Source: Methanomethylovorans hollandica DSM 15978 (lineage in GTDB: Archaea > Halobacteriota > Methanosarcinia > Methanosarcinales > Methanosarcinaceae). Taken from it: a stretch of 64,000 nt of DNA. The stretch spans positions 1,364,001 to 1,428,000 of the forward strand of contig NC_019977.1 of NCBI RefSeq assembly GCF_000328665.1, given 5' to 3'. The translations under genes were made by a program, and so were the position numbers. Of this stretch, positions 1 to 64,000 are shown one piece after another. The notes below the pieces were generated by a model, which was not told the DNA's origin, made no database searches, and saw only the letters and a program-made list of their open reading frames with translations. The stretch's first letter is position 1. Every line of letters begins with the position of its first letter.

Positions 1-129
1 CAAGAACTGGCAGAGGCCCTGGGCCTGACCCGTGGTGGTATTAAATATCACCTGAATAAAATGAAGCTGGATGGGGTGCTCCGACATGTTGGTCCGGCCA
101 GAGGTGGAAGTTGGGAGGTTTTGAAATGA
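1..129 (+). CDS. C-terminal winged-helix tail of an upstream gene (partial)
   Basis: The window opens inside a reading frame whose last 42 residues form a helix-turn-helix: an ELAEALGLT recognition region, then a helix with IKYHLNKM and a wing ending GGSWEVLK. This ending is typical of AlbA_2/GHKL ATP-binding proteins and Fic-type proteins that sit inside type I restriction operons; the choice between them is inference. Its stop codon overlaps the hsdR start in an ATGA arrangement, so the two are probably co-transcribed and translationally coupled. The rest of the gene, and presumably hsdM and hsdS, lie outside the window to the left. Confidence 0.7.
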   Translation, partial: QELAEALGLTRGGIKYHLNKMKLDGVLRHVGPARGGSWEVLK

Positions 130-3100
130 GCAACATTGGTCAGCCTGAACGTGCCACACAAGACCGCATCATCTCTTTATTCCGCTATGAGCTTGGTTAT
201 CGTTACCTCGGCAACTGGATCGACCGCGACGGTAACAGCAACATCGAGGAAGAACTACTGAAGGCCTACCTGATAGAAAAAGGCTACACTCCCAAGCAGA
301 CCAGCATAGCTCTACACAAACTGCGGACTGAAGCCAACAACCACAGCCGTAATCTTTACAGCAATAATCAGGCCGTCTATAGCTTGCTGCGCTATGGTGT
401 GCCTGTAAAGACCGAGGCAGGCAAGGTCACAGAGAGTGTGCACCTCATTAACTGGCAGGAACCGCAGAAGAACGACTTTGCCATAGCCGAGGAAGTCACC
501 CTCAGGGGTAATCGTGAGCGCAGACCTGACATTGTGCTCTATGTGAACGGTATCGCCATAGGTGTGCTGGAACTTAAGAACAGCCGCATCAGTATCGGTG
601 ACGGTATCCGTCAAAATCTTTCTAACCAGCAGCCTGAGTTCAATGCATGGTTCTTCAGTACCGTGCAGTTAATCTTTGCAGGCAATGATTCCGAAGGCCT
701 GAGATACGGCACCATCGGCACTCCGGAGAAGTATTTCCTCACGTGGAAAGAGGAGGAAGAGGACGACAGCCGCTTCAAGCTCGATAAATACCTGCTCAAG
801 ATGTGCAACAAAGCAAGACTCATCGAGCTCATGCACGATTTCGTGCTCTTTGATGGCGGTATCAAAAAACTTCCAAGAGTGCACCAGTATTTCGGTGTCA
901 AGGCAGCACAAAAACATGTCCTGCAACACAAAAGCGGCATCATCTGGCACACCCAGGGCAGCGGTAAGAGTATTGTCATGGTACTGCTGGCCAAATGGAT
1001 ACTGGAGCACAATCCCAATGCCCGTGTGGCTATAATAACAGACCGTGATGAGCTTGATAAACAGATAAAAGGAGTATTCACCGAAGCCGGAGAAGATATT
1101 GTACGCACCACCAGCGGCCGGGAACTCCTGAGTTTGCTCAGTCAGGCCCAACCCCGCCTGCTCTGCTCTCTGGTACACAAGTTCGGCCCCAAAAATGTGG
1201 ATGATTTTGATGCGTTCATCAGAGACCTGAAAGCACAGCCCAGCAAGACCGTAGGTGAGGTCTTTGTATTCGTGGACGAATGCCACCGTACCCAGAGCGG
1301 TAAACTGAATACAGCCATGAAGGCAATTATGCCAAATGCAGTATTCATCGGTTTTACCGGTACTCCCCTGCTCAAGAAAGACAAACAGACCAGTCTGGAA
1401 GTGTTCGGGGGTTACATTCACGTCTACAAGTTCAGCGAGGCCGTAGAGGATAAAGTGGTGCTTGACCTGGTCTATGAAGCCCGTGATATCGACCAGCGTC
1501 TTGGTTCCGAAGCAAAGATCGATGCATGGTTCGAGGCCAAGACCAGAGGTCTCAATGACTGGCAGAAAGACGAACTCAAGAAACACTGGGGTACCATGCA
1601 GATGGTGCTCAGTTCCCGCTCCCGTATGGATAAAGTAGTAAACGACATAATCTTTGATTTTAGCGTAAAGCCCCGCCTGTCCAGTGATCGCGGTAATGCC
1701 ATCCTGGTAGCATCCAGTATCTACGAAGCCTGCAAGTATTTCACCCTTTTTCTGAATACGCCATTAAAAGGCAAATGCGCTGTAGTGACATCCTACAATC
1801 CGCAGTCCAGGGACGTGACCAAAGAGGACACCGGCGCCAACACCGAAACAGATAAAGAGTTCATCTATCACACATACACTGAACTGCTCAGGGATATCGA
1901 ATCCAATCCGGGCATGACAAAGACCGAGACCTACGAAGAACATGCCAAGACACTGTTCGTCAAACAGCCAGCTAACATGCAGCTGCTCATAGTGGTGGAC
2001 AAGCTGCTCACAGGCTTTGATGCGCCTCCCTGTACTTATCTTTACATCGACAAATCCATGCAGGACCACGGTCTGTTCCAGGCGATCTGTCGCACTAACC
2101 GGCTGGACGGTGAGGACAAGGATTTCGGCTATATTGTAGACTATAAAGACCTCTTCAAGAACCTGGTCAATGATAAAGGCACAGGAGCCCTGCAGGTCTA
2201 TTCCTCTGAACTGGACACAAGTTCCGGCGGAGCCGACCCGCAGGTGCTCATGCAGGACCGCCTGAAAAAAGGTAAGCAACGTCTTGATGATGCATTGGAG
2301 GCTCTGGATCTGCTATGCGAACCTGTAGAACCGCCAAAGGGAGAATTGGAATATATTCACTACTTCTGTGGCAATACGGAGATTCCGACGGACCTTCAGG
2401 AACGTGAAACTCAGCGTGCTGCACTCTACAAGGCCACTGCTTCGCTATTTCGTGCTTATGCCAATATTTGCGACGAAATGGAAGCTGCAGGCTACAGCAC
2501 TTCGGCAATAGCCCGTGTTAAACAGCAACTGGAACATTATCGGAATATCCGGGAAATAATTCGCAGGGCCAGCGGTGAATCCCTTGATCTGAAAGCCTAT
2601 GAAGCCGACATGCGCCATCTTATCGACACGTATATAGAAGCATCAGAACCCAGAAAGATCTCTCCGTTTGATGATATGCCTCTGCTGGATCTGATAGTAA
2701 AGACTGGGATCGATAAGGCCATTGCAGCTCATCTTGGCAACCTGAAAGGGAACACGACTGCTATAGCAGAGACTATCGAGAACAATGTCCGTAGCAAGAT
2801 CATCAAAGAGCATCTGAACGATCCCGCTTATTATGAGAAGATGTCAACTCTGCTGGATGAAATAATAGCTGCCAGAAAGGCAAAAGCCATAGAGTATGAA
2901 GAATACCTGAAACGTATAGCAGACCTGGTAAAGCAGGTGGAAGCTGGCCATGCAGACGATACTCTTGAAGCACTGAAGACAAGTCCTGCACTGCGTGCCC
3001 TTTACAACAACCTGCAAAACCACGTAAATATTCCAGAGGCAATAGCAGAACCAGGTGGTGAATACGTAGTTGCCAGCGATCCAGTACTGAACCTGGCAGT

Positions 3101-3257
3101 GAAGATCGATGAAACAGTAAGACAAGTGCGTGCTGATGACTGGCGGGGTGTGGAACCTCGCGAACGGGTTATCAAGCAGGCTCTGTTCGGTATCCTGAAA
3201 GACGTAGCTGAGGTGGAACGTATCTTCCTTATAATCAAGGCACAGAAGGAATACTGA
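126..3257 (+). CDS. hsdR: Type I restriction enzyme, R (motor/nuclease) subunit HsdR
   Basis: Predicted ATP-driven DNA translocase and endonuclease subunit of a type I restriction-modification complex. At 1043 aa it has the usual HsdR length. The nuclease domain shows a PD-(D/E)xK signature, PDIVLYV near residue 134 followed by LELKNS near 149. The helicase motor has Walker A TQGSGKS near 276, a DECHR box near 384 and a GFTGTPLL motif; the C-terminal part is helical and probably contacts HsdM. I place the start at the ATG at 126, inside the preceding gene's stop (ATGA); an in-frame start at 111 is less likely. The stop overlaps the next gene by one base (TGATG). HsdM and HsdS are not in the window, so activity depends on genes to the left. 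Confidence 0.93.
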   Translation: MSNIGQPERATQDRIISLFRYELGYRYLGNWIDRDGNSNIEEELLKAYLIEKGYTPKQTSIALHKLRTEANNHSRNLYSNNQAVYSLLRYGVPVKTEAGKVTESVHLINWQEPQKNDFAIAEEVTLRGNRERRPDIVLYVNGIAIGVLELKNSRISIGDGIRQNLSNQQPEFNAWFFSTVQLIFAGNDSEGLRYGTIGTPEKYFLTWKEEEEDDSRFKLDKYLLKMCNKARLIELMHDFVLFDGGIKKLPRVHQYFGVKAAQKHVLQHKSGIIWHTQGSGKSIVMVLLAKWILEHNPNARVAIITDRDELDKQIKGVFTEAGEDIVRTTSGRELLSLLSQAQPRLLCSLVHKFGPKNVDDFDAFIRDLKAQPSKTVGEVFVFVDECHRTQSGKLNTAMKAIMPNAVFIGFTGTPLLKKDKQTSLEVFGGYIHVYKFSEAVEDKVVLDLVYEARDIDQRLGSEAKIDAWFEAKTRGLNDWQKDELKKHWGTMQMVLSSRSRMDKVVNDIIFDFSVKPRLSSDRGNAILVASSIYEACKYFTLFLNTPLKGKCAVVTSYNPQSRDVTKEDTGANTETDKEFIYHTYTELLRDIESNPGMTKTETYEEHAKTLFVKQPANMQLLIVVDKLLTGFDAPPCTYLYIDKSMQDHGLFQAICRTNRLDGEDKDFGYIVDYKDLFKNLVNDKGTGALQVYSSELDTSSGGADPQVLMQDRLKKGKQRLDDALEALDLLCEPVEPPKGELEYIHYFCGNTEIPTDLQERETQRAALYKATASLFRAYANICDEMEAAGYSTSAIARVKQQLEHYRNIREIIRRASGESLDLKAYEADMRHLIDTYIEASEPRKISPFDDMPLLDLIVKTGIDKAIAAHLGNLKGNTTAIAETIENNVRSKIIKEHLNDPAYYEKMSTLLDEIIAARKAKAIEYEEYLKRIADLVKQVEAGHADDTLEALKTSPALRALYNNLQNHVNIPEAIAEPGGEYVVASDPVLNLAVKIDETVRQVRADDWRGVEPRERVIKQALFGILKDVAEVERIFLIIKAQKEY

Positions 3258-3973
3258 TGGTCACTCAGATCGAACTTGGTGATATTACTGTAGACGTGGT
3301 GCTGAAGGACATCAAAAACGTTCATCTGAGCGTGTATCCCCCTGCCGGGAAGGTTAGGATTTCTGCGCCACTGAGAATGGATATCGATACAATTCGTGTC
3401 TTTACTATTTCCAAGCTGGGCTGGATCAAGCAGCAGCAAAGAAAGCTTCAGGAGCAGGAGCGTGAAACTCCCCGTGAGTATCTGGACCTTGAAAGCCATT
3501 ACGTATGGGGGAAACGTTATCTGCTCAAGGTGATCGAGGTAGATGGAGCACCTGCAGTTAAATTGAAACACAGCAAGATGATCCTACAGGTACGTCCTGG
3601 AACTGATGAAGCAAAGAAGCAGGCTATTATTGATGCATGGTATCGTGAGCAGCTCAAAAAAGCAGTGCCTCCACTAATTGCAAAATGGGAAACAATGATG
3701 GGTGTGAAGGTAGAACTTTTCTTTGTGCGCAAAATGAAAACAAAATGGGGAAGCTGTAACCATCGTGCATTTAGCATCCGGCTTAACACTGACCTTGCAA
3801 AGAAACCGAAGGATTGTCTTGAATACATCGTTGTGCATGAAATGGCACATTTGTTAGAACCGACACACAACGCCAGGTTCGTAGTACTGATGGACCAGTT
3901 CATGCCTAAATGGCAGTTCTACCGGGACAAATTGAACAGGTTGCCTGTCAGCCATGAGAATTGGATTTATTGA
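3257..3973 (+). CDS. YgjP-like zinc metallopeptidase (DUF45/M48 type) linked to hsdR
   Basis: A 238-aa protein with the metal-binding helix HEMAH near residue 194 and the preceding KTKWGSC motif, the two hallmarks of the YgjP/DUF45 metallopeptidase family. No signal peptide or membrane segment is seen, so it is predicted to be cytosolic. Its ATG overlaps the hsdR stop, so it is the last gene of the restriction operon. Genes of this family are often found directly behind hsdR; a role in processing or turning over restriction subunits is a common suggestion but is inference here. All residues expected for zinc binding in the HExxH segment are present. Confidence 0.85.
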   Translation: MVTQIELGDITVDVVLKDIKNVHLSVYPPAGKVRISAPLRMDIDTIRVFTISKLGWIKQQQRKLQEQERETPREYLDLESHYVWGKRYLLKVIEVDGAPAVKLKHSKMILQVRPGTDEAKKQAIIDAWYREQLKKAVPPLIAKWETMMGVKVELFFVRKMKTKWGSCNHRAFSIRLNTDLAKKPKDCLEYIVVHEMAHLLEPTHNARFVVLMDQFMPKWQFYRDKLNRLPVSHENWIY

Positions 3974-4446
3974 TACAAAATAGTGAAGTTGAGAATGGTC
4001 ACTAAAAAGACAACTATGGTAACTAGTTATCTAAAGAGAGGAGAGAAGCCCGCCAGGGTGTTTTTGATGGCTGACGCATTTATGCATTTGTTCTGCGTTT
4101 GCCTGATGGTCTCATTAGGCACTGTAATCATTCCCAATTGACTATTTAATGTCTTTGATGCTATCGATTCTGATTATAGTACTCATTATGAGCTCTATAC
4201 TATTTAACAAACTTCAGATAGAATTGACATTATACAAAGTTATACTAATGGCAAATTCTTCAGGTGTTAAAAAAAGAATTCTATGGATATAATCAAAAAT
4301 GAGCCAACGGTTTAAAATAGGTAGTCCTGTTCCCAAAATATCAGTTCTGCAGGTCCAGTGTGATCAATTGTTCGATCAGTGTGTTCCCCAGGAAAGATCT
4401 ACCGAATTAACAACCTGGATGCTCAGGCGTATAACACGCCGCTCTT
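3974..4446. other. Non-coding spacer behind the restriction operon
   Basis: No supported gene in about 470 bp. The right end (from about 4423) carries the sequence that is repeated at 7038-7113, i.e. the 3' flank and tail of csbD. Confidence 0.5.
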
Positions 4447-4626
4447 TTACTTCCCCAGAACCTTCTTGATCTGACCTACCGCGTCTTGTGCCTTGCCTTC
4501 TGCCTTTTCAATCGTACCTTCGGCTTCCAGGTGGGGATCATTTGTGATTTGCCCCACGGTCTCCTTGATCTCTCCCTTTACTTTGTGAATGTTTCCTTCC
4601 ACTTTATCCGTTGTGCTTGTTTTCAT
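4447..4626 (-). CDS. CsbD-family stress-response protein (59 aa)
   Basis: A short minus-strand gene encoding a 59-aa hydrophilic protein with the CsbD pattern: repeated KVKGEIKETVGQI and KAEGKAQDAVGQIKK helices. CsbD-like proteins are small, abundant, stress-induced cytosolic proteins of unknown mechanism. A clear ribosome-binding site (GGGGAG) sits a few bases before the ATG at 4626. A broken copy of its 3' end is found 2.6 kb away at 7038-7113, so the gene was duplicated and one copy decayed. Confidence 0.88.
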   Translation of the reverse strand: MKTSTTDKVEGNIHKVKGEIKETVGQITNDPHLEAEGTIEKAEGKAQDAVGQIKKVLGK

Positions 4627-4860
4627 GTTACTCCCCTTTCTAAGTTGCGTTAGAATCTTGGAGAATTATCACAGCTATGGCATCTTTTCAAGAGATACGA
4701 ACCGAAAAATGATAAGAATTGTCGGCATTACTGCTATGATACCCCTACTTAACCCTACTATTACTATAATGCACTACTTCTCCTTAAGACCCGCGCCTAA
4801 CTATTTCATTTATTGATTGAGTATCAACTTTAGCAAAGCATATACTGCATAAAAACATAC

Positions 4861-5718
4861 ATGAGATGGATGGAGACTAGAAAGATCAAGGAACTTGCAG
4901 TCACTGCACTAAAGAATTGGAGAGAGAATAACTCCATAATTGATAGTGCAGCCCTGTCTTTTTACTTGCTGTTGAGCTTACCGGCCATTCTCCTCTTCTT
5001 CGTATCCTTGGGAGGTATATTTTTTTCCTCCGGGCAAGTTCAGGATAATATTATAGAGTATATGGAAGGAATTCTTGATTCTAGTCTTATTGAATCATTG
5101 AAGGCTTTTATTGCAAATATGCCCGCTACAGACTCTCTTTCTTTAAGTGCATTGGCAGGCCTTCTTCTTCTGATGTGGGGTGCAGGCAATGTGTTCAGGC
5201 AATTTAAGAACTTCCTCTACAGGATATGGAATGTTCCGCTTTCACAAGGAAAATTTGCCCGGAATTTTCTGAAAGATGGTTTGCTTTCAACCATAACGGT
5301 AATTGTTTTTGGTGGATTGATCGTGCTCATTACTTTAATAGAAGCCCTGATGTTCGCAGGTTCAAGGACCTTACACACATATCTGCCATTATTTGGTGTT
5401 CTTCAGTATGTGGGACCGGTTGTGGCCTTTGTGGTCCTTGTGATCCTTTTCATTTTTGTACATATTATATTGCCAGACATTGATATGGATCTGAAATGCC
5501 TGGTAGCAGGTTCTGTGATAACTGCTGTCCTGATCACCATCGGAAAATATGCTGTGGGATTCTACGTGACACATAGCGACATTACTTCGGTCTATGGTGT
5601 CATTGGATCCATAATTGGTCTGCTACTATGGATATATTATAGTTCCATTGTAGTAACCCTTGGAGCTGAGTTCACTAAAGTTTATTCACAAGACTCAGCA
5701 GGTTCCAAAAAGCTTTAA
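4861..5718 (+). CDS. YihY/BrkB-family inner-membrane protein
   Basis: A 285-aa polytopic membrane protein. Near the N-terminus it shows the SAALSFYLLLSLPA segment and, around residues 100-125, LLLLMWGAGNVFRQFKNFLYRIWNV, the conserved YihY/BrkB core; the end shows a GLLLWIYYSS membrane segment followed by a GAEFTKVYSQ tail, also typical. About six membrane helices are visible. The family was once called ribonuclease BN, which was a misassignment; its real role is unknown, probably transport or envelope maintenance. It stands alone with no operon partner. The ATG at 4861 follows an AT-rich promoter-like region. Confidence 0.88.
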   Translation: MRWMETRKIKELAVTALKNWRENNSIIDSAALSFYLLLSLPAILLFFVSLGGIFFSSGQVQDNIIEYMEGILDSSLIESLKAFIANMPATDSLSLSALAGLLLLMWGAGNVFRQFKNFLYRIWNVPLSQGKFARNFLKDGLLSTITVIVFGGLIVLITLIEALMFAGSRTLHTYLPLFGVLQYVGPVVAFVVLVILFIFVHIILPDIDMDLKCLVAGSVITAVLITIGKYAVGFYVTHSDITSVYGVIGSIIGLLLWIYYSSIVVTLGAEFTKVYSQDSAGSKKL

Positions 5719-5790
5719 GTTGTTCTCTGTTACCATATGATCAAAGAGGAATATCCCATTAACCAGAAGGTTAGGACTTATTGAAAGTCA

Positions 5791-6260
5791 GATTTTCCGA
5801 TGATGGCAATCGCTTTTGACCATGTGTCAACACAAGAAGTGGCCCGACCGCAGCGGTATGATTTCCGCGCGCTCTATATCATATTTATAACATTGGTCTT
5901 GTCAGTACCGTCTTTGATTTTATCTATTTCGGACTCTTCTATCGCATCTCCGAGGAGATGCTGCAAACTAACTGGTTCATCGCCAGTGTGATCACTGAAC
6001 TCCTCCTTATGTTATCCATTCGGTCGTTGTTGCCAATTGAAAAGGCCGGCTGGCCGGCTCCTCTCATTGTATTTCTATCGGCGGCAGCATTTTTGATTAC
6101 GCTTGCGTTACCGATAATCCCGTGGACCAGTGCCTTTTTTGAGTTTACAAAACCCACACCAGCACATCTCATACTCATTGTGTCGCTCGCGATCCTCTAC
6201 CTCATTATCTCCGAGCTTGTGAAGCGACCGCTTGCCCGTTTCTTAAGCAAGAACGACTAA
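5791..6260 (+). pseudogene. C-terminal remnant of a P-type (Mg2+-type) cation ATPase, frameshifted
   Basis: The first frame reads DFPMMAIAFDHV and RPQRYDFRALYIIFITL, the region after the phosphorylation domain in Mg2+-type P-ATPases. At about 5890-5897 the homology jumps to another frame and continues GLVSTVFDFIYFGLFYR, then QTNWFIASVITELL and three C-terminal membrane helices. The N-terminal actuator, nucleotide-binding and phosphorylation domains are missing altogether. The stretch is therefore a decayed remnant; the 100-aa open frame starting at 5958 is only its last part and is not a gene in its own right. Confidence 0.8.
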
Positions 6261-6456
6261 ACTTATCGGGATATGGTCAAAGCATTTCCTGTAGCGAGAA
6301 TATAGGTAAGTGTTGGAAAAGGGTGTGAGAGAAGTTTTGAAACGGGCTTCGTAAATGAACAGGCAACCCAATTATATTAATAAAAAAGTAAAAAAGTAAC
6401 ATGTTGCTGGTCAAAAACACGCAACATTCCAATAAGTTGATTGTATTGGTCAGATC

Positions 6457-6798
6457 TTATTTTGCAGTTTTCTGCTGGCTCTTCATCTTTTCAAGCGCAT
6501 CTTCAAGTTCCTTTATCTTGAGTTCATTGATCTTGTCCTCAAGATCTGCGAGCTCCTTATCAGTTTTAAGGACTGTAGCATGGATCTTTTCAACAACGTT
6601 CTTCTCCAGGTTAAGTCTCTCTTTATTGATTTCGCTAACCAGGTCTTCTGCCATAGCTTTACCCTCTTCCATGCTCAGAGCACCGGCTTCAACTTTTTCG
6701 TTAACGAACTCTCTTATTCTCTCTTCAGACAAAGCTGCTAAGCCTGCACCTATCAGCGCAGCTGCTCCAAGAAGACCTACTTTTGTCATTTTTTCCAT
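6457..6798 (-). CDS. Phasin-like coiled-coil protein
   Basis: A 113-aa protein with a short hydrophobic, Ala/Gly/Leu-rich N-terminus (VGLLGAAALIGAGLAAL) followed by long amphipathic helices that read as a coiled coil to the lysine-rich end. This architecture matches the phasin-like (PhaI-type) helper proteins sometimes annotated in methanogens, but the sequence shows no catalytic motif. The hydrophobic start may anchor it at a membrane or granule surface. It stands alone. The function is not known; the match is to a structural class, not to a defined activity. Confidence 0.65.
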   Translation of the reverse strand: MEKMTKVGLLGAAALIGAGLAALSEERIREFVNEKVEAGALSMEEGKAMAEDLVSEINKERLNLEKNVVEKIHATVLKTDKELADLEDKINELKIKELEDALEKMKSQQKTAK

Positions 6799-7037
6799 AT
6801 ATAAACCCCCATTAATACATTAAAAACTCTAACGTTTAATATTTAGGTAGTATTTAAACCACTCCATAATAAACGTAAGAATATCCACACAGGAGAAATC
6901 CAGAAATACCCCACAATTTCACTTTGTACTTCCAGACTTATATAAGGATAGGTGCAGTTGTGATATAAAGCTACTGGGGTATGTGAAGCAAAGAAATTAG
7001 AGATCATATTTACTATTAACTTAACTTTATGGTTGCG

Positions 7038-7113
7038 GACGCATAACACGCCGCTCTTTTACTTCCCCAGAACCTTCTTGATCTGACCTGCCTTTTCCTG
7101 TGCCTTGCCTTCT
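7038..7113 (-). pseudogene. Broken second copy of the csbD 3' end
   Basis: The sequence nearly repeats the csbD 3' end and its downstream flank at 4423-4520: the ATAACACGCC flank, the stop codon (TTA at 7059-7061) and codons for a QIKKVLGK ending. Homology stops at about 7113 within what should be the middle of the gene. The two copies lie in the same orientation and flank the YihY, ATPase-remnant and phasin-like block. Confidence 0.8.
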
Positions 7114-7236
7114 GGCTCTGTTCCATGAATGATATAGCTTTAAAGTTGACATTGTTATTGATATTAAGAAGAAGTGGTCTGATATTGACATGATTCTAAT
7201 TTTTCATGCGCGGTCTATTTGATCAAAGGAAGTTTT

Positions 7237-7520
7237 TCAGCAAGTGTCAAGGACTTTGCTCCAGTCATCAGATAACCGCTCTGCCTGCTGCAATACTAAT
7301 TGGATAGCTTCTTCCTGTTTGTCAGGCGGATACTTATACCGACGCAGGGTTATACGTACCAGATTGCGTAGTTTTGCACGGACACTATCCCGCTTCTGCC
7401 AGTCCACTGTTGTGCTTTTTCTCAGCTTGTCCGCTAGTTCCTGTGCGATCTTCTTAAGAGTGTCGTCACCCAGTTCACGAACAGCACTTTCATTATCTGC
7501 CAGCGCATCGTAGAATGTCC
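7237..7520 (-). pseudogene. C-terminal remnant of a second type I HsdR
   Basis: Read on the minus strand the sequence encodes the typical HsdR tail: FYDALADNESAVRELGDD, then KIAQELADKLRKSTTVDW, KRDSVRAKLRNLVRITLRRY, and an end ERLSDDWSKVLDTC before the TGA at 7237-7239. Upstream of about 7520 the match ends and no motor or nuclease domain is present. With the hsdM remnant at 8742-8908 it marks a destroyed second type I restriction locus. Confidence 0.82.
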
Positions 7521-7591
7521 AGCAGGCTGTTGGACTATTGAATCATGCGAAGAAAAAGCAGGTGCTTCTGCACAAGAAAACTTAAAGGGAG

Positions 7592-7641
7592 CAATACAAC
7601 ATTCTTTGCGTCCTTGCGGCTTTGCGTTGATTTACCTTAGA
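7592..7641. repeat. Dispersed CTTTGCGTC-type repeat element
   Basis: A short stretch rich in the phrase TTTGCGTCCTTGCGGCTTTG. The same family of phrases recurs at 11382-11461. Such elements are common intergenic repeats in many prokaryotes; no coding role is seen. Confidence 0.45.
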
Positions 7642-7825
7642 TGCACTTATTACCAATATACTCAGCCTACCTTCTTTATTTTCCTTGTGTAGCTTAGTTC
7701 TGATCACTTTTCTGACCATCGGGTTTTAAATTCACATCTGCATTTATTCAGTGTTTTTTACCCTGATTAATACCCTGGTTTTTGTCCACTACTTCTTCAA
7801 AGCTGGTCTATTTAATTGTTAGTCC

Positions 7826-8752
7826 TTACTTGTTGTTCCTGTCACAGTCTTTAATAAATTTTTTAATTTTGATCTCCAGATGTCTTTTTTCCTGTGCCTG
7901 TGCACCTTGAAGTGTTCCTACTCGGGAAAGTGCTTTTGCAAGATAACTTTTAGCTATGTTGAGATCCACCGCACTGAAGAAGATGGCAACATGCAGGTAT
8001 AGTTCCGGATCATCACCGAATTTTTTGCTGACCCTTTTTGCCAGGCTCTTCATTAGTTCAAATTCTTTCCGATCTTGCAGTTGCATAAGATAAACTGAGA
8101 ACAGATCGAAATGCTCCGGGCTGTGCTCTGCCAGGAAACCGAACTTCTCATCATCGTCCATTGCAAAAAACTCACTTTCGATACGTGTCTTTTCCATTTC
8201 ATCGTCAGTGAACGCTTTTTCACTCTTCATCAGAAGTTGGTCCACATCTTCCTCGGAAAGGTGCATTTTTTTGCCAAGCTTTTCTATACGCTCTTCATAT
8301 TGCTCTTCTTCTTTGGCTGTGTAGACCCCCAAAAAATAACAGATCCATTTTAAATAGGCCTGTTTATCCCCCATCCATGATCTGTTGTCGATAGACCACA
8401 GAACATAGTCAATGACCAGCTTGAATTCATGAAAGGTGATCGGTTTTTTTTCAAGAGCATCTGCCAGAGGCCCAAGCATCAACACTTCAAAAGGATGCGA
8501 GAAATAACTGACATCCTTATCAAGGTTCATTTTTATGTTCCTTAGAACCGAGATAATTTCCTTGTCAGTGATCTTATTGTCCTGCTCGTAATAATAAAGC
8601 GCTATACCTCCCTCAATGGTTCCTAAATACTCGCTATATTCCGTCTCTTTGTCCTGAAGACTTCTGATCTGTTTAACTTCCGGTGTATCCGGCTTGAGAA
8701 AAACGCTCAACGATACGCCAGCATCCAAATGGTCAGTGTTATTAGAGTTCAT
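7826..8752 (-). CDS. Hypothetical 308-aa helical protein inside a ruined hsd locus
   Basis: I do not recognise this family. The 308-aa product is charged and looks mostly helical, with no signal peptide or membrane segment. Residues 30-160 contain aromatic-rich helices (GGIALYYYEQ, WMGDKQAYLKWICYF), the middle is acidic with several short Asp/Glu runs, and the C-terminal part resembles helical-repeat packing. Its ATG overlaps the stop codon of an hsdM remnant by 11 bases, and an hsdR remnant lies downstream, so it was originally a gene of a type I restriction operon. It has stayed intact while its partners decayed, which may mean independent selection. The start at 8752 fits the operon overlap. 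Confidence 0.75.
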   Translation of the reverse strand: MNSNNTDHLDAGVSLSVFLKPDTPEVKQIRSLQDKETEYSEYLGTIEGGIALYYYEQDNKITDKEIISVLRNIKMNLDKDVSYFSHPFEVLMLGPLADALEKKPITFHEFKLVIDYVLWSIDNRSWMGDKQAYLKWICYFLGVYTAKEEEQYEERIEKLGKKMHLSEEDVDQLLMKSEKAFTDDEMEKTRIESEFFAMDDDEKFGFLAEHSPEHFDLFSVYLMQLQDRKEFELMKSLAKRVSKKFGDDPELYLHVAIFFSAVDLNIAKSYLAKALSRVGTLQGAQAQEKRHLEIKIKKFIKDCDRNNK

Positions 8753-8908
8753 ATCCTATCCTCTTCAGATTTTCCTTTATCTTCTCTTCCAATTTCTTAG
8801 ACTTAGTGAACTGCTCTGATAACTGCAGGGATTTGAGTTTTAGTGAACAATTGTCCCGGCAGTGCCACCATGCACTCCACCAGATTGGACCGTAATTTAT
8901 CTGCCGAT
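8742..8908 (-). pseudogene. HsdM (type I methyltransferase) C-terminal remnant
   Basis: On the minus strand the frame first gives ADKLRSNLVECMVALPGQLF and KTQIPA, a signature of HsdM N6-adenine methyltransferases. It then breaks and, in another frame, ends KKLEEKIKENLKRIGYEL, the usual last helix of HsdM, at the TAA 8742-8744. The part between these two motifs has been deleted and the catalytic NPPF region is absent. Confidence 0.8.
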
Positions 8909-9307
8909 GTCCAAAGTTTGCTCAGCCAAGGGGTTCATAAACTCAGATCAATTTGGGGATATTTTGATAGTAATTGAAATATTAGTTATTTGACTTTTGA
9001 CAGTCTGATTTAATTCCCTTCCCTTATATTAGTATGCTTTCTGTGTATCTCTAATATTGAGGTTCCAGCCTATTGAGTATGGTTATGAAAATAGTCTGCA
9101 TCCCGTTCCTGAATAAACAACCCAAAATATGGGAGTTGAAAGGTTAATAGGAGAAAACTGGATAAGGTAACTTTCCAACACGGACACGGAACCTGAAAGG
9201 TGATATGCCAATTCTTCCAGCAATTTATAACATGTGCATTGATTTAATAGTTAAAAGAATTTGTTGTTCTGATTTTGTGAAAAATATAAGAAAAATTGGT
9301 ATGGATA
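8909..9307. other. Non-coding spacer
   Basis: About 400 bp, AT-rich, without a supportable reading frame on either strand. It may contain further unrecognisable hsd debris at its left end. Confidence 0.4.
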
Positions 9308-9835
9308 TTACTTCTTGAGCAATAGCCGTTCATCTATCGGATGATAGACCGTAGCAGCTTCAATGAGCTCTGTGGCGGTGTTCTTAGGGAAAGAATGTAC
9401 TTCCACACGTACCCCGGAAGCCTTGAGATGATTGACAAGAGCCGTGAAGTCCCCATCACCTGTAACCAGTACTATTGTATCGACTCTGGTGGATATGGAG
9501 ATCGCATCAATGGCTATACCCATGTCCCAATCACCTTTAGTTGACCCGTCAGGTCTTGATTTCAATTTTTTGGACTTTACTTCCCATCCAATGTATTCTA
9601 TTACCGACTTAAAACCAGACTGGTCTATTTCCTTTGTTTCCACAACATAGGCTATTGCACGGATAAGTTGTCTTTCTCTTACCACAGCACTTAATAATTT
9701 TCCGAAATCTAATTTAGCATAGTAATAATTTCTGGCCGAATAGAACATATTCTGCACATCTGCAAACACAGCCAGTCTTTGGTTTGTGAATATCTGTTCC
9801 TGATTATCCTGATCCTCTGACCCCATTGAGTTCAC
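9308..9835 (-). CDS. NYN-domain (LabA/DUF88-type) putative ribonuclease
   Basis: A 175-aa protein of the NYN/PIN-like fold. Conserved acidic residues typical of the family are visible: FADVQN near residue 25, KGDWDMGIAID near 102 and TGDGDF near 126, the set that would bind the catalytic metal. NYN proteins are predicted RNases, and LabA/DUF88 members occur widely in archaea. The length fits a single domain without extra parts. The gene stands alone with long spacers on both sides. Its substrate cannot be read from the sequence. Confidence 0.88.
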   Translation of the reverse strand: MNSMGSEDQDNQEQIFTNQRLAVFADVQNMFYSARNYYYAKLDFGKLLSAVVRERQLIRAIAYVVETKEIDQSGFKSVIEYIGWEVKSKKLKSRPDGSTKGDWDMGIAIDAISISTRVDTIVLVTGDGDFTALVNHLKASGVRVEVHSFPKNTATELIEAATVYHPIDERLLLKK

Positions 9836-10016
9836 CTGTTTATTAAAATTTAAGAGTGTTTAGATAAAATATTGCATTTTTGTGCTGTTAGATGTAGAAA
9901 GTTAGCTATATGATAATTTCAATAATGTTCTATCCTATTTAAGCACGATCATATCTTCGGGCTTTCCAGAAAGATATTTTGACAAAAACTGGATGATAAA
10001 TAACATTCAAGTATTT

Positions 10017-11225
10017 TCAATCATCAAGTCCCTTTCTGCCGAAAATATAATTAGCCACTCTGAGGGCATTCCTGTCTCCTGTTTCCTTCTCGCACGAGTC
10101 ACTTAGCTTGACTACAGGAATATCATTGATACTATGCATTTTGATCACTATATTAAGAGGAGGACTTGTCCGGAAAAAGTCCTGATTATTAGTAAGATTT
10201 GTGCCAATACCAAAACTACAGTTTATCCTGCCTGCGCAGTGTTCTTTAAGCCTTATGACATCTGCAGCATGCAGGGAATCACTGAAAACCACTACTTTTT
10301 TCATTGGGTCTATTCCCATTGATCTGTAATGCCCGATCACCTTATCAGTAAAACCTAAAGGATCACCACTGTCATGCCTCACACCATCATATAGCTTGGT
10401 AAGCCTGAGGTCGAAGTCAGCAAAAAAAGCATCTGTGCCGAAGGTATCCGAAAGAGCTATGCCCAGGTTGCCTCCATATACCTTCACCCAGTTATCAAAT
10501 GCAAAATAATTAGCTCTGCGCAGACTCATCAGGGCAGAATTGCCCATGATCCATTCATGTCCGATGGTACCCACAGGACTTATTCCATATTTTCGTGCAA
10601 GATACACATTGCTTGTCCCTGTGAAGCAGGGCAGACCGCATAAAACCTCTACTACTTTGTCCTGCAATCTGGAACTCCGCCGCCTGCGGGTCCCGAACTC
10701 CGTGAACAGACAGCCATGTCGTTCAAGTTCTTTACCGATTGAATGGATCTGCTCTATGTAATGCTTGAGCACGACCTCTTCTCCTGCGCCATCGGAAAAT
10801 GACTGCTCTTTCCAGCTTTTTTCCACTGTGCTGAAATATAGCTCCGACACTGTAGCCATAAGCGCCACTTCCCAGAGAATGGCACTATGCCAGGGACCTT
10901 TTATCCTCATGTCAAGATTATTATCCTTGGTAAGTTTCACACTTACCTCAGATGGATCAAAACGGTAGTTTTTCAGATATTCCAGGTACATGGGCTTGAA
11001 GAACGGGCAGGCTGACCCCAGCCAGCTGTACTCCTCTTCGGTCAGCATGATATAAGGAAAGTGACTATCCAGGATATTCCTGATATCTTTTACAAAATCT
11101 TCATTAAAGCGCTGTCCACCCCTGTTTATGAAACGATATTCCACATGTGCCTCAGGGAAAAGTTCCAGTACGGCCATCTGCATACTTAGCTTGTACAGAT
11201 CATTGTCCAGTATAGATTGAATCAC
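10017..11225 (-). CDS. pncB: Nicotinate phosphoribosyltransferase
   Basis: Predicted to convert nicotinate and phosphoribosyl pyrophosphate into nicotinate mononucleotide, the entry step of NAD salvage. The 402-aa length matches the PncB family. Visible motifs are the N-terminal [10 protein letters not shown], the GTRRR(R)S substrate loop near residue 180, [11 protein letters not shown] around residue 280 with the histidine that is phosphorylated in PncB, and VVFSDSLHA. Cytosolic. It is a single-gene unit with no NAD-synthesis neighbour. The ATG at 11225 gives the expected N-terminus [12 protein letters not shown]. Confidence 0.93.
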
Positions 11226-11381
11226 ACCTGATCTTCCTGCATATTCTGTGGATATATGCCTGTACTTTATACCTTATGTGCCTGTCGATTATATGCCGGA
11301 AGATATAGTATGGAGAATGCCTGTACAGACTGTCAGTTATAATTAAGCAATTAAGCGAGAGTTTAAGATAATTTTTTAGAA

Positions 11382-11461
11382 TGTTAAGGCGCAAAGACGC
11401 TAAGTCTCAAAGAAGCAAATAAAACTTTTTACGTCTTTGCACCCTTACGACTTTGCGTTAA
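11382..11461. repeat. Imperfect inverted repeat of the GCAAAGACG family
   Basis: The left arm contains GGCGCAAAGACGCTAAG; the right arm, read on the other strand, contains AACGCAAAGTCGTAAGGG and GCAAAGACGT. The stretch could fold into one long, imperfect hairpin. It shares its core phrase with the element at 7592-7641. Confidence 0.5.
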
Positions 11462-11595
11462 AGATGATTTGACATAACAAATGAAATGCACAATAAACAA
11501 CACACAATAAACAATGCACAACAAGGGAAATGATATGACAAGTTACTTAAAAACATATTAAAATATATCACAAAAAGAAAAAAGTAAAGATCAGA

Positions 11596-11829
11596 TCAAT
11601 TGATTGGTCTCACAAGAATCTTTGAAGCCATACCTTTACCCAGTGCATATTTACAGCCGCTTATTTCGACTATCAGGGAACCCATATGATCCCTGGTCAC
11701 TTTTATAGGGCAGTCCTCAATAAAACCCATAGCTTTCAGGCGGTCTGCAAGTGATCTGCTTGCATTGATCCCTGCAACCTTGGTTTCAGTGCCTTCGGAA
11801 ACCATTGCAAGGGGGATAGGTGGGGTCAT
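11596..11829 (-). CDS. FeoA-domain protein
   Basis: A 77-aa protein with the small SH3-like FeoA fold: a SLADRLKAMGF segment, IKVTRDHMGSLIVEI, and KYALGKGMASKILV, all in the usual order. FeoA domains accompany the ferrous-iron transporter FeoB or occur in metal-dependent repressors. Here no feoB lies next to it, so a stand-alone role in iron handling is inferred from family only. Cytosolic. Confidence 0.88.
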   Translation of the reverse strand: MTPPIPLAMVSEGTETKVAGINASRSLADRLKAMGFIEDCPIKVTRDHMGSLIVEISGCKYALGKGMASKILVRPIN

Positions 11830-12197
11830 AATTCATACCTCTGCGACAATAGTTTTTAGTTTTTCTGTCAAATGCGGTCCATTCAGTATCCGAAACTTCG
11901 GATCAGAATGCTTTTTGGTCCATGCATATTAGATATGACTAACATGATTAGACACTTCTATCTATGCAGTTTTAGTATATAAGCTTGTCTGCACTATAAT
12001 ATGTAGGTATGACTAATAGTCTGGCCAGTTATTATAAAACAGGTTGCCTGTGAAATGCATTTAAATGATGTTGATGTTGGCATATCTCTTGTTTTTGAAA
12101 GATCATGCCTCCTAAACACAAATAAACGATAAGCAACAAATAGATCCTTAGATAAAAGAACATCCTTATATTTTTCAATAAAATGGGAGTAAGACCA
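11830..12197. other. Intergenic region between feoA-like and yyaL-like genes
   Basis: About 370 bp holding the divergent promoters of both neighbours. A sequence TTTTAGTATATAAG at about 11970 is a plausible TATA element. The GGGAG at 12185-12189 is the ribosome-binding site that decides the start of the next gene at 12198. No open frame is supported. Confidence 0.45.
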
Positions 12198-14351
12198 ATG
12201 AGCGATACAGCAGATAACAGGGATCAGGTTTCTGAGGGCGGATCCAAAACACCTAATTTTCTCATAAATGAAAAAAGTCCTTACCTGCTTCAACATGCAT
12301 ACAACCCTGTACAATGGTACCCTTGGGGTGAAAAGGCTTTCGAAAGATCAAGAGCTGAAAATAAGCCAATCTTTCTTTCCATTGGATACTCCACATGCCA
12401 TTGGTGCCATGTCATGGAAAAAGAATCCTTTGAAGATCCTGATGTGGCCAGGCTCATGAATGCTACATTTATCTGCATTAAGGTCGATCGCGAAGAGAGA
12501 CCGGATATAGACAGCGTCTACATGGCTATCTGCCAGGCCATTACAGGAAGAGGAGGATGGCCACTTACAATATTAATGACCCCTAACAAGGAACCGTTCT
12601 TTGCAGCTACGTATATCCCAAAGAAAAGCAGGTTCGGAAATCCCGGAATGCTTGACCTCATACCCCACATAGCGAAGGTATGGACGCAGCAGCAGGAGGA
12701 TATACTGCAGACCGCCAGAGAACTAAAAGCTGCTCTGTCCCCTCAGATGGTACAGGCTTCTGCTAAAAGCACAGGTACTGAAATTAACGAAAAGACCCTG
12801 CACAGTGGGTACTCACAGTTACTTTCTGCTTTCGACTGGCAGGCAGGAGGATTTGGCCGGGCTCCAAAGTTCCCCTCTCCACACAACCTTACATTTCTCC
12901 TCAGATATTGGCAGCGTACAGGAAAACTTGAAGCATTGCAGATGGTAACAAAAACCCTGGATGGCATGCGCGGGGGAGGCATATATGACCATGTGGGATT
13001 TGGTTTTCATCGCTATTCCACGGATGGTCAGTGGCTGGTACCCCATTTTGAAAAAATGCTCTACGATCAGGCAATGCTTATCATGGCATACACCGAAGGT
13101 TTCCAGGTGACAGGTATTGAAGATCACAGGCAGGTAGCAGCAGAGATCATAGAGTATGTACTGAGGGACATGTGCTCTGCTGAGGGAGCTTTCTACTGTG
13201 CAGAGGACGCAGATAGCGAAGGGATGGAAGGTAAATTCTATCTCTGGAAAAAAGAAGAGATATATGATCTACTTCCTTTGGAGGTGGCAAATCTTGTATG
13301 CAAAGTATATGACATATCATCCGAAGGTAATTATAAAGAGGAAATATCAGGTATCTCCACCCGCCAGAACATACTGCATCTTGCCAGGCCTATGCAAGAA
13401 GCAGCACAGGAACTGGGGATTTCTTTAGATGAATTGAAGGCAAAGCTTGAGCCAGCGAGAAAAATACTTTTTGCAGCAAGAGAAAAACGGGTGCATCCTT
13501 CAAAGGATGATAAAGTGCTTACAGACTGGAACGGGCTGATGATAGCTGCCCTTTGCAAAGCGTCCAGGGCTTTTGAAAGGCCGGAATATGCACAAGCGGC
13601 ATCCAGGACTGCAGACTTCATCCTGCAGCACATGTCATCCCATGATGGCAGGCTGCTGCATCGTTATCGGGATGGTGAAGCCTCAATTTCTGGTTTTCTG
13701 GAAGACTATGCCTTCCTGGTCTGGGGTCTTATCGAATTGTATCAGGCCACCTTCGAAAAAAAGTATCTTGAACATGCTCTGCGGCTTAATTCCCTGCAGA
13801 TAAGGGATTTTATGGATGTCGAGGGGGGATTCTTCCATACTGCAAATGATTCTGAGACCCTGTTGTTCAGGAACAAGGATCTATATGACGGAGCAATGCC
13901 CTCCGGGAACTCTGTAAGCGTATTGAACCTTTTGAAATTATCCCGGCTAACAGGCGATACAGACCTTGAGGAAAAAGCCTCTACATCAATGAAAGCATTC
14001 TCCGGCCAGATAGATGCGATGCCTATGGCATATTCTCAATTCCTGCATGCTCTGGACTTTACCGCTGGTCCGGCTTACGAAGTGGTCATTGCAGGAGACC
14101 CTGATGATCCGAATACCAGAGAAATGATATCCTTAGCAGGCAGATCATTCCTTCCGAACATGGTGCTGCTGCTTCAAGGAAAAAACAATATAGGGGAACT
14201 TGCCCCATATACCAAAGATATGTCAGCAACAGATAGAAATGCCACAGTCTATATTTGCCAGGGTTACAGTTGTAGCATGCCAATAATGAGCATTGGCTCA
14301 TTCAGGGAATTCATATCATCTATTAGTGATAAATGGCATGCTACCGATTGA
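12198..14351 (+). CDS. Thioredoxin-domain protein of the YyaL/spermatogenesis-associated 20 type (DUF255)
   Basis: A 717-aa cytosolic protein with two parts. The N-terminal thioredoxin-like domain has [20 protein letters not shown] and the CHWCHVM active-site motif near residue 66, followed by [10 protein letters not shown]. The long C-terminal part resembles an alpha/alpha barrel of the six-hairpin glycosidase fold ([32 protein letters not shown]). This is the standard layout of the YyaL/DUF255 family, whose reaction is not established. I choose the ATG at 12198 over the ATG at 12183 because GGGAG lies eight bases before it. Confidence 0.9.
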
Positions 14352-14453
14352 TTTTGATTATAACAATGTGAGTGCAGATCTGACCTTTAAGAGTAGTTTA
14401 GGATACAGAAAACCGAATACTTAGAACATATATAATGACAAAAAAAGTCAAAC

Positions 14454-16490
14454 CTAAAAATACAGCGCCTTATGCACCGCATCCATCGGATCAGCATAGA
14501 AGGACAGCTGGAATTTGCTCAGCAGGTCTGAAGGCACAGTGCCCAGTTTAGATGTGGATGAGGCAGGTATCAACACCCTCTTAGCCCCGGCATCAAGGGA
14601 GACTTGCAAGAGCTCGGAAAGGTTATCTATATTCAGTATTGAACCTCCTATGGTCATTGTTCCGATGATGGCAGTTTGCTCCTGGACTGGCCTTTCCATA
14701 GCTCCTGAACAGAGACTTATGAAGCCTGCAAGGGCCAGGCCGTCTGACAAACCGACTCCGTACAGGTCCTGTATGTTCATGAAATAGTCATTTTCCTTTG
14801 TGGATATTGATTGGCTTATGGATTTTGCATTTGCCTTGAAGTAGTTGATAGCAGTCCTTATGGACTCTCTGGCCTTTGAATTAGAGCTTAAACCGGAGGG
14901 TTCGTATTTACCTGTACCTGAGACAACCTGCAGTTCTGTTTTATAAACGCCTATCTTCCCGGAATCGGTTGCTGACACAGCATAGACCTGGCCGGGTTTT
15001 GTAAGACCCGGAGGAATGATCTTATTACCACTTATTTCGGGGACATTGACAAAGTGCTCTTCCATGTTATCATTGTCAATATAGGAGAAGTTAACATCGA
15101 AGAATTCCATGCCTCCCATCCTCTTCAATTGCTCCTTGACCCTTCTTCTCCCTACAAGTGCATACTCGAGGATCTCCCTAGCATCCTCTTTTGTGATGTT
15201 CTCATCGGGATATATGAGTTTGGCAAGACCGGAGAATGTTTTCTTGACAGCGATAACATCTCTTTGGTTCAGGTTGTTGCCGAGTTTATAGTATTTGAAA
15301 AGCACATCAGTGAATGACCGTTTTCTCATCTCCCTCAGGAACTCGGCCAGATAATCCACTATGAACCCATATCTGTCAGTGAAGTGCTCGGGTCTGAACT
15401 TGGGAACTTCCCAGCCTGGCAGGTAGTAGTGCATCCTGTCGAAAAATGCACTGTCGTTGTTCATCTCTTCAGGGAAAGGAACGAAGAGATGTGAGGTCTT
15501 GAGCATCGAGGAGACGCTCTGGTTGATGTTGCCTACGAATACAATGGACGCATTGGCATTTATCTGGTCCTTGCCACGGGCAAAGGAGCCGGATGCCATG
15601 TAGTCTTTCATGATCTGTATGCCATCCTTATCCTTGAACTTGATACCTGCAACCTCGTCAAAGGCTACAACATCCCACAGGCCAACGAGCCCGACCTGCC
15701 GTGTACCCATATTGTAGAATAGGTTGGCGACAGTTGTCTGCCCGCCTGAGATAAGGATGGAATTAGGGGATATTTCTTTGAACACGTGGGATTTGCCTGT
15801 GCTCCTTGGACCAAGTTCACAGAGGTTGTAGTTGTTCTCTATCAAAGGAACTAGCCTTTCCATCAAATGCCATTTTGCAGGAGTTTCCAGTTGAGTAGGC
15901 TCCATGCCTATGGACCGCAAGAGCACATCTATCCATTCGTCCTTGGTAAAGTTCTTCCGCTGATCAATGATCTCTGAGATGTTGATGTTGGGGATCTGTA
16001 TGGGTTTGAGGCTTGCAATGACAAAAGGAGAAGGCAGCATTTCAGCGCTGTATTCCATTTTAATGATGCACCAGATGCCACCGCCCAGCAGTTTGTCGTA
16101 CTTTGTGACGTATTCCGGGTCTACCTGCACCTTGGAAAGTCCCAAGTGTGAAAAAACAGCTTCGTAGATGTCTCTTTTTTCATTCAGCTTTACGGAGACC
16201 TTATCGATGATGGTATAGTAACCTGTTTCCCGTATCTTGGATTTGATCTTCTCTGCCTCATCAGGACGCACGTAGTTCTCTGAGAGGATGTTCTTGACTT
16301 TCCTGACACCCTGCTCTATGAGTTCTTCGTCATCGGTAGCGCAATTCGCACCCAGCAGGTATTCCAGGACGTAGACAGGGACATTGTGGCCTACTTTTAC
16401 CAGCTTTGTCAGGTCTTTCCTGACCACTCTGCCCTGGAAATATGTGTTCAGTTTCCTGTCAGTTGTTATGTCTGTGTCTGCTTCTGGCAT
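14454..16490 (-). CDS. brxL: BREX Lon-like AAA+ protein BrxL
   Basis: Last gene of the BREX cluster. The 678-aa product has an N-terminal DNA-binding-like region, an AAA+ motor with Walker A GPRSTGKSH near residue 225 and Walker B VVAFDEVAG near 275, and a C-terminal Lon-protease-like domain. In the Lon-like part the segment that carries the catalytic serine in true Lon (DGPSAG) reads DGLALAG here, so proteolytic activity is not expected; this agrees with BrxL being a DNA-binding AAA+ ring rather than a protease. It follows pglZ after 29 bases in the same direction and is probably in the same transcript. The length is in the family's normal range. Confidence 0.93.
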   Translation of the reverse strand: MPEADTDITTDRKLNTYFQGRVVRKDLTKLVKVGHNVPVYVLEYLLGANCATDDEELIEQGVRKVKNILSENYVRPDEAEKIKSKIRETGYYTIIDKVSVKLNEKRDIYEAVFSHLGLSKVQVDPEYVTKYDKLLGGGIWCIIKMEYSAEMLPSPFVIASLKPIQIPNINISEIIDQRKNFTKDEWIDVLLRSIGMEPTQLETPAKWHLMERLVPLIENNYNLCELGPRSTGKSHVFKEISPNSILISGGQTTVANLFYNMGTRQVGLVGLWDVVAFDEVAGIKFKDKDGIQIMKDYMASGSFARGKDQINANASIVFVGNINQSVSSMLKTSHLFVPFPEEMNNDSAFFDRMHYYLPGWEVPKFRPEHFTDRYGFIVDYLAEFLREMRKRSFTDVLFKYYKLGNNLNQRDVIAVKKTFSGLAKLIYPDENITKEDAREILEYALVGRRRVKEQLKRMGGMEFFDVNFSYIDNDNMEEHFVNVPEISGNKIIPPGLTKPGQVYAVSATDSGKIGVYKTELQVVSGTGKYEPSGLSSNSKARESIRTAINYFKANAKSISQSISTKENDYFMNIQDLYGVGLSDGLALAGFISLCSGAMERPVQEQTAIIGTMTIGGSILNIDNLSELLQVSLDAGAKRVLIPASSTSKLGTVPSDLLSKFQLSFYADPMDAVHKALYF

Positions 16491-16519
16491 GGGTGTCCAC
16501 CGATGTTATTTGATTTTGA

Positions 16520-19132
16520 TCAGAAGTCATCTGCTATCAAGAGGTCCACTTCAAAGGGTATGGGATCGATGATGTCCTTGGTGATCTCTGTAGGGTCTGC
16601 GTCTAGCAGGCGTATGTAGTAGAACTTGTTCTCTACTTCGCCGGTTAAAGTGAGGGTGACTTTGTACTGTCTTTCTGCTGGCTCATCAGATGAGCTTTCA
16701 GCAATAACAAGCTTTTCATCGCTTACCTTGAATTCGTTCCCGTCCCTGTTCCAGAGAGCTACTTTGAACCTTCTGGGTTGCAGTTTATCCGTCACTTTTT
16801 CGGTCTGCAGGATGTTTATAGAGAACGGGCTGCTTGTTATCTTCCGGCTTGCGTTGGTTACGGTCAGACCGACTTTGCCGTACTTAATGCCTTTTCTTTC
16901 AAGATCTGCAGTCTTGTTGTAGGAGTACTTGAGTACCGGGATGACTATCTCCTGGGGTGCAGCTCCACCATGTACGAAGTTCTTGTTGCTGCCCTGCATC
17001 TTGAACCTGAGGTCTGCCTGGGGTACGTATGCGAACATCGTTTGCCCGGATTTGATGATATAATCCATGTTGAACTTGTGGACGTTCATGAGGTCAACAT
17101 TCTGCTCGCTCAGGATGAATCGCTTGCTGGATGCGATGATCTGCTGCTTGTCAAAACCACCGGTCTCAACTTTATCGACGTTTTCCAATTCATCTCTTTG
17201 GTAGATGAAACCATGGTCTGCTGTTATCAGGATGTTGTTCAGTATCTGGAAATTGGTGAGTTTTTCGATGATCTTTTTGATATCTGAGATGGTATCCTCG
17301 GCTGCATCGAAGACTTCATGCTCCGAAGCGAAATGGTCTCCTCTGGCGTCGATCTTGTCGTGGTAGATATAGAAGAGCCTTGTGCCTTTGAATCGTTCAC
17401 GGGCTTCGTCTCTTTTGATGTTCATCAGTTCATCATAATCTATAGCAACGGAGTCCTTTGTTATTTTTTCCAGTATCTTTCCTCTGTTAGCTGTGCCTTC
17501 GGTGCTGATGCCATCTGCAAAGACTGATTGGTTGTTGTATTCCAGTCTGTCATGGGGAAGCAGGCTTGCCATGCCGAGTTTTGTGTAAGAGGGGAGGGAT
17601 CCTGCCATGCACTTTAATTCGACTGTGCCCCTTGTGTCCTTGTTCAGGACTTCCTGAAGCTCTGCAGCTACTTCATAGCGCATGGCATCCGAAATTATGA
17701 CGGCTATCTTGTCCTTATCATTACGGGTGATGATGTTCTTCACGTAGAGCTTATAGAACTCGTCCTGCCGGTCGATGAGCTCTATGTTCCATCGTCCTTC
17801 CATTTCACTTGTGATAAGCTGGCTCCAGCGTGTGAGCAGTTTGTCAAGGAGCCTGTTGTTGTACAGTTTTTCCACAAGGTCTTTGGTGGGTTTGAGGATC
17901 TCTTTTTCCTTGTCCTTGTCGTAGTGATAGTAGAATTTGCGATAATAATAGTCCATCAGGTAATAGCGTTCGGTGTAGTTTCTGAAGAACTTAGTGAGAT
18001 TCTGCTCGCTTATGTTAGTTGCATCGAACTCCTTTGCGAACTGGTGCAGTTTCAATGCATATTCCAGGGAATTGTAGATGTTCTGGAACCTGGAGTACCA
18101 GTGTTTTGTCTTGCGGTTGGTTATCCAGCCAAGATATGTATCGAAATCTTCTTTGCCGTTCTGGAGTGCTTCGGCTATCTTTCGGATGATGCTTTTGTCA
18201 AAGAGGTCAAGGGATTCTGCTTCGATGTATTTGGAGACTTCATGCTTTTGTATCTCGTTCACGAGGTACTTTTGAAGCGTGCTATCGCCTGCAAGCAGTT
18301 GTTCGCAGTACTCGTCAAATACTGTGGAGTCTCTGGAGTTGTCCATCCAGCTTCTGATGAAGATCTCACATTCATTACTCAGGGAGTTGCTGTACGCTTT
18401 GTACTTCTTGAGATCAAGGTTCGTGTTCCTTGTTATGTGGGTTATGATGAAGCTCAGAAAGAGCTTCTTCAGCGTAGGCTCTTCTGGCTGGTATCCGAAG
18501 TGCCTGTGCATCATGTCCCAGAAATCATCGGCAAACTCGAACTTAGTGATCTCTTCCCATGCCGTGTTGGTGCTCTCATCCAGGGAATCGATCAGTACTT
18601 TGCGTACTATTTCCTTCAGGTCCGTGGTCGCAGAGCCGGAAAGCACTGCCAGGAAACCATGTATGAACTCTTCTTCTTTCCAGTGCTTTTGATATAAGCG
18701 GTTAAACGGAGTGACCCTTTTCTTGCTTGCGAAGAACTGCTGGTGCTTGTCCAGGAATCTGTCCAAGTCATAGCCCTCTATCTCGAACTCACTCTTGATA
18801 TCTGATATCCTGCTGTTCTCAAATCGTGATGAATAGAGCTGTATGTCCAGCAGCCAGTTGGCTTCGGGGTCCCGTTCCGCCTCACCTGAATAGATGAGAT
18901 AACTAGAAGTCGTATCATCCGTCTCCAGCAGCTTCTTGGTGGCAAAGAAATTGTTGTGCAGGATATGCAGCTTTATCCCCTTTTCTGCCAGAGCGCCGCG
19001 TATGTGTGCAAGACCTTCCTCATCTGCGGTCCTGTCCTTATCATACCAGAAGACGATCTTCCTCTTCTCGAAGTCGCTGAGAGTTTCGAACTTCTTAAGT
19101 ATGCTCTGGGTGGTCTTTTCGGGATTTAACAT
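16520..19132 (-). CDS. pglZ: BREX alkaline-phosphatase-fold protein PglZ
   Basis: An 870-aa protein with the PglZ core: VIISDAMRYEVA near residue 475 and ITADHGFIYQRDE near 634, the two metal-binding motifs of the alkaline-phosphatase superfamily. A helical N-terminal half precedes the core and a beta-rich C-terminal domain (SKRFILSEQ, HGGAAPQEIVIPVLKY) follows it, as in PglZ type A of BREX type 1. PglZ is essential for BREX; its substrate is unsettled. It lies between rloB (39-base gap) and brxL and is read in the same direction. Confidence 0.93.
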   Translation of the reverse strand: MLNPEKTTQSILKKFETLSDFEKRKIVFWYDKDRTADEEGLAHIRGALAEKGIKLHILHNNFFATKKLLETDDTTSSYLIYSGEAERDPEANWLLDIQLYSSRFENSRISDIKSEFEIEGYDLDRFLDKHQQFFASKKRVTPFNRLYQKHWKEEEFIHGFLAVLSGSATTDLKEIVRKVLIDSLDESTNTAWEEITKFEFADDFWDMMHRHFGYQPEEPTLKKLFLSFIITHITRNTNLDLKKYKAYSNSLSNECEIFIRSWMDNSRDSTVFDEYCEQLLAGDSTLQKYLVNEIQKHEVSKYIEAESLDLFDKSIIRKIAEALQNGKEDFDTYLGWITNRKTKHWYSRFQNIYNSLEYALKLHQFAKEFDATNISEQNLTKFFRNYTERYYLMDYYYRKFYYHYDKDKEKEILKPTKDLVEKLYNNRLLDKLLTRWSQLITSEMEGRWNIELIDRQDEFYKLYVKNIITRNDKDKIAVIISDAMRYEVAAELQEVLNKDTRGTVELKCMAGSLPSYTKLGMASLLPHDRLEYNNQSVFADGISTEGTANRGKILEKITKDSVAIDYDELMNIKRDEARERFKGTRLFYIYHDKIDARGDHFASEHEVFDAAEDTISDIKKIIEKLTNFQILNNILITADHGFIYQRDELENVDKVETGGFDKQQIIASSKRFILSEQNVDLMNVHKFNMDYIIKSGQTMFAYVPQADLRFKMQGSNKNFVHGGAAPQEIVIPVLKYSYNKTADLERKGIKYGKVGLTVTNASRKITSSPFSINILQTEKVTDKLQPRRFKVALWNRDGNEFKVSDEKLVIAESSSDEPAERQYKVTLTLTGEVENKFYYIRLLDADPTEITKDIIDPIPFEVDLLIADDF

Positions 19133-19171
19133 ATTTCGACTTCCATAATCGCAGCTTATTGGAAAATTACT

Positions 19172-19777
19172 TTATTCAGAGAGGTTATTGAACTGTTTAA
19201 TTACGATTATTTTGTAAACTTGTGTTGACGGATTGCTTCGTGTACTATTTAGCTCTGTTCCGCTATCAAGATGAATTTGTTCCAGTTTTTTAGAGTTTCT
19301 GATCGCTGTATCTGTCAGAGGGCAAAGTATCTGGTAGCAATCGTTGTTCTTACTATAAGCAGGTATATGTCTTTTTAAAAGCCCGAGCAGCCCATCGTTT
19401 TGAAGTGATGTGTCTATGTAGCTGAAATGCAAAAGGAACCAGAGCTCAAATGAAGGGTTTGACAAACACATATTGATAGACTTTCCGGCATTCCTATATG
19501 CGGTTGAGATCCTATCATCCGTATTCTCATCACAGTCAAAGACACACCAAATGGAATCACCACCTTTGATGTCCAGGTCTTGCATCTTCTTTCTGGCAAA
19601 TCCGACAATGCTACCGATATCTTTACGGCTTGATGGAATTGGGATCACATCCAGATTGTTGTGCGGTGTCCTGTAGTTTTCAAAATACATTGGCTCTGTT
19701 TTCTCACCTTCACATATTATGAGCATTTTATTCCTTGTAGGCCTTTGACCACGTTTTCTCCGGCTGTAGTCTGGCAT
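19172..19777 (-). CDS. rloB: RloB-like Toprim-fold protein
   Basis: A 201-aa protein of the RloB family. Motifs are ICEGEKTEPMYFE near residue 21, with the acidic residue of a Toprim-like metal site, FDCDEN near 85 and SNPSFELWFLLHF near 107. These match the nuclease-like partner of RloA. RloA-RloB pairs often sit inside restriction and BREX operons; the pair is analogous to AAA-ATPase plus Toprim defence modules such as AbiL and PARIS, which is inference from architecture. It starts 12 bases after rloA, so the two are co-expressed. Confidence 0.85.
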   Translation of the reverse strand: MPDYSRRKRGQRPTRNKMLIICEGEKTEPMYFENYRTPHNNLDVIPIPSSRKDIGSIVGFARKKMQDLDIKGGDSIWCVFDCDENTDDRISTAYRNAGKSINMCLSNPSFELWFLLHFSYIDTSLQNDGLLGLLKRHIPAYSKNNDCYQILCPLTDTAIRNSKKLEQIHLDSGTELNSTRSNPSTQVYKIIVIKQFNNLSE

Positions 19778-19789
19778 GCCAAAAACCTC

Positions 19790-21052
19790 TCAGGATGAGA
19801 TGAAGGGGATTGCTCCATACCTTCCCATCAGGTAACCTTTCAGGATATTCTGGTCTTTACGGACCTGGAATTCCAGCAACGAGTAAAGATTTGTGTTCCC
19901 CAGATCTGCATCTTTTTCAGTGAACCATATCTGATCCCTTCTGAAGAGCTCATCGTTGAGCAAGTTGGTGTTGTGGGTGGTTATTATCAGCTGAGAGTTG
20001 TTCTTATTGTAACTTTCGTCGTAGAAGAGTCTGACCAAGTGATCACTAAGCATTGGATGCAGCTGTAGTTCCAGCTCATCTACAAACAGGACCTGCCCTT
20101 TATTGAGCGCGTTGAGCCAAGGTCCTATCAGAGTGAAAAATCTTCTTGTACCTTCGGATTCCTCGGTATTGAAATCGAATGCTATGTTATGCTTTTTGCC
20201 GTCTTTATCTCTGGCAAGGTGGAATGTATTGATATTAATCTTTTGCATTTTTCCACTGGCTTTGTCAAAGCTTCGTGGCAGATGGTTCAATATGTCTACA
20301 GGAAGGTCTGCCAGATCTATATCCTCTATACTTGTGATAATATCAATAAGACCTAAATCTGCTCTTTCAAGTGATCTCAGGATGGCTTTTTTCGAATCAT
20401 CGTCCTGATTGAGCATTCTGATTGTGTATTCGCCCTGTTCTGATAGTGTCCTTGCACTGATTATTCTCAGGTCTTCCCTGAACCATTTGAAGGCTTCCAG
20501 GGTCTTATCGTAATTCTGCTGTGCGGAGTTGGAGAGATAAAGAACATTGCTCAGGGTTCTCTTAGAGATATCATTCTGAATCCTTTTATCGGTTGTGAAT
20601 TTGAACTCGGTGGTGTTCCTTCTTTCAAATACCAGTGCTTCCCTGTTGTTCGGGTAATAATACAATTCTTCATCAATTATCTTGGTCCTATCATATGAGA
20701 CGGCATAGCTGTACCTGACATTGTTCTTGATAAAAAACACACTGAACCTGCTGGGCTTTGACATACATTCCGGCGTCAGCTTGAATGGCTCAAACGGCAG
20801 CAGGTCCCCATCCTGATTCCTGATGGATGTCATCACCAGGTTCTGCAGGTTGAACATTGCTAAAAGAACATTGCTCTTTCCGGAGGCATTAGCCCCATAA
20901 ATAACAGCGCTTTTCACCAGCCTGTCATTCTTCTTCAGGGCATCCGGTTCAATCAGATTTTCCTCAAGCGCCCTATCGGATGATGCTAATAAACTAAAGG
21001 TGACCTCATCCCTTATCGAACGGAAATTCTCGGCTTTGAATTCGATCAACAT
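19790..21052 (-). CDS. rloA: RloA-like ABC-type AAA ATPase
   Basis: A 420-aa SMC/ABC-like ATPase (AAA_15/21 class). Walker A is GANASGKSN near residue 50, the ABC signature region is ESEGTRRFF near 296, Walker B is LFVDELELQLHP near 318 and the switch histidine is in ITTHNTNLL. The N-terminus MLIEFKAENFRSI is the usual beginning for these proteins. It pairs with RloB directly downstream. Such ATPases are thought to sense invading DNA or phage proteins and release a nuclease partner; that job is inferred from related systems. Placed inside the BREX cluster, between the regulator pair and pglZ. Confidence 0.88.
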   Translation of the reverse strand: MLIEFKAENFRSIRDEVTFSLLASSDRALEENLIEPDALKKNDRLVKSAVIYGANASGKSNVLLAMFNLQNLVMTSIRNQDGDLLPFEPFKLTPECMSKPSRFSVFFIKNNVRYSYAVSYDRTKIIDEELYYYPNNREALVFERRNTTEFKFTTDKRIQNDISKRTLSNVLYLSNSAQQNYDKTLEAFKWFREDLRIISARTLSEQGEYTIRMLNQDDDSKKAILRSLERADLGLIDIITSIEDIDLADLPVDILNHLPRSFDKASGKMQKININTFHLARDKDGKKHNIAFDFNTEESEGTRRFFTLIGPWLNALNKGQVLFVDELELQLHPMLSDHLVRLFYDESYNKNNSQLIITTHNTNLLNDELFRRDQIWFTEKDADLGNTNLYSLLEFQVRKDQNILKGYLMGRYGAIPFISS

Positions 21053-21262
21053 GTTGATAACAACCTATTACACAGATTTGATTGTGATTTTTGTGATATT
21101 TTCACGTATATTGAATGTAAAACTCGATTATATTTAAATTAATTGCTGGGATGAAGAAAACTTTTAGTAATACAGGAATTACTATTCATGACTGATCCCG
21201 GACCTAAGAGAAAAAATAACATAAAAGCAAATAAATTTAAAAAGAAAATCAATGTATGTGGG

Positions 21263-21589
21263 TTAGTTGTCGACATTCAGGCGGTCTGAATTAACTTCGA
21301 TCTCGCCGTTTTCCTCTTCATACTTTGAGATTTTCTTATTCAGATCAAGTAACAGTTTTTTAGCTGCCTGCATGGTTAGGATCACCATGTGGTCGCTGTG
21401 ATACACCCATGAATCTTCATCCCGGAATTTTTCATTCATCAGTTCTATTCTTATATCACAGTCGGTTATTGCAACCAACGTATTTGTAGCGTAAGTTCTA
21501 CCAAAGAGTGGAGTCCTTACAACCTGTATCTCTTTTTTTTCCTGCTGTTCTTCAATAGCTTCCATTGTATCCTCCTCATGCTGAAGCAA
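21263..21589 (-). CDS. Small partner of the winged-helix regulator (unknown function)
   Basis: A 108-aa acidic protein without a motif I can name with confidence. Its middle reads RTYATNTLVAITDCDIRIEL and WVYHSDHMVILTMQAAKKLL, a short beta-sheet plus helix pattern reminiscent of DUF3467-type proteins. It begins 14 bases inside the end of the upstream regulator gene, so the two are translationally coupled. Pairs of a winged-helix protein and a protein of this kind appear to recur in Methanosarcinaceae, as far as I remember. It may act as a co-regulator; that is inference. Confidence 0.65.
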   Translation of the reverse strand: MLQHEEDTMEAIEEQQEKKEIQVVRTPLFGRTYATNTLVAITDCDIRIELMNEKFRDEDSWVYHSDHMVILTMQAAKKLLLDLNKKISKYEEENGEIEVNSDRLNVDN

Positions 21590-22154
21590 GTGGTTGATTT
21601 AAGGTCATTGTCTGCTGTGCATATGGCTTTTCTTTTGATGATTTCATTCCGCGTTCTTCTGACCATCGAATAGCACGCTTTTCATGCACTTCAAAAGTTA
21701 TGCTCCCGCATTTTAAAGATTTCCAGTTCAATGTTCTGCAGACCTCAGTTTCAGGCAGATAGGAGAAACATGCGTTCTCTTCGTAAACAATGGGGCCTGT
21801 TTCCTTTCTTATGTCGTCGATCACTTCTTCTTCATCGTCTTCATATCCCGCAACAAAGAAACTGTTTGCAAAAACTGACCCGATTAACGCTTTTACGATG
21901 TTATTATCAGCTAGTTTATAGTAGTTGACGTTTTTCTTCTTTTCTTTTATCTCGATAATCCCGTTATAGATGAGACGGGGAATCTTATGATTCACAGTTT
22001 GCCTAGAAACACCTGTGCATTCGCTTATTTCTGACTGGTTGTAGGCAATATCCGAATTTCCAGATAGAAAATCAATGATCTTAATTTCAGAAGTTTTTCC
22101 TAGAAAATCTTCTAAGGCCGTTTCAAACCCTCCTATGTTAAAAGAATAAGACAA
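21576..22154 (-). CDS. Winged-helix transcription regulator inside the BREX island
   Basis: A 192-aa protein whose first 100 residues form a winged helix: ALEDFLGKTSEIKIIDFL, then the turn ISECTGVSRQTVNHKI, and the wing IEIKEKKKNVNYYKL. The remaining 90 residues (including CFSYLPETEVCRTLNWKS) are an extension that I do not recognise and that most relatives of this regulator type would lack. It is divergent from the small gene at 22237, and their shared upstream region contains a 16-bp palindrome and a pair of direct repeats (22183-22232), likely its own operator. It probably controls rloA-rloB and perhaps the downstream BREX genes. Confidence 0.8.
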   Translation of the reverse strand: MSYSFNIGGFETALEDFLGKTSEIKIIDFLSGNSDIAYNQSEISECTGVSRQTVNHKIPRLIYNGIIEIKEKKKNVNYYKLADNNIVKALIGSVFANSFFVAGYEDDEEEVIDDIRKETGPIVYEENACFSYLPETEVCRTLNWKSLKCGSITFEVHEKRAIRWSEERGMKSSKEKPYAQQTMTLNQPLASA

Positions 22155-22182
22155 ACTATTTACTTAAAGATACTGGTTAGCT

Positions 22183-22232
22183 GTAAAATTCATTTTACAC
22201 CATGTTTATATCATTTGAGATAATGTTTATAT
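22183..22232. promoter_or_regulatory. Operator-like palindrome and spaced direct repeats between divergent genes
   Basis: GTAAAAT and ATTTTAC form perfect 7-bp arms around a 2-bp centre at 22183-22198, about 30 bases before the minus-strand regulator start. The phrase ATGTTTATAT occurs twice, at 22202-22211 and 22223-22232, 21 bases apart (two helical turns). The first copy also fits a TATA box for a leaderless mRNA of the plus-strand gene at 22237. Confidence 0.55.
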
Positions 22233-22236
22233 GTAG

Positions 22237-22554
22237 ATGGTTGGAACTAGCTTTCTTGATAGGGAATATTCTGAATATGAACTGCGCATATTATACAATA
22301 TCTGCCGGCAAAGCCGCTGGTGCCCTAAACATATAAACCAATTGCATCTATTAAACGGGATTCCTACACATAATAAAGGGGATGCAAAGAAAGCTCTGCA
22401 TGAACTGCTCAAGATCAACTTATTACAGCATTACAATTCAGGTGGAAGAGATGATTGCTGTATCCCGAAAAAGAACAGAGATGATGCAATTAAAATATTG
22501 AAGAAATATGAAAAGCAGTATTCTTTCATTAAGTTCTTAGAATATATCTCGTGA
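22237..22554 (+). CDS. Small winged-helix-like protein, divergent to the BREX genes
   Basis: A 105-aa protein, the only plus-strand gene inside the island. It has an N-terminal helix (YSEYELRILYNICRQ), a pattern like a helix-turn-helix (INQLHLLNGIPTHNKGDAKK), a helix ALHELLKINLLQHY and a wing-like turn with the cysteine pair DDCCIP. It resembles small archaeal DNA-binding proteins in which a short basic motif follows ALKELVK-type helices, but no specific family is recognised. It separates the pglX C-terminal half from the regulator gene and is read toward pglX, so it is not part of the BREX transcript. Confidence 0.65.
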   Translation: MVGTSFLDREYSEYELRILYNICRQSRWCPKHINQLHLLNGIPTHNKGDAKKALHELLKINLLQHYNSGGRDDCCIPKKNRDDAIKILKKYEKQYSFIKFLEYIS

Positions 22555-22589
22555 ATCCCTTTTTTAGATTTTAACTGCATAAGCAATAT

Positions 22590-24335
22590 TCATATCTTCT
22601 CCACCAGCCCCTCGAACTTCGCGTAATTCACTACAACCCCGTCGTCCAGATCCATCTCAATATACGCATCGGCTTTGTTCTTCAGCACTTCATCATAAGC
22701 CATGAGCTCAGCGATCATCTTCTTAAGCCGCACCTTCTCCTGCGCATCCTTACCCATATCCGACTTGATCATCTCTTTCTTGGCGTCCAGCTTACCCTCA
22801 AGCTCCAGCAGGTAATCCGTTCTCATTTTGGCAAGCATTTCCCTGTTGTACCTGTGCATGTAAACAAGCGCATTGAAAGCCCTGCCCTTACCTGAAGTGA
22901 ACAGCCAGTAGATGGGCCTTTTCTTGTACATCTTCAAGTGGTCCTTGTAGAACGACTTCAGGAAATATTCCCGTATCACAGCCTCGGAGGACTTCTTCCC
23001 ATTACCACCCAGAGCCTCGGCAATGAAATCCAGGTTCTCTGAAAGTTGCTCCTTTCCTAAGGCCACCTTGAGGAATTCCTTGAACCTGTCCACAATATCA
23101 TCCTCAAAGTATTCGTCCTCAAGTATGGGTATGATGTTATCGGCATCCGGCATGAAGCTCGGCTCAGGCACTTGATTAAGATAATCCCCTATCTTCTCAC
23201 CCTGATTTGCAAGCACAAGCCCCGGCTTGTCCAGCGAATACCTTCCGAACATGCACCCCACGGAATAGGAGACGAACTCCTTTATCGTATCCGTAAGCAG
23301 CAAAGCTTCCAGCTCTTCCTCGCTCTTCCCTCCATTATAGCGGTAATGAGGATTGCAGGTCAGCGTGATCTCCGACAGCGGCACATCTGGTGTAAGTTCA
23401 TCCTGCAAGCCGTAAGCTTCAATGAAAATACGGTTGTTCTCTTCCTCCAGCCGCTGCATCTCCAGGGTCATTTCCTTCCAGTGAGCACGGATTTTGGTAT
23501 AGGTTTCACGGAGAGTTGGCTGATGGTATTCTGGTTGGAGGAGGGGGAGAGTAGTGAAATCCCAGGAGGTTTCGTAGGAGTCCCAGTCGGATTTTGAGAT
23601 TTCAATTATATTGTGGCAAATAGTGTCAATTGAATCCGCTATTATATCGATCCCAAGAATAGGCAAAACAGATAAGTCTCCTGGCTGAAATGCTAAAGTA
23701 GGGTTTATTACTTTTGCAAAATTCGAGCTAATTTTAGTGCATAAAAATGCAATTAAGAACTTTAAGTGTTCTTGCTTAGGAAATGCAGAGCTTCCGTTTG
23801 TATCAAAAAGAAAACCCCCAGGAGAATAACGCACAGCAAAATACGTAGAACTAATTCTCGACCACTCAAGGCATGGTTTAAAAAAGTCTTTTTCGTTAGA
23901 TATCTTCCAGCCCAAGTTATCCCAAGATAATTGAGGATAGTTCTTTAAGGTTTCAACTTTAATATCATATCCATCATTTTCCCAATTTACTACATTTTCA
24001 TTGTTTCCATACCACCTTCGAAAATCGCCACCTTTGTTGTACGGAAACCACTTTAAACCAGAATCTTTAGCTTCCTGTGAATTTTTAAAACTGAAGCCTA
24101 TTTTATTGTGCCATACTTCAAACCAATACCTTACAAAACGCTCATTGTTCCCTGTTCTCATACCTAGTTTTGGTTTAGCGATAGAACCCAGTGAAGCTCC
24201 TGCTAAAAACGTGTTTCGCATTTTGTCACTCACCCAATAAGCAATCGGACTTCCGGGAATCTTCTTGAAATCAGCTGCAGAGGCGCGGTAGAAGTTGGGG
24301 ACGGGATTGGTTGATAAAGTGTTAGCAATTGTCAT
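22590..24335 (-). CDS. pglX: BREX methyltransferase PglX, C-terminal half (split gene)
   Basis: A 581-aa protein that corresponds to the second half of PglX. It begins at the junction [20 protein letters not shown], a segment that in one-piece PglX directly follows the catalytic domain, then carries the target-recognition-like region ([49 protein letters not shown]) and the helical C-terminus with [17 protein letters not shown]. It has no SAM-binding motif and needs the N-terminal half for activity. Its own start ATG is preceded by AGAGGT, so it is translated separately. The order of homology and the summed length (617+581) point to a clean split with nothing lost. Confidence 0.88.
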
Positions 24336-24337
24336 AA

Positions 24338-24781
24338 TTAACCTCTATTATACCCTATAATGTGACCAGACTGAGGATTAAAACAAGTGTTTAATTCGCT
24401 ACCCACTGGGTAGCGAATTGTATCGATCATCTGTTGAGTAGGCAATTCATCACATGGCTTGTGATGAATTTGCATATTTGCGTTTTCATCTTCAATATCT
24501 CTGTGTCCTCTGTGGTTTGTAGCGGCTACTCTTTCGGTTACATGTTCGATTACTTGTTCGGTAACTTGTTCGCCTACTTGATCGGTAACAAATCTGATAC
24601 AATAGTTCAGCAAGGAAAACTTATGCAACTGGGTCGCTAACTGGATCGGTGATTGGAATATTACTTGGTCCCAGCTTGGTCCTGACTTAGTCCCTACATG
24701 ATCCCAACTTGGTCCCGACTCGGGCTGTGACTTAGTGCCATTTATAGCATCAAGTTCACTAACATGGTGCTGGGGGTTCAT
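24338..24781 (-). CDS. 147-aa frame built of repeat-like linkers, in the pglX gap
   Basis: It overlaps the preceding ATPase gene by four bases (ATGA) and ends two bases before the pglX C-terminal start, so it keeps the operon reading continuous. The sequence is unusual: [19 protein letters not shown] is a duplicated phrase, then [20 protein letters not shown] repeats a five-to-four-residue pattern, and then comes [14 protein letters not shown], the translation of a widespread intergenic CTCTGTGTCCTCTGTG-type repeat. Such pieces are seen as linkers in AlbA_2/GHKL proteins. I read it as a former part or duplicate of that ATPase, or as a coding spacer that tolerates repeats. Whether the protein is functional is unclear. 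Confidence 0.5.
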
Positions 24782-26334
24782 CCATTCTTCACCTTCTTTT
24801 TCCGGGCTAAGAATGCACGACCTTTGTCTGTCAGACGGTATTTTTGCAATCTGCTGCTTGGTTTTTCCGGGATTGTCATCTCGATCAATTCTTCACCAAG
24901 AGCTGGATGGAGATAGTTATTCCTGAAGGTTGGACGGTGCTTGATATTCAGAATGTCACGAAGTTCTCCGGAAGACTTTTCTCCGTCTTGGAGTGATAGT
25001 AATAATTTTAGAATATGATTGTCTGACTGGGTCGGTGACTGGGTCGGTGACTGGGTCGGTGACTGGGTCGGTGACTGGGTCGGTGACTGGGTCGGTGACT
25101 GGGTCGGTGACTGGGTCGGTGACTGGGTCGGTGACTGGACCCCGGAATCTTCTTTGGCTAAATAGCTTTCTGTTGGTACTTCTATAGACTCTGCCAGGTA
25201 GACAATGAACCTCACCCTCATTCCGATTTCAATTATCTCCGGCTGTGGAAGTCCAAGCTCTTCAGCATCCTTAAGGATACGACGGAAACCACTGCCCCAC
25301 TGCTCGATAATGTCAAGTTCCCTGAATACCCGCGCAATAACGCGATTCCTGATCCTTGAGACGCCCTGCTTGACATCCTCGATGGTCATGCCGGGAAGGA
25401 GGATACCGGGGTTCTCGATCTCTATCCTGTCATCAAAGAAGGACACTCTGATAGGTGCACCCCTTTGAGAATAATCTGCATGCACAATAGCATTGACAAG
25501 CGCCTCACGCAGGATCGTAAGGGGAATGCTCCATACATCCTTACGCCTGATCTCAGAAAAATCGGCGCTTCTGAAAGCATGTTTTTTCAGGAACATCATC
25601 ACGGATTCAACAGAGCCTGGAAGGTCTTCGTATATTTCGGTATGGTCGAAAATGTATGCCTTATCCTTTCCCTTGAAACGCCCGCATTGTATCCATGCAT
25701 CCGGGAAATGAAAATCCCTTTTCTTTCCAAAAAGCAGCATAGCGCCTGTGGTCGGAACCAATCTGCCCTGTTCCTTGGTAACAAGTTTAAGCGTGATCAA
25801 TTCCTCTTCGTTCAGCTCCCGTATTCCTTTAAAGCGCTTTTTTGCAATATCAATATCAAGGTCAGCAGAATACAGGTCAGGCATCGGCATCTCATCAAAT
25901 GAAATACCTGAAGCACTTCTCTGAAGCTCGGCAATAAGCTCCCTGTCAGCTTTCCGGTTAGTAGAACCAAGCCTTACATAAACACCATCTAGATGACCTT
26001 CACTTTTGACCCGATGCGGACGTGAACCACTCGGATAGACTTCAACACCCAAAAGGGTCTTACCCTCCACTGTCATCAATTCAACATCTGGAACAAGCCT
26101 TGGGGCAATATGATCCGCAATTATACTGCACAGACGCTCTTCTTCATCAAGCGGATTTGAGACACCTATGATCTCCTTTGTCTCGTCCTCCACCCCTATC
26201 AGCAAACGCCCTCCGGCAGTGTTCGCAAAAGCTACAAGCGTCTTGATGATGTTCTTTGGTGAGGAAATATCACGCTTGAACTCCAGAGTCTTACCCTCAG
26301 GCATGGTAATAAGCTGGGAAATGGGGGGATTCAT
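24778..26334 (-). CDS. AlbA_2 / GHKL-type ATP-binding protein inserted between the pglX halves
   Basis: A 518-aa protein with three parts. Residues 10-130 form an AlbA_2 (Schlafen-type) domain: EGKTLEFKRD, KTLVAFANTAGGRLLIGV, YVRLGSTNRKAD. Residues about 270-360 form a GHKL ATPase region: LREALVNAIVHADYS with the ATP-binding Asn, then VSFFDDRIEIENPG and WGSGFRRIL. A linker of nine SPTQ tetrapeptides separates this from a C-terminal winged helix (SGELRDILNIKHRPTFRNNY). The family is common in restriction loci and is predicted to regulate or bind nucleic acid. The gene starts on the last base of the pglX N-terminal stop (TAATG) and is coupled to it. How it relates to BREX function is unknown. 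Confidence 0.85.
   Translation of the reverse strand: MNPPISQLITMPEGKTLEFKRDISSPKNIIKTLVAFANTAGGRLLIGVEDETKEIIGVSNPLDEEERLCSIIADHIAPRLVPDVELMTVEGKTLLGVEVYPSGSRPHRVKSEGHLDGVYVRLGSTNRKADRELIAELQRSASGISFDEMPMPDLYSADLDIDIAKKRFKGIRELNEEELITLKLVTKEQGRLVPTTGAMLLFGKKRDFHFPDAWIQCGRFKGKDKAYIFDHTEIYEDLPGSVESVMMFLKKHAFRSADFSEIRRKDVWSIPLTILREALVNAIVHADYSQRGAPIRVSFFDDRIEIENPGILLPGMTIEDVKQGVSRIRNRVIARVFRELDIIEQWGSGFRRILKDAEELGLPQPEIIEIGMRVRFIVYLAESIEVPTESYLAKEDSGVQSPTQSPTQSPTQSPTQSPTQSPTQSPTQSPTQSPTQSDNHILKLLLSLQDGEKSSGELRDILNIKHRPTFRNNYLHPALGEELIEMTIPEKPSSRLQKYRLTDKGRAFLARKKKVKNG
25025..25138 (-). repeat. Nine perfect 12-bp repeats encoding an SPTQ linker
   Basis: The unit GACTGGGTCGGT repeats nine times without a mismatch from 25025 to 25132, plus half of a tenth. 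On the coding strand each unit encodes Ser-Pro-Thr-Gln. As the unit is a multiple of three, copy-number change would alter linker length without shifting the frame. Confidence 0.95.
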
Positions 26335-28187
26335 TAAGCCTCCGTTTGCTGGGTAATGTTCCTCACCTGCATGATAGCCTCACGCAGCCATGTATCCTTT
26401 TCTGCTTCCGAGTTTCCATCCACAAGCCGGATATAAGCTCCCTTATACTCAGGATGCTGTGCATTCTCAATAACAAAAGCCGTAGTAGAGACAACCTCGC
26501 CGCCGATACTGTCAAAAGCCCGAGGTCCTAAATGTGCCATGGACAATATAGTATGGTCATCCAGAATGCCCGCTCGGAGTTTCTCATAGGAAGAAAGGAA
26601 CATCCAGCTCTGCATAGTGATCATCGCCACCATGCCTTTCTGCATCGCAAGGTCAAGATTACGATCAATGAACATGGCAAAGAAATCCGATTTACTGTCA
26701 GGATAATTATCCTGAGCGAAGTCCTTGAGCCTCGCATTCATCCCCTTGCCACCCATATACGGTGGGTTGGCGACCACCACATCATACTTGGGGATAAGGT
26801 AATCTGCCTGCTTCAGAGCTTGCAGGACCTTCTGATGAGTGGAAAGAAGAGTGAGGTTCTCTGAAAGGATCTTCGGTTTTGGTAATTGGAGGATGCCTGA
26901 TACATCCTCAGCCTTCGGGCGGATAAGAGAGCCGAAGTTATCAGCTTCATTGAACTGAAGCAGTGTATCCCGAACATCATTGGTGAATAACTCGCTTCCA
27001 ATTGCAGTTATGTAAGCATTGAGCTCATCATCCTCAAAAGCAATGCTTTCCAGTACACATATATTGGGCACTGCAGGCTTGCGGAAGAAGTTACGGTTCT
27101 TTCCCCTTGCCTTCATGGTCAGGGCAAAGGCTGCCAGGTCCCCGGCACGCTTGTCGATCTCGATACCAAAGAGATTGCGGGTGAGGATATTCTCGGATAT
27201 CTCGGAATGGTCGTAGCCCTCCTCCTCGTAGATGGCATACAGCAGATCAAAAGCATACACCAGCATGTGTCCTGAACCGCAGGCAGGATCACATACCCTG
27301 ATGTCCTCCGGGGAATTTATTCTCAGGAAATCCGTTTCATTCTCCTCGGGTCTGATATAATAGTCCATCTGCTCGCACAGCCGTGAACTTGGACGGTTGA
27401 GCATCCACAAACGGCCCAGGGAATTCTCCACCAGATAGCGGACTATCCAGTGAGGTGTGAACAATTGGGTCGCTGCAGGAATGTTCTCCTTGCTGATCTT
27501 CACATTCTTCTTAAGGTCCTTGAACACCTTGTCCTTCTTGGGAGCAATATAATCCTGGTATATCCAGCCGATTATCTCCACTTCCCTCCAGTCATCCACC
27601 GGAATGATCCCGTTAATGTCCTTCACAATAGAATCAACATGCAGCAGCTTCTCAGGGAACAATAGCTCAGTGTAGTCCTCTATCTTCTCGAACATGAAAG
27701 GCATAGTGCTGTGCAGGTAATTACACAACTTCAGGATGAGATACTTGTACAGCTCTTCATCCTTATTCTCAGACCTCAGGTCAAGCACATGATCAGCATC
27801 AAGGTCCAGGAAATCCAGTTCATGAGCGTGTGTGATGATCCCAGGCTCATTCCTGTCAGCATCTTTAGAAGTGAACACCTGCACAGGAAGGTAATCATTG
27901 ACCTCCATGAACTTCAGGGCAACAAAACGGTTGAACCAGGTGTAAGTGACCTCGTCCATCACCTGTTGATAGCCCTTATGTTTGATCTCCCTGACCAGTT
28001 TCTCCCTCTGGTCCTTGAGCTTCTTATTATGGACCTTCCCGCCGATAACTATGGAATCCTCATGTTCGGAATCCACGGGCAGGATCTCCTTGGGGTGGAT
28101 ACCGTAGAAAGCAGCCCTGTCAGCGACCTCCTGAAGCAGCTTATCCCGCACAGTATCCGAGAACTTGATAATGCTTGCCTTATCCAT
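26334..28187 (-). CDS. pglX: BREX methyltransferase PglX, N-terminal catalytic half (split gene)
   Basis: A 617-aa protein with the catalytic domain of the BREX N6-adenine methyltransferase: SAM-binding DPACGSGHML near residue 300, the IEIDKRAGDLAAFAL segment, and the catalytic NPPYMGG near 473. The N-terminus (SIIKFSDTVRDKLLQEVADRAAFYGIHP) and the QLFTPHWIVRYLVENS helix are PglX hallmarks. It stops right after IRLVDGNSEAEKDTWLREAI; in one-piece PglX the protein continues with FYRA, found here at the start of the frame at 24335. It follows brxC after two bases, so both are in one transcript. Confidence 0.93.
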   Translation of the reverse strand: MDKASIIKFSDTVRDKLLQEVADRAAFYGIHPKEILPVDSEHEDSIVIGGKVHNKKLKDQREKLVREIKHKGYQQVMDEVTYTWFNRFVALKFMEVNDYLPVQVFTSKDADRNEPGIITHAHELDFLDLDADHVLDLRSENKDEELYKYLILKLCNYLHSTMPFMFEKIEDYTELLFPEKLLHVDSIVKDINGIIPVDDWREVEIIGWIYQDYIAPKKDKVFKDLKKNVKISKENIPAATQLFTPHWIVRYLVENSLGRLWMLNRPSSRLCEQMDYYIRPEENETDFLRINSPEDIRVCDPACGSGHMLVYAFDLLYAIYEEEGYDHSEISENILTRNLFGIEIDKRAGDLAAFALTMKARGKNRNFFRKPAVPNICVLESIAFEDDELNAYITAIGSELFTNDVRDTLLQFNEADNFGSLIRPKAEDVSGILQLPKPKILSENLTLLSTHQKVLQALKQADYLIPKYDVVVANPPYMGGKGMNARLKDFAQDNYPDSKSDFFAMFIDRNLDLAMQKGMVAMITMQSWMFLSSYEKLRAGILDDHTILSMAHLGPRAFDSIGGEVVSTTAFVIENAQHPEYKGAYIRLVDGNSEAEKDTWLREAIMQVRNITQQTEA

Positions 28188-28189
28188 GA

Positions 28190-31100
28190 TCAGAACAACC
28201 TTATATCATCTGTTTCAAGTAACTTTGCGAGATATGTCCGAAGGTCTTTAAGGTACCTATCAAGTTCTTCTTCAGAAGCGATCTTATCCTTTGACTTAAA
28301 AAGCGAAGTATCTTTAATGAACTTTACAGACCTGACATGAACAGAAACCTCACCCGAACCAGATTTTGGTTCCTTTATGATCTGCAATTGTTTGCTGATC
28401 TTGTCATAAGCCTCACTCTGAAGTGAATTCAATCTAGGAGACTGCGCCTGAACATATGTACAGTCTTCTGCCTGTGAAATACGCAGTTTGAGGTCAGTGA
28501 ACGGTTTCATAACGGAATCCTTGAATTCCTGGTTAAATAACGTATGATGACCCATTTCCTTTTGAAGATCAGCTACTATTGAATCTATTTCTTTGAATGC
28601 TGCTTCCTTTAAGTCGGAAAGAGCAGTAGAAAGGGCACTTTCAATGCTTGCTTCCAGCGGGGGCAGTGACTTGATCTCGAAGTAAGGTTCCTTTGACCCC
28701 AGGATAGCTTCAACATCCCTAACTTTTGACTTTGTTTCATCGTCCATGAACTGCCTGTCACGGGTGTAATTATCGATCTTCTTCAAAAGCCGCCTGAAGA
28801 TCTCCACCTGCTGACCCCCGAAGAAAGAGATAACAGGTTCAACATCATACCGCAATTTCACTAGCTCTTCCTTTTCATCGGAGATCTTCTGCAGGAAAGC
28901 AGACGGGTCTGTGGTATTGAGTATCTGTTTGAGGAAACCAGCATAGGCTTTGACCTCATCATTTCCCGGGAATCTCTTTTCCTCTTCGTACTTACCTGAT
29001 ATCTGCTCTATCTTGATAAACTCATCATTGAGCAAAGAATGTGTGAAATCAAAGAGATCGTTCTCCTTCTCAGGGATATTTGTCTTATCAAATACCTCCC
29101 TCAGGATCGACCTGACTATTCTCATGACCTCGGCATTCGCTTTTTCACGTATCTCCACCACAAGCTTATCAGCGTAATCCTTTCTTGTAAGATACCTCAC
29201 CACTTCTTCAGCATTGGGTTTCTTAAGAACAAGATACGTCTTCTGATACCTGAGCTTGATCTCATCACTTGCGAACAGCGTAGCAACGAGACCCGATACA
29301 GTAAGCTCCTTCCATCCATACGGTTTGCGCCTGAACTTATCCTTGATATCTTGCATTACAACGCTGTCGTTCCTCTGGTGTTTTAGACTCAGATGATCGA
29401 GAACTTCCTTAAGGGCAAGTTTATTGGTATCCGATCTTTCAAACCCGAACTTTTCCAGGTCATCCGCCTGCAACACCTTTAAGATCTCACTGTCAGATTC
29501 GAAATCCTTGGTCACGTAACCTGCTTTTTTGTACACGTTCTCATAGAGCAGATCCAGACCACATGTTATTCTCTCTTTAGGTTTTTTCTTCTCAATGCTT
29601 GTGACTTCCTTGCCGTCCACAAAGACCCTAGCTTCGGAAATACCGCTTTCCATAGACTTCTTTGCATCCAGACGCAAGTTTTCCTCATCACTTCTTTTTT
29701 TACTGAGGATCTCCTTGACCTCACCTATATTGGTATTGGAAGTGTTCTGCTTAAGGTATTTATCGATCTTCAGATAATTGCGTATCTGGTCTACGAATTC
29801 GGAATCCGCATGAGTGATGAACAGCAGAGTGTCAGTGGAATCTATATTGCTCAGATTGTCGCCATACAGTGACCGCTGGCTACTGCCTCTTAGCACATCA
29901 TCAGATAAAGGTGTCAGGAACTTTATGGTCAGATCCGCACCAGCCACAGGTTTTGTTTTATCGTCAATGGCCTTGTTGAACTTGTAATCCTTGTGTTTTG
30001 TCGGGCATATCTCATTGGACTCAAACACATACTCGAATATCTCATCAAGAATCTTGTGTTTCTCGATATCGATATTCTTTATTTCCCTATTGATCTCCTG
30101 CTCCTCATTTGTAAGGAAATAGAATCTATCTCCAGATTTGTGTATCAAGGTCTGGCTCTCAAGCCTCTGCAGTGATCCGGCGATCCTGTTCTTAAGAGCA
30201 CGTTTATCCTCATCTACATGGGATACGGACAACACCACCAGGTTGTCAAGGCTTGGCTGCAGCTCCTTCACATGCCTGATCATGAAAAGTATCTTCAGCA
30301 CATCACAGTCCCCATCCTCAAGACAATCATTGTCCTTTGCCTGCTCGATTGTACGAGTTATAATAGGATCAAGGAAGCTCTCAATGGTGCTGTAGAAAGT
30401 ATAGAACGGTACCAGAATTCCCATATCGTCTTCAGCATATTGCTCAGTAGCCTCTTTGAAGGCACTGAGCATGGACCGCTCACCTTTCGCTAAGTGCTTA
30501 CCTGTAAAACCGGTCTGTCGTATCTTATCGAACACTTTCTGCAGAATAAAGAACTGGTAAGGCACATAGGGATACACGTCCACAAAATCATCGTTCCCTT
30601 TATACAGCTTCATTTCAGCCCCGCCGGGGGAGAAGGTCAACAGGTTCTTAAGGATGGTCTTCTTTTCCTCATGATACAAAGATAAGGTTTCCTCATAGAC
30701 CTGTTTCTTCGCAAGTATCCTCTTCTTGATGACCTCGTCTACATTGGCACTGGAAAGGCTCAGACGTGTATCAAAACGCCCCTGGATCTTAGAAAAGTCA
30801 TAACCTTTCACTTTTTCCTTGGTCACCGCATCGATATCAGCCTGGGAAGTAACGACCACCCATGCTTTACCTGCAAGTTTCGTACCCAGTTCCTCAACAA
30901 TGGTCTGCAGGTTCAGCATCAGGTCACTGTTTTCACCAATATACTGCCCGATCTCATCGATCAGAAAGATCACCTGATGATCCTTACCCTTGGAATCACA
31001 ATACTTCTTCACCTTCTCAGCGAACTTCTCCACACTGAAATGATAAGTACTGCCATCGGACTGGAACAGCCTTTCAAGTGATTCCTTGCTCTGGTATCCA

Positions 31101-31762
31101 CAATTTACAAGCGCCTCGATGATATGGTCCTGCTCAAAAACATAAGTATCCCTTTTCTCCTCCCAGGATTCCCCATTGAGCTGCCTGAACTCATCCTTGA
31201 ACTTATCATACAGACCTTTGTTCACAAGGTCCTCTTCCATATCAGCGATCCACAACACATCCCCATAGAAACCCCTTTTCTCATTGAGCACCCGCATGAG
31301 AATGTTAACGATCAGCTCATCGCTTCTGTTCAATGTGTTAGCCTTTGAATCAATGTTGAAGAGAATTACATCCTTTGTCCCAAAAGTAATTGCCTGCTCG
31401 ATGGTATTCAGTAACTGAGGGTCATCTATTTTCTCCCTGAAGAAATCCAGTGCACTCTTACCTTTTACTACCTGATTTTCCAGCAGGTAGGACAACATCT
31501 TGATAAAATGCGATTTACCGGACCCGAAGAAACCTGAGACCCATACTCCGGTCTTATCGGTAGGCTCGGACATTGCATGGAGATACCTATCAAAAAAGGT
31601 GTCCAGATGCTTCAATGTCTCTTTGGTTACAACATATTCATCCAGTTCAGTATATACGCTGTCTTCATCATATTGATCTACTTTAATAACACCGTTGATC
31701 TCTCTTCTGATGTCTTTTTGGAATAGATCATGTATCTTTATTGCAGCAGTCATATCGATCAC
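28190..31762 (-). CDS. brxC: BREX P-loop ATPase BrxC
   Basis: A 1190-aa ATPase. Walker A GFFGSGKSHF lies near residue 73 and Walker B FLIDEIGQYIG near 264, both in the usual BrxC positions, followed by a long helical C-terminal part with coiled-coil character. It has the full family length (about 1,200 residues). BrxC is thought to be a DNA-associated motor or scaffold required for BREX defence and methylation. It lies 19 bases after brxB and two bases before pglX, which is the standard order. No damage is seen. Confidence 0.94.
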   Translation of the reverse strand: MIDMTAAIKIHDLFQKDIRREINGVIKVDQYDEDSVYTELDEYVVTKETLKHLDTFFDRYLHAMSEPTDKTGVWVSGFFGSGKSHFIKMLSYLLENQVVKGKSALDFFREKIDDPQLLNTIEQAITFGTKDVILFNIDSKANTLNRSDELIVNILMRVLNEKRGFYGDVLWIADMEEDLVNKGLYDKFKDEFRQLNGESWEEKRDTYVFEQDHIIEALVNCGYQSKESLERLFQSDGSTYHFSVEKFAEKVKKYCDSKGKDHQVIFLIDEIGQYIGENSDLMLNLQTIVEELGTKLAGKAWVVVTSQADIDAVTKEKVKGYDFSKIQGRFDTRLSLSSANVDEVIKKRILAKKQVYEETLSLYHEEKKTILKNLLTFSPGGAEMKLYKGNDDFVDVYPYVPYQFFILQKVFDKIRQTGFTGKHLAKGERSMLSAFKEATEQYAEDDMGILVPFYTFYSTIESFLDPIITRTIEQAKDNDCLEDGDCDVLKILFMIRHVKELQPSLDNLVVLSVSHVDEDKRALKNRIAGSLQRLESQTLIHKSGDRFYFLTNEEQEINREIKNIDIEKHKILDEIFEYVFESNEICPTKHKDYKFNKAIDDKTKPVAGADLTIKFLTPLSDDVLRGSSQRSLYGDNLSNIDSTDTLLFITHADSEFVDQIRNYLKIDKYLKQNTSNTNIGEVKEILSKKRSDEENLRLDAKKSMESGISEARVFVDGKEVTSIEKKKPKERITCGLDLLYENVYKKAGYVTKDFESDSEILKVLQADDLEKFGFERSDTNKLALKEVLDHLSLKHQRNDSVVMQDIKDKFRRKPYGWKELTVSGLVATLFASDEIKLRYQKTYLVLKKPNAEEVVRYLTRKDYADKLVVEIREKANAEVMRIVRSILREVFDKTNIPEKENDLFDFTHSLLNDEFIKIEQISGKYEEEKRFPGNDEVKAYAGFLKQILNTTDPSAFLQKISDEKEELVKLRYDVEPVISFFGGQQVEIFRRLLKKIDNYTRDRQFMDDETKSKVRDVEAILGSKEPYFEIKSLPPLEASIESALSTALSDLKEAAFKEIDSIVADLQKEMGHHTLFNQEFKDSVMKPFTDLKLRISQAEDCTYVQAQSPRLNSLQSEAYDKISKQLQIIKEPKSGSGEVSVHVRSVKFIKDTSLFKSKDKIASEEELDRYLKDLRTYLAKLLETDDIRLF

Positions 31763-31781
31763 ATTTTACTGTTAAGGATAT

Positions 31782-32372
31782 CTAAGGATCGGTGCCATCA
31801 TTGATCAGCCTGAAGGCACGATAATAGTTCGCATCCTTAAACTTACCGAATAAACTAAGGTCAAAACCACTGTATTTGCCGGGATAGAAGGCGATAAGAG
31901 GAAGATTGCCCGATACAGGCTGCAGATTGTTTAAAATGGAATGTGAACGCACTATCGGCCAGGCCTTACCGATACCTGTCAGGAAGATCATCTGGAAATT
32001 CCCATTTTTCTCCATTTTAGCCTGAATAGCATTTTTCAGTATTTCAGGCTTAAGCATGAGCTTCAATTTCTTGAGCAATTCATCAGAACCCTTTTTCTTT
32101 TCGAACTGATCGACCTGTTCTATTTTTATTTTATTCTCTATGAGCTCCAGGCAGATCTCATACAGGTCCAGCATTAGAACGTTAATGGATCTCTTCTCCA
32201 GAGATGAGTTGATCTTAAGGATAGTATCCCTAATCAGCAATTCTTTATCAGGAGGATAATCGAATATCCAGAAAGGAACTTCATTACCAAGTCCTTTGGA
32301 TTTGAGAAAATCATCGCTCTGGACCTGCTCCTTCAGTTGCTCTAACCTTTCTTCCAGCTTCATGGGCAGCAT
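31782..32372 (-). CDS. brxB: BREX protein BrxB (DUF1788)
   Basis: A 196-aa protein of the DUF1788/BrxB family, recognised by FWIFDYPPDKELLIRD, the LTGIGKAWPIVRSHSILNNL core and the ending FYPGKYSGFDLSLFGKF. I place the start at the ATG at 32372 because AGGT precedes it by eight bases; in-frame TTG codons lie just upstream. It is the first gene of the BREX operon here, with a TTTAAATA TATA-like box at about 32385-32400. In type 1 BREX, brxA (DUF1819) normally lies upstream; it is absent. Confidence 0.92.
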   Translation of the reverse strand: MLPMKLEERLEQLKEQVQSDDFLKSKGLGNEVPFWIFDYPPDKELLIRDTILKINSSLEKRSINVLMLDLYEICLELIENKIKIEQVDQFEKKKGSDELLKKLKLMLKPEILKNAIQAKMEKNGNFQMIFLTGIGKAWPIVRSHSILNNLQPVSGNLPLIAFYPGKYSGFDLSLFGKFKDANYYRAFRLINDGTDP

Positions 32373-33186
32373 ACAATTCAACCTAAATTTATTTAAACTT
32401 GGTCATATGATTTTGATTGTGGGGTTGTTTGCATTAGCGTGAACATTAATTTATGTTGATGCACCCGATATTGCTAAACACTCCCTTATTTTTCCCCTCA
32501 TCGTTGCTCAGGTGACAGGTAGACAGGCGGTGCCGTGTAGGGAAGAGTAAGCCGGTGGATCTCGTTTTTATAGTAGTCTGCCATGATGCATAGCTATCTA
32601 CCACAATAATATATTTCCAGAAAAGTAATATGATATGGTTAAAGTACAGGGAAACAAAAGTGATAAATCGTTAAGTATCATTTAGTTGTTTTAGGGTATA
32701 TGATGGATCGTGTTACGTAACCCTACTCAGCATCAACACTTTCCCCACTAAAGTGTTCAATGCCTACAACATTTACGCACGACCCATCAAACCCATTTTT
32801 CCTTGGAGTCTAAATCCATTTCTTCCACATAGTTGAGAGAATTATAAACAGTCCTCCCCCAGCTTACAGGAAATGAGAGAATGAAGACAAAACGATGTAA
32901 GCCAGTAGACAGTTTATTTCCCTCATATGAAATTATGTCATTTAAGTTTATTAAGTCATCTATTTTTTATAAAAAATGTAATGAATTTAACAATTTATCT
33001 GTAGGCTCTCATGCCTTTGTAATATAACAAGAATGGAGTTAATAATAATCAAATAATTATAAATACAAATATTCCTTAAGTACTTTTTCCAGTGGTATTC
33101 TGCTGGAAAATCTCATGGCTTTTACACCTGGGACAGTTCATGCAGAACTATAAGTCCTCATAAAATATAACCATGTTTACTTACCA
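32373..33186. other. Spacer upstream of BREX without a brxA gene
   Basis: About 800 bp that contain the BREX promoter at the left end and no gene I can support. No piece resembling BrxA was found in any frame. Stops are frequent on both strands. Confidence 0.5.
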
Positions 33187-33366
33187 ATGCCCAAAAATAA
33201 ACTTATAATTGTTGCTACCTGTCGTTCAGGATTCGAATATGATTTCTTAGAAAAGAGATTACCTCATAACTTAACAATTGAAAGTGTATTTGATAAAGTT
33301 GTTACTTATGATAAAGTTCCAAAATCGCAGGCCCATTTAATTGCGTCCAAGCTTGATATCAACTGA
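33187..33366 (+). CDS. 59-aa hypothetical protein, possibly a truncated gene
   Basis: A short frame with an ATG start and a protein-like composition: KLIIVATCRSGFEYDFLEK at the start, a basic/polar middle and an end KSQAHLIASKLDIN. I recognise no family. Behind its stop, at 33404-33504, another short frame continues with PLLKIVGFLAAYFVNFVRSG and a clean stop, so both may be pieces of one decayed gene. Confidence 0.35.
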   Translation: MPKNKLIIVATCRSGFEYDFLEKRLPHNLTIESVFDKVVTYDKVPKSQAHLIASKLDIN

Positions 33367-33627
33367 AAGGAAGCAGAGTTTGATGGTACTATTGGTTCAC
33401 TTATAATGAAAATCCCACTACTAAAGATCGTGGGCTTTCTGGCTGCTTATTTCGTAAACTTTGTAAGATCTGGTTCTCATGATGTAGGATTTTCTCTCCA
33501 ATAACTTCTTGAGATTTATGATTTTACAGCAAATTGTGTACATTGTTCAATATCATAGAAATTAATAGAGTATAGGGTAAACCTTTATACAACTATTACA
33601 GACTTTAATGTATAAAGGGTGGTCATT
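33367..33627. other. Spacer with a possible gene remnant and the promoter of the VOC gene
   Basis: Contains the short frame at 33404-33504 noted for the previous entry. The AAGGGTGGT at 33615-33623 is the ribosome-binding site of the next gene. Confidence 0.35.
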
Positions 33628-34509
33628 ATGCAAAAGATAGTTCCACATCTATGGTTTGATAAAGAAGCTGCTGATGCTGCGAAGTTTTATACATCTGTTT
33701 TCAGGGATTCTAAGATCATTGACACCACACAGATCCACGGTACTCCGTCCGGAACAGCGGAAATGGTCACCATTGAGCTGGCAGGTCAGGAGTTCATGCT
33801 GATATCAGCCGGGCCTTTCTTCAAATTTACGCCAGCTATATCATTCCTTATTGCCTGTAGCACTACGGAAGAGGTGGACACGTTGTGGGAGCAATTATCC
33901 AAAGGCGGTACTGAGCTTATGCCTCTGGACGCATATCCTTTTAGCGAGAGATACGTATGGTTGGCGGACAGGTACGGTCTTTCATGGCAGATAATGCACA
34001 TGGGTAATAACAAGATCACACAGAAGATCATCCCAACACTTATGTTCACCGGTGATGTGTGCGGAAAGGCTGAAGAGGCGATCAACACTTACTCAACAGT
34101 GTTCAGTAATGCAAATATCGGTTACATCCTTCGCTACAGTGGGGGTGACGGACCAGATAAGGAAGGAACAATACAACATGCCGGTTTCATTCTCGAAGGT
34201 CAGGAATTTGCAGCTATGGATAGTGCTTATGAGCATAATTTCACTTTCAACGAGGCTATATCATTCATAGTGTACTGCGATACCCAGGAAGAAATTGATC
34301 ATTACTGGGGAAAACTATCAGCTGTTCCTGCGTCGGAACAGTGTGGCTGGCTCAAAGACAAATTTGGACTATCATGGCAGATAGTGCCAATTATCATGAA
34401 AGAGATGATGCGGGAAAAGGATCCTGAGAAACTGGCACAGGTAACTGCAGCATTCCTTAAGATGAAAAAATTTGATATTGCCGAATTAAAAAAGGCATAC
34501 GAAGGATGA
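33628..34509 (+). CDS. Two-domain VOC (glyoxalase-fold) protein, PhnB/3-demethylubiquinone-methyltransferase-like
   Basis: A 293-aa protein made of two similar halves. The first starts QKIVPHLWFDKEAADAAKFY and ends DRYGLSWQIM; the second starts QKIIPTLMFTGDVCGKAEEA and ends DKFGLSWQIVP. This is the layout of the PhnB-like VOC family, often mislabelled as 3-demethylubiquinone methyltransferase; methanogens do not make ubiquinone, so that reaction is not implied. The metal-binding residues of glyoxalases are not evident. I use the ATG at 33628 with GGTGG five bases before; an in-frame GTG at 33619 overlaps this site and is unlikely. It stands alone. Confidence 0.85.
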   Translation: MQKIVPHLWFDKEAADAAKFYTSVFRDSKIIDTTQIHGTPSGTAEMVTIELAGQEFMLISAGPFFKFTPAISFLIACSTTEEVDTLWEQLSKGGTELMPLDAYPFSERYVWLADRYGLSWQIMHMGNNKITQKIIPTLMFTGDVCGKAEEAINTYSTVFSNANIGYILRYSGGDGPDKEGTIQHAGFILEGQEFAAMDSAYEHNFTFNEAISFIVYCDTQEEIDHYWGKLSAVPASEQCGWLKDKFGLSWQIVPIIMKEMMREKDPEKLAQVTAAFLKMKKFDIAELKKAYEG

Positions 34510-34534
34510 TAAATACAGACAGGCATTAAACCGG

Positions 34535-34590
34535 TATATGATATAATATGATATAATATGATATTATATGATATTATATGAAATATAATG
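34535..34590. repeat. Short AT-rich tandem repeat with 10-bp period
   Basis: ATATAATATG occurs twice in tandem (34541-34560), followed twice by ATATTATATG (34561-34580) and a degenerate unit. The 10-bp period matches one helical turn, so the stretch is probably bent or easily melted DNA. Confidence 0.75.
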
Positions 34591-34682
34591 GAATATCAAA
34601 AGCACATATATATGGTATATATAGAACACATATATGAAAAATCGTACCGGATATATATTGGAAATCATTTTGAATATCGGAG

Positions 34683-35234
34683 ATGAAAATGATGTGGATC
34701 AAAAGATCTATGGTCCTGGCTATAATACTCATTGTGATGTGCTGCGCAGGTTGCAGTGAGAAAAACACCGAAAATATCACGCAGGAAACAGAAGAAATTG
34801 TTTATGAAGAAGCACAGAATTCCACTGAATGGAACAATAAAGGTGTTGATCTGTTTATTGCAGGTAGACCTGAAGAAGCACTACAAGCTTATGATAAAGC
34901 CACAGATATTGACCCGCAAAATATCTATGCCTGGTACAACAAAGGCAATGCATATTCTTACATAGGGAAATATGAAGAGGCATTACAAGCTTATAACAAA
35001 ACCACACAAATCGATCCACAGGATGCAAATGCATGGAGCAACAAAGCTAATGCTCTAGATAATCTGGGCAGGTATGAAGAAGCCCTCGAAGCATTAGATA
35101 AAACCCTAAAGATCGACCCGCAGTATGCAAATGCATGGTATAACAAAGGTGCTGTGCTTGAAAAACTTGGAAGGCAAGAAGAAGCTCAGGTATGCTACGA
35201 TAAAGCCAGAGAATTGGGATTGCCTGCAGCATGA
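34683..35234 (+). CDS. TPR-repeat lipoprotein
   Basis: A 183-aa secreted protein. The N-terminus has basic residues, a hydrophobic segment and a lipobox-like CCAGC at residues 19-23, so it is likely exported and lipid-anchored outside the membrane. An acidic linker (ENITQETEEIVYEE) leads to about four tetratricopeptide repeats, each with the WYNKG or WSNKA start and the PEEALQAYDKA helix, as in the Methanosarcina TPR proteins. TPRs mediate protein contacts; the partner is unknown. A single-gene unit behind the AT repeat at 34535-34590. Confidence 0.85.
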   Translation: MKMMWIKRSMVLAIILIVMCCAGCSEKNTENITQETEEIVYEEAQNSTEWNNKGVDLFIAGRPEEALQAYDKATDIDPQNIYAWYNKGNAYSYIGKYEEALQAYNKTTQIDPQDANAWSNKANALDNLGRYEEALEALDKTLKIDPQYANAWYNKGAVLEKLGRQEEAQVCYDKARELGLPAA

Positions 35235-35747
35235 TGTCCCATCCTGGCTTTGATCTTTTTTGATTGATAGAAAATCCTGTTTTTTGGAGATTTATTAAAT
35301 AGTTCGTTCGTTTAAATTCATTTAAAGATATTGTCTAATTCTTTATTGAGAAGAATTATCGAAACTTACCTTTTTAGATGGAAACTTACCCTTTAATGTT
35401 TTCGATATCTTTTGACTGTTTCATACTTTCTTACTTACCAAATTTACCTTTTCATTTTCGTTATCTGGCGATAGAAACTTACCTTCCTTGCCCTCAATTT
35501 GGGAACATGGGGTAAAAGTTGTATTATTTTGTGAGTGTTCAGAAGAAGGAATCAAATTACACTCTTCTCTGTGTATATTGGCAAGTATAGTAAGTTCCTT
35601 TCTATCACTACTGTTTTTATAGAGTAAGCTCGGGATAAGTTTAGGGTAAGAAGGTAAGTTTGTATAATCTACAATCACAACTTCTTCTTTACATCTTATA
35701 AAAAGGAATTAGAAGATTTATCCAAATTTATTAATACAGAAACACTA
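35235..35747. other. Gene-poor stretch with repeated GAAACTTACC motifs
   Basis: GAAACTTACC occurs at 35361-35370, 35381-35390 and 35474-35483, and the inverse GGTAAGTTT at 35653-35661. On the minus strand a frame of 85 codons (35421-35678) ends KEGKFLSPDNENEKVNLVSKK; its sequence looks partly like a primase-linker tail but I cannot support a gene. Iteron-like arrangement or remnant of a lost replication gene are both possible. Confidence 0.4.
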
Positions 35748-36170
35748 TTATATACCAGTCGAGCTAATGCGTGATGTAGAATTTATTATATGTATATCGA
35801 TAATACTTCCCTGTGGAAATAATAATTTAGAATGAGTTGGTGGATTAGCATCAATTGAAACATTAAAATCATAATCAGGAGCCCTATCTGTCAATAGAAT
35901 AGGAATGTAAATTTTGACAGCTGTTGCCCAATCTCGCTCAACATAATATGGTGTTTTTTGTTCTACTAACAACGTGTTTTTATATATTAGATTCGTATCC
36001 GAATCTTTCATTTCAATTGTTACATTATGTGGAATTTGATCTTGGTTATATATAGAAACAAGTGGTAAACTTTTTTCAATGGGTAATGGAATAATTACAG
36101 AAATCACTAACCAAAATAAAATAATTAAAAAAAAAGATTGGAATATAATTTTTTTATTGTTCATATTCAC
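35748..36170 (-). CDS. Hypothetical membrane-anchored exoprotein
   Basis: A 140-aa protein with one N-terminal membrane helix (residues 9-27, FQSFFLIILFWLVISVIIP) and a beta-rich outer domain that contains VTIEMKDSDTNLIYKNTLLV, a DAN-rich middle and the ending IDIHIINSTS. It resembles no family I know. The gene is AT-rich like its neighbours and lies next to a decayed nuclease/phospholipase-like gene in the same direction, which suggests an accessory island. Confidence 0.6.
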   Translation of the reverse strand: MNMNNKKIIFQSFFLIILFWLVISVIIPLPIEKSLPLVSIYNQDQIPHNVTIEMKDSDTNLIYKNTLLVEQKTPYYVERDWATAVKIYIPILLTDRAPDYDFNVSIDANPPTHSKLLFPQGSIIDIHIINSTSRISSTGI

Positions 36171-36213
36171 CTCTAAAGCATATTATGACTTTATGTAATA
36201 CGCTAGTCCTAAG

Positions 36214-36575
36214 TTATATTTTGCAGTTTGCAGAATAGTATTTTGAGTTATATATTGTACTATATTGTACTTGTGTATTTTGATACAATGCATCTGGCGT
36301 TGGGTTTGCACTAACTTGGTTCCATAAATTACTGTAAAATTGAGTACTATAAGTAGCCAAATTTTGGGTAGAAGTGCCTGGATTTGATACAGTATATCTT
36401 TGATTATTGTTATTTACTATGTTACTATACCAATGCCCGGCAGACCAACTATCCGATACATGCCGTTCATATGCCTTATGAACTGGCTGATTTAAATATT
36501 GCTGCACGGATCCATCTGTGTGCATTGGATTGCCGATGTCGGCCATATAATGTGAAGCTGAGCCAAAATGTGTGT
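36214..36575 (-). pseudogene. Remnant of a zinc-dependent phospholipase C / P1-nuclease-like protein
   Basis: On the minus strand the frame reads THFGSASHYMADIGNPMHT, the metal-binding core shared by zinc-dependent phospholipase C and P1-nuclease proteins of archaea, followed by VHKAYERHVSDSW. An in-frame TGA lies just before this segment, and another frame carries a possible continuation (ATG AGT TTG AAC AAT) that must be joined by a frameshift. The N-terminal third, with the other zinc ligands, is absent. The ATG at 36546 is internal and is not a true start. Confidence 0.65.
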
Positions 36576-37095
36576 ATCATTGTTCAAACTCATTTTTCTT
36601 CCTCTCTGGCATAACATTATTGAGTCGATTCTTGTAATGCCTGTTTGTGTTCAGTATACCATTTTTTGCAGACCTGGATACTCTTTTTAATGGTCTGGGT
36701 TCGCATGGCATTTGGGACGCATCTTCAGCGATCCTGCATTGTAAACATGTTCTTCACAATTATTCATAGAGATGTGCTCATAACTATAAATCCTATGAAC
36801 ACTCCAAAATAAACACATATATGCATTCATGTTTTATATAATTCTAGAACGTAGATCCATTACTCAAACAATGAGATGTTATTTGGCAAAGGATAGTGAA
36901 AACAAAGGTTTAAGGCATGAACACAATGGACATCTATGGCTTATCCGGCTCGATCCATTAAACCAAATAGATCATTCTTTTGCTGTGCTTCAAAGTATAA
37001 AATTAATTAAAATTGATCTTTCTTATTATAATATATTTATTTATTCAAAAGCAAATATTAGTACAAATAATTATATATGTAATTGATCCCTATAT
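36576..37095. other. Gene-poor stretch upstream of the cupin gene
   Basis: About 520 bp, AT-rich. On the minus strand, near 36700-36765, a short frame CEEHVYNAGSLKMRPKCHANP has a zinc-ribbon look, but it is broken by stops and cannot be followed. A plus-strand frame of 85 codons (36829-37086) has no family features and I do not call it. Confidence 0.35.
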
Positions 37096-37500
37096 ATGGA
37101 CATGAAAGGATTCAGTATCAATATTGAAGATGCCACGTTAGAAAATGACAATTTCCGTAAAGTTCTCTACACTTCAAAGCACAGCCAGCTTGTGCTTATG
37201 AGCCTTAAGCCCCTGGAAGATATCGGGATGGAAGTGCATGAGGAGAACGACCAGTTCTTCCGTTTTGAAAGTGGAGAGGGAAAGTGCATAATTGACGGTA
37301 ATGAATATGAGCTCAGTGATGGTGTTGCAATAGTAGTGCCTGCAGGCGCGCAGCACAATGTCATCAACACTTCCAAGACCGAGGACCTTAAACTCTATAC
37401 GATCTATTCTCCGGCTCATCACAAGGACGGTATCGTGCGGGCAACTAAGGAAGAAGCCGAAGCAAATGAAGCCGACTTTGACGGAAAAACCACGGAATAA
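37096..37500 (+). CDS. Cupin-domain protein
   Basis: A 134-aa single-domain cupin. The two conserved motifs are visible: EVHEENDQFFRFESGEGKC near residue 48 (motif 1, with the His and Glu ligands and the Gly) and VPAGAQHNVIN near 83 (motif 2). The fold binds a divalent metal and in such small proteins serves either as an enzyme of the isomerase type or as a binding protein; the substrate cannot be told. The acidic C-terminus (EEAEANEADFDGK) is a frequent tail. It is a lone gene with a hairpin behind it. Confidence 0.88.
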   Translation: MDMKGFSINIEDATLENDNFRKVLYTSKHSQLVLMSLKPLEDIGMEVHEENDQFFRFESGEGKCIIDGNEYELSDGVAIVVPAGAQHNVINTSKTEDLKLYTIYSPAHHKDGIVRATKEEAEANEADFDGKTTE

Positions 37501-37518
37501 GATCATAAAAGGTAATCT

Positions 37519-37542
37519 GGACCAATTTTCACTTGCTGGTCC
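37519..37542 (+). terminator. Hairpin downstream of the cupin gene
   Basis: GGACCA and TGGTCC form a perfect 6-bp stem with a 12-nt loop, followed by a short AT-rich run. A terminator function is likely but is not proven by sequence. Confidence 0.4.
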
Positions 37543-37834
37543 GTAAATCTTAATGAGTTGGTAAATGTGGTGTCTTAAGAACCACATTCCAATTCCATCT
37601 ATAATTATTTCTTTTTCTTGTCCTGACTTAAGCTGCATATATAAGACATATATTAAACATGTAGTGAACATGTATCAAACTTTGAACATAATATAGGCAG
37701 CTGTACTCTGCTTCTCAGGTCCGGCCCAAAAGCAGAAAATACAAGAAGTTATGCACATCTGCGGTTAGTGCAGCAAAGATAATACTTAAACTCCCTGAAA
37801 CAGATAACAGAATATAACACAGGAGAATCAACAT

Positions 37835-39190
37835 ATGCCACCGGGAACGTATCATAATCCTTCCATAGAGACCATGGAAAGGGGCGAACTGGATGCTTTG
37901 ATAGATGAACGTATTCAATACACTGTGCAATACGCAGCTGAGAAGTCCCCTTTCTATAGAAAATGGTTCAAAGAACACAAGATCTCACCTTCCGATATTA
38001 AGTCCCATGAAGATCTGCTGGAACTGCCTATTATAAATGGCAGTACAATAAGAGAACACCAGCCGCCTGTAACCGGGGATTTCGAGTTCAGAACAGGGGA
38101 CTGGAATGAGATATTCACTATTCATGAAACAAGTGGTACCAGCGGGACACCAAAGGCGTTCTTCCTCACCTGGGAAGACTGGGAACGTTATGCTGAGAAA
38201 TATGCGCGGTATTTCGTTGCACAGGGATTCGAACCCGGGGACAGGGTTGTCATCTGTGCTTCATACGGCATGAATGTAGGTGCTAATACCATGACTCTTG
38301 GAGCACATCATATCGGAATGACCATCATCCCCACTGGGAAATGCACTTTTCCGACAAGGATTGTGACCTCATATAAACCCACTGGAATCGTGGGAAGTGT
38401 TTTCAAACTGTTAAGACTTGGCAAAAATATGAAGGAACAAGGACTGGATCCTTCTGAATCAAGCATTCGGCGTCTTGTGGTAGGCGGGGAAAGTTTTGCA
38501 GAAGAAGCGCGTAATTATCTTTCCGAAATGTGGGACTGCGAGGTTTACAACAACTATGGCAGTACAGAAGGCACTATGTGCGGGGAATGTACGGACTTCA
38601 GCGGCCTGCATGTATCAGAGGACATGGTACATCTGGATGTCTATGATCCGGGCATGGATAAGTTCGTCAAGGACGGTGAATGTGGCAGGATGGTGCTCAG
38701 TACCTTGCTTCCGGTAGGCGCCAGATCCGGTACCCTGCTTCTTAACTATGACACTGAAGACACGACGGTGGTCATGAGCCGCAAGACCTGTGCCTGCGGA
38801 AGGACACACATGAAAATAATGAACCCTCAGCGTGAAGCTGAAACTTTCTGGGTTGCTGAGACTCCCTTTAACCGTGTGGATGTGGAAAAAGGAGTTTTCC
38901 AGCGGGAGAACATGGAATATTTAACAGGGGAATATGAAGCTTTCCTGTACGGCGGAGATGATGAAGAGGAAACCGTCATGAGAGTGAGCCTGGAATGCCT
39001 TGACCCTGCCACATGTGACAGATCCCTTGTGGAAGAGAATTTCCTAAGTTCTTTCTTCAGGTACAAGAAAAAATTTGAGAATGCATATAATGATGAGAGC
39101 TTTAAGATACTATTCAACTATACCGCTCCGGGAGCTCTTGAACTGTATCGTATAAAAGGCAGGCCAAAACGTATCGTGGACCGCAGATAA
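37835..39190 (+). CDS. Coenzyme F390 synthetase / phenylacetate-CoA-ligase-like adenylate-forming enzyme
   Basis: A 451-aa ANL-superfamily enzyme of the PaaK type. The phosphate-binding loop is ETSGTSGTPKAFFLT near residue 101, and the adenylate-binding motif is NNYGSTEGTM around residue 240. The C-terminal part has CACGRTHMKI, typical of PaaK-like proteins. In methanogens close relatives are called coenzyme F390 synthetases, which adenylylate or guanylylate coenzyme F420 under oxidative conditions; a CoA-ligase role is the alternative. Cytosolic, single gene. Confidence 0.83.
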   Translation: MPPGTYHNPSIETMERGELDALIDERIQYTVQYAAEKSPFYRKWFKEHKISPSDIKSHEDLLELPIINGSTIREHQPPVTGDFEFRTGDWNEIFTIHETSGTSGTPKAFFLTWEDWERYAEKYARYFVAQGFEPGDRVVICASYGMNVGANTMTLGAHHIGMTIIPTGKCTFPTRIVTSYKPTGIVGSVFKLLRLGKNMKEQGLDPSESSIRRLVVGGESFAEEARNYLSEMWDCEVYNNYGSTEGTMCGECTDFSGLHVSEDMVHLDVYDPGMDKFVKDGECGRMVLSTLLPVGARSGTLLLNYDTEDTTVVMSRKTCACGRTHMKIMNPQREAETFWVAETPFNRVDVEKGVFQRENMEYLTGEYEAFLYGGDDEEETVMRVSLECLDPATCDRSLVEENFLSSFFRYKKKFENAYNDESFKILFNYTAPGALELYRIKGRPKRIVDRR

Positions 39191-39220
39191 ATTATCTTAG
39201 GCCCTATACTGGAAGCTGTA

Positions 39221-39628
39221 TTACAGATCAGGATACAGACTGATAGATATGTGCATTCCGCCAAGCAAAACCAGAAACCATAACAATGCCACAGGTTTCA
39301 TCAGTCTGTAGGGCTCCCCCAGAAAATGCACTGAACCTTTTACAGCCAGGTTGATGTATATTACCAGCAGCATCACTAAAATGCCTGCTATGTGATGTAC
39401 CCACAGTTCGAGCAGCAATTGGATGCTGATCTGCATTCCTGAATGGGCTAAAAAAGAAGGGGACATTACGAACACAATGGTGAGAAGCTGCAGAAAAAGA
39501 GCTGCAGCCATTAAATTGCAATGTATTTTCATTTTTTTAGAGCGCGCCTGATATGCAGAGAATGCCAGCAACATCAGAATGAATAACTGTAACCCGATAT
39601 TTCCAAAGATCCCCGTAACATCCACCAT
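39221..39628 (-). CDS. Small polytopic membrane protein (DUF420-like)
   Basis: A 135-aa protein with four to five membrane helices. Histidines lie at positions suited to cofactor binding: KIHCNLMAAALF, LWVHHIAGILV and GGMHISISL. The layout (KxH near helix 2, an HH pair at helix 3, and a KPVALLWFLVLL helix) is like DUF420/CtaM-type proteins, but I am not certain of the family. It converges with the F390-synthetase-like gene, whose stop is only 31 bases away. Confidence 0.6.
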   Translation of the reverse strand: MVDVTGIFGNIGLQLFILMLLAFSAYQARSKKMKIHCNLMAAALFLQLLTIVFVMSPSFLAHSGMQISIQLLLELWVHHIAGILVMLLVIYINLAVKGSVHFLGEPYRLMKPVALLWFLVLLGGMHISISLYPDL

Positions 39629-39764
39629 AAAGATACTCCTGCCTATTCTTTGACTTTTAAGGATAATAAATAATGATTATACTTGAATTTTATTTTAATT
39701 TATATATAACTACTTGTTGATAAGTCACTTGGTCAGTTACTTATAATAAACAGACATAAAACTT

Positions 39765-40454
39765 TTGATGCAAAATACTTTGACAGAATCTATGACTTCC
39801 CTGATCAGTAAATTATCATCTCCTGCCCGAGATATACGATATCTGCTGGAAAGAGGATACCCGAAAACCGCATCAATAAGATTTGTCGGCGACCATTACC
39901 GCCTTGAAAAGAGCGAGAGGCATATTCTCACCAGAGTGATAGTACCCCCAAAAACTGCTGTTGCACGTAACAGGAAACGGCTTACTTCAAAAGAAGTGGC
40001 AGGGAAAAAGATTCTTGCAGACGGATATAATGTGCTCATCGCAATAGAAAGCATGCTGAGCAATCATACATTGTGGCTGTGTGATGATGGTTTTGTCCGG
40101 GACACAAGAGGGGTTTTCAGGTCACACAATAATACCGATATTACGATCGAAGCTGTAAAACAGATGTGTGCCATACTTTCCAAAAGCAGCGTTTCCTATG
40201 TGAAGGTCCTGCTGGATTCCCAGATGAGCCAGAGCGGAGAGCTTGCTGCTCTGATAAGACAGGAACTGTCCTTATTGTCATTGCAGGGCGAAGTGTCAAC
40301 CTCCGAACACGCCGACTTTGACCTCAAGCACGCAGACCCCGAATATGTGGTCGCAACTGCGGACGGAGTTATCATCGATGCCGTCGAAAAAGTAATAGAC
40401 CTGCCTCAGGCAGTTATTGAAGAAAAGGGTAGCTGGGCGGAGATGATAATTTAA
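39765..40454 (+). CDS. DUF434-family protein
   Basis: A 229-aa protein that matches the DUF434 family of archaea and clostridia. The N-terminal segment RDIRYLLERGYPKTASIRFVGDHYRL is the family's signature; after it come KKILADGYNVLIAIESMLSN and LWLCDDGFVRDTRGVF, then an acidic C-terminal domain with DFDLKHADPEYVVATADGVIID, perhaps a nucleotide- or metal-binding site. The biochemical role is unknown. An internal ATG at 39768 is an equal candidate for the start. Confidence 0.85.
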   Translation: MMQNTLTESMTSLISKLSSPARDIRYLLERGYPKTASIRFVGDHYRLEKSERHILTRVIVPPKTAVARNRKRLTSKEVAGKKILADGYNVLIAIESMLSNHTLWLCDDGFVRDTRGVFRSHNNTDITIEAVKQMCAILSKSSVSYVKVLLDSQMSQSGELAALIRQELSLLSLQGEVSTSEHADFDLKHADPEYVVATADGVIIDAVEKVIDLPQAVIEEKGSWAEMII

Positions 40455-40732
40455 TGTCAGTAACATTAGTAGACTGTAAGAGGATGACAGAATAGACAAT
40501 GTTATTGAATGATTCGAATCGCAGATTTAGCACAGTTAAGATGGGACATAGTTAACTCGATTTTTTGTACGCAAGTTCATGAATTGTACAAACCCGCTGG
40601 TTTTTGCAAAAATTACCTCTAATTTATTTTGATCTCTATTTTTGCTAAAAGAAGTAAACACAAAATGCATTGTTTTCATAAAAAATTGACGGAACGAAAC
40701 TTTTTTAAATGTATCTAACCTTCATGATATAA

Positions 40733-41509
40733 ATGGAAAATAATATTCAAGAGACAATTTTGAACAATAGCCTTAATTCAAATAATATTACAAATATAAC
40801 AAACCATGCGTCTCATTTAATTGAAAAATCTTCTTTCTATTTTCTAAACACAAGTAATATAACTCATTTTGTATCCCAAGTTGATCCAAATTGGTTTTAT
40901 AGTGCATCAGCACAAAGTGCAGCTACTATAGTTGGATTAATGGGAGCTTTTTTAACAACTAAAGTCTTAAACCAAAAGTCTTATCTTAAACAGCTCAAAA
41001 ATGATATTAGTGAGCTTGAACAAAAAAAAGAGCATGTTTCAACTGAAATTCAAAACATTAAAGAAAAACAAACGAACCTGTTAACAAACAAAGAAGTAGA
41101 ACTTTGTAAGAAAATAAATCCATCTTTCACCCCATCTATTCTTCCAGATTACGATCTGCAAAGAATAGAAAAAAGTGAAGGAGGGAAAAACATTCTAGAA
41201 AAATTAACTAAATATCGAGAATATGATGATGTTATAATAAGTAAAAAAGGAGAACAACTTTTTTTGAATAACCTTTTAACATACAAAAAAGAACAGGTAA
41301 TAACAAAAGAAGATTTTTCAAACTCTAAAGTACATTTCATAAATCTAGTAATTTTCTCAATAATTGGTGTTTTCGCACCTCTTTTTATGATGCTTTTAGA
41401 TTTTGAGACTATGATTAAATATAGAGTTGCAGTGTTCATATTAATTTTATGCGGATGGGTAATAATATTGTATAGTTTAATCTCCGAAATTAAGAACTTG
41501 CGAGATTAA
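40733..41509 (+). CDS. Hypothetical membrane protein with central coiled coil
   Basis: A 258-aa protein with an N-terminal Asn-rich region, one membrane helix near residues 62-80 (ATIVGLMGAFLTTKVL), a predicted coiled coil at about 85-125 (LKNDISELEQKKEHVSTEI), a charged middle and two C-terminal helices (INLVIFSIIGVFAPLFMML and VAVFILILCGWVIILY). I know of similar archaeal proteins with a YSASAQSAATIVG segment, but no function. The low G+C content differs from the core genes on either side. A TTTTTTAAATG element 25-30 bases upstream fits a promoter for a leaderless mRNA. Confidence 0.7.
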   Translation: MENNIQETILNNSLNSNNITNITNHASHLIEKSSFYFLNTSNITHFVSQVDPNWFYSASAQSAATIVGLMGAFLTTKVLNQKSYLKQLKNDISELEQKKEHVSTEIQNIKEKQTNLLTNKEVELCKKINPSFTPSILPDYDLQRIEKSEGGKNILEKLTKYREYDDVIISKKGEQLFLNNLLTYKKEQVITKEDFSNSKVHFINLVIFSIIGVFAPLFMMLLDFETMIKYRVAVFILILCGWVIILYSLISEIKNLRD

Positions 41510-41720
41510 AAAGCCCTATGTTTAAAAAAGTCGAAGTGTACGAGGCTTTTTAATAAATTACTATATGTTAATTTAGTTGTCTTTTCTTTAATTATAGTGT
41601 AACATCGAACGTTTAAAACTAATGAGTAATAAAATCACTAAACATAGGCACTGACCAAAGGTAAATCTGTTTCAAACAAAAGGTTAACAACTATAACTTA
41701 TTCCAAAAAAATTCAAAAAT

Positions 41721-42596
41721 TTATTTCAATATCGATGAGAAAATATTGTCTACATTTATTAGTGGATTCACACCAATTTTAGTATAAAAAAATGAGACAA
41801 AAGCAATAGACGATTCTATCCCCCATATAGAACATCCTTTACCAAGACATTTATGTGGAAAAAATGGTCGATCATTATTTTTCATGAAAGGATTTATTTC
41901 AAATTTTTCTTTTAAGAGACTTAAGTTGTAAGAATCTATTTCTTCTGAACTTTCCTCTTGCCATTTTGACTTATAGTGTACTAATAAATTGCGTATTTTT
42001 ATAAGATCCTTGACATTTTTATATGTTTGATCCTTTCTAAAATCTTTGACATCAATATATTTTTTCTTATTTTCATCCGAGCTATTTTGAGCAATTATTT
42101 TGATAGCTTCTTCATATTTAGAAAGAACATCTTTCCTCTCAAACCCTTCACAATTCCATTTTTCAGCAAGAACTATTAAAGCTTTCAGACAAATTCCTGT
42201 TACATGTTTTGCTCTATCACTTTTAAGGAAAGTGTTATAACTAATAGTGTGTCCTTCTGAATCAATTACTATTTTGTGTTCTACTGTATCAAAACAGTCA
42301 CTATAAAATTCATTTATTATAGATTCGAGATAAGCTATACAAGAAACTACAGACCCACTTGCATATGCAATATCATTTTCATATAGTTCTGCATTTTTTT
42401 CCCAGGTACTCCCATCCCTATATTTCTTTTCAATCTCATCACATTCTTTTGCACAAAGACAGGCGCACCTAATGTGTTTACTTGAAAATGGTGATTTTTC
42501 TCTTAAATTTACCTTTGTAGTAATATTTATTGATACTTCAGCTTTTTCTTGGTCAGTATTATCTGGTATTATATCTCTCCAGTTGCAACTTAAGTA
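41721..42596 (-). CDS. Hidden 291-codon open frame without a start codon
   Basis: On the minus strand the frame is open from a stop at 42597-42599 to TAA at 41721-41723. It has no ATG, GTG or TTG near its beginning, so ATG-based gene finding misses it. The product looks like a real soluble protein: EVSINITTKVNLREKSPFS, a cysteine group (RCACLCAKEC), ASGSVVSCIAYLESIINEFY, then ICLKALIVLAEKWNCEGF, IRNLLVHYKSKW and the end GIESSIAFVSFFYTKIGV. The family is unknown; the IRNLLVHYKS segment resembles the RN..(X)nH-like motif of HEPN-type proteins, which is tentative. An ATG in another frame at about 42602 could supply a start through one frameshift. Most likely a decayed or mis-started gene. Confidence 0.6.
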   Translation of the reverse strand, partial: YLSCNWRDIIPDNTDQEKAEVSINITTKVNLREKSPFSSKHIRCACLCAKECDEIEKKYRDGSTWEKNAELYENDIAYASGSVVSCIAYLESIINEFYSDCFDTVEHKIVIDSEGHTISYNTFLKSDRAKHVTGICLKALIVLAEKWNCEGFERKDVLSKYEEAIKIIAQNSSDENKKKYIDVKDFRKDQTYKNVKDLIKIRNLLVHYKSKWQEESSEEIDSYNLSLLKEKFEINPFMKNNDRPFFPHKCLGKGCSIWGIESSIAFVSFFYTKIGVNPLINVDNIFSSILK

Positions 42597-42606
42597 TTAG
42601 TTTCAT

Positions 42607-42993
42607 TCAAGCTTCTTCCCACATTTCCAACCTTTCCCATACATGCTTATTAAGTTTAAATAGCTTATCAGCTTTAGCATTCTGTTTCATATAATGCAAA
42701 GTATCCTTAGAGAACCCCATGTTCTTCCATTCAGTATAGGAAATACTCAGTATCTATTACCTGACTCTCTGGTTTTCAATAACAATGCATAATTCCATGT
42801 TACTGAGTTTTTCTGATATGGAATTTTCTTATTCATCCAGTTCTGGAACTCTTCAGTTACTTTCTTTGCACCAGATGGTTTAAGCCTGAGAGAATAGCTT
42901 TCTGTTCTAATGAAATCTTTAGCATCCAGTCTTTAAGTTTCTATCAGATTGATCACAGCAAGATCAACAAGGAACCTTAAGGGCTCTTGAAGA
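42607..42993 (-). pseudogene. Decayed cas1 (CRISPR integrase) C-terminus
   Basis: The minus strand reads LQEPLRFLVDLAVINLIE, then after an in-frame TAA RLDAKDFIRTESYSLRLKPS and KKVTEEFQNWMNKKIPY, and after a frame change YTEWKNMGFSKDTLHYMKQN and the ending HVWERLEMWEEA. These segments appear in order at the C-terminus of archaeal Cas1. The N-terminal half and all other cas genes are missing. One stop and at least one shift make it clearly non-functional. Confidence 0.8.
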
Positions 42994-43124
42994 TCATATG
43001 TAATTTAAAATTCAGATACACAATTTTGAGTTTAGGTATCACCTCATTAAATAACTTAGAGTAATATGAGCGCAAGTGATTTATACGATTAGTTAGATAC
43101 TGTAAATTGGTTATAAGGGAAGTA

Positions 43125-43464
43125 AGCTGCAAAATGGAGCATGTGCAGGACGGAGTAAAATCTGGTCTCGTAATAAACTTCATTGACGCGTAAGTTCAGA
43201 AATGAAGTACATTCAGGACGGATTAAGACCTGATTTCGTAACAAACTTCATTAACGCGTAAGTTCAGAAATGGAGTATATTCAGGACGGATTAAAACCTG
43301 ATTCCGTAACAAACTTCATTAACGCGTAAGTTGCAGAATGAAGCACATTCAGGACGGATTGAAACCTGATCCCGTAACAAACTTCATTGACGCGTAAGTT
43401 GCAGAATAAAGCACATTCAGGACAGAATAAAACCTGGTCCCATAATAGACTTCATTGTTGCAGG
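43125..43464. repeat. Five 68-bp tandem repeats, each with hairpin arms
   Basis: Units start at 43125, 43193, 43261, 43329 and 43397, each exactly 68 bp. Outer units are more degenerate than inner ones. Inside each, AATGAAG and CTTCATT, and TCAGG and CCTGA, can pair as a stem around a variable loop. The length is not a multiple of three, so they are not coding. Confidence 0.88.
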
Positions 43465-43700
43465 TCAAAACCTTATGACCACCTTATCAACTCTTTTAAT
43501 AAACTCTATTTTGATTCGTTGGAATGTTTTCTATTAACTCCTCATCCTTCAGGCTGCTTTTGTGGTAGATCGAGTACCATCTATTCTGTTGTTTTCCATC
43601 CGTTCTTTTGAAACTTTAAAGTCTCTTATCAATTTCCAGAACTCTTTTTTAGAAACGTTAATTAATATGGTCGGATCATAGTTAACTTTGGGGTGTTTTC

Positions 43701-43883
43701 ATGGAAAGTGAAAAGAGTCCGAAGAAAGAAATTTTTCCCACGATCTCAATAATAATATTGGTGACGGGTATATTGTGGCTGATAAATGAATTGGAGATAT
43801 TAAGGATCGATATTCCGTGGTTTCCCGTGGTCTTAATAATAATTGGGATCGCCGGAATCATAGAATTCTATAGAAGGAAATAA
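43701..43883 (+). CDS. Small two-helix membrane protein (LiaI/DUF5668-like)
   Basis: A 60-aa protein with two membrane helices (IFPTISIIILVTGILWLI and FPVVLIIIGIAGIIEF) joined by a short turn RIDIPWFPV. This is the first two-helix module of LiaI/LiaF-like proteins (DUF5668). The ATG follows a GGGGTG ribosome-binding-like site. Likely in the cytoplasmic membrane; role unknown. Confidence 0.75.
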   Translation: MESEKSPKKEIFPTISIIILVTGILWLINELEILRIDIPWFPVVLIIIGIAGIIEFYRRK

Positions 43884-43992
43884 AGATCCGTCTTGTAGGA
43901 GATCTGCTGAAAAGCAGATAATTGTTCTGAAAAGCCATAATCTACCTGAAAAGTAGCTGTCCGATGAACAGCACATGTACATATATATTACT

Positions 43993-44847
43993 ATGAACAA
44001 AATAAAAGGGCTTGTAGGGTTATTAAGACCCGAGCTTCCCTTCTCCGCCGGCTTATGCGTAGTGATGGGGCAGATCCTGGCCCTGGGTGAGTTCGCACCC
44101 GTTTTCGAAACTGCATTTGGTTTTTTGTCAGTGTTCTTTATTTCGGCTTCAATATTGGTATTAAATGATTATTTTGATGTTGAGACCGATAAGCTCAATG
44201 CACCCCATCGTCCGATCCCTTCGAACATGGTCACTCCGTCGGAAGCGTTGCTGCTGTCCATAGTTCTTATGTTATCCGGCCTCATCCTCAGCTATCTGAT
44301 CAGTATTATAGCGTTATTGATCTCGATTATTTTATTCATCATCGGATTTCTGTACAACAGGCACTACAAAAAGAGCGGACTGCCAGGAAATCTGATGGTT
44401 AGCTTTTCCGTAGGGATGACATTCATTTATGGTGGGGTGTCCGTAGGATCACCCTTTAATAACATTGTCTGGCTTTTTGGCGCTATTGCCGCATTAATAG
44501 ATCTTGGAGAGGAGATCGCTGCCGACGCAATGGACATGCAGGGAGACCTGCTTATCAATTCAAGGTCCCTGGCAATAAAATATGGAAAAGCATTTGCTCT
44601 GCGGATAAGCAGCTATATTTTCCTTTTTGTCGTTCTGCTGACATCTGTGCCTTTTATACTAAAGTGGCTGCCTGCCATTTATCTCATACCTATCGCAATA
44701 ATGGACCTTGCTATTGTTTATCCGTCTTTGAGATTATTGGGATCCGGCAATGATGCGAATGCAGGAAGAAAATATATCCGCTGGGTCTATTTAGGTGCAA
44801 CATTGGGGTTACTGGCCTTTATATTGATAAAACTGCTTGAAGCATGA
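43993..44847 (+). CDS. UbiA-type prenyltransferase, geranylgeranylglyceryl-phosphate geranylgeranyltransferase-like
   Basis: A 284-aa polytopic enzyme with the first Asp-rich motif NDYFDVETDKLNAPHRPIP and a second acidic site EEIAADAMDMQGD followed by the LAIKYGK segment. This pattern fits the archaeal UbiA subgroup that adds the second geranylgeranyl group in ether-lipid synthesis (digeranylgeranylglyceryl phosphate synthase); other UbiA substrates cannot be excluded. About eight to nine membrane helices. I start at ATG 43993 (MNKIKGLVGLLRPELPFS), as an upstream in-frame ATG at 43975 adds only MYIYIT. Confidence 0.8.
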   Translation: MNKIKGLVGLLRPELPFSAGLCVVMGQILALGEFAPVFETAFGFLSVFFISASILVLNDYFDVETDKLNAPHRPIPSNMVTPSEALLLSIVLMLSGLILSYLISIIALLISIILFIIGFLYNRHYKKSGLPGNLMVSFSVGMTFIYGGVSVGSPFNNIVWLFGAIAALIDLGEEIAADAMDMQGDLLINSRSLAIKYGKAFALRISSYIFLFVVLLTSVPFILKWLPAIYLIPIAIMDLAIVYPSLRLLGSGNDANAGRKYIRWVYLGATLGLLAFILIKLLEA

Positions 44848-44953
44848 AAAAGAGTTGACACACATCTGAATTGTCAATGGTAACATTGATCCTCACAATG
44901 CTAACGCTATTCTCACTGAGCACTTTAATACTTATACTTCCCTTATAACCTTG

Positions 44954-45859
44954 ATGAAACTTGGAATTGCTGTCACCGATCCGCATGACTGGACTGCTGA
45001 TGCCCTTTTGGAAGCTGCAGTGGACAGAGACTTCGAGACATATCTCATTGATCTGCGACATACGGAAGTTGTCATAGAAAAAGATGTAGTGATCTCATGT
45101 CAGGGCCTGACACTTCCAATACTTGATGTGCTGGTGGTAAGGGATGTAGGTGCCGGGCCTATGGAAGGTGTTTCCTTCAGGTTCGATGTCCTGAGGCAGC
45201 TGGAAATGCAGGGCACGCTTATACTGAATAGCCCCGAAGCCATAAGGAATGCTGCAAATAAGTATCATACGACATACCTGCTCGCAAAAGCAGGAATACC
45301 TGTACCGGCTACGTTCTCAGTGCAGGACAGGGACAAAGCCATTGAGACGATCAACGACCTCAGGGATGCAATTGTAAAACCGGTATTCGGCTACAAGGGA
45401 AAAGGCATAATCAGAGTAAGGGAAGGAAAAATGGTAGAGCCTGATGGTAAAATCTCACAGATTCCCTGGGAAAAGCAGATCACCCAGATGATCGATAGCT
45501 GGGGAATGCTGTATATCCAGGAGTTCATAGAGAACCAGGGAAGGGACATCCGCGCTTTTGTGGTCAACGGCAAGGTGCTGGGTTCTATATACCGCAGTGC
45601 ACAAAAAGGCCACTGGATAAATAACTTGAGCCAGGGCGGTACTTCGTCACCGTGCAGCCTTACGCCTTCCCAGGAAGAGATCTGTGCGAAGGCTGCAGAA
45701 GCCGTAGGCACCGTATTTGCAGGTGTGGACCTCATAGAAGGACCCGATGGCACTATGGTGCTGGAGGTAAATGGCACTCCTTCCGGGGCAGGTATATATA
45801 GCTCATGCGGAGTTAATGTTGCCGGACATATTCTCGACTACATACACTTAAGAGAATAA
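44954..45859 (+). CDS. mptN: RimK-type ATP-grasp ligase, tetrahydromethanopterin:alpha-L-glutamate ligase-like
   Basis: A 301-aa ATP-grasp enzyme of the RimK group. Motifs: KYHTTYLLAKAGIPVPATF at the start of the ATP-grasp domain, IVKPVFGYKGKGI as the phosphate loop, IQEFIENQGRDIRAFVVNGK, and the metal-binding end GVDLIEGPDGTMVLEVNGTPS. Methanogens use such ligases to add glutamate to tetrahydromethanopterin (MptN) or to F420 (CofF); the two are difficult to distinguish by eye and I favour MptN. Start at ATG 44954; a TTG just before it is rejected. The gene follows the UbiA gene in the same direction. Confidence 0.65.
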   Translation: MKLGIAVTDPHDWTADALLEAAVDRDFETYLIDLRHTEVVIEKDVVISCQGLTLPILDVLVVRDVGAGPMEGVSFRFDVLRQLEMQGTLILNSPEAIRNAANKYHTTYLLAKAGIPVPATFSVQDRDKAIETINDLRDAIVKPVFGYKGKGIIRVREGKMVEPDGKISQIPWEKQITQMIDSWGMLYIQEFIENQGRDIRAFVVNGKVLGSIYRSAQKGHWINNLSQGGTSSPCSLTPSQEEICAKAAEAVGTVFAGVDLIEGPDGTMVLEVNGTPSGAGIYSSCGVNVAGHILDYIHLRE

Positions 45860-45898
45860 TCAAATGATATCTGAAGTCATATTTACGAGGCCTGCTTA

Positions 45899-46246
45899 AT
45901 GGATGAATATAAACAATGCATCATTGTGAGAGACGATCTGAAACTTTCAAAAGGTAAGCTTGCAGTACAGGTTGCACATGCAGCGGTATCTGCCAGCAGC
46001 TGGGCTTCAAAATCCGCCCTTGATAACTGGAAGGAAGGCGGACAGAAAAAAGTGGTGCTACGGGTTCCCGCACTAAAAGATCTTTTCGAGCTAAAGGAAA
46101 AAGCCCGCAGGGAAGGATTTCCCACAGCTCTTATCGCTGATGCCGGCCTCACTGAAATTGAACCCGGAACTGTGACCGTCCTTGGTATCGGTCCTGCAAG
46201 AGCTCAGGATATTGACAGAATAACCAAGGAACTTAAACTTCTTTAA
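45899..46246 (+). CDS. pth2: Archaeal peptidyl-tRNA hydrolase Pth2
   Basis: A 115-aa protein typical of the archaeal/eukaryotic Pth2 family. It starts CIIVRDDLKLSKGKLAVQVAHAA, with the family's catalytic Lys and Asp region, and ends GLTEIEPGTVTVLGIGPA. It releases peptidyl-tRNA dropped from stalled ribosomes. Single domain at normal length. It lies 39 bases behind the ATP-grasp gene on the same strand and may share its transcript. Confidence 0.95.
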   Translation: MDEYKQCIIVRDDLKLSKGKLAVQVAHAAVSASSWASKSALDNWKEGGQKKVVLRVPALKDLFELKEKARREGFPTALIADAGLTEIEPGTVTVLGIGPARAQDIDRITKELKLL

Positions 46247-46303
46247 GTAGTATCTGTGCAGGATGCCGTATTATAGCGAAGGGTAAAGGGTAGAAAAATA
46301 ATT

Positions 46304-46504
46304 TTAATTCTCCACCACTTTTTTCTCTACTCCAGATGTGTTGTCAGGATGGTTATCAGCCTCATCCTTTGATTGGTCATTGACTACCTTACCACCATCA
46401 TCATTCATCTGGGATGCATCTGGAGTTGTGTGTGTCTCCTTAGGGTTATAAAAATCGAATATTGAACTCGATGTCAAAGGTCTCTTCTTGGTTCTCTTTA
46501 CCAT
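46304..46504 (-). CDS. 66-aa acidic low-complexity hypothetical protein
   Basis: The product begins with a basic stretch (VKRTKKRPLTSSSIFDFYNPKE) and then turns into a Asn/Asp/Lys-rich tail without structure (DDGGKVVNDQSKDEAD). No domain is recognised. Such disordered proteins exist in Methanosarcinaceae, and the first 20 residues look conserved-like, but the call rests on composition and a clean frame with ATG only. Confidence 0.4.
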   Translation of the reverse strand: MVKRTKKRPLTSSSIFDFYNPKETHTTPDASQMNDDGGKVVNDQSKDEADNHPDNTSGVEKKVVEN

Positions 46505-46672
46505 ATACCCATCATTCCCATTAAAAAATACTTAACCCTTCCCCTATGATATTTTTTTCATAAAAGGAACAGGTAAGCTTAGAAAGGGAAGTATGGGACT
46601 ACCAGATGAATAGAAACTGACTTGATCATCTTTCTGGTGTCCCATCCATAACTATTGTCCACAATCCGACTA

Positions 46673-48577
46673 TCAGATGCCCAGCTTGCTGCGCTTGCTC
46701 TCAATATGTTCCAACATGGCATCTACAGCCTTTTTAGCATCAGTTTCCACATTCATTACTCCTCCGGTTACATCCTTGCAGTCCTGAGTGAGCAGTTTCA
46801 CCAGCCTTGGAGCACCTGTTACTGTGGGCACAGGATTAACATGCGTGTGCAGGCCCAATGCAAGAGCATAGACTGCATCAATGGTAGCTTTCTGCTCCAT
46901 ATATTCAGGTGCTGTTGCCACTACAGGCAGGTCAGGCAGAGGTACATCACCTAGAGCTGATGATATAGCACCAAGCAGATCTGCCAGCCTTCCGGTATCG
47001 GTACATGTACCAAAGCTGAGTACGGGAGGAACACCAAGTTGTTTGCACAGGCCTTTGAGTCCAGGTCCTGCAAGTTCCATTGCATCAGGGCTGCACAGAC
47101 CTCCAACCTGCATGGCAGCATTGCCGCATCCCATAGAAAGTACCAGCACATCCCTTGCAATAAGTTCCTTTGCAATATCCAGACTATGACAATCCTGTCC
47201 CGAATCCCTCAGGGTTGTACAGGATACAAGACCTGCAACACCTCTTATGGTTCCACTCTTTATAGCATCCAGAAGAGGTGTTATGCTGCCACCCAGTGCT
47301 TCTGTTATGCTCTCTGACGAGAATCCCACCACAGACTCAGTGATAGGAAGGCCAGTTACAGGTAATACGGTTTTCCTGCGTTCACTGAAGTTATCTATAG
47401 CCATCTGCAACAGCTGAGCAGCCTGCTCACGTGCCTTTTCTGGTACATAATCTATTCTTTCATCAATACCCTCTAAAGAAACAAGGTCACTGACAGGTAC
47501 TATTTTGAAATGATATTTCTGGGCATAGATCGGGTCTATAGGCATTGAACAGTTCATATCTGCCACGAACAGGTCTACACAGCCGCTGGCCATGACCGCT
47601 TCTTGGGCAATCCAGTTGCCAGTAAACCCAAAGAACACATTGTCCATTTCCCATCTCTGTATCATTTCCTGGCCAGTCTCAATATTGGCTATTATACGCA
47701 TTCCTTTTGCACCAACTGCCTGAGCCTTGTCCTGCCACATTTGTTCTCTTGCCAGCTGCACCATGGCAAATCCCAAAAATGGTTCATGACCATTGGGGAG
47801 TACGTTTACATATTCGGGGTCAAGCACTCCAAGGTCAACTCTCATCTTATGCGGTTTGGGCAAACCGAAGAGGATGTCCTGGCAATATTCATTTACTATC
47901 TGGCTCTGATAACCCATAGCCACTCCCAGACGCATAGCTTTTAGGGCAAGGCTCACATAGTCTCCATCTACGTTTGTGAGGGATGAACTCGTTGTCCTCA
48001 TGATCTCACTGTGGATGCCATTGGGGAATATACCTAGCTTTTTCCATGTTTCCTTACGCTCTTGGGGTGCAAGCATCTCTACTATCTTACTATGTTTTCC
48101 GTATTCATTCCTGAAATCAGCTTCCACAAAGTCACATAATCGCAAAGCTACTTCATTATCGGTGCCTGATGTATCAACACCAAGCCTTGCAGCAAAAGTT
48201 CTGAGTTTCTCAGACTCCTTAATATTAAAAGGTGTCTTGCCAAGAGCTGTGGCTCTTAGTGTTTTTATGGTCTGTTCTGTATGGTACTGGTAAGTTGAAG
48301 CTCCCATAACATTGCGTAAGAGCATCATACGCATGGCCATGCCATCAGCAGTGATACCGCAAACACCTCTTTTATCCGTTTCAGCATTGGCTCTGCAGGG
48401 TCCATTGGAACATAGGTCGCAGCGCATACCTCCCTGGCAGAAGTTACAACGTCTGTCGGGGTTCCCACCCATACCCTGGGCCTCATACCGATCCCATATG
48501 TTGGTTATGCCGTCTTCTTTGATTCTTTCATATACTTTCTTTACAGATGCATGACAGGATATCCTATCTCCTTCCAT
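46673..48577 (-). CDS. cooS: Ni-dependent carbon-monoxide dehydrogenase catalytic subunit CooS
   Basis: A 634-aa enzyme of the monofunctional CODH family (not the CdhA subunit of the acetyl-CoA complex). Cysteines for the D- and B-clusters lie at about residues 44, 47, 53, 56 and 61 (CNFCQGGMRC, LCSNGPC). Further conserved parts are FGFTGNWIAQEA, DLFVADMNCSMP and CTTLRDSGQDCHS, which carry C-cluster ligands. It oxidises CO to CO2 and passes electrons to a ferredoxin-like partner. The ATG at 48577 has a strong AGGAGG site; the frame extends 38 codons further upstream but that part is unlikely. No cooF or cooC neighbour is seen. Confidence 0.95.
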   Translation of the reverse strand: MEGDRISCHASVKKVYERIKEDGITNIWDRYEAQGMGGNPDRRCNFCQGGMRCDLCSNGPCRANAETDKRGVCGITADGMAMRMMLLRNVMGASTYQYHTEQTIKTLRATALGKTPFNIKESEKLRTFAARLGVDTSGTDNEVALRLCDFVEADFRNEYGKHSKIVEMLAPQERKETWKKLGIFPNGIHSEIMRTTSSSLTNVDGDYVSLALKAMRLGVAMGYQSQIVNEYCQDILFGLPKPHKMRVDLGVLDPEYVNVLPNGHEPFLGFAMVQLAREQMWQDKAQAVGAKGMRIIANIETGQEMIQRWEMDNVFFGFTGNWIAQEAVMASGCVDLFVADMNCSMPIDPIYAQKYHFKIVPVSDLVSLEGIDERIDYVPEKAREQAAQLLQMAIDNFSERRKTVLPVTGLPITESVVGFSSESITEALGGSITPLLDAIKSGTIRGVAGLVSCTTLRDSGQDCHSLDIAKELIARDVLVLSMGCGNAAMQVGGLCSPDAMELAGPGLKGLCKQLGVPPVLSFGTCTDTGRLADLLGAISSALGDVPLPDLPVVATAPEYMEQKATIDAVYALALGLHTHVNPVPTVTGAPRLVKLLTQDCKDVTGGVMNVETDAKKAVDAMLEHIESKRSKLGI

Positions 48578-48976
48578 TGTTCTTCCTCCTAAAGCTGAAA
48601 ATTGCTGGTTCCATGTTGCGGCCACTATTAATTTCCAGATAGCTCGAATTATCATCAATTGTGTCCAACGCTTTGAGCCATTCCCACACATTGATCATAG
48701 AACAAACAATGTCACCAGCAGAGCAGTTTACCTATATTAAGTATTAATCTGATACTGATATATATAGGAAGAAGTTTCCAACCTGATATCGCTAAAATTG
48801 AGATATGCAGAAAACCTTTCACAATCAATATATACTTTAATTTATTCATTTCATGGTGATGAGTGCATTAAGACAACGGATGATACAGGCTCTAAGGATA
48901 CTAGTTTAAAATATGTGACAATATAAGATAAATAAGCTTTTTGTTTTACTAACATCAAAAATACAGGAGATACAAT
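48578..48976. other. Divergent promoter region between cooS and the Rieske gene
   Basis: About 400 bp with AT-rich TATA-like elements for both directions, such as TTTTAAAATATG near 48907 and AGTATTAATCTGATACT, a near palindrome, at 48739-48755. No open frame is supported. Confidence 0.4.
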
Positions 48977-49297
48977 ATGTCTGCATGGATCGTTGCTATG
49001 GAAGATAAACTGGCTGAAGAAAAAATGAACGTGATCACCGTAGAAGGGAAAAAGATTCTGTTAATCAGGAAAGAAGGTACTGTTTATGCCATAGATAATA
49101 AATGTCCCCACATGGGTTGTCCTCTTAAGGGAGGTATCCTGGAAGGTTATGTTCTGAAATGTAGTTGTCACAACTGGGGTTTTGACATCAGGACTGGTAT
49201 GAATGCAAAGACAGGCGCATATGTGGATAAGCCAGATTCAAAGGTTTCTACATACCAAACAAAAATATCCGATGGTAACATTTCAGTAATGCTGTAA
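48977..49297 (+). CDS. Rieske [2Fe-2S] ferredoxin-like protein
   Basis: A 106-aa soluble protein with the two Rieske cluster motifs: C43-P-H45 in CPHMGC and C62-S-C64-H65 in CSCHNWGFD, giving the two Cys and two His ligands of a 2Fe-2S cluster. The short length and lack of membrane anchor fit the ferredoxin-type Rieske proteins. It may carry electrons for an oxidoreductase; the divergent cooS is a possible but unproven partner. The ATG follows CAGGAGATAC, an excellent ribosome-binding site. Confidence 0.92.
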   Translation: MSAWIVAMEDKLAEEKMNVITVEGKKILLIRKEGTVYAIDNKCPHMGCPLKGGILEGYVLKCSCHNWGFDIRTGMNAKTGAYVDKPDSKVSTYQTKISDGNISVML

Positions 49298-49341
49298 TGT
49301 GAACTACCCCTCCCTGCTTTCTGATGAAAGCAAGGAAGGAG

Positions 49342-49372
49342 ACTTCTGCTGTAGAAGTTAAATCTTTTTTTT
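49342..49372 (+). terminator. Terminator behind the Rieske gene
   Basis: ACTTCT and AGAAGT form a 6-bp stem with a 5-nt loop, directly followed by TTAAATC and eight T residues. A second stem TGCTTTC/GAAAGCA lies just upstream (49315-49332). It separates the convergent gene at 49464. Confidence 0.65.
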
Positions 49373-49463
49373 GATTTTTTGAAAAAGTGACTTCGAATGT
49401 CCTTATTGTGCAGTATCCCTTCTATCCGGTCTGGAGATATTGCAGGTATCCCTGTTGCTTCCA

Positions 49464-50120
49464 CTATTCTACACTTTGTCGTTTTACTAGCCTGGCTCCC
49501 ATCTCAAAGGCTTTCTTACAGTCCTGTGGAAATACTTCTTCGCGTGTTTTCGCTTTTTCTTTGAGATCAAAGATATCCGCAACATATTGTGAATAGTCAT
49601 CGAATTGATATGTGTCAGTGCTGCACAGTGATTCGGAATATCCAAAGATTTTTGTTGCAACCACTTCATTTACTTCAATTACTTTATTAAATCCAAAGAA
49701 ATCAAAGTGCTCTTCCTTTGCACCCATTGTATAAATGTATCCAACCGAGATATTCTTTGGATATAATGTTGCTGGGTTAGCAGAGTAAACCAGATATGGG
49801 AATATATAACGCTCCATAAATGATCTCATTTCCCCTGTCAAATTTCCAAGGTATATGGGTGATCCAAGGATTACTGCATCTGCATTTTCCAGCTTTTCCA
49901 ACACCGGTGTCAGTTCATCCTTCATTGCACATTGTCCATAGCTTTTCCCATTTTTTAATTTGCAGGCAAAGCAACTTGTACATCCTTTAAAATTCAGGTC
50001 ATAGAGATGAATTATTTCTGTCTCTGCACCTTCTGTCTCTGCACCTGCAAGAGCTTGTTCAAGCAGAGTTGCTGTGTTCCATTTCTTTCTTGGACTTCCA
50101 TTTATTGCTATTACTTTCAT
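49464..50120 (-). CDS. Flavodoxin-fold iron-sulfur flavoprotein (NADPH-dependent FMN reductase-like)
   Basis: A 218-aa protein with the flavodoxin-like start MKVIAINGSPRKKWNTATLL (FMN phosphate loop) and GSPIYLGNLTGEMRSF, the second FMN contact. A cysteine set CTSCFACKLKNGKSYGQC, in the style of iron-sulfur flavoproteins (Isf) of methanogens, lies near residues 47-64. The pattern of Isf (CX2CX2CX4-7C) is present in relaxed form. It would transfer electrons between ferredoxin and acceptors such as O2 or H2O2. Single gene, convergent to the Rieske gene. Confidence 0.85.
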   Translation of the reverse strand: MKVIAINGSPRKKWNTATLLEQALAGAETEGAETEIIHLYDLNFKGCTSCFACKLKNGKSYGQCAMKDELTPVLEKLENADAVILGSPIYLGNLTGEMRSFMERYIFPYLVYSANPATLYPKNISVGYIYTMGAKEEHFDFFGFNKVIEVNEVVATKIFGYSESLCSTDTYQFDDYSQYVADIFDLKEKAKTREEVFPQDCKKAFEMGARLVKRQSVE

Positions 50121-50394
50121 AATTTACCTCGTTTTCTTTTACTACAGGATACAAAACTTTTTGAAATATGAGAATCTTCAGAAAGACTTAGTATATCCAT
50201 ACCTAAAAGTATTGCGGATATGAAGGTGTGGAAGAAAGGGGACAAATCTAAAACTAAAAGAACAGGCTGGTTTTGTTTGGTTGCATTTTTCTCAAATACA
50301 GCAAAATTATAAGTTGATGTTATTTTTGACCATCGTGATTAACTCATAAAGTAGATAATGTTTCAAATACTAAATTTGATATGGGGTTAAACAT

Positions 50395-51189
50395 ATGGAA
50401 AAAGTCAAAATTGGTGAATTACGCATTGCATTTGAAAGGAAGGGCGAGGGGGTACCCCTTGTGCTCCTCCACGGCGGTCTTAGCGACAGCCGGATGTGGC
50501 ACAGGCAGCTTGATGAACTGTCCGATGAATTCACAGTTGTGGCCTGGGATGCACCTGGATGCGGTCGCTCAGCAGATCCGCCTGAGACTTTCCGTTTGCC
50601 TGATTTTGCAGACTGTCTTGCTGCATTTATTGAGGAAATTGGATTAGTAAAGCCACACATTCTCGGTCTGTCATTCGGTGCCGGGCTTGCACTTGAGTTT
50701 TATCATCGATATCCTGACATGACAAGGTCCCTCATACTGGCTTCGGCTTATGCGGGATGGGCAGGATCACTTACTCCCGATATAGTAGCACAACGTTTGG
50801 TGCAGGGGCTTCAGCAATCTGAATTGCTGCCAGAACAGGTAGTTCAGATGTGGATTCCAACACTCTTCGTTAAATCTGTATCTTCTGAGGTAATTGAGGA
50901 GACAGCAACAATCATGTCCGAATTCCATCCTGTTGGAATGCGAGCTATGCTGCTTGCTTTTGCTGAGGCTGATCTGCGTGATATGCTTCCAACTATCAAA
51001 GTACCTACACTGCTGCTGTACGGTGGAGCAGACCAGCGTTCTCCTCTGAACGTCGCCGAGAACCTGCACGCTAAGATCCCAACATCAAAGCTTGTAATTA
51101 TACCAGGCGTCGGGCATGAGATCAGCCTCGAAGCACCAGGATCATTCAATGCTGAAGTGCGCAGTTTTCTTCGAGTGAATCGGAAGTAG
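50395..51189 (+). CDS. Alpha/beta-hydrolase fold protein
   Basis: A 264-aa alpha/beta hydrolase. The oxyanion region is VLLHGGLSDSRMWHRQL, the nucleophile elbow is LGLSFGAGLAL (Ser near residue 92), the acid is in LLYGGADQRSPLN and the catalytic His is in IPGVGHEISLEAP. The set is complete. No signal peptide. Substrate unknown; typical small esterase/hydrolase. The ATG at 50395 is preceded by a run of AT-rich DNA and a GGGG site. Confidence 0.9.
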   Translation: MEKVKIGELRIAFERKGEGVPLVLLHGGLSDSRMWHRQLDELSDEFTVVAWDAPGCGRSADPPETFRLPDFADCLAAFIEEIGLVKPHILGLSFGAGLALEFYHRYPDMTRSLILASAYAGWAGSLTPDIVAQRLVQGLQQSELLPEQVVQMWIPTLFVKSVSSEVIEETATIMSEFHPVGMRAMLLAFAEADLRDMLPTIKVPTLLLYGGADQRSPLNVAENLHAKIPTSKLVIIPGVGHEISLEAPGSFNAEVRSFLRVNRK

Positions 51190-51211
51190 GTGTTTACTTC
51201 AGATAATTGAT

Positions 51212-51319
51212 ATGGTGGAAAAAATTGATGTTACTATTCTTTACGCGACTAATAAGGACAAATTTAATAATGCAGTTGTTCTGAAAGAATATATAGAATC
51301 TAGAACAGGGAGTGAGTAA
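51212..51319 (+). CDS. 35-aa open frame, possible short peptide
   Basis: The frame MVEKIDVTILYATNKDK... is 35 codons with a clear ATG and a stop three bases before the next start. It looks like the folded end of a larger protein and may be a remnant. No family recognised. Confidence 0.25.
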   Translation: MVEKIDVTILYATNKDKFNNAVVLKEYIESRTGSE

Positions 51320-51321
51320 GA

Positions 51322-51873
51322 ATGATGGGTACTGAAGATTTAAAACATGAGCATAATGAAATTGGTCTGATGCTTGATGTTCTGGGAAAGATTTGCGAAC
51401 TACTTGATGCCGGAGAAAATATTGACCCTGAACATCTTAAGCAGCTACATGATTTCATGTTTACTTTTGTGGACAAATGTCATCATACAAAGGAAGAAGA
51501 GATTTTATTTCCTATGTTGAAATCTATAAATGGTGCAGAATCTCAAAAACTGATCGATGTGCTTATTGCCGAGCATGGAACCGGACGCAAATATGCACAT
51601 GCTATAGGTGAAGCTATTTCTAATCACGAAAATGTAGATTTACAAGATCGTGCTGAAATAATTAAATACGGAAGAAATTATATTAAGCTCTTGGTTCAAC
51701 ATATTAAAAAAGAAAATAACGTTCTTTTCACAATGGCTGAAAAGAAACTTTCAGATAAGCAGAATCTAGAATTGTTTGAAAAATTTGAGGTTGTGGAAAA
51801 GGAAAAGATCGGAATGGGAGAACATGAGAAATTGCATGCAATGCTCCACCATCTGGCTGATATTTATCTCTAA
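51322..51873 (+). CDS. Hemerythrin-like (HHE) domain protein
   Basis: A 183-aa protein with the diiron-binding histidines of the hemerythrin fold: DLKHEHNEIGLML, HLKQLHDFMF, KCHHTKEEEILFPML and AEHGTGRKYAHAI. The length of one HHE domain plus a helical tail (LKHI to HEKLHAML) fits the family. Such proteins bind oxygen, NO or iron and can serve as oxygen sensors or reductant in methanogens. A GGGAGTGAG site precedes the ATG. Confidence 0.9.
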   Translation: MMGTEDLKHEHNEIGLMLDVLGKICELLDAGENIDPEHLKQLHDFMFTFVDKCHHTKEEEILFPMLKSINGAESQKLIDVLIAEHGTGRKYAHAIGEAISNHENVDLQDRAEIIKYGRNYIKLLVQHIKKENNVLFTMAEKKLSDKQNLELFEKFEVVEKEKIGMGEHEKLHAMLHHLADIYL

Positions 51874-51914
51874 AAAAATAGAATAGATTTTGACTCTGTG
51901 CAAAACCCAGGTCA

Positions 51915-52032
51915 ATTATTATTACTAATAGTATCGTTATTGTTATAATAATAATAATAATACTTATAATACTTATAATAATAATAATAATAATACTTAT
52001 AATAATAATAATAATAATACTAATAATACTGA
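51915..52032. repeat. TAA/ATA-rich microsatellite
   Basis: Long runs of TAATAATAATAA interrupted by TACTTATAAT phrases. On the minus strand this gives a poly-Ile frame that is not a gene. Confidence 0.85.
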
Positions 52033-52078
52033 TAATATCTGAGAGGATTGCAGTCTCAAGGTTAAAAAGAAATAGTTT

Positions 52079-52285
52079 GGTCGATCGAATATCCATATAC
52101 CGGATTTGTCTGATTATAATGGCAGACCCCTCTTTAGCGAAGGTATCATGCGCGATATTACCGAGATCAAAAAAGTAGGATTGGAAAGATTAAAAAAAGA
52201 AGATCCTGAGTATCAGCATCTGCAAAGTAGATGCCTAGGTTACAAAAATCCTTGTGAATGCTACCATTTATGGAATATTCATTGA
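52079..52285 (+). pseudogene. Fragment resembling a radical-SAM/SPASM C-terminus
   Basis: The frame GRSNIHIPDLSDYNGRPLF, then SEGIMRDITEIKKVGLERLK, a charged segment, and CLGYKNPCECYHLW before a stop. The three clustered cysteines at the end and the IMRDITEIKKVGLERL helix remind me of the C-terminal end of radical-SAM maturases, but the match is from memory and weak. No upstream part of such a gene is in frame. The AT microsatellite borders it on the left. Confidence 0.35.
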
Positions 52286-52313
52286 ACTTATCCCAAAAGA
52301 TTAGCAATGTTGC

Positions 52314-52718
52314 TTAGGAAACATTCTTGGCAAGGAATGAAATCAACTCTGGACTCATTTTGGTCTCCCTTCTCAACTTTTCAACTAGATCAACCTCTGG
52401 CATCCCTTCTGATTTATACTGCTTTATGTGGTCAAATACTCTCTGGGAAATCTCGTAATATTCGTTGATGTCCTTACGGTGTCCCCACACATCACCTTCT
52501 AGAAGTTCTATAGCTTGCATTTTCAGGTACATCCTTGCAGAGCTGGATATTGTTCTTATGTAAGAACTTGGAATGTGGATTGCCTTGATCTTTGGACATC
52601 TCATTACAAGTGAGAAGATGTCCTGGTTTGATGGTCTGAACGCAAGATGAACTATCTTTTCTTCCGGATCTAATGTGTTAATCTCGTCTTTGGAACTGAC
52701 TACTCTTATTTTCATCAT
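52314..52718 (-). CDS. DUF1699-family protein of Methanosarcinaceae
   Basis: A 134-aa protein with the DUF1699 layout: MKIRVVSSKDEINTLDPEEK at the start, a HLAFRPSNQDIFSLVMRCPKIK core and AIHIPSSYIRTIS, followed by helices with a WGHRKDINEYYE segment. This family is almost confined to Methanosarcinaceae and has no known role. Cytosolic. Start at the first ATG of an ATGATG pair (52718). Confidence 0.88.
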   Translation of the reverse strand: MMKIRVVSSKDEINTLDPEEKIVHLAFRPSNQDIFSLVMRCPKIKAIHIPSSYIRTISSSARMYLKMQAIELLEGDVWGHRKDINEYYEISQRVFDHIKQYKSEGMPEVDLVEKLRRETKMSPELISFLAKNVS

Positions 52719-53092
52719 TTATACTTCCTCAAATGCCGTTTTTATAAAAGAAACTGTCATTGTGAATTTGTTATTATTTCTATTTAAAGTTTATTAGGTT
52801 GTATATACCTCATAATTAGTACAATCCTCAGAATCGATGGTAACAAAGACATTAAATATTCCTTTTAAAATGTTTAAAGTGTCAGGGGGCAAAAAGATCC
52901 ATCAGGCAAACACAGAATAAAAGTACAAATGCGTCAGCCCGTCAAACACACCCTGACGGGCACATCTCTCCTTAATTTTTCTCCTCAAATTATGCAGACC
53001 CAATGATCCACTATAACCTTTTCTTCCTCCATTACATCCATTTGTTGCTGCTATTTTGATGATTTTCCTTTTTAAATGTAGTTCGTTCAAAA
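52719..53092. other. Promoter region of DUF1699 gene and spacer
   Basis: About 370 bp, no supportable frame. The left end contains the promoter of the DUF1699 gene; a TTTTATAAAAG element at 52740-52750 may be its TATA box. Confidence 0.35.
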
Positions 53093-53137
53093 GGTATATA
53101 TACCATATATGCGATATATGTAGTATATCCACTACAT
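53093..53137. promoter_or_regulatory. Chain of palindromes upstream of the Met/Gly-rich cluster
   Basis: GGTATATATACC (53093-53104) is a perfect 12-bp palindrome. It is followed by CATATATGCGATATATG (53104-53120) and by ATGTAG/CTACAT arms up to about 53137. The series lies 31-75 bases before the gene at 53168, where promoter and operator are expected. Confidence 0.55.
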
Positions 53138-53167
53138 ATATCTTAAATGGATTAAAGAGGTGACAAT

Positions 53168-53614
53168 ATGAGAAACAGAACAATAGCAATACTTGCACTA
53201 GTACTCCTTACAGGACTCGCTGCAACTACCCTCGTAAGTGCCGAGACAAACCTTTTGCAACGTGCCTCGGGTTATGCAGGAGGTTTCTGCAACTGCGGTG
53301 CAGGTTGGAATGGAAATGCTCCGGGTTACTGCGCTACTTATGCAAACCAGGAACCTACAGTAAAGACTGTAGCAGAAGCTCTTGCAATAACTAAAACAGA
53401 GATCTCAGACGATGTAACGGAAAATGATATCTACCAAATGGGTAGATGGTGGATAGTTCCTTACACAGGAGATGATGGTACTGCCAAGCAAGGACGTATC
53501 GATGCATATACAGGTGAAGTTATTCCTGACTTCTTCACTTCACAGTATGCTCCTTCCCAGTACAGGCAGGGAATGGGCAGAGGTTATGGCATGATGGGTA
53601 TGCGGAGGTATTAA
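53168..53614 (+). CDS. Secreted Cys- and Met-rich protein
   Basis: A 148-aa protein with a classic signal peptide (residues 1-25, NRTIAILALVLLTGLAATTLVSA) and a cut site expected after VSA. The mature part starts with an aromatic Cys pair (FCNCGAGWNGNAPGYC), then an acidic domain with a FTSQ ending, and a C-terminal GRGYGMMGMRRY Met/Gly tail. The Cys and Met groups look suited to metal binding (copper or nickel), which is inference. It heads a three-gene cluster with a small membrane protein and an ArsR-type regulator. No known family. Confidence 0.75.
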   Translation: MRNRTIAILALVLLTGLAATTLVSAETNLLQRASGYAGGFCNCGAGWNGNAPGYCATYANQEPTVKTVAEALAITKTEISDDVTENDIYQMGRWWIVPYTGDDGTAKQGRIDAYTGEVIPDFFTSQYAPSQYRQGMGRGYGMMGMRRY

Positions 53615-53730
53615 ATTCCATACCCACTTTTTAACAATATGACGTGCTTTTTAAATCGAAAAAAGCCATCTATTCAATTATTAAAAAGTAATTTATTTAA
53701 TAACACATTTATGGAGTGAAATTGACAGGT

Positions 53731-53946
53731 ATGATGGGGTATTATGGTAGTATGTATGGCGGCGTCTTTGGTTTTTTCATCCAGATACTGGTCATACTTC
53801 TCATTGTAGGAGTGGTGGTCATGCTGCTTAGCAAGTCCAACTTTGCAGGCTCTGGTAACAATGAGAGGCTGGTGAAAGTGGAGAAGGATGTGGAAGAGAT
53901 CAAAAAAGCCGTGGAAGAAATAAGGAACAAACTGAACGAGATCTAA
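53731..53946 (+). CDS. Small membrane protein with coiled coil, start codon uncertain
   Basis: A short protein with a Met/Gly/Tyr-rich start (MMGYYGSMYGG), a membrane helix (IQILVILLIVGVVVML), and a coiled coil to the end (VEKDVEEIKKAVEEIRNKL). It is similar to small SHOCT-like or FlxA-like membrane proteins of methanogens. GGAG at 53713-53716 precedes GTG (53716) and TTG (53722); AGGT precedes ATG at 53731. I use ATG but the others cannot be excluded. It is 116 bases behind the Met-rich secreted protein. Confidence 0.65.
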   Translation: MMGYYGSMYGGVFGFFIQILVILLIVGVVVMLLSKSNFAGSGNNERLVKVEKDVEEIKKAVEEIRNKLNEI

Positions 53947-54036
53947 TTTTTCACTAATGCATTAAGACATAATGCATTAAGACATAGTCTTATACAACTG
54001 GAATAGCATAATGGCACGTTTAGAGATGGTCTGCAG

Positions 54037-54330
54037 ATGACCCAATCACTTGAACAAATAGTGCACATCGGTGAGGCTCTTGCTCACCCTGTGAGAATAC
54101 GATTATTGTACATGCTTTCGGAAAATGAGAGATATATCTATGAGCTTGCCAAAGAGCTGAATCTTTCCAGGCAGGTGGTGGACCTGCATCTAAAACGTCT
54201 AGAAAAGGCAGGTTTTGTGGAAAGCGACTTGAGGCTTGAAGAGAATGACATGCGGGCAAAGAAGTTCTTCCGACTCAAGGAATTTGATATAAAAATTTGT
54301 ACAGCTGACCTTAAAAACATATTCACTTGA
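54037..54330 (+). CDS. ArsR-type winged-helix regulator
   Basis: A 97-aa winged-helix protein with the ArsR-like layout: ALAHPVRIRLLYMLSENERY, the recognition helix ELAKELNLSRQVVDLHL, and a beta wing LRLEENDMRAKKFF. No metal-binding Cys is seen in the recognition helix (no ELCVCDL-type motif), so its effector is unclear. It lies at the end of the cluster with two Met-rich membrane/exported proteins and might control it through the palindromes at 53093-53137. Confidence 0.85.
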   Translation: MTQSLEQIVHIGEALAHPVRIRLLYMLSENERYIYELAKELNLSRQVVDLHLKRLEKAGFVESDLRLEENDMRAKKFFRLKEFDIKICTADLKNIFT

Positions 54331-54488
54331 TCTGTTCTGGTTAATCTGCTCTCTTGTAATGAAGATGATACCTCAAATCTTACAGTTGACCTTTACTGTA
54401 AAACACAGACACGTAAAATGAGATTAAAAAAGAAGGATGGAAAAACAAATAGTTGATTTCTCACTAAATGTTTAACCAATTATAAGAT

Positions 54489-54692
54489 TTAAGCAACTTC
54501 GCCAAATGCGAATTTGCTCATTACCTTATTGACCTTTATCGTGACTTCATCGCCAACCTCGGTGTTGGGTACAAAGACAACAAATCCGCTTACTCTTGCG
54601 ATTCCGTCGCCTTCTCTTGCGATGTCTTCAATTGTCACTTCATAATTCTGTCCAGCTTCTACTGGAGCACTTGACTGCATGTTACTAAACAA
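54489..54692 (-). CDS. TRAM-domain RNA-binding protein
   Basis: A 67-aa single TRAM domain (VEAGQNYEVTIEDIAREGDG, IARVSGFVVFVPNTEVGDEV). Methanogen single-TRAM proteins are RNA chaperones thought to act in cold adaptation. I take TTG at 54692 as the start (MFSNMQSSAPVEAG): it fits the family's N-terminus and has AGGA ten bases upstream; GTG 54701 and ATG 54680 are alternatives. Confidence 0.85.
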   Translation of the reverse strand: MFSNMQSSAPVEAGQNYEVTIEDIAREGDGIARVSGFVVFVPNTEVGDEVTIKVNKVMSKFAFGEVA

Positions 54693-55126
54693 ATGTTTCA
54701 CGTCCTAATTGATTAGCTTAAAAAGAAATACAACCATTTGGTTGAAAATAAGAAAAACAGTAAATATGAAAAATACTATCTAAACCTATAATTCAGCAAA
54801 TCAGTATCAAACTCTATAAGCATCTCTAGAATAGTAAGGATCCTATATATAGCTGTCCCTATATAGGCTCTGTACCATTGCAGAAATCTTGTAAAAACGA
54901 TGTCCTCTGTGCTGAAAAGGAAACATGGAGAAGAAGGGTACATATATTGTTCAAGTGAACATTTCCAAAAAGCTTCTCAAAAAAAAGGGTTATCAAAATC
55001 TTCTATCATTGCTCTTTGCATGTATTCTTACACCTATTATATGATGTATACATTAACATTTTGAGTTTATGATTTCACCAAGTAGAGAGGTATCATTGAT
55101 ATAGTCTAAGAGCTATAGAACCTCTC
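54693..55126. other. Spacer between TRAM and truD genes
   Basis: About 430 bp, AT-rich; contains the palindrome CCTATATAGG at 54858-54867. No gene is supported. Confidence 0.4.
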
Positions 55127-56443
55127 ATGCAGGTCCCTGAAACAGAACACACGATAGGCATGGAATTATATGCAACTACAACCGGAGATATCGGAGGAAA
55201 GCTCAGGCAGGTGCCGGAGGATTTCATAGTAAAGGAAGTATCCGGCTGGGAGGTGGAAGCTTCCGGGAAACACCTGATTTTAGAACTCACTAAAAGGGAC
55301 TGGGACACAAATCATATCATCAGGGATCTTTCGAGATCACTTGGTATCAGCCAGAAGCGCATTGGTTTCGCAGGTACAAAAGACAAAAGAGCTGTAACCA
55401 CCCAGCGCATCAGTATCTTTGATGTTACTGAAGAGACCATTGAAAAAGTGCATATCAAAGATGTACAGTTGACGCCTCTTGGAAGATACAGGAGATCTGT
55501 GGAACTGGGAGATCTGCGGGGAAATATATTCCAGATAACTATACGGGATATAGATCTTGCAACAGACGAACTGAAGCAAAGAATGGACGGGATCACTTCC
55601 GAGATACAGAATATGGGAGGAGTCCCTAATTTCTTTGGAATACAGCGCTTTGGAGCCATCCGGCCGGTTACACATCTGGTAGGAGAAGCTCTGGTCAGAG
55701 GTTCACCCGAAGAAGCTGCAATGATATATATTGCTGCAAGTTTCAAAGACGAGCCGCAAGAAACAAGGATAGCAAGAGATGAAGTACGGAACACCAGAGA
55801 TTTTGCACAGGGACTGAGAACATTTCCTCCCCGTCTGCGCTATGAACGTGCCATGATGCACTATCTTGTGGAGCATCCGGAAGATTATAAAGGTTCGTTC
55901 TCGATGTTGACAGACAGCATGAGCAGGATGTTCGTACATGCATTCCAGTCATACATATATAATAGAGTGATCTGTGCAAGAATTCAAGCCGGAATTCCTC
56001 TTAACCAGGCCATTGAAGGAGATATCGTATGCTTCAAGAACAGTGATTCTCTGCCTGATACATCAAAAACACAACGTGTCAATGCTGTGAACCTGGAAGG
56101 AATGAACAATCTTATAAAAAGAGGACGGGCATTTGTCACTGCGCCGCTCTTCGGATATAATACCGAGATGGCTTCGGGAATCTCCGGAGAAATTGAATCA
56201 GCTATCATAGAGGAACTCAAATTAACTACTGAGGAGTTCCAGTTGCAGGAAATACCCTCCATGGCTTCAAAGGGACAAAGAAGAGAGATACTTCTTAATG
56301 TACAGCCACAATTCAAGATCCTCGAAGATGACCTGAACAACGGAAAGCAAAAAGTGATGGTGGAATTCTCCCTTCCTAAAGGAAGCTATGCCACCACAGT
56401 GCTGCGCGAATATATGAAGGTGGACCCTCTTAAAATGAGTTAA
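55127..56443 (+). CDS. truD: tRNA pseudouridine synthase TruD
   Basis: A 438-aa TruD-family enzyme. The catalytic segment is [15 protein letters not shown] (Asp near residue 84), preceded by [12 protein letters not shown] and followed by [19 protein letters not shown], the family's core. Archaeal TruD modifies U13 (and U35 in some) of tRNA. The length is normal. It overlaps the convergent pyrG by four bases at TTAA. Confidence 0.95.
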
Positions 56444-58038
56444 CACCTTTCTTTCTGCCTGTCAAGCATGGCGCACATAAAAGCTTTAAATGGAGGAGAA
56501 GGTTTGCCCGGTCTTGATTTGAACTCTGGATGGAACTGAGATGCAAAGAAGAACGGATGTCCGGTAAGTTCGCATATTTCCATGCGGTTCCTGTTGACCC
56601 CGGAGAACACAAGGCCCTTTTCCTGCAATTTGTCCACAAAGTTGGGATTTACTTCATATCTGTGCCTGTGACGTTCAATTATACTGCGTGACCCATAGAT
56701 CTTTTCTGCGAGGGAGCCTGGCTTAAGCTGAGCCTCATAATCACCCAGCCTCATCGTGGCTCCCATATCCTCCACCCCTTCCTGCTCTGGCAATATATCT
56801 ATGACCGGAAAAGGAGTATCTTCGTTGAACTCAGTACTATTAGCTTTTTCAAGACCCACTACATTCCTTGCAAACTCTACTACAGATAACTGCATTCCCA
56901 GACAAAGTCCCAGGAATGGGATATTGTGCTCGCGGGCGTATCTGATAGCCATAATTTTACCTTCAGTACCTCTTTCCCCAAAGCCTCCCGGAACCAGAAT
57001 CCCATCATATGCCTCCAGCTTTTTAAGACATTCCGGGTCATGTTCCAGTGTTTCTGCATTGAGCCAGTCCGTAACATAATCACAACCACATTCTGTAGAA
57101 GCATGTTTAATGGATGCACTGATGCTGAGGTATGAATCCTCAAGGTGAGTGTACTTCCCTACAATGCAAATATTCACCTGTCCCTTTAGGTTTTGCATGC
57201 GCTCCACCATTTCGATCCAGGATGTATCAGAAGTTGTCGATTTGAGAGAAAGTCTTTTTATCAGATATTGAGTAAGCCCTTCTTTATCCATCAAAAGAGG
57301 CAATTCATAAATGTCCCTTGCATCATGGGCACTGATAACAGCTTCTTCCGGTACATCACAGAACAGGGATATCTTTGAGATTGTATTTCTGGAAAGAGGT
57401 TCCTTGCACCTGGCAACTATTACATTTGGTGTCAATCCAAGTTCCCTGAGCTCCTTAACAGAATGCTGCGTTGGCTTGGTCTTCTGCTCACCCTGAGTAT
57501 CTATTGGCACTAGCGTCACATGCACAAAAATAAGGTTGTCTGTTTTCTCTTCACGGTGCATCTGTCTGACAGCTTCGAGGAAAGGCATGCTTTCAATATC
57601 ACCCACAGTGCCTCCTACCTCAATAAGACATATATCAGCGCCACTCTTTGCAGCAACCTTTCTTATCCGGTCCTTGATCTCATTAGTGATGTGGGGAATG
57701 ATCTGCACGGTCTTCCCCAAGTAATCTCCCCTGCGCTCTTTTGAAATCACGGACTGGTAGATCTTACCTGTGGTCAGATTATGATCCCGGGTAAGCTCAG
57801 TGTCAAGGAACCGTTCGTAGTTCCCAAGATCAAGATCCACTTCCCCTCCATCCTTAAGGACGAAGACCTCTCCGTGCTGATAGGGACTCATCGTCCCTGC
57901 ATCAATGTTAATATATGGGTCGATCTTGATGGCTGTGACCTTATACCCTATGTTCTTAAGGTTCCTGCCAATGGATGCAGCAGTGATGCCTTTACCAAGA
58001 CCGCTCATAACTCCGCCTGTAACTACGATATATTTCAT
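56440..58038 (-). CDS. pyrG: CTP synthase
   Basis: A 532-aa enzyme that makes CTP from UTP, ATP and glutamine. N-terminal synthase domain: [20 protein letters not shown] (P loop), [30 protein letters not shown]-like [15 protein letters not shown]-terminal glutaminase: [10 protein letters not shown] with the catalytic Cys near residue 380, and [12 protein letters not shown] with His/Glu. The ATG at 58038 gives the family's MKYIVVTGG; a TTG at 58047 is rejected. The stop overlaps the truD stop (convergent). Normal length and complete. Confidence 0.97.
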
Positions 58039-58056
58039 GTGGGTCAACTACCTGGA

Positions 58057-58740
58057 TCACTTGAAGACTGGAAGATTTAATATAAGATATACGCAAAATG
58101 CCGTAAATACAATCGATAAAGCAACAGCAAAATAGAAGCTCAGTGCTGGGCTGAGTCCATAAGAGAATATACTTGACATCGTAAAGATGAACAGAACTAT
58201 AAGAAGAACACCGGAAAGAAAGATCGTAGCCTTGGAGACCAGGTACTCATAATTGTATTTCAGCTTTCCTATAGAAATACCCGGAAGTTTCTCTTTCCAC
58301 GAAACAGCAGGCTTCTTGTTCTTTATGTAGACCTCATTAGGTGCTGACAGAGAATCATCGACCTGTATGCATCGGGTATCCTTGCTTATAAGAGGCTGAC
58401 CTAGAACCATAGAAAAACTACTTTTTCTTGCACCATGGCTCACTGTTACATAAACATCGCCCTGATATATCTTTTTTCCATCAAAGGGAATGCGGACTAC
58501 CACCGGGACATAATCTTCATGTGTCACATATGGATTGTCCTCAAGAATAGTGACATTGGGTTTGAGAGTATCGCTTACAGAAATGTGTACATGTGTAGGT
58601 GAACTGTAATTGATGATCACTATCTCAAAACTCTTTTCTTCCCCCGGAGAGAGAGGTATCTCCATAGATTCCATATCAAATTCAATGGAATTGATCCCCA
58701 GTCTGTTAATATGAACTACCTGCAATTTACCTTCCCTCAT
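58057..58740 (-). CDS. DUF7524-like membrane protein
   Basis: A 227-aa protein with an N-terminal beta domain of about 150 residues (IPLSPGEEKSFEIVIINYS, THVHISVSDTL, VVVRIPFDGKKIYQGDV, an Ig-like pattern), then two C-terminal membrane helices (ATIFLSGVLLIVLFIF and FYFAVALSIVFTAFCVYLIL). This fits the archaeal DUF7524 family, whose role is unknown. Its start overlaps the Trm112 gene by four bases (ATGA), and it ends 19 bases before pyrG, so the three are probably one operon. Confidence 0.75.
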   Translation of the reverse strand: MREGKLQVVHINRLGINSIEFDMESMEIPLSPGEEKSFEIVIINYSSPTHVHISVSDTLKPNVTILEDNPYVTHEDYVPVVVRIPFDGKKIYQGDVYVTVSHGARKSSFSMVLGQPLISKDTRCIQVDDSLSAPNEVYIKNKKPAVSWKEKLPGISIGKLKYNYEYLVSKATIFLSGVLLIVLFIFTMSSIFSYGLSPALSFYFAVALSIVFTAFCVYLILNLPVFK

Positions 58741-58919
58741 TCTCTTAGATGCGGAGGCAACATGTTAGGTATACCCTCGTCTATTGGATAGTATTCATTG
58801 CACTTTTTACAGTACAAAGTACCTGTTATAATTTCTGCGTCCTCTTTGCTCTGCACGTTCAGAACAAGATCTCCTTTACATAAAGGACACGCAAGGATCT
58901 CCATTAGGTCCTCTTTCAC
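58737..58919 (-). CDS. Trm112-family methyltransferase activator
   Basis: A 60-aa zinc-ribbon protein with LACPLCKGDLVL at the start, YCKKCNEYYPIDEGIPNMLP at the end, and four Cys in two CxxC pairs. Trm112 proteins bind and activate tRNA, rRNA and release-factor methyltransferases. It is the first gene of the minus-strand group Trm112-DUF7524-pyrG. Confidence 0.93.
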   Translation of the reverse strand: MKEDLMEILACPLCKGDLVLNVQSKEDAEIITGTLYCKKCNEYYPIDEGIPNMLPPHLRE

Positions 58920-59020
58920 TGCTGCTCACCACCATCAAATACATTGCAGTAAATATCAAGGTTTTGGTGATATTTAATTATGAGATACATTAATCTAGAT
59001 ACTATACATTACATATTGCC

Positions 59021-59959
59021 ATGCTTGACCTTCTGCTCAAAGTGCTAGATTTTGCCATCCCGATACTAATAGTGATAGCAATTGGACTTTTTGGCACAGG
59101 CCTTCTGATAGAGCTTGGACTGATGCAAAAGTTGTCCGTAATTGCTGGTCCTCTTTTTCGGCATACCAATCTTCCGGAAAGCTGTGCTTCAGCATTTGTA
59201 GTTGCCCTGGGGTCAACAGTTGCTGCCAATAGCATGGTGGTGCAGGTGCGCAACAGTGGGTGTATCAATGATACAGAGGCAATGCTATGCGCTCTGCTCA
59301 ACAGTACCCCCGCATATATAAGAGAGATACTTACATATCAGATACCGATAGTACTGCCAGCCCTCGGATACTTTGTAGGTGGATTCTATGTAGGAGTGTT
59401 CATACTTACGGCAATAGTAAAGATCTCAATAGTGGTCATCCTCAGCAAACTGCTGCTTGAGAAAAATAACTGTAAGATGACTGATACAACTACCCGGAAA
59501 AAGGTTTCCTTGAAAGATGCTATCAAGAGAACTTTTATGAAAGAGAAACGTCTGTTCACGAGGATCGCCTTAGTATATCTGGCTATGACCACAATTGTTT
59601 TTTATCTAAGGGAAAACGGGATATTAGAGGTGTTCAGCTTGTTGCCACTTGCAAATATCTTTCATATCCCTTCTGAAAGTATCGTTCCCCTCACAACCTA
59701 TATTGCAAGCCCTATTATGGGGATATCATTACTCGGCCCCATGCTGAGTGATAATGGGATCTCGCCTGTACAGGCAATGATAGTCCTCATGCTGGGGAGT
59801 ATGTTCATGCTGCCGATGTTTGGGATCAGATCACTTCTTCCCCGATACATATCGCTGTTCGGAGCAAAAGTTGGTACAAAGATAGTAGGAATATCAGTAG
59901 GCATCAGTGTTTTTGTAAGGTTGACGATACTTATCCTTCTGTTACAGGTAGCCGGATAA
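59021..59959 (+). CDS. Nucleoside-recognition (Gate) domain membrane protein
   Basis: A 312-aa polytopic protein with two similar gate segments: LGSTVAANSMVVQVRNSG with an ALLNSTPAYIREIL sequence in the first half, and TYIASPIMGISLLGPML with PVQAMIVLMLGSMFMLPMFG in the second. About eight membrane helices. Methanogen proteins of this type are of the YjiH/spore-maturation kind and presumably transport small solutes. A single gene with a hairpin behind it. Confidence 0.83.
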   Translation: MLDLLLKVLDFAIPILIVIAIGLFGTGLLIELGLMQKLSVIAGPLFRHTNLPESCASAFVVALGSTVAANSMVVQVRNSGCINDTEAMLCALLNSTPAYIREILTYQIPIVLPALGYFVGGFYVGVFILTAIVKISIVVILSKLLLEKNNCKMTDTTTRKKVSLKDAIKRTFMKEKRLFTRIALVYLAMTTIVFYLRENGILEVFSLLPLANIFHIPSESIVPLTTYIASPIMGISLLGPMLSDNGISPVQAMIVLMLGSMFMLPMFGIRSLLPRYISLFGAKVGTKIVGISVGISVFVRLTILILLLQVAG

Positions 59960-59968
59960 AAGAAAAGC

Positions 59969-59989
59969 CAGAGCCAGATGTTGGCTCTG
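59969..59989 (+). terminator. Terminator hairpin behind the gate-domain gene
   Basis: CAGAGCCA and TGGCTCTG form a perfect 8-bp stem with a 5-nt loop. An AT-rich run with TTTTAAAAA follows. Confidence 0.55.
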
Positions 59990-60002
59990 TAGGGATTTTA
60001 AA

Positions 60003-60400
60003 AACCTTAAAACACAGCATGTTACCTTCAAGAGTGGTTATGTTGTCCATGCTAACAACGTCCCCAGCCATGTACTTGCCTGATGCCACATGATAGGTAA
60101 GTACTTTTGTCAGTTCTGTTTTGTTAGCCAGCAGGCATTCAAAGTCTCTTCAGGAACTGCGGCAAACGCAGCATCTGTAGGTGCAAAGACTGTGAAAGGC
60201 CCTTCTGAGCTAAGAGTTTCTACAAGATCTTTTGCACAGCCGTTACAAGGGTATTGAACGAACCTGCATCTATAGGTGTCTGTACTATGTTCTTTTGCTC
60301 AGTTACCTCGGTCTCATTTCCTGCTTCTGGTTGTTCTTCTGGCTGTTCCGTACATCCTGATAGCATTAAACTGAAGGCTATCAGTAAAATTACAAATTTG
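60003..60400 (-). pseudogene. Decayed fasciclin-domain lipoprotein
   Basis: On the minus strand, MLSGCTEQPEEQPEAGNETE is a lipobox-type start, then SFNTLVTAV breaks at a frameshift. The next frame gives [20 protein letters not shown] and [13 protein letters not shown], and a second shift leads to [20 protein letters not shown]. These are the conserved FAS1 motifs. Two frameshifts within 400 bp make a functional product unlikely. Homology runs out in the terminator region of the neighbouring gene. Confidence 0.85.
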
Positions 60401-60693
60401 TTTATTTATTTGTTTAGTTGCCGTTTATCAGACTTTTTTCATTGAAATAATAACGAATTACAGAACTCTGAGACATGCTGCCATAATATCTTTCAATGGC
60501 TGTCATCACGATACTGATCAGGAAAATAAAAGGAAACTCATCAGCTTACTAATACTGTATTTTGATAATGCTGTCTACAAGAGACATTATAATCAACATG
60601 TTTTTATATTAATAATGTGTAACTGCAATTGGTATATTATTAAAAATATAAAAACAATAGTATAAAAACTTTTTTAGTTATCGGTGAGGGAAT

Positions 60694-61050
60694 ATGGCAA
60701 AAGTAATGATTGTGGATGATGCGGCTTTTATGCGCATGGTCATCAAGGATATTCTTACAAAGAACGGGCATGAAGTTGTTGCAGAGGCTGTAGATGGCCT
60801 GGATGCAGTAAAAAAATACCCACTGGTAAAACCGGAACTTATGTTCATGGATATAGTCATGCCAAATATGGAAGGTATCGATGCGCTCAAAAATATCATG
60901 GCATCAAATCCAGATGCAAAAGTAGTGATGTGTTCTTCCATAGGACAGCAGTCTGTAGTCACTGAGGCCCTAAAGATCGGAGCTCGGGACTTCATCGTAA
61001 AGCCATTCGATGCAAAGAAAGTACTTGAAGTCGTCAAGAAAGTAATGTAA
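60694..61050 (+). CDS. cheY: Chemotaxis response regulator CheY
   Basis: A 118-aa receiver domain: acidic pair D8-D9, phosphoacceptor D53 (FMDIVMPNMEG) and the conserved Lys in FIVKPFDAKK. The archaeal CheY passes the CheA signal to the archaellum motor through CheF, which is known from relatives. GGTGAGGG precedes the ATG by three bases, a strong ribosome-binding site. First gene of cheY-cheB-cheA; the TATA-like TATAAAAA lies about 30-35 bases upstream. Confidence 0.95.
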   Translation: MAKVMIVDDAAFMRMVIKDILTKNGHEVVAEAVDGLDAVKKYPLVKPELMFMDIVMPNMEGIDALKNIMASNPDAKVVMCSSIGQQSVVTEALKIGARDFIVKPFDAKKVLEVVKKVM

Positions 61051-61052
61051 AT

Positions 61053-62147
61053 ATGACCATCAGAGTACTTGTTGTTGATGATTCTGCCCTGATGCGTAAG
61101 ATAATTTCGGATATACTCAACAGTGATCCGGATATAGAAGTTATCGATACCGCACGCAATGGCCAGATGGCCGTGGAAAAGGTCGAAAGGCTCAGACCGG
61201 ATGTAGTTACACTGGATCACGAAATGCCTGTGCTGGAAGGCCTTGGTGCTCTGGGATATATAATGAGCGAATGCCCCACGCCGGTGATCATGCTAACGGC
61301 TGCAGACGAGAGAGGAGCAGAACTCACATTGAATGCTTTTGAGTATGGAGCACTCGATTTTATCCAGAAACCTTCCGGAACTATAAGCCGCGATATAGAA
61401 CTCATCGCAGAGGAAATCCGGGCAAAAGTCAAGGCTGCTGCAAAGGCACAGCTCAAGAACCTGCATTTCATGGAAGAGCATGTAAAAAGTTCCGAGAAAG
61501 GAAAAATACATGCTGAAAATACCTTACCAATATCCAATACATCCAAAGCTACCCCCAGGCGTATAATGACAAAAAAGATACTTGCCATTGGTACCTCCAC
61601 TGGAGGGCCCAGAGCTCTGGAGAAAGTGATTCCAAAGCTTCCGCGTGACCTTAAAGCAGCAGTGCTGGTAGTCCAGCATATGCCTGCCGGATTTACTGCT
61701 TCGCTGGCTCAGAGGCTGAAAGTACAATCTGAACTGGAAGTGAGGGAAGCAAAAGATGGCGACCTGATAAGGGAAGGTGTTGTGCTCATAGCGCCGGGTG
61801 ATTATCATATGGAAGTAGTTCAGAAGATGATAGATGGAAAGACGGTAGAAGTGATCGCGCTTAACAAAGAACCCAGGGAATTAGGTGTCAGGCCTTGCGT
61901 GAATGTGCTCTTCAGGACATTAGCTCCAATATATGGTTCCAACATACTTTCGGTGATCATGACAGGCATGGGTATGGATGGAGCTGAAGGTGTAGAGCGC
62001 ATAAAGAATGCCGGAGGAAAGGCAATAGCTGAAGATGAGAGATCATGTGTTGTTTATGGGATGCCAAAAGCCATAGTTGATCGTGGACTTGCGGATCGTG
62101 TGGTACCCCTTGAGATGATAGCCACAGCAATTCAGCAGCTCATATGA
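61053..62147 (+). CDS. cheB: Chemotaxis methylesterase CheB
   Basis: A 364-aa protein-glutamate methylesterase with an N-terminal receiver domain (VLVVDDSALMRKI, phosphoacceptor in VTLDHEMPV) and a C-terminal esterase domain. Its catalytic triad is visible: Ser in GTSTGGPRAL, His in VVQHMPAGF, Asp in GMGMDGAEG. It removes methyl groups from chemoreceptors when CheA phosphorylates it. The ATG lies two bases after the cheY stop, so the genes are coupled. Confidence 0.97.
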   Translation: MTIRVLVVDDSALMRKIISDILNSDPDIEVIDTARNGQMAVEKVERLRPDVVTLDHEMPVLEGLGALGYIMSECPTPVIMLTAADERGAELTLNAFEYGALDFIQKPSGTISRDIELIAEEIRAKVKAAAKAQLKNLHFMEEHVKSSEKGKIHAENTLPISNTSKATPRRIMTKKILAIGTSTGGPRALEKVIPKLPRDLKAAVLVVQHMPAGFTASLAQRLKVQSELEVREAKDGDLIREGVVLIAPGDYHMEVVQKMIDGKTVEVIALNKEPRELGVRPCVNVLFRTLAPIYGSNILSVIMTGMGMDGAEGVERIKNAGGKAIAEDERSCVVYGMPKAIVDRGLADRVVPLEMIATAIQQLI

Positions 62148-62187
62148 AAGCATCATACGATGGTTGAAAGTCACTGTTGGTGATATT

Positions 62188-64000
62188 ATGGAAATGTCGG
62201 AATACAAAGAGATATTTAAAGCTGAATCTGAAGAGCATCTGCAGCAGCTTAATGAGGCATTGCTGGGATTGGAACAAAACCCTGAAGATATGGAATATAT
62301 CAACAATATGTTCCGGTCTGCCCATACCTTAAAAGGGATGTCCGCAACTATGGGATTCAACACTATTGCACAGCTTACCCATGAAATGGAAAACATCATG
62401 GATATGATCAGGAAGTCTCAGATGACTCTGACCGAGAAAATAATCGCGATACAATTCGAATGTCTGGATACCCTGGAAGTACTGGTTGAGAATATTGATA
62501 ATCCTGATGCTGTGGACGTGTCAACACTGCAATGTAAACTCCACAGTATAATGAGCTTACCTTCAACTGCACAGGATACAGTGGCAGTTTCAGAACCTAT
62601 TACCAATCTGACATATCCTGCCCCTCCAAAGAACATCGATACTGAAATGCCTGCTGCGCAGAGCATTAGTGTTACAGAAGAAGTAAGCTGCAAAGAAGTT
62701 ATCAACAAAGAAATTAAGTTCACCCAGGAAGAACTGGCTGAGATCCAACTTACAAGAGCGCATGATCAGGAAGTACTTATCGTTAAAGTGTTTCTGGATG
62801 AATCATGTGTCCTCAAGGCAGCCCGTTCAAGCATGGTGCTTATGAACCTCAACAAGCTCGGAAAAGTCATTAAAACCAAACCTCCGGAAAAAGAACTTGA
62901 AGATGAAAAGTTCGATTTCAGCTTTCTGGTAGTTGCTGCAACTTCTCAGAGCATGGGGTCAATACAGCACAGGATAGAAAACATTTCAGAAGTTACTAAA
63001 GTTGAAATAATTCCCTTATATACTCACAAAAAAGATGCTGTGGACCATGGAGAAAAAGTTAGAGAAGAAAAGATCTTAGACCTGGCAAACAAAAATACCA
63101 TCCAACAAAAGAAAAACGAATCCGTAAAGACCGGACAGAGCATCAGGGTCAATATTGAGAGACTGGATAATCTCATGAATCTGGTCGGAGAACTCATTAT
63201 TAATAAGATTAGACTGAACCAGCTAGCTACGGATATAAGATCAAAGGATATTGAAGAGGCTCTTGGAACCCTGGACAGACTCACCAATGAGATACAAACA
63301 GAGGTAATGGAATCAAGAATGGTCCCCATCGATCAGATCTTTAGCCGTTTCCCGAGGATGGTAAGAGATCTGGCAAAATCTGAAGGCAAGCAGATCAGTC
63401 TTGTGATAGAGGGTAAGGAAATTGAGCTTGACAGAACGGTCCTGGATGAGATAGGAGATCCATTAGTACATTTGTTGAGAAATGCTGTGGACCATGGTGT
63501 GGAATCACCTCAAGAACGTGCAAAAGCAGGTAAATCATCTGAAGGACTTGTACGCCTGGCAGCATCTAGACAAAGGAATACAGTGCTTATTGAAGTGCAG
63601 GACGACGGCAAAGGCATGGACCCTGCAAAGTTAAGAGATGCTGCTGTAAAGAAGGGCTTAATGAGCAAAGAAGAAGTTTCAAAGCTCTGTGATGAAGAAG
63701 CATTTAATCTGATATTCCTCCCGGGTTTTAGCACCAATGCCGTGATTACAGATGTATCTGGCCGGGGAGTTGGAATGGATGTTGTCAAGACAAAGATCGA
63801 ATCTTTAGGAGGAAATGTTTCAGTTAAATCCGTACTTGGAGAAGGCAGTATTGTTACGCTTCAGTTGCCTCTTACTATTGCTATCATCCAATCATTGATG
63901 ATAAGAACAGCAGGTGAAACGTACGCTATACCTCTTAACAATGTGGTAAGAGATGTAGGTATAAGATCAAAGGATATAAAGACAATAGAGGGCCAGGAAG
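62188..64000 (+). CDS. cheA: Chemotaxis histidine kinase CheA (partial, runs off the window)
   Basis: The frame starts at ATG 62188 and remains open to the end; at least 604 residues are visible. It begins with an HPt domain with the phosphorylated His at residue 46 (SAHTLKGMS), a linker and P2-like region, then the dimerisation helices (SIRVNIERLDNLMNLVGEL) and the HATPase domain with the N box DPLVHLLRNAVDHGVE near residue 424 and G boxes DDGKGMD and GRGVGMDVV. A CheW-like regulatory domain starts near 63880. The protein is the receptor-coupled kinase of the system; it lies 40 bases behind cheB. Confidence 0.96.
   Translation, partial: MEMSEYKEIFKAESEEHLQQLNEALLGLEQNPEDMEYINNMFRSAHTLKGMSATMGFNTIAQLTHEMENIMDMIRKSQMTLTEKIIAIQFECLDTLEVLVENIDNPDAVDVSTLQCKLHSIMSLPSTAQDTVAVSEPITNLTYPAPPKNIDTEMPAAQSISVTEEVSCKEVINKEIKFTQEELAEIQLTRAHDQEVLIVKVFLDESCVLKAARSSMVLMNLNKLGKVIKTKPPEKELEDEKFDFSFLVVAATSQSMGSIQHRIENISEVTKVEIIPLYTHKKDAVDHGEKVREEKILDLANKNTIQQKKNESVKTGQSIRVNIERLDNLMNLVGELIINKIRLNQLATDIRSKDIEEALGTLDRLTNEIQTEVMESRMVPIDQIFSRFPRMVRDLAKSEGKQISLVIEGKEIELDRTVLDEIGDPLVHLLRNAVDHGVESPQERAKAGKSSEGLVRLAASRQRNTVLIEVQDDGKGMDPAKLRDAAVKKGLMSKEEVSKLCDEEAFNLIFLPGFSTNAVITDVSGRGVGMDVVKTKIESLGGNVSVKSVLGEGSIVTLQLPLTIAIIQSLMIRTAGETYAIPLNNVVRDVGIRSKDIKTIEGQE

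Follow-up and report, generated by a model that had tools for sequence, protein, structure and literature searches.

A hinge-split PglX with putative defence cargo between its halves in the type I BREX operon of Methanomethylovorans hollandica and in other archaea and bacteria

In the methane-producing archaeon Methanomethylovorans hollandica DSM 15978 (genome of 2.7 Mb, two contigs), the methyltransferase PglX of a type I BREX operon was found to be encoded by two open reading frames which meet at the hinge of the one-piece enzyme, with a Schlafen-family gene between them. As judged from sequence comparisons, the split PglX is probably (rough probability 0.7) a co-translated enzyme of two polypeptides which reassemble noncovalently and whose hinge serves as a slot for cargo genes. 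The apparent use of a hinge-split PglX as a cargo slot seems to be new, whereas the embedding of defence genes between genes and the BREX-linked nucleases were already known. A literature search for split pglX found no description, which is not proof of novelty; the embedding preprint (Payne) or REBASE might anticipate part of it. Among restriction-like systems BREX is one of those studied most closely, and descriptions of it place the specificity in one methyltransferase polypeptide; the existence of a natural and recurrent two-polypeptide PglX bears on the evolution of PglX relative to HsdM/HsdS.

The window (the whole stretch of 64,000 nucleotides that was analysed) was found to contain the operon on the minus strand in the order BrxB, BrxC, PglX-N, Schlafen AlbA_2/GHKL/wHTH gene, 147-codon frame, PglX-C, small HTH gene, AAA_21/AbiLi-like ATPase, PglZ and BrxL (Table 1). 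The presence of BrxB, BrxC, PglX, PglZ and BrxL in one operon assigns it to type I, and no suitable ORF for BrxA was found upstream of BrxB in the window (32381-33600), in L031 and L037, or in the one-piece relatives L042, L044, L046 and L049. PglX-N and the AlbA_2 gene were found to overlap by 1 nt and the AlbA_2 gene and the 147-codon frame by 4 nt, followed by a 2-nt gap before PglX-C. The first-pass annotation had given these frames and overlaps exactly, and the DPACGSGHM and NPPYMGG motifs as well as the AGAGGT before the PglX-C ATG were found as it had described them. The second slot, between PglX-C and PglZ, contained the AbiLi-like ATPase, which is also present downstream of PglX-C in L031, L034, L036 and L037, and an HTH protein (21576-22154), which is also present in L034.

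Table 1. Features of the split pglX locus (window positions)
Feature	Position	Strand	Description	Basis
PglX-N	26334..28187	-	617 aa; helical bundle and gamma-class N6-adenine methyltransferase, HsdM-like half	PADLOC PDLC02525, 862 bits over 1-606; Pfam Eco57I/N6_Mtase
Cargo gene	24778..26334	-	518 aa; Schlafen AlbA_2, GHKL ATPase (HATPase_c_4), variable linker, Fic-like_C winged helix	Pfam
Tandem repeat in cargo linker	25025..25138	-	12 bp, in frame, PTQS units	read directly in sequence
147-codon frame	24338..24781	-	probably a relic with AlbA_2 linker motifs	
AGAGGT	24341..24346	-	Shine-Dalgarno-like site of PglX-C, before its ATG	sequence
PglX-C	22590..24335	-	581 aa; TRD, double-helical spacer, C-terminal region; HsdS-like	PADLOC PDLC02516, 709 bits
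Leader of PglX-C	24294..24335	-	short, polar, ~14 residues	predicted disordered
Target recognition domain (TRD)	23526..24248	-	hypervariable; approximate limits	identity comparison between genomes
BrxC	28190..31762	-		Pfam/PADLOC
BrxB	31782..32381	-		Pfam/PADLOC
PglZ	16520..19132	-		Pfam/PADLOC
BrxL	14454..16490	-		Pfam/PADLOC
AAA_21/AbiLi-like ATPase	19790..21052	-	second-slot cargo between PglX-C and PglZ	Pfam/PADLOC

PglX-N was found to align to residues 56-641 of the one-piece PglX 8C45 and PglX-C to residues 644-1211, with nothing missing at the junction, as the first-pass annotation had held; the published PglX hinge comprises residues 654-659 (PMC11341690). Both frames scored as PglX in PADLOC, and PADLOC-DB already contains half-length PglX models matching each frame (PDLC02525, 607 positions; PDLC02516, 593 positions), so PglX halves had already been modelled by annotators. 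Taken together, the two halves have the domains of the one-piece type I BREX PglX/BrxX of Salmonella (8C45) and E. coli (9EWZ) in unchanged order, a total length of ~1,190 residues, and the catalytic motifs as well as the TRD, the spacer and the C-terminal region; they differ in being two polypeptides, each from an ORF with its own start, that join at the hinge and are separated by cargo genes. Enzymes of the PglX/BrxX family characteristically methylate a non-palindromic site of 6 bp. The presence of the TRD, the spacer and the C-terminal region in PglX-C was found by PADLOC, by the 8C45 alignment and by fold match. The AlphaFold model of PglX-C was of moderate quality (mean pLDDT 63; TRD mostly 75-90; leader <40), so that its fold matches to 8C45 and 9EWZ add little beyond the sequence match. 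A short leader also opens other split C halves; at ~14 residues it appears too short for an intein piece, and a split intein was rejected. In this genome a single close N-like and a single C-like sequence were found, and a second intact PglX elsewhere was discounted for G000, G238, G239 and G240, in which no further C-half match was found. The best plasmid BREX matches were annotated as single PglX genes.

A two-subunit methyltransferase would be the best reading of the split. PglX-N would provide SAM binding and catalysis in the manner of HsdM, PglX-C would provide target recognition together with the spacer and tail in the manner of HsdS, and the two co-translated polypeptides would reassociate across the DNA-binding hinge without a covalent link. 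A BREX survey describes the N-domain of PglX as resembling HsdM and the spacer as resembling HsdS (PMC12839542), and the split PglX probably works as HsdM-like and HsdS-like subunits. The closest functional parallel is EcoKI, whose M and S subunits are separate and translationally coupled and of which an M-S fusion still works (PMC3510504), so the M/S boundary can be crossed. Speaking against a simple reconstitution, the C-terminal domain of Salmonella PglX could not be expressed alone (Went et al., PMC11341690), so the C halves may need co-folding. As in the type I restriction-modification pair of HsdM and HsdS (e.g. EcoKI), the catalytic and specificity polypeptides are separate and translationally coupled; unlike that pair, they belong to the PglX family by sequence (for each half the PglX score greatly exceeds that of every type I model), have BREX proteins as partners and are encoded on either side of long cargo. 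Such a ready-made split enzyme would allow testing which half contacts BrxB, BrxC or PglZ, and swapping of specificity.

The 147-codon frame, which the first-pass annotation had included in an inserted two-frame cassette, was found to have a dN/dS of 0.6-1.1, i.e. no protein-level constraint; a functional small protein was rejected on this ground, and the frame should not be reckoned among the working parts. It had no Pfam or PADLOC match, homologues in three of the fetched genomes and linker motifs in common with AlbA_2 proteins, and it is probably an unconstrained relic, not a selected protein. Its dS (0.11-0.49) was found to be far below that of the flanks in the same genome pairs, with dN/dS near 1, and this low dS suggests recent transfer or recombination.

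A search of 238 genomes of the class for a free PglX-N ORF of ~620 residues found this ORF in 11 genomes, including that of the window, followed in all of them (11/11) by the presence of an intact PglX-C just downstream. These Methanosarcinales genomes comprised five genus groups and a second family; the nearest PglX relative of the window was that of Methanococcoides sp. EBM-47, listed under the same genus, and the split locus of G120 and G135 was located on contigs >3 Mb, some of the assemblies with the split being single contigs. A search for the same split in related genomes, which had been proposed as a check, thus yielded ten other Methanosarcinales genomes, and these, together with many bacteria carrying the same split, rule out a sequencing error or frameshift. 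GAGG-like sites were found to precede the C-half start in most of the archaeal split loci. The AlbA_2 gene was found between the halves in 9 of the 11 loci. The slot of G025 contained a DUF4062-GHKL gene followed by a remnant resembling the C-terminus of AlbA_2, and the cargo there appears to have been replaced. G135 contained no insert, its N stop and C start being separated by 13 nt with the halves in different frames; the sequence before the C start (GAGGTAGCAAAAC), a short scar, is identical to the last nucleotides of AlbA_2 in L031 and L037, so G135 most likely lost its cargo by deletion while both halves stayed intact and apart.

The first-pass annotation had proposed that the inserted ATPase may control the assembly of the halves; in this reading, the ATPase would decide whether they join and so switch methylation on or off. 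The ATPase gene is adjacent to the halves and in one operon with them, and ATPases of the GHKL type can undergo conformational changes when they bind ATP, but unrelated proteins were found to occupy the slot in other genomes, the same ATPase family was found outside one-piece PglX in other BREX operons, and G135 has lost the ATPase yet contains both halves. The ATPase gene also appears to recombine independently of the PglX halves, as it was found to be 94% identical between L032 and L034 with a dS of 0.19, against a dS of 0.86 for the N half. Since the slot's contents can be exchanged or lost, it is very unlikely that the ATPase controls the assembly of PglX.

To examine the recurrence of the split, an alignment of split N halves was used to scan 84,980 species genomes, and the best 80 of 202 relatives were fetched. 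The N ORF was found to stop at the hinge in 36 of these best 80 and to break elsewhere in only 4, which is not a chance pattern; the relatives are centred on these queries, close to the PglX of the window, and the resulting 45% of split forms is not a global frequency. Under an even-break model, the chance that an interval of 45 residues would contain nine out of thirteen independent breaks is approximately 1e-10, and that it would contain four out of eight approximately 1e-4. The C half was found on the same contig in 31 of the 36 split loci, where it lies on the strand of the N half at a distance of 0.4-5.2 kb downstream and each locus has a single N and a single C half, and the N stop overlapped a start codon by 4 nt (ATGA-type) in 32 of the 36; L071, in which the break falls after the TRD, was excluded from the split counts. 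The split hosts included Pseudomonas, Halopseudomonas, Zoogloea, Massilia, Rugamonas, Alloalcanivorax, Chlorobiaceae, Hydrogenedentota, Kiritimatiellae, Melainabacteria, Margulisbacteria, an actinomycete bin and Methanospirillum, and a sample of 398 Pseudomonadaceae genomes, likewise centred on these queries and not giving a global fraction, contained 5 split forms among 11 PglX.

The tree of 96 PglX-N sequences contained the split forms in an archaeal clade (11), a mainly Pseudomonadota clade (17) and a Chlorobiaceae clade (6) and as scattered singletons, and a single split clade was rejected (AU p ~1e-86). Parsimony on this tree required 9 changes between split and one-piece forms, at least 4 of them forced by well-supported branches, in a tree that cannot separate gains from losses of the split.

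The TRDs of split PglX were found to be hypervariable, as in one-piece PglX, reaching only 43-51% identity in genome comparisons that give 83-92% for the sequence on either side. The TRDs of split C halves were 62-81% identical to one-piece TRDs of other taxa (L114/L125, 81%; L069/L099, 76%). The TRD of the archaeal split locus L034 was 67% identical to a Chlorobiaceae split TRD, with N halves that were 59% identical. These TRD matches, and the lack of a second C-half match in G000, G238, G239 and G240, give indirect support to a split enzyme that may be functional. TRD identity can exceed N-half identity, and TRDs appear to have been exchanged between archaeal and bacterial and between split and one-piece PglX (the window TRD; L034, L069, L099, L056 and L067).

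The dN/dS values (Nei-Gojobori) of PglX-N (0.075-0.15), of PglX-C after the TRD (0.07-0.15) and of the cargo ATPase gene (0.13-0.21) were comparable to those of BrxC and PglZ (0.06-0.14), and by this measure (~0.1) both PglX halves are under purifying selection. The catalytic motifs DPACGSGHM and NPPYMG of the SAM-binding domain were invariant in all 11 split sequences. The identities of PglX-N and of post-TRD PglX-C were found to co-vary (Spearman 0.89 across split loci; 0.75 in one-piece PglX), so the halves are inherited together, whereas TRD identity did not co-vary. An insertion that splits a normally single gene might also mean a broken gene, in which a defence gene has entered pglX and left a dead enzyme, so that what is kept would be the cargo or the remaining operon genes. 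Such a loss is highly improbable, given the purifying selection on both halves, the invariant catalytic motifs, the old and diverged split clades, the conserved start signals and the fact that split and one-piece enzymes continue to share one pool of TRDs. The earlier claim that the arrangement looks selected and not broken agrees with the retention of the split in 11 archaeal genomes, its recurrence in many bacteria and the co-divergence of the halves.

The genes between the halves were found to comprise Schlafen AlbA_2-GHKL-wHTH, the HEC-02A/B pair, DRT UG5-nitrilase reverse transcriptase, SIR2 and HerA, Shedu, OLD-type ATPase, KilA-N (PDC-S22) and a 751-residue protein without matches, and these families appear to be known or candidate defences. 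The cargo differed between close relatives: L067 and L070, with N halves 97% identical, contained OLD ATPase and DRT in one and Shedu and DRT in the other, and L078 and L082, with N halves 94% identical, contained HEC-02AB and SIR2-HerA or HEC-02AB and DRT. Where PglX is in one piece, AlbA_2 genes were found on its upstream or its downstream side, which makes three slots at the PglX gene when the hinge is included; the hinge appears to be a recurrent slot for defence cargo. The hinge gap would receive accessory defence genes which become joined to the operon by ATGA-type start/stop overlaps, and the gap between PglX-N and PglX-C offers a precise address for finding further defence genes. The 751-residue slot protein (L120, 12657-14909; Methylococcaceae bin), which had no Pfam or PADLOC match, is a candidate defence gene.

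Defence genes embedded between the genes of another system have been described in the HEC and PDC work cited in passages of PMC12255303 and PMC12988326. The present loci resemble the embedding of Payne et al. in that defence genes lie inside another defence locus, with the HEC-02, Shedu and PDC-S22 families present here; as far as those passages go, the described cases lie between genes, whereas here the slot lies within a normally single gene and the host gene is split at a domain hinge. A neutral reading, which is compatible with a working split enzyme, would be that the hinge simply tolerates insertions, that the split does no harm and that the only gain to the cargo is co-expression. The presence of cargo upstream and downstream of PglX and the persistence of the halves without cargo in G135 favour such hitch-hiking, whereas the repetition at one ~45-residue interval and the conserved ATGA junction suggest more than tolerance, and we consider it possible but rather doubtful.

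The cargo of the window was found to contain the SLFN_AlbA_2, HATPase_c_4 and Fic-like_C domains above Pfam cut-offs, i.e. the AlbA_2, GHKL and wHTH architecture. In 18 AlbA_2 relatives E13 was nearly invariant and E18 and D50 were invariant, residues which may correspond to the Schlafen acidic triad (E..E..D); the AlphaFold model of the cargo ATPase (pLDDT 61) was too poor for a fold search. The BREX survey catalogues BREX-linked accessory nucleases and lists no fewer than 1,017 taxa in which Schlafen-GHKL-wHTH proteins, classed as backup endoRNase, occur near BREX core loci and are linked to BREX or systems related to it (PMC12839542). The inserted gene has the same architecture as those proteins, but no split BrxX appears in the excerpted main text of that survey. 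On the basis of this family resemblance, the cargo here would most likely be co-expressed with BREX as an effector of the second line, probably with nuclease activity, and it may serve as a backup or guard effector.

The guard role would refine the two-polypeptide reading: the cargo would be kept quiet by intact PglX/BREX and released when an inhibitor such as Ocr strikes PglX. Ocr binds PglX (PMC11341690), and a precedent exists in PrrC of a type IC locus, which guards EcoprrI (PMC12707154). The cargo includes Schlafen and OLD-type families and lies in one operon with PglX. AriA senses Ocr. The cargo families are, however, unrelated, which makes one common interface unlikely, and Shedu, DRT and SIR2-HerA are described as stand-alone systems with their own triggers; the guard role is unlikely on balance.

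More broadly, there may be an even chance that BREX repeatedly turns a fused M-S methyltransferase into M and S subunits, the gap acting as a nested and swappable defence island within one ancestral gene, in archaea and bacteria, which would give S-subunit exchange as well as second-line effectors tied to the expression of the methyltransferase. A Sphingobium conjugative plasmid (L189, AP027317.1; 6329-8001) was found to contain a gene pair of HEC-02-like sizes between BrxC and a one-piece PglX. The linker repeats of cargo relatives were found to contain other four-residue units (RLES, TEHV, GEQV and VAGE).
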